Shown piece by piece: positions 1 to 10,505 of a DNA stretch of 10,505 bases. Source of the DNA: Chitinophagaceae bacterium (GTDB lineage: Bacteria; Bacteroidota; Bacteroidia; Chitinophagales; Chitinophagaceae); NCBI GenBank assembly GCA_019747455.1, contig JAIEQT010000175.1:1-10505 (forward strand), written 5' to 3'. A program made the translations under genes and the position numbers. Below the pieces are notes generated by a model. That model did no database searches and was not told the origin of the DNA. It saw only the letters and a program-made list of their open reading frames with translations. The first letter of the stretch is position 1, and each line of letters starts with the position of its first letter.

Positions 1-490
1 AAAAAGAAGCTTTATCCTGAAAGAGCATCTGCTTCATTACAAAATTATCATGAGCATCTACTTTTAGTTGATCAACTATCATTTTGTTATTACTGGTACG
101 CATCATATAGTTGATAATCGAATCTTTTTTATCACGATCTGTCAGGTGTCCGCTAATTCGGTAAAAACCGGCTGTAGCCAAGCAACTTATGGCGTAATCC
201 CCATCTGCTATTTGATCGCCAATTTTTAAAGCAGCCATAGCGGCTCCTTCAATTAAGGGATAGCGAAATTTCCATCTTTTGTGGGTAGTCAAATCATCGA
301 TCCAAACATGAACCGTGGCCGATTTTAATTTTAAAGCCGTATAATTAGGTAAATCAATACTTATTTCGAGTGAATCGCCCCTTTGATAAATTTTTTTCGA
401 CAAGCTAACGCGTAAAGAATCTTGAGCAATTATACTTTCGCTAATTAAGCAAATAATAGAAACTATTAGTAAAGCGTAGCCTTTTTTCAT
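1..490 (-). CDS. Secreted macroglobulin-like protein, 5' part only
   Basis: The reading frame is open from an ATG at 488-490 to the left window edge, giving 163 residues; the 3' part lies outside the window. The N-terminus is a clear Sec signal peptide: two lysines, a hydrophobic stretch (YALLIVSIICLIS), then a probable cleavage site around ESIIA/QDS near residue 22. The mature part starts with a beta-rich segment containing KKIYQRGDSLEISI, which resembles the MG2 domain of alpha-2-macroglobulin-like proteins. Bacteroidota encode long secreted proteins of this build, often with carboxypeptidase-like or TonB-plug-like segments further on, but that part is not visible. An imperfect -7 box lies 3 nt upstream of the start. 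The gene is divergent from the aminotransferase, 67 bp away. The gene and export call are strong; the domain call is tentative. Confidence 0.75.
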   Translation of the reverse strand, partial: MKKGYALLIVSIICLISESIIAQDSLRVSLSKKIYQRGDSLEISIDLPNYTALKLKSATVHVWIDDLTTHKRWKFRYPLIEGAAMAALKIGDQIADGDYAISCLATAGFYRISGHLTDRDKKDSIINYMMRTSNNKMIVDQLKVDAHDNFVMKQMLFQDKASF

Positions 491-493
491 CCT

Positions 494-501
494 TAAAAAT
501 A
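494..501 (-). promoter_or_regulatory. Possible Bacteroidota -7 box of the secreted-protein gene
   Basis: On the minus strand this reads TATTTTTA, one mismatch from the Bacteroidota -7 consensus TAnnTTTG, and it ends 3 nt before the ATG. No convincing -33 TTG is visible. In such AT-rich DNA a chance match is quite possible. Confidence 0.3.
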
Positions 502-534
502 AAAAACTTCTGGCTAAAACTTTATTGTTTCTGT

Positions 535-542
535 TAACTTCG
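535..542 (+). promoter_or_regulatory. Probable -7 box of the aminotransferase gene
   Basis: The sequence TAACTTCG matches TAnnTTTG with one change (T to C). It sits 15 nt upstream of the ATG at 558. It lies inside the longer open frame that could begin at TTG 525, which argues that translation starts at 558 instead. A -33 element is not evident. Confidence 0.45.
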
Positions 543-557
543 CGCAAAAGTTATGAT

Positions 558-1817
558 ATGAGTAAGCTGAGCCATTTAGCAGAAACGTTGATAGGCAGTG
601 AAATCGTAAAACTGGGAAATGCTATTAATGAGCGTATTAGGAATGGTGAAACTATTTATAATTTCACCATAGGCGATTTTGATCCGAATGTTTTTCCTAT
701 ACCGGCCGAATTGGAAGCACTCATTATTGAATCCTACCAAAAGCATTATACTAACTATCCTGCTGCTGAAGGTATTCTAGAATTGAGAAAAGCCATAAGT
801 GCGTTTATTCAGCAGTGGGAGGGTATTCATTATGATGCACATGAAATTCAGGTGGCCTCTGGAGGTCGCCCGCTGATATATGCTTTATTCAAAGTGCTTG
901 TAGATAAAGGTGATAAAGTAATTTATGGCGTTCCTTCCTGGAACAATAACCACTATGTTCATCTAACAGATGGGGAACATTGTTTAATTGATTGCCTTCC
1001 TGAAAATAATTTTATGCCCACTGTGGCAGATATTAAAAAGAATATGGAAGGCGCTACTTTAATTTGTTTATGTACGCCCCAAAATCCAACGGGTACCACA
1101 CTCTCGGCCAATGCCTTGAAAGAAATTTGTGATTTGATTATAGCGGAGAATAATAAGCGAGGTCCGCAGGATAAGAAGTTGTATTTAATGTTTGATCAAA
1201 TGTATTGGACACTCACCTATGGGGATACTGTTCATGCTAATCCTATATCCTTGAACCCTGCTATGAAAGCGTATACCATTTTTATAGATGGTATTTCAAA
1301 AGTTTTTGCAGCAACCGGTGTTAGGGTGGGCTGGGCTATGGGTCCGGAAACTGTTATCGCTAAAATGAAAGCTATTCTCAGCCATTTAGGAGCATGGGCA
1401 CCAATGGCAGAACAGAAAGCTGTTTCACAATATCTACTACAGCAAGAAGCCATTCAACAATACCTGCAACATTTTAAAACTGAAATCGAATATCGGTTAC
1501 GAACTATATACAACGGACTTATCGCACTTAAAAATAAAGGTTATGCTGTAGATGCTGTAGCACCACAAGCCGCAATTTATCTTACTATAAAATTAGATTT
1601 GGCAGGTAAACAAGATGCCAATGGGCAAATTTTAAAAACACAGGCGCATGTTACTTCCTATATTCTAGGCGAAGCGAAATTAGCCGTTGTACCATTTTCA
1701 GCATTTGGCGCAGGCTCGGATAATCCTTGGTATCGGCTAAGTGTAGGTACCAGCAAGAAAGAAGATATTCCAGCTATGTTAGCCAAGTTGGAAGAGGCGT
1801 TACAGAAACTCCACTAA
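558..1817 (+). CDS. Class I/II PLP-dependent aminotransferase
   Basis: A 419-residue pyridoxal-phosphate enzyme of fold type I, in the aspartate-aminotransferase-like branch; it should transfer an amino group from an amino acid to a 2-oxo acid in the cytoplasm. The substrate cannot be read from the sequence. Visible motifs, numbered from ATG 558, are NYPAAEGILELR (about 67-78), ASGGRP with the cofactor phosphate region (about 100-105), TPQNPTG with the PLP-contacting Asn (about 173-179), FDQMYW with the Asp that holds the pyridine ring (about 212-217), and DGISKVFAATGVRVGW with the Schiff-base Lys at about 248. A late Arg in WYRLSVG corresponds to the substrate-carboxylate Arg of the family. 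The frame extends to a TTG at 525, but the likely promoter box lies inside that extension and MSKLSHLAE is a more normal N-terminus. The stop overlaps the convergent gene on the minus strand by 4 bp. Confidence 0.93.
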   Translation: MSKLSHLAETLIGSEIVKLGNAINERIRNGETIYNFTIGDFDPNVFPIPAELEALIIESYQKHYTNYPAAEGILELRKAISAFIQQWEGIHYDAHEIQVASGGRPLIYALFKVLVDKGDKVIYGVPSWNNNHYVHLTDGEHCLIDCLPENNFMPTVADIKKNMEGATLICLCTPQNPTGTTLSANALKEICDLIIAENNKRGPQDKKLYLMFDQMYWTLTYGDTVHANPISLNPAMKAYTIFIDGISKVFAATGVRVGWAMGPETVIAKMKAILSHLGAWAPMAEQKAVSQYLLQQEAIQQYLQHFKTEIEYRLRTIYNGLIALKNKGYAVDAVAPQAAIYLTIKLDLAGKQDANGQILKTQAHVTSYILGEAKLAVVPFSAFGAGSDNPWYRLSVGTSKKEDIPAMLAKLEEALQKLH

Positions 1818-2059
1818 TTTTTGTTGCAAATAAAAACAAAAGGCTTGTTAGGGGTATCCTTCAAAATCTTTTGAACCAAATGTATTTTGGTGATTATTTT
1901 ATGCTTGTTGATATCTATGATCTCATTTGCCGTACAAAAAGCACTCCAGTTTTCAACGGGGAATAAAATGATATTTAGCGCAGCAATTTGTTTATCGAGT
2001 TCCTCTCTCGATAAATGGGCCTGATTGGCTAGTACTAATAAATCTCTGTTAGCACCCAT
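1814..2059 (-). CDS. Small protein of unknown function (81 aa)
   Basis: An 81-residue protein that I do not recognise. It starts with MGANRDLLVLANQAHLSREE, contains a likely helical first half rich in Leu, Ala, Glu and Lys, and ends in NKPFVFICNKN. It has no signal peptide, membrane segment or known motif that I can see. I place the start at the ATG at 2057-2059 because it follows the stop of the upstream lipoprotein gene by 2 nt, a spacing typical of translational coupling; an upstream in-frame TTG at 2083 would lie inside that gene. The 3' end overlaps the convergent aminotransferase by 4 bp. Arguments for a real gene are the coupling, the absence of any other gene here, and ordinary codon use. 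The function is unknown. Confidence 0.55.
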   Translation of the reverse strand: MGANRDLLVLANQAHLSREELDKQIAALNIILFPVENWSAFCTANEIIDINKHKIITKIHLVQKILKDTPNKPFVFICNKN

Positions 2060-2061
2060 AG

Positions 2062-2187
2062 TTAGTGTTTCGGACAACCGCAATATTTAGTTTTGTTCGA
2101 CTTCTGGAAAATACCACAACCCGAACTTGCCATGGTAATGCCCATAAATAACAGCAAAACCATAATTTGGTTTATTTTCAACCTCAT
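2062..2187 (-). CDS. Small predicted lipoprotein (41 aa)
   Basis: A short frame of 41 residues starting with ATG at 2185-2187. The N-terminus MRLKINQ is followed by a hydrophobic segment (IMVLLLFMGITMA) and a lipobox-like SSGC at residues 21-24, so the protein is probably exported, cleaved before Cys24 and lipid-anchored. The mature peptide would be only 18 residues, containing two further cysteines in YCGC and ending in CPKH. Very small lipoproteins are common in Bacteroidota. The stop lies 2 nt before the ATG of the 81-residue gene, suggesting a two-gene operon. On the other side, 21 bp separate its start from the divergent glycosyltransferase start. The function is unknown. The main doubt is its length; the ordered signal-peptide structure speaks for it. 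Confidence 0.6.
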   Translation of the reverse strand: MRLKINQIMVLLLFMGITMASSGCGIFQKSNKTKYCGCPKH

Positions 2188-2195
2188 ATTGATAC

Positions 2196-2200
2196 TAAGG
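2196..2200 (+). promoter_or_regulatory. Shine-Dalgarno-like TAAGG supporting TTG start at 2209
   Basis: TAAGG lies 8 nt upstream of TTG 2209. It is the clearest ribosome-binding-like motif near this gene and the main reason for choosing 2209 over the upstream TTG at 2167. Confidence 0.4.
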
Positions 2201-2208
2201 TAAATAAA

Positions 2209-3366
2209 TTGCAGAAAAAATTCACGCATTTAACAGTTTTAGTGGCACCTCTCGATTGGGGGCTTGGACATACAACCCGCTGTATACCTATTATCAATAG
2301 TTTATTAGCACAAGGCTGTAAGGTTATATTGGCGGGCGAAAGAGCCCAAACCACTTTATTTGAACGTGAATTTCCGCAAATTGAGATAGTAGCTTTAAAG
2401 GGATATCGTATTCAATATGCCAAAAAAGGGTATTTATTTTCCCTAAAATTAGCCTTACAAATTCCCAGTATTGTCAAAGTAATACGATTTGAGCATAAAT
2501 GGCTGAGGCAGGTTGTTATAGATAAGAAAGTTGATCTTGTTATTTCAGATAATCGTTACGGATTATACCATAGTAACATTCCTACTATCATTATTACCCA
2601 TCAGTTACAACTCCATCTAGGCAATAGAAGTATAGAAAAAATCACTCAGTTTTTTTTATACAAATGGATTAACAGATTTACAAGTTGCTGGGTGCCCGAT
2701 ATGGTTGATGGCATTGCCGGTAAATTATCTCATCCGGATATTTTACCTCAAATACCAGCTACCTATATCAATTTATTATCACGCTTTAATGAGATAGATA
2801 CAACAACAAAATATAAATACTGCTTTTTGATTTCAGGACCCGAACCACAAAGAACGATTTTTGAGAAAAAAGTTTTTGAGTTAGTTGCCGATTTACAAGA
2901 AGAAGTTGTAGTTGTGAGAGGCTTGCCTAATAGGTTTGATACAAGTTACGAGATTCGAGATTCGAGTTGTTATGAGAATGAGTATGATGCCCGCAACCCG
3001 CAACCCGCATCTCGCAACTCGCATCTCATATACCCACATCTTCCCACCAAACAACTAGCCGAACTCGTTCAGCAAAGTGAATATATTATTTGTAGAGGTG
3101 GTTATACTTCTTTGATGGAATTGCTCGTTTTGCGAAAGAAATTGATAGTAGTGCCAACACCCGGACAAACAGAGCAAGAATATTTAGCACAAACATTGAT
3201 GCAACAAAAACAGGTTTATGCTACAACACAAAATACTTTTGATAAACACACGCTCGTAGCAGCAAGTTCTTTTAATTATTCATTCAAGCAACTGGCTGTG
3301 TTTAAGCAAGAAGACGTCGTGGGCCTATTATCGGCTATTTACGATAATAATAAAATATCTTTGTAG
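2209..3366 (+). CDS. MurG-like GT-B glycosyltransferase with in-frame repeat insertion
   Basis: A 385-residue protein with the two-domain layout of GT-B glycosyltransferases related to MurG. The N-terminal domain opens with VLVAPLDWGLGHTTRC, a glycine-rich loop after the first strand followed by His, as in MurG-type enzymes. The C-terminal domain has CRGGYTSLMELL and VVPTPGQTEQEYLAQ, the region that binds the nucleotide-sugar donor in this family. The donor, acceptor and pathway cannot be told. No ATG exists near the start; TTG 2209 gives MQKKFTHLTVLVAP, close to the first strand, and has TAAGG 8 nt upstream. A TTG at 2167 would overlap the divergent lipoprotein gene. About 28 residues (roughly 245-272) come from a palindromic heptamer element that interrupts the link between VVRGLP and YPHLPTKQLAEL. 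The permease gene follows after 2 nt. Confidence 0.85.
   Translation: MQKKFTHLTVLVAPLDWGLGHTTRCIPIINSLLAQGCKVILAGERAQTTLFEREFPQIEIVALKGYRIQYAKKGYLFSLKLALQIPSIVKVIRFEHKWLRQVVIDKKVDLVISDNRYGLYHSNIPTIIITHQLQLHLGNRSIEKITQFFLYKWINRFTSCWVPDMVDGIAGKLSHPDILPQIPATYINLLSRFNEIDTTTKYKYCFLISGPEPQRTIFEKKVFELVADLQEEVVVVRGLPNRFDTSYEIRDSSCYENEYDARNPQPASRNSHLIYPHLPTKQLAELVQQSEYIICRGGYTSLMELLVLRKKLIVVPTPGQTEQEYLAQTLMQQKQVYATTQNTFDKHTLVAASSFNYSFKQLAVFKQEDVVGLLSAIYDNNKISL
2946..3031 (+). repeat. Palindromic heptamer element 1, inside the glycosyltransferase gene
   Basis: Tandem 7-bp units in inverted orientation. The left arm has three units fitting WTNCGAG at 2946-2966 and decayed copies to about 2982. A short centre follows. 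The right arm has five units that are the reverse complement of WTGCGRG at 2990-3024 and a decayed unit to 3031. Left and right arms can pair imperfectly into a long hairpin. The element is read in frame and encodes EIRDSS from the left arm and RNPQPASRNS from the right arm. The right arm is much richer in G+C than the surrounding gene. A related element is at 5403-5485. Confidence 0.85.
3356..3363 (+). promoter_or_regulatory. Probable -7 box of the EamA permease gene
   Basis: TATCTTTG is an exact match to TAnnTTTG. It lies in the last codons of the glycosyltransferase gene and ends 5 nt before the permease ATG, so the permease could have its own, nearly leaderless transcript in addition to read-through from upstream. 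No good -33 TTG is visible. Confidence 0.5.
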
Positions 3367-3368
3367 TC

Positions 3369-4268
3369 ATGAAAGGCGTAATAAATAAGTATGGCGCGGC
3401 TATAGGATCAAATTTTATTTTTGGAAGCAGCTATGCCGTGGTAAAATATATTACGCCCGGATTTATCCATCCTTTTGCTTTGAATTTGGTGCGTGTTGGA
3501 ACAAGTATCAGTTTGTTTTGGATACTTTTTTTATTTAAAAAAGGGGATCAGAAAATTGATAAAAAAGATATCCCGCGTTTTTTACTTTGTGCACTTACGG
3601 GCGTTGTTATCAATCAGTTACTTTTCATAAAGGGGTTATCTCTTACAAGTGCTATTCATAGCTCATTATTATCCCTGGCTACGCCTATTCTGATAACAAT
3701 TATCGCTGCTCTATTACTTAAAGAGGGATTTAGTTATCTGAAGCTGGGCGGACTCATTATGGGTATTTCAGGTGCTGCAGTATTGATATTATCAAAGGAT
3801 CAATCACAACAAGGATCACATGTGTTAGTGGGAGATATTTTAGTACTTATCAATGCTTCTTCCTACGCGTTCTATTTGGTGTTGGTAAGGCCATTGATGA
3901 CGAAATACTCACCTATACAGGTTTTACGCTGGGTTTTTACTTTCGGAACCATAGGTATTATTCCTTTTGGATTACCTCCGTTTTTAGAAACAAACTGGAT
4001 AACATTTGATATTTCTCACTTTATAGCATTGGCCTATGTGGCTATTGTGGGAACCTTTGTTGCTTACTTGCTTACTGTATATAGTATCTCCACTATTGGT
4101 CCATCTCGTACCGGAGCATTCATCTATACGCAACCTATTTTTGCCGCTGTTATTGCAACCATTTTTGCCGGAGAGCATTTTAGTTTGATAAAAGGGCTTG
4201 CTGCCTTACTTATTTTTGGAGGGGTTTTTTTGGCTAATTTCAAAAGAGAAAAAACTACTGCAGTTTAG
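3369..4268 (+). CDS. EamA/DMT-family permease
   Basis: A 299-residue integral inner-membrane protein of the drug/metabolite transporter superfamily. It shows the usual two EamA repeats (about residues 8-140 and 150-290), each with about five hydrophobic segments, ten in total. Characteristic pieces are GSSYAVVKYITPGFIHPFAL in the first helix pair, the end of repeat 1 (LGGLIMGISGAAVLILS), the start of repeat 2 (GDILVLINASSYAFYLVLVR) and the ending AALLIFGGVFLANFKRE. Such proteins export or exchange amino acids, nucleosides or other small metabolites; the substrate cannot be predicted here. The ATG lies 2 nt after the glycosyltransferase stop, and the length is typical. The 3' end overlaps the convergent phosphatase gene by 14 bp. 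Confidence 0.9.
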   Translation: MKGVINKYGAAIGSNFIFGSSYAVVKYITPGFIHPFALNLVRVGTSISLFWILFLFKKGDQKIDKKDIPRFLLCALTGVVINQLLFIKGLSLTSAIHSSLLSLATPILITIIAALLLKEGFSYLKLGGLIMGISGAAVLILSKDQSQQGSHVLVGDILVLINASSYAFYLVLVRPLMTKYSPIQVLRWVFTFGTIGIIPFGLPPFLETNWITFDISHFIALAYVAIVGTFVAYLLTVYSISTIGPSRTGAFIYTQPIFAAVIATIFAGEHFSLIKGLAALLIFGGVFLANFKREKTTAV

Positions 4269-4746
4269 GATAATCGAAGAACCAGAAAGTCTTTTTTGCG
4301 TGCATAAATTCCGCCCAATCATTGGTATCAATCTTTACGGCAAAAACACCGCAAGTAGGCATATTGTCGATGCTTGTGTCTGTTAACTGATTTACAAAAT
4401 CGGTGATTCCGGGATTGTGTGAAAACAAAGCAACAGTATTGGATTCATCATTCAACTGCTTAATTACTTCAAAGAAGGTGGCAGGTGATGCATGATACAA
4501 TTCAGAAATACCTATGATATCAGAATGCTTTTGACCATATGCTTTTGCGAAATAAGTAGCGGTACTAAAGGCTCTATTGGCAGTGCTGGATATAAAAGTA
4601 TCAATGGGTACATTTCTCTTGATAAGTCGATTGGCCATTTCTGGGGCATCTCTATTTCCCCTTTCATTTAGTGGTCTTTCAAAATCACTCATACCTATAT
4701 TAGCCCAGCTACTCTTGGCATGCCTAACAATAATCAATTGTTTCAT
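4255..4746 (-). CDS. SixA-type histidine phosphatase
   Basis: A 163-residue member of the histidine phosphatase (phosphoglycerate-mutase-like) superfamily, close in size and motifs to SixA. The catalytic N-terminal motif is IVRHAKSSW (the RHG-type motif, His at about residue 9), the following FERPLNERGNRDAPEMA is typical of the SixA group, and the second catalytic His is in FSHNPGITDF (about 113-122). SixA in E. coli dephosphorylates phosphohistidine on signalling or phosphotransfer proteins; the target here is unknown. I chose ATG 4744-4746 (MKQLIIVRHAK) over an in-frame codon at 4761 because family members start directly before the first strand. It is divergent from mnmH with 35 bp between starts, and its 3' end overlaps the permease gene. 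Confidence 0.9.
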   Translation of the reverse strand: MKQLIIVRHAKSSWANIGMSDFERPLNERGNRDAPEMANRLIKRNVPIDTFISSTANRAFSTATYFAKAYGQKHSDIIGISELYHASPATFFEVIKQLNDESNTVALFSHNPGITDFVNQLTDTSIDNMPTCGVFAVKIDTNDWAEFMHAKKTFWFFDYPKLQ

Positions 4747-4750
4747 AATG

Positions 4751-4758
4751 AAAAGGTA
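4751..4758 (-). promoter_or_regulatory. Possible -7 box of the SixA-like gene
   Basis: On the minus strand this reads TACCTTTT, one mismatch from TAnnTTTG, 4 nt upstream of the ATG. No convincing -33 element is visible. Confidence 0.35.
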
Positions 4759-4780
4759 CAAAATGCCCTGTACATTTGTA
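4756..4780. repeat. Overlapping inverted repeats between sixA-like gene and mnmH
   Basis: The 35-bp divergent intergenic region contains GTACA (4756-4760) and TGTAC (4769-4773) with an 8-bp spacer, overlapping a second pair, TACAAA (4757-4762) and TTTGTA (4775-4780). It coincides with both candidate -7 boxes, so it may be an operator or may simply result from two facing promoters. Confidence 0.4.
4771..4778 (+). promoter_or_regulatory. Probable -7 box of mnmH
   Basis: TACATTTG is an exact match to TAnnTTTG and ends 3 nt before the GTG start at 4782. If transcription starts a few nucleotides downstream, as expected for this box, the mRNA would be leaderless or nearly so. No clear -33 TTG is present. 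Confidence 0.5.
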
Positions 4781-4781
4781 T

Positions 4782-5882
4782 GTGGCTATTACGAAATTAC
4801 ATATCGATGAGTTTTTGAAATTAGCATCAGCACACCCTGTGTTGGATGTAAGGAGTCCCGGAGAGTTCGAACACGCCCATATACCCGGAGCATACTCGCT
4901 CCCACTTTTTACGGATGAAGAAAGAAAAATTGTTGGCACGGCCTATAAAAAGGAGAGTAAGGAGAAAGCAATAAAAATTGGACTGAAATATTTTGGAAAG
5001 AAAATGGTGAAGATGGTGGAAGAAGTGGAGAAGATTGAAGCGTCAATGGGTAGTTCTGAAAGAAGTAAAACTATTTTGGTACATTGTTGGCGGGGAGGTA
5101 TGCGTAGCGCCGGTGTGGCCTGGCTGTTAGATCTGTATGGGTTTAAAGTATATTCATTAGTTGGTGGGTATAAAGCATATAGAAAATGGGTGCTGGCGCA
5201 ATTTCAAAAAGATTATCCTTTTATTATCATTGGTGGCTATACCGGTAGTGGAAAAACAGAAGTGTTAGCAGCACTAGCGGCTAAGGGAGCAACAATTATA
5301 GACCTCGAATCGATTGCTTCCCATAAAGGGTCGGCTTTTGGTAATTTGGGTATGCCTAAGCAGCCAACCCAAGAGCAGTTTGAGAATAATTTAGCAAATA
5401 AGTTGCGGGATTCGATTTTCGATTTTCGAGATACGGGATACGAGTTACTAGACCTAAACCGCAACCCGCAACCCGCAACCCGTATCTATATCGAAGACGA
5501 AAGCCAACGTATAGGCGAGGTGAATATTCCCGGTAGTTTGTTTAATACCATGCGTAGCAAACCGGTTTTGTTTTTAGATATTCCCTTTGAAGAACGATTG
5601 CTGCATATTATCAATAGTTATGGTAAATATGACCAAGAGAAATTGCTCAACGCTATTTTGCGAATTCAAAAAAAATTAGGAGGCTTAGAAACAAAGAATA
5701 CTGTAAATTATTTGCTAGAAAAAGATTTATATAATTGTTTCGCTATTCTATTAAAATACTATGATAAATTTTATTTAAATGGTCTTTTCCGTAGAGAAAA
5801 CCCGGAAATGCAAATTCGAAAGATTCCTTGCTTTTCAACAAATGCAGAAGATAATGCTGCCGGTGTTATAGCAGCTATTTAA
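4782..5882 (+). CDS. mnmH: tRNA 2-selenouridine synthase
   Basis: A 366-residue enzyme (MnmH, also SelU/YbbB) that replaces the sulfur of 2-thiouridine by selenium at the wobble position of tRNAs for Lys, Glu and Gln, using selenophosphate. The N-terminal half is a rhodanese domain: HPVLDVRSPGEFEHAHIPGA (about 18-37) and the active-site loop VHCWRGGMRS with Cys at about 102. The second half carries a P-loop, GYTGSGKT (about 152-159), followed by DLESIASHKGSAFG and later EDESQRIGEVNIP, both typical of the family. The start is GTG 4782 (MAITKLHIDE), as in relatives; a TTG at 4776 would lie in the -7 box. Residues about 208-234 come from a palindromic heptamer element inserted between QFENNLANK and IYIEDES. 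The selenophosphate synthetase gene is not in this window. The 3' end overlaps the convergent transporter gene by 8 bp. Confidence 0.93.
   Translation: MAITKLHIDEFLKLASAHPVLDVRSPGEFEHAHIPGAYSLPLFTDEERKIVGTAYKKESKEKAIKIGLKYFGKKMVKMVEEVEKIEASMGSSERSKTILVHCWRGGMRSAGVAWLLDLYGFKVYSLVGGYKAYRKWVLAQFQKDYPFIIIGGYTGSGKTEVLAALAAKGATIIDLESIASHKGSAFGNLGMPKQPTQEQFENNLANKLRDSIFDFRDTGYELLDLNRNPQPATRIYIEDESQRIGEVNIPGSLFNTMRSKPVLFLDIPFEERLLHIINSYGKYDQEKLLNAILRIQKKLGGLETKNTVNYLLEKDLYNCFAILLKYYDKFYLNGLFRRENPEMQIRKIPCFSTNAEDNAAGVIAAI
5403..5485 (+). repeat. Palindromic heptamer element 2, inside mnmH
   Basis: The left arm has seven consecutive 7-bp units at 5403-5451, mostly fitting WTNCGRK (for example TTGCGGG, ATACGGG, ATACGAG). 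A 6-bp centre follows (5452-5457). The right arm at 5458-5485 has four units, reverse complements of TTGCGGG and ATACGGG. GATACGGG at 5430-5437 and CCCGTATC at 5479-5486 are an exact 8-bp inverted pair. In the mnmH frame it encodes RDSIFDFRDTGYE from the left arm and RNPQPATR from the right arm, with no stop. 18 of 27 bases at 5459-5485 are G or C, a sharp contrast with the AT-rich gene around it. It is clearly related to the element at 2946-3031. Confidence 0.87.
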
Positions 5883-7086
5883 ATACCATCCATCCCATAA
5901 GTAAAACCACTGTCCAGCCCGCAATATGCATCCATATCGGGTGGCTATGATCTTGCATAATTCTTTTTTTGCTGGCACCAATAAGTATGATAGCAAGGGC
6001 AATTGGTAAAATGAGTCCATTAATATAACCTGCAGCAAGCAATAATGAAATCGGTTTGCCAATAAGTATAAAAATACTTGTGCAGATAATAATAAATAAA
6101 GAGATAAATGCCCGTTCATTTTTTTGAATAAAGGGATGAAAAGTTTTAAAAAAAGAAATAGCAGTATAAGAGGCCCCTACAACAGAAGAAAGGGCAGCAC
6201 TCCACAATACCAACCCAAAAATGCGCAATCCCATATTCCCGGCCGCCTGCTGAAATACGGTTGCAGCAGGGTTTTCAGCAGATAGCATTGTGCCCGAGGT
6301 AACTACACCAACAGTTGCTAAAAATAAAGTGTACCGCATAATACCTGAAATAGCAATACCACTGATTGCACTTTTGTTTACTTCCGACTCACTATTTTTT
6401 CCACTTATTCCTGCGTCCAATAAACGATGTGCACCCGAAAACATAAGATAGCCGCCAACGGTTCCACCAACAATAGTTATGATGGCTTTACCGCTCCATT
6501 GTATAGGGATCACAGTATGTTGTAATGCTTCTAAAACAGGTGGATGTGCTTCCCAGGCAATGAAAATAGTGAGACCAATTTTTAGGATACCCAATGTTTT
6601 AGTGAATTGATCGAGCATGCTGCCAATCTCCTTCCACCAAAATAGGGCGAGAGATAACGTACCACTAATCAATGCACCTTGCTCATAACTAATGCCGAAT
6701 AATACATTCATACCTAATCCGCAGCCCGCTATATTCCCGATATTAAATGCAAACCCACCAAATACGATTAATACGGAAAGTAAATAGCCCAAACCGGGTA
6801 ATACTTTATTAGCGAAATCTTGCGCCCGTAAATTTGTGAGGGTAAGTATCCGCCAAGTATTGAGCTGAGCGCCAATATCTATTAACGATGAAAGTAAAAT
6901 TACAAACCCAAAGTTGGTAAGCAACTCCTTTGTGAATACGGTGGTTTGTGTAAGAAAACCCGGACCGATAGACGAGTTAGCCATTAAAAAAGCAGCTCCT
7001 AAGCCTACCCCACCAATAGATGGTATTTTAAACCGTTTGAATGGCAATATTATTCGCTTTAAAAGTTTGATGAATTTTTTTTGCAA
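5875..7086 (-). CDS. NRAMP-fold permease of the 5-oxoprolinase operon
   Basis: A polytopic membrane protein of up to 403 residues with about eleven hydrophobic segments, related to the NRAMP family and most like the permeases encoded beside pxpA homologues (YcsG in Bacillus subtilis). The TM1 region has GPGFLTQTTVFT, but where metal-transporting NRAMPs have DPGN this protein has TKEL. The MPH motif of TM6 is also absent; the matching stretch reads GGYLMFSGAHRLLDAG. I infer transport of 5-oxoproline or a related compound rather than a metal. The start is uncertain because no ATG precedes TM1. TTG 7086 is the outer limit and overlaps pxpA by 59 bp; TTG 7047 gives a 390-residue protein, a 20-bp overlap and a length before TM1 that fits relatives better. 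ATG 6984 would cut into TM1. It is the last gene of the operon, and its 3' end overlaps mnmH by 8 bp. Confidence 0.85.
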   Translation of the reverse strand: MQKKFIKLLKRIILPFKRFKIPSIGGVGLGAAFLMANSSIGPGFLTQTTVFTKELLTNFGFVILLSSLIDIGAQLNTWRILTLTNLRAQDFANKVLPGLGYLLSVLIVFGGFAFNIGNIAGCGLGMNVLFGISYEQGALISGTLSLALFWWKEIGSMLDQFTKTLGILKIGLTIFIAWEAHPPVLEALQHTVIPIQWSGKAIITIVGGTVGGYLMFSGAHRLLDAGISGKNSESEVNKSAISGIAISGIMRYTLFLATVGVVTSGTMLSAENPAATVFQQAAGNMGLRIFGLVLWSAALSSVVGASYTAISFFKTFHPFIQKNERAFISLFIIICTSIFILIGKPISLLLAAGYINGLILPIALAIILIGASKKRIMQDHSHPIWMHIAGWTVVLLMGWMVFK

Positions 7087-7738
7087 AGTTTAAGGCTTGA
7101 TCATTATCGCCATGTAAACATATGGTATCGGCTCTTTTTTTATTGCTGTTACGAACAAATTGCATAGCTTGTTCAATGGCTATATTTTCATCATCTATGA
7201 TCGCATTGGGTTCTGTTCTTGGAACCAAATAACCATCATCGGTATATCGCCTGTCGGCAAAAACTTCTGCTGCTGTTTGTAATCCTGCTTTAGCTACCTC
7301 ACTAATTAAGTAGCTATTGCTTAATCCATATACAATAAGACTGCTATCAATTTCTTTAACGGCTCTCGCGATCGTTTTACTGATATTTATATCTCTTGCC
7401 GCCATATTATATAATGCCCCATGTGGTTTTACATGATGCATAATGGCACCTTCCGCTTGGCACCAATAGCGAATTAAGGTAATTTGATTAACTAACAAAT
7501 CGAATAATTCATCTTCGGGTAGCTGCATCTCTTTTCTGCCAAAATTTTCGATATCTCTAAAACTGGGGTGTGCCCCAATGGCCACACCATATTTTTTACA
7601 TAAACAAATCGTATGGTGTATGATTTCGCTTGAACCTGCATGCTCTCCGCAACTAATATTAGCACTTGAAATATATGGCATCAGGGCTTCATCATGCGGA
7701 AAGCCCTCTCCCAAATCGCAATTCAAATCAATATGCAT
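7028..7738 (-). CDS. pxpA: 5-oxoprolinase subunit A (LamB/YcsF family)
   Basis: A 236-residue subunit of the prokaryotic ATP-dependent 5-oxoprolinase, which opens 5-oxoproline to L-glutamate at the cost of ATP together with PxpB and PxpC. Family motifs appear in order: MHIDLNCDLGEGF at the N-terminus, SANISCGEHAG (about 25-35), IGAHPSFRD, HHVKPHGALYN, EVFADRRYTDDGYLVPR and CLHGDN near the C-terminus. The His and Asp residues in these motifs belong to the presumed metal and substrate site. The start is ATG 7736-7738, which directly precedes the first conserved strand and overlaps the end of pxpC by 11 bp; the longer open frame upstream lies within pxpC and is not part of the gene. One deviation is CGEHAGS where relatives usually have CG(F/Y)HAGD. 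The length is close to the family norm of about 245-255. Confidence 0.95.
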   Translation of the reverse strand: MHIDLNCDLGEGFPHDEALMPYISSANISCGEHAGSSEIIHHTICLCKKYGVAIGAHPSFRDIENFGRKEMQLPEDELFDLLVNQITLIRYWCQAEGAIMHHVKPHGALYNMAARDINISKTIARAVKEIDSSLIVYGLSNSYLISEVAKAGLQTAAEVFADRRYTDDGYLVPRTEPNAIIDDENIAIEQAMQFVRNSNKKRADTICLHGDNDQALNFAKKIHQTFKANNIAIQTV

Positions 7739-8705
7739 GAAAGTGTTCTTTAATTCGTAAGGTACATGCTTGTTGTAGTATTTGCAAATGATGATGTTGT
7801 TCAATCCATTTTTTTTCTGCATCTTCCACAGAGATCATTTGAATGGTAAAAGGTTTATTAAAAGATTGTTGAGCCAGTGAAGCAAAGGAAGAAGTGCAAA
7901 TATTGGCTATGCGGGCATATCCACCAGTAGTTTGATGATCGGCCATTAACACTATTGGCGCCTTATTGGGGGGTAGTTGTATCGTACCTCTGGTAACAGC
8001 CGAAGAAGTTATTTCAGCGGCATCTATTTTTCCGAAATTTCCTCCACTTAATCGATAACCCATTCTGTCACTATTCGAAAGAATGGTAAACTGTTGATCC
8101 TTCCACCAATGCATGGATCCCTCTTTAGTAGGTATCGATTCCGGGGCCAAAGTGCAGTATATGGTGGAGGTATAAAAATCACTAACATTGGCTTGCCAGG
8201 GCATAATCATTACATTTTCTTGTACATAGCTTTTTTGCTCGTTTCGAAAAGAAATGATATCACCCGTTTTTAAATCATCTCCATATAAACCACCGGCACC
8301 AACTTTTTTATGCGTACTATAACTGCCCAACCAATCGTGTAATCGGAAACCACCCTGTACAGCTAAATAACCAAAATTGCCCTGTATTTTTTTTGTAAAA
8401 CGAATAGTTGTTTCTGCGGGTATAAAAATGGGTCGGTTAATAGGAATGATTTTATTGTTGATGGTAGCACCAAAATCGGCCCCACTTAAACTAATAAACG
8501 TGTTATGGTGAAAATAAAAATCCGGTGCGGGAAATACGAACTCTATTGCTGCTTCGGTTAACGGATTACCCAAAAGGGCGTTGGCAATACGCAAAGCAGG
8601 TATATCCATAGCGCCGGTAGGATTTATACCAAGTGCTTGAAAACCGAACCGCCCTTCATCTTGTATGGTACATCCGGGTTTTGATTTAATGATGGAGATA
8701 CTCAT
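7728..8705 (-). CDS. pxpC: 5-oxoprolinase subunit C (KipA/biotin-dependent carboxyltransferase-like)
   Basis: A 325-residue subunit of 5-oxoprolinase, formerly annotated as KipA or as an allophanate-hydrolase subunit 2/biotin-dependent carboxyltransferase domain protein. The N-terminus IIKSKPGCTIQDEGRFGFQ is the family signature, followed by GAMDIPALRIANALLGN, GGFRLHDWLGSYSTH, NSDRMGYRLSG (about 205-220) and ADHQTTGGYARIA near residue 255, all conserved in PxpC. The ATG overlaps the stop of pxpB in an ATGA arrangement (4 bp), and the stop overlaps pxpA by 11 bp, so translation of the three subunits is probably coupled, which suits a stoichiometric complex. The full length agrees with the family. 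Confidence 0.95.
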   Translation of the reverse strand: MSISIIKSKPGCTIQDEGRFGFQALGINPTGAMDIPALRIANALLGNPLTEAAIEFVFPAPDFYFHHNTFISLSGADFGATINNKIIPINRPIFIPAETTIRFTKKIQGNFGYLAVQGGFRLHDWLGSYSTHKKVGAGGLYGDDLKTGDIISFRNEQKSYVQENVMIMPWQANVSDFYTSTIYCTLAPESIPTKEGSMHWWKDQQFTILSNSDRMGYRLSGGNFGKIDAAEITSSAVTRGTIQLPPNKAPIVLMADHQTTGGYARIANICTSSFASLAQQSFNKPFTIQMISVEDAEKKWIEQHHHLQILQQACTLRIKEHFHAY

Positions 8706-9412
8706 AACATTTTCTCCTTTTCTATTTCGTAAAATCTTTCCAGCGTAATCGGTATAAACTTAACTTGGTTTCCCGGAGATAGTAAAGAAGGTTGCTCTTT
8801 TTCTACATTAAAAATGGTAAGAGGGGTTCTTCCAATAATTTGCCACCCTCCGGGAGATAGAAGTGGATAAATACCTGTTTGCGCTCCCGCGATACCAATG
8901 CTGCCTGCGGCAATTTGTTGAGAAGGATTTTTTTTGCGGGGGTATTGAATGCTTTCGTCAACAGATCCCATATAGGGGAAACCGGGTAAAAATCCCAGCA
9001 TATACACTTTGTATATTCGGTTACTGTGTATTTCAATAATCTTGTCGATACTAAGTTTTAGTTGCTCAGATAAAAATCCTAAATCGGCCCCGAATAAAGG
9101 ATCATAGCAAGCCGGTATCTCAATTGTTTGTTGGTTTGTATAAGAAGTGGCATTAAAATCAACCTTCAACTGAGTAAGTGTGTTAGATACCCATGCTGCG
9201 ATAGAGCCCTTTTTCACAACGGCAGATAGGGTTGTAATACTATAGTATACAGTTACACTGTTATATGCAGGAACGAGTTCCAATACCCACGAAAAATGAG
9301 CTGCTTCCACAGCTCTGGTATATGCCATTACACGTTCATGTACGTCTATACTAATCCCCCAACCCAACTGAACTACCACAGCATGCTCCCCTAATGTATA
9401 TGTTTGTATCAA
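8702..9412 (-). CDS. pxpB: 5-oxoprolinase subunit B (KipI family)
   Basis: A 236-residue first gene of the operon, in the KipI/PxpB family (allophanate hydrolase subunit 1 fold). KipI was first described in Bacillus subtilis as an inhibitor of a sporulation kinase; with PxpA and PxpC alongside, 5-oxoprolinase is the better supported role. Signatures are LGEHAVVVQLG at the N-terminus, VPAYNSVTVYY, MLGFLPGFPYMG (about 138-149) and GAQTGIYPLLSPGGWQIIGR (about 175-194). No ATG is available: TTG 9412 gives MIQTYTLGEHAV, which aligns well with the usual family N-terminus, so a TTG start is likely. No strong -7 box was found upstream on this strand. It is divergent from the antiporter gene with 54 bp between starts. 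Confidence 0.93.
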   Translation of the reverse strand: MIQTYTLGEHAVVVQLGWGISIDVHERVMAYTRAVEAAHFSWVLELVPAYNSVTVYYSITTLSAVVKKGSIAAWVSNTLTQLKVDFNATSYTNQQTIEIPACYDPLFGADLGFLSEQLKLSIDKIIEIHSNRIYKVYMLGFLPGFPYMGSVDESIQYPRKKNPSQQIAAGSIGIAGAQTGIYPLLSPGGWQIIGRTPLTIFNVEKEQPSLLSPGNQVKFIPITLERFYEIEKEKML

Positions 9413-9452
9413 GATGTTTTTATCTTAAGCGTAGAATGATAAATATATATAA

Positions 9453-9460
9453 TAGTTTTG
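9453..9460 (+). promoter_or_regulatory. Probable -7 box of the ChaA-like antiporter gene
   Basis: TAGTTTTG is an exact match to TAnnTTTG and ends 6 nt before the ATG at 9467, again implying a very short or absent leader. It follows an AT-only run of about ten bases. A -33 TTG is not obvious. Confidence 0.5.
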
Positions 9461-9466
9461 AGCATT

Positions 9467-10505
9467 ATGCAGCCTACTTTGAATACCCCTTCCCTTAAAA
9501 AAGTTATCACGGCAATCGCTATACCGATTTTAGCCGTTGGCTGTTTTGGTTTACATCATTATATCAATGGTCCATTGATGATGTTGGCTAGTGTTTTTTT
9601 TCTTTTTGCTACTGTCATGAGCTCAGTACATCATGCAGAAATAATTTCCGCAAAAATTGGAGAACCATTTGGTGCTTTGGTTTTAGCATTATGTGTAACA
9701 ATTATTGAATCGTCGATTATTTTATCTATGATGTTTGCAGGAGGTGAAAATGTTTCTTCTTTAGCCAGGGATACCGTTTTTGCTGCTTTGATGATTATCT
9801 TAACAGGTATGTGCGGGTTAACACTTTTTATAGGTGGCCTGAAATATCGGGAACAATTTTTTGGTTCGTTGGGTGTTACATCTATTCTTACTGTGCTTGT
9901 AGCTATTTGTGTGCTAACGCTTATACTTCCCAACTATACTGTATCAATTCCCGGACCTTATTATTCTGAAAAGCAGTTGACATTTGTAGCTATTATCACT
10001 TTTTTATTGTACTTATCTTTTTTATTTGTTCAAAATATCCGGCATAGGAATGATTTTGTTACCGAAGAAGAACTGCAAGAAGTGCATGATAAACCGGATA
10101 AGAAAACAACCTGGTTAAGTGCTATTTTGCTACCGGTTAATTTAACGGCTGTAGTTTTATTGGCCGAGTCTTTAGCACCGGGCTTAGAGGCATGGATTCA
10201 TAAAATGGGGGCCCCACCTGCTTTATCAGGAATCATAATTGCTTGTGTTGTGTTACTTCCTGAGGGCATATCAGCAGTAAAAGCGGCTTTAGCGAATAAA
10301 ATGCAAAAAAGCTTGAACCTTTCTTTAGGCTCGGCCTTGGCAAGTATAAGCTTAACCATTCCGGTAGTGGCCTCGGTTTCATTATGGATGCACCTGCCCT
10401 TAGAACTGGGTATTCGTACCGATTCTTCCGTCATATTTTTACTATCACTCTTCACCATTATCCTTTCCCTTAGTAAGGGTAGAACAAATGTTTTACAGGG
10501 CCTGA
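9467..10505 (+). CDS. ChaA-like Ca2+(Na+)/H+ antiporter, 3' end missing
   Basis: The frame is open from ATG 9467 to the right window edge (346 codons seen). It encodes a multi-pass membrane protein of the cation/Ca2+ exchanger superfamily, ChaA type, expected to expel Ca2+ or Na+ in exchange for protons. Two internally related repeats carry the family's acidic residues: HHAEIISAKIGEPFGALVLA followed by CVTIIESS (about 55-82), and LLPEGISAVKAALANKM with NLSLGSALASISLTIPVVA (about 264-302). A charged cytoplasmic loop (about 192-220, rich in Glu, Lys and Asp) joins the halves. Family members are about 360-370 residues, so only a short C-terminal piece should be missing. Which ion it prefers cannot be told from this sequence. 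Confidence 0.88.
   Translation, partial: MQPTLNTPSLKKVITAIAIPILAVGCFGLHHYINGPLMMLASVFFLFATVMSSVHHAEIISAKIGEPFGALVLALCVTIIESSIILSMMFAGGENVSSLARDTVFAALMIILTGMCGLTLFIGGLKYREQFFGSLGVTSILTVLVAICVLTLILPNYTVSIPGPYYSEKQLTFVAIITFLLYLSFLFVQNIRHRNDFVTEEELQEVHDKPDKKTTWLSAILLPVNLTAVVLLAESLAPGLEAWIHKMGAPPALSGIIIACVVLLPEGISAVKAALANKMQKSLNLSLGSALASISLTIPVVASVSLWMHLPLELGIRTDSSVIFLLSLFTIILSLSKGRTNVLQGL

Follow-up and report, generated by a model that had tools for sequence, protein, structure and literature searches.

How has mnmH, the gene for tRNA 2-selenouridine synthase, come to carry within its reading frame an array of degenerate seven-base units arranged in two opposed arms? The question is raised by a stretch of 10,505 nucleotides from the draft genome of a Chitinophagaceae bacterium (the whole stretch is called the window below), in which a sister element lies in a glycosyltransferase gene. 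We hold with moderate confidence that the mnmH array belongs to a dispersed family of degenerate heptamer arrays found at sites where sequence hardly matters, that it replaced the ordinary linker of 13–24 residues and now encodes the linker in frame, and that it was written by a process with a seven-base step. Bacteria often carry heptamer repeats, which lack an explanation and of which most descriptions concern intergenic copies; if such arrays routinely rewrite, in frame, the loops of conserved enzymes, proteins gain linkers from them.

The array in mnmH

The features of the locus and of the sister element are as follows.

4776..5882, + strand: mnmH (tRNA 2-selenouridine synthase), host gene; NCBIfam match MnmH, 368-aa protein
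5397..5492, + strand: MnmH linker, codons 208–239, almost wholly array-encoded
5405..5446, + strand: left (G-strand) arm, six DCGRGWT-type units, with the partial unit AAGTT ahead at 5400–5404
5447..5455, no strand: spacer sequence separating the arms
5456..5487, - strand: right, inverted arm, four units and one partial
2167..3366, + strand: glycosyltransferase gene, host of the sister element; Glyco_tran_28_C, below the TIGR00661 cut-off
2941..2968, + strand: left arm of the sister element
2988..3036, - strand: right, inverted arm of the sister element

The left arm in mnmH is made of the units GCGGGAT, TCGATTT (twice), TCGAGAT, ACGGGAT and ACGAGTT. A preliminary description of this DNA had placed the array at 5403–5485, and the sequence there reads as described, save that the seven left units it counted are six full ones and the partial AAGTT. 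The four inverted right units are present, with a partial one in addition, and so are the exact 8-bp inverted pair (GATACGGG at 5430 and CCCGTATC at 5479, each occurring once in the window) and the similar peptides RNPQPATR in MnmH and RNPQPASR in the glycosyltransferase element. If up to one mismatch per unit is tolerated, the array contains runs of six and four units; shuffling the codon order of mnmH 2000 times gave no run longer than two, and a run of two arose in 18 shuffles for one strand and in 16 for the other. The element has a GC content of 49%, against 38% in the remainder of the gene. The reading frame stays open across the array, giving the full 368-residue protein. Its mechanical start is TTG at 4776, and the start is perhaps GTG at 4782, because most aligned homologues begin with MA, many of them with MAITKL or similar.

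From FENxLA to EDESQRIG this MnmH has 32 residues, whereas 28 of 29 congeners have 13–24; the expectation that ordinary MnmH has a short linker is thus borne out except in one congener (L033), which has 37. This array sequence is found in the linker of none of the 29, so it is not a conserved insertion in MnmH. Homologues were also drawn from a search of 5.8 billion proteins; among the best 120 of the 8000 listed, the 112 that could be anchored (eight were left out) have 15 to 55 residues from the FEN motif to EDES, compared with 35 in this protein. Within the same 112, linker peptides encoded by the DCGRGWT word occur, apart from the protein itself, in a single more distant homologue (P0005, 69% identical).

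MnmH was modelled with AlphaFold2 (26 sequences, mean pLDDT 83); in the model, the array-encoded residues 217–232 have pLDDT below 50 and are flanked by a helix (199–214) and a strand (237–240); a second loop, near residues 91–98, likewise lies between helix and strand. No solved structure covering the linker was found, the two PDB matches corresponding to the N-terminal rhodanese-like part. The enzyme is presumably indifferent to the array-encoded linker.

A dispersed family of arrays

Among the 390 units of the last model round, positions 2, 3, 5 and 7 of DCGRGWT are invariant at 87–96%, while positions 1, 4 and 6 vary. A two-unit pattern has 183 matches in the organism's own draft genome (2.81 Mb, 76.6% complete), against one for the reversed control, and 76 model arms score at least 20, against three in reversed sequence. 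In a set of 100 genomes, this one included, 60 congeners have 0–7 two-unit matches (their controls 0–6), two species of another family in the same order have 192 (G056) and 106, and the remaining 37 have 0–12.

For the anatomy of the elements we took all listed contigs with matches together with all contigs from C576 up, a set of 99 contigs including the window (948,285 bases), inside which all 183 matches lie. It holds 59 elements, or 58 once a weak match (L093:6844, two units, score 18.5) is dropped. Eleven of the 58 lie in frame within open reading frames (ORFs), mostly those of conserved proteins, and are read from either strand; on contigs fetched regardless of content, the window excluded, the share is 5 of 25. 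Two further elements were excluded from the in-gene count: one precedes a likely later start codon (L071), and the other lies in a frame of 117 codons (L130). The preliminary description had argued from two genes for a dispersed DNA element and against a protein domain, and had proposed that copies in coding and intergenic DNA be counted genome-wide; these figures uphold its argument, the arrays being present throughout the genome in unrelated genes.

A family search or a PDB match put a name to five hosts: MnmH, the glycosyltransferase, an N-acetylornithine-type carbamoyltransferase, methionyl-tRNA synthetase (with the array between its catalytic and C-terminal parts) and an RsmB/NOL1-like methyltransferase. 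Five more are putative, by resemblance: a pseudouridine synthase (L063), a binding protein (L069), an amidohydrolase (L110), an FAD oxidoreductase (L085) and a dihydrolipoamide acyltransferase (L122). The eleventh in-gene element is in L079.

The DCGRGWT word was also seen in viral contigs, 55 stretches of which (L341–L395) contain a perfect four-unit array of it.

Insertion or replacement

The preliminary description took the mnmH array for an in-frame insertion. We measured net gain as the number of residues between fixed anchors in the organism's own protein minus that in each congener. The gain is +20, +20 and +20 residues in the glycosyltransferase (array of 96 nt), +8, +8 and +8 in the amidohydrolase (35 nt), +2, +2 and -1 in the binding protein (49 nt), +3, +1, 0 and 0 in the carbamoyltransferase, and 0, +1, -2 and -4 in methionyl-tRNA synthetase. 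At six of seven in-gene sites the gain is smaller than the array; in the RsmB-like gene (+4, +15 and +14; 35 nt) it is larger than the array in two of the three comparisons with congeners. Because the array makes up almost the whole MnmH linker and the gain falls short of the array at six of the seven sites, clean insertion is doubtful, and this part of the earlier account is not supported. Insertion followed by trimming is possible; no near-identical empty site was found. A 7-residue gain of the carbamoyltransferase over the Bacteroides structure 1js1 had suggested an insertion of three units, a reading that was rejected since four congeners differ by 0–3 residues.

Array turnover is not fast, as judged from a 98% identical homologue of the glycosyltransferase in which none of eight residue differences falls within the array.

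Heptamer-encodable peptides at the same loops

For each period we listed every 6-residue peptide that a perfect repeat with that period could encode, and homologues were scanned for these peptides without recourse to DNA. In MnmH, among the best 120 of the 8000 homologues listed, period-7 peptides occur at 37 of 2162 positions of the linker, 31 of 1378 of the second loop and 0 of 33170 in the rest of the protein. The corresponding counts are 3, 0 and 127 for period 8, and 0, 11 and 82 for period 9; the second loop, which was picked after the alignment had been seen, also shows a period-9 excess (11/1378 against 82/33170). The array-bearing loop of the glycosyltransferase has period-7 peptides at 38 of 1846 positions, compared with 15 of 41785 elsewhere (period 8: 3 and 33), and that of the carbamoyltransferase at 66 of 1509, compared with 14 of 36773 (period 8: 1 and 5).

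With each distinct loop counted once, and with 14 of the 120 MnmH homologues dropped because their anchors were missing, the period-7 matches number 37, 26, 36 and 51 in the MnmH linker, the second MnmH loop, the glycosyltransferase and the carbamoyltransferase, respectively. Shuffling residues within each loop gave means of 0.65, 0.42, 0.59 and 0.58, with a maximum of 4 in 500 shuffles; summed over the four loops, there are 150 matches against 2.2. Octamer peptides are not enriched in the same loops (3, 0, 3 and 1, against shuffled values of 2.73, 1.6, 2.55 and 2.42). Four of the 37 MnmH linker matches (P0001) and one of the 38 glycosyltransferase matches (P0121) come from the organism's own protein or a near copy, and as the rows are related, the counts are not independent events.

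Relatives seem, on the evidence of their protein sequences, to use other heptamer words at the same loops, which goes beyond the preliminary description. Two 79% identical MnmH proteins (P0002 and P0003), for instance, have the linker LPTTHYPL, which needs a heptamer other than DCGRGWT. The enrichment in the homologues of three array-hosting enzymes is new, and it extends to peptides encodable by perfect heptamer repeats of many words. It suggests that heptamer repeats keep overwriting tolerant parts of proteins. Period-7 peptides are a very small part of all peptides, and if the rewriting of loops is routine, it can be searched for with them in protein databases without DNA. Among titles and abstracts, in a search outside which most subscription journals lie, we found none on heptamer arrays rewriting the loops of conserved enzymes.

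Arm architecture and rival mechanisms

When units are read as arrows, the 59 elements comprise 21 '><', 21 '<', 14 '>', and one each of '><<', '>>' and '<<<'; '<>' does not occur. By a simpler definition of a pair, DCGRGWT arms are arranged as 16 '><' and 0 '<>' in this genome, and as 4 and 0 in 200 kb of G056. A second word, RGWCVDT, forms 7 '><' and 0 '<>', and a third, AGATTNN, 0 '><' and 10 '<>'. Polarity is thus fixed for each of the three words with enough pairs, which simple slippage does not account for. Two arms from one element resemble each other no more than arms from different elements do (likeness 0.422 and 0.449, respectively), and inverted duplication of one arm was rejected on that ground. 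Units at distances 1, 2, 3 and 4 are identical in 16, 25, 19 and 22% of cases (12% expected), and 19 three-unit runs are common to different elements (4.6 expected); these like units and shared runs support slippage and copying. A partial unit of 4–5 bases opens 49 of 67 arms, and 41 of 67 finish one base past a full unit, a base that is mostly matchable by chance.

A selfish palindromic element like those of Rickettsia, in which a mobile master copy inserts in frame, would explain dispersal into unrelated genes, arms that fold (RNA z-scores of -1.8 to -8.3 in the five elements folded) and the net gain in the RsmB-like gene. One pair of elements, L078:4258-4366 and L078:5119-5234, lying 0.86 kb apart, also has a common spacer and many common arm units, with differing flanks, and looks as if one had been copied from the other. 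A master copy is nevertheless not supported by the 22 two-arm elements, because no five-unit run is common to them and no common spacer could be seen by eye outside the L078 pair. Furthermore, 35 of the 59 elements are single-arm, the shortfall in net gain at six of the seven in-gene sites compared counts against it, and each Rickettsia element encodes a conserved peptide according to the accessible part of PMC10969869, which the heptamer arrays do not. We regard this explanation as unlikely.

Less likely again is a REP-like repeat served by a Y1 transposase of the IS200 or RAYT type. Three array-rich genomes have 2, 7 and 6 Y1_Tnp matches and nine of 11 congeners searched have none. In G056 an IS200-like Y1 gene (L340, G056:C2:177600-179200) sits between convergent arms of the DCGRGWT family at 434–472 and 1231–1289, and in the organism's own genome another (L334) lies beside an 8-mer array. 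However, the first of these is the one Y1 gene out of seven inspected to lie between DCGRGWT arms, five others lack period-7 and period-8 segments in the sequence taken around them, another genome (G055) has six Y1 matches yet no DCGRGWT word, and arms differ in unit order. Some involvement of a Y1 transposase is possible.

A maintained functional element, be it a G-quadruplex, a terminator or a protein-binding hairpin, has a slightly smaller probability still. Consistent with it, arms most often have four units (28 of 79 strong arms; five units in 21), and folding is stronger than in shuffled sequence for three intergenic pairs (z -2.6 to -8.3). Placement also counts in its favour: by crude ORF calls made without a gene finder, arms outside ORFs have a median distance to the nearest ORF of 12 nt at their outer end (at most 20 nt in 36 of 53) and of 71 nt at their inner end (at most 20 nt in 7 of 55), the outer end being the nearer in 34 of the 46 arms with both distances, and GGGAATC repeats are placed similarly, as far as the accessible text of PMC4692102 goes. 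Against it, congeners do without the arrays. GGG is present in 210 of 421 units, and at least four GGG units are kept in 17 of 79 arms only, on which basis the G-quadruplex was rejected as a conserved feature.

Telomerase-like templated addition of G-strand repeats at broken 3' ends, followed by end joining, would fit convergent polarity, independent arms and phased ends, and one RVT_1 match was found in an array-rich genome (G093), but it is highly improbable given that RVT_1 has no match in the organism's own genome (76.6% complete) or in G056 (97% complete, 192 array matches), a lack that by itself weakens such writing and led us to reject it, that AGATTNN is oppositely polarised, and that Ku is found in none of 21 genomes by a search whose control was positive in Bacillus subtilis, so that Ku-dependent end joining was rejected as well.

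The candidate mechanisms are narrowed by the strict polarity of each word, by arms that are not copies of each other, by the lack of Ku in the 21 genomes and by that of a reverse transcriptase match in G056. Under the reading we prefer, in which arrays with the unit DCGRGWT, mostly four or five units to an arm and with paired arms convergent, come to occupy tolerant sites, these sites would be the few bases beside gene boundaries and the loops of proteins. Replication or repair, advancing in steps of seven bases, would write and rewrite the arrays by slippage and by template switching between arrays that have words in common, tolerant sites would be overwritten again and again, and selection would merely purge the arrays that break a frame or a function. 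A wider proposal, which we put forward tentatively and think somewhat less probable than not, is that in Chitinophagaceae such writing has repeatedly supplied new protein sequence: fixed, tolerant loops of conserved enzymes would receive in-frame arrays, to be replaced by other words as the dictionary of the lineage changes, through overwriting and not through point mutation.

Comparison with known heptamer repeats

The class of convergent heptamer repeats, which the preliminary description did not consider, is already described from Xanthomonas (GGGAATC, or (GGGANTN)n) and Nostoc (GGGGA(C/T)T), where the repeats are G-rich (Rehm et al. 2015, PMC4692102). In the part of that paper available, Xanthomonas has 183–186 loci per genome, most commonly of four units, with 70 and 75 convergent pairs; the GGGAATC repeats have the nearer ORF on their 5' side and are mostly intergenic, no function is reported for them, and 83% of Xcc repeats recur in Xac. 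Judged by that text, the architecture of our arrays matches that of the Xanthomonas and Nostoc repeats minus the conserved G-tracts: a degenerate heptamer unit, a mode of four units, convergent pairs and an outer side near an ORF. Our arrays differ in that their G-tract is not conserved, several words occur side by side, about a fifth of the copies (11/58) are in frame in ORFs, and congeners are without arrays.

TAACTGA repeats of Beggiatoaceae, Cyanobacteria and some Bacteroidetes (MacGregor 2015, PMC4679880) resemble the present arrays, on what is accessible of that paper, in being heptamers near start codons with a patchy spread, mixed words in some genomes and some copies inside ORFs. They differ in having one exact word, in being almost all direct repeats in the main genome considered, and in that their in-ORF copies lie mainly at the ends of proteins. 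The same source cites a survey by Mrazek et al. (2007) in which heptamers are the commonest long repeat in most genomes, and heptamer satellites in Chloroflexus together with general counts appear in the accessible portions of PMC6749651 and PMC4060949.

The P6b stem of the Nostoc trnL intron is a degenerate heptanucleotide stem with the words TDNGATT and NNTGAGT (PMC4476775, in the portion available). It has degenerate words in paired arms, as here, and its word class has been replaced repeatedly at one site; for the loops considered here, differing words at a fixed site are implied by loop peptides alone. P6b differs in being a single RNA stem-loop, neither genome-wide nor protein-coding. 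Rickettsia palindromic elements share with our arrays the in-frame presence of repeat families in unrelated genes (metabolic ones in Rickettsia), and differ, on the available text of PMC10969869, in being about 150 bp long with a conserved peptide, whereas the heptamer arrays have only the unit consensus in common.

Other repeat words and periodic segments

Further heptamer words occur on the same contigs, among them AAGATTG, AATAGTC and AACCTAT, along with some octamers. Periodic segments number 111 at lag 7, 67 at lag 14 and 20 at lag 8, and 1–13 at each of the other lags from 4 to 16, when array-bearing contigs are included; on contigs chosen regardless of content there are 82, 54 and 20 per Mb at lags 7, 14 and 8, respectively. 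In 200 kb of G056, none of 42 lag-7 segments lies within an ORF of at least 200 aa, which counts against the reading preferred here. A common grammar of RGWY+NNN for all words, seen by eye, was rejected because it fails for the oppositely polarised AGATTNN.

Arrays of GGTCAAT (L110:5095-5154) and GTCAATC (L098:6920-6967) were seen in frame in open frames of 361 and 513 codons, respectively. Period-7 segments of several words, 4–18 per stretch of 7–8 kb, were also seen in other phyla (L208 and L160, Chloroflexaceae; L169, Leptolyngbya; L252, Thermodesulfovibrionales; L257, Pseudoalteromonas). A long period-9 region at L277:7112-10580, perhaps a collagen-like gene, is the source of the lag-9 signal in the sample of its genome (G017).
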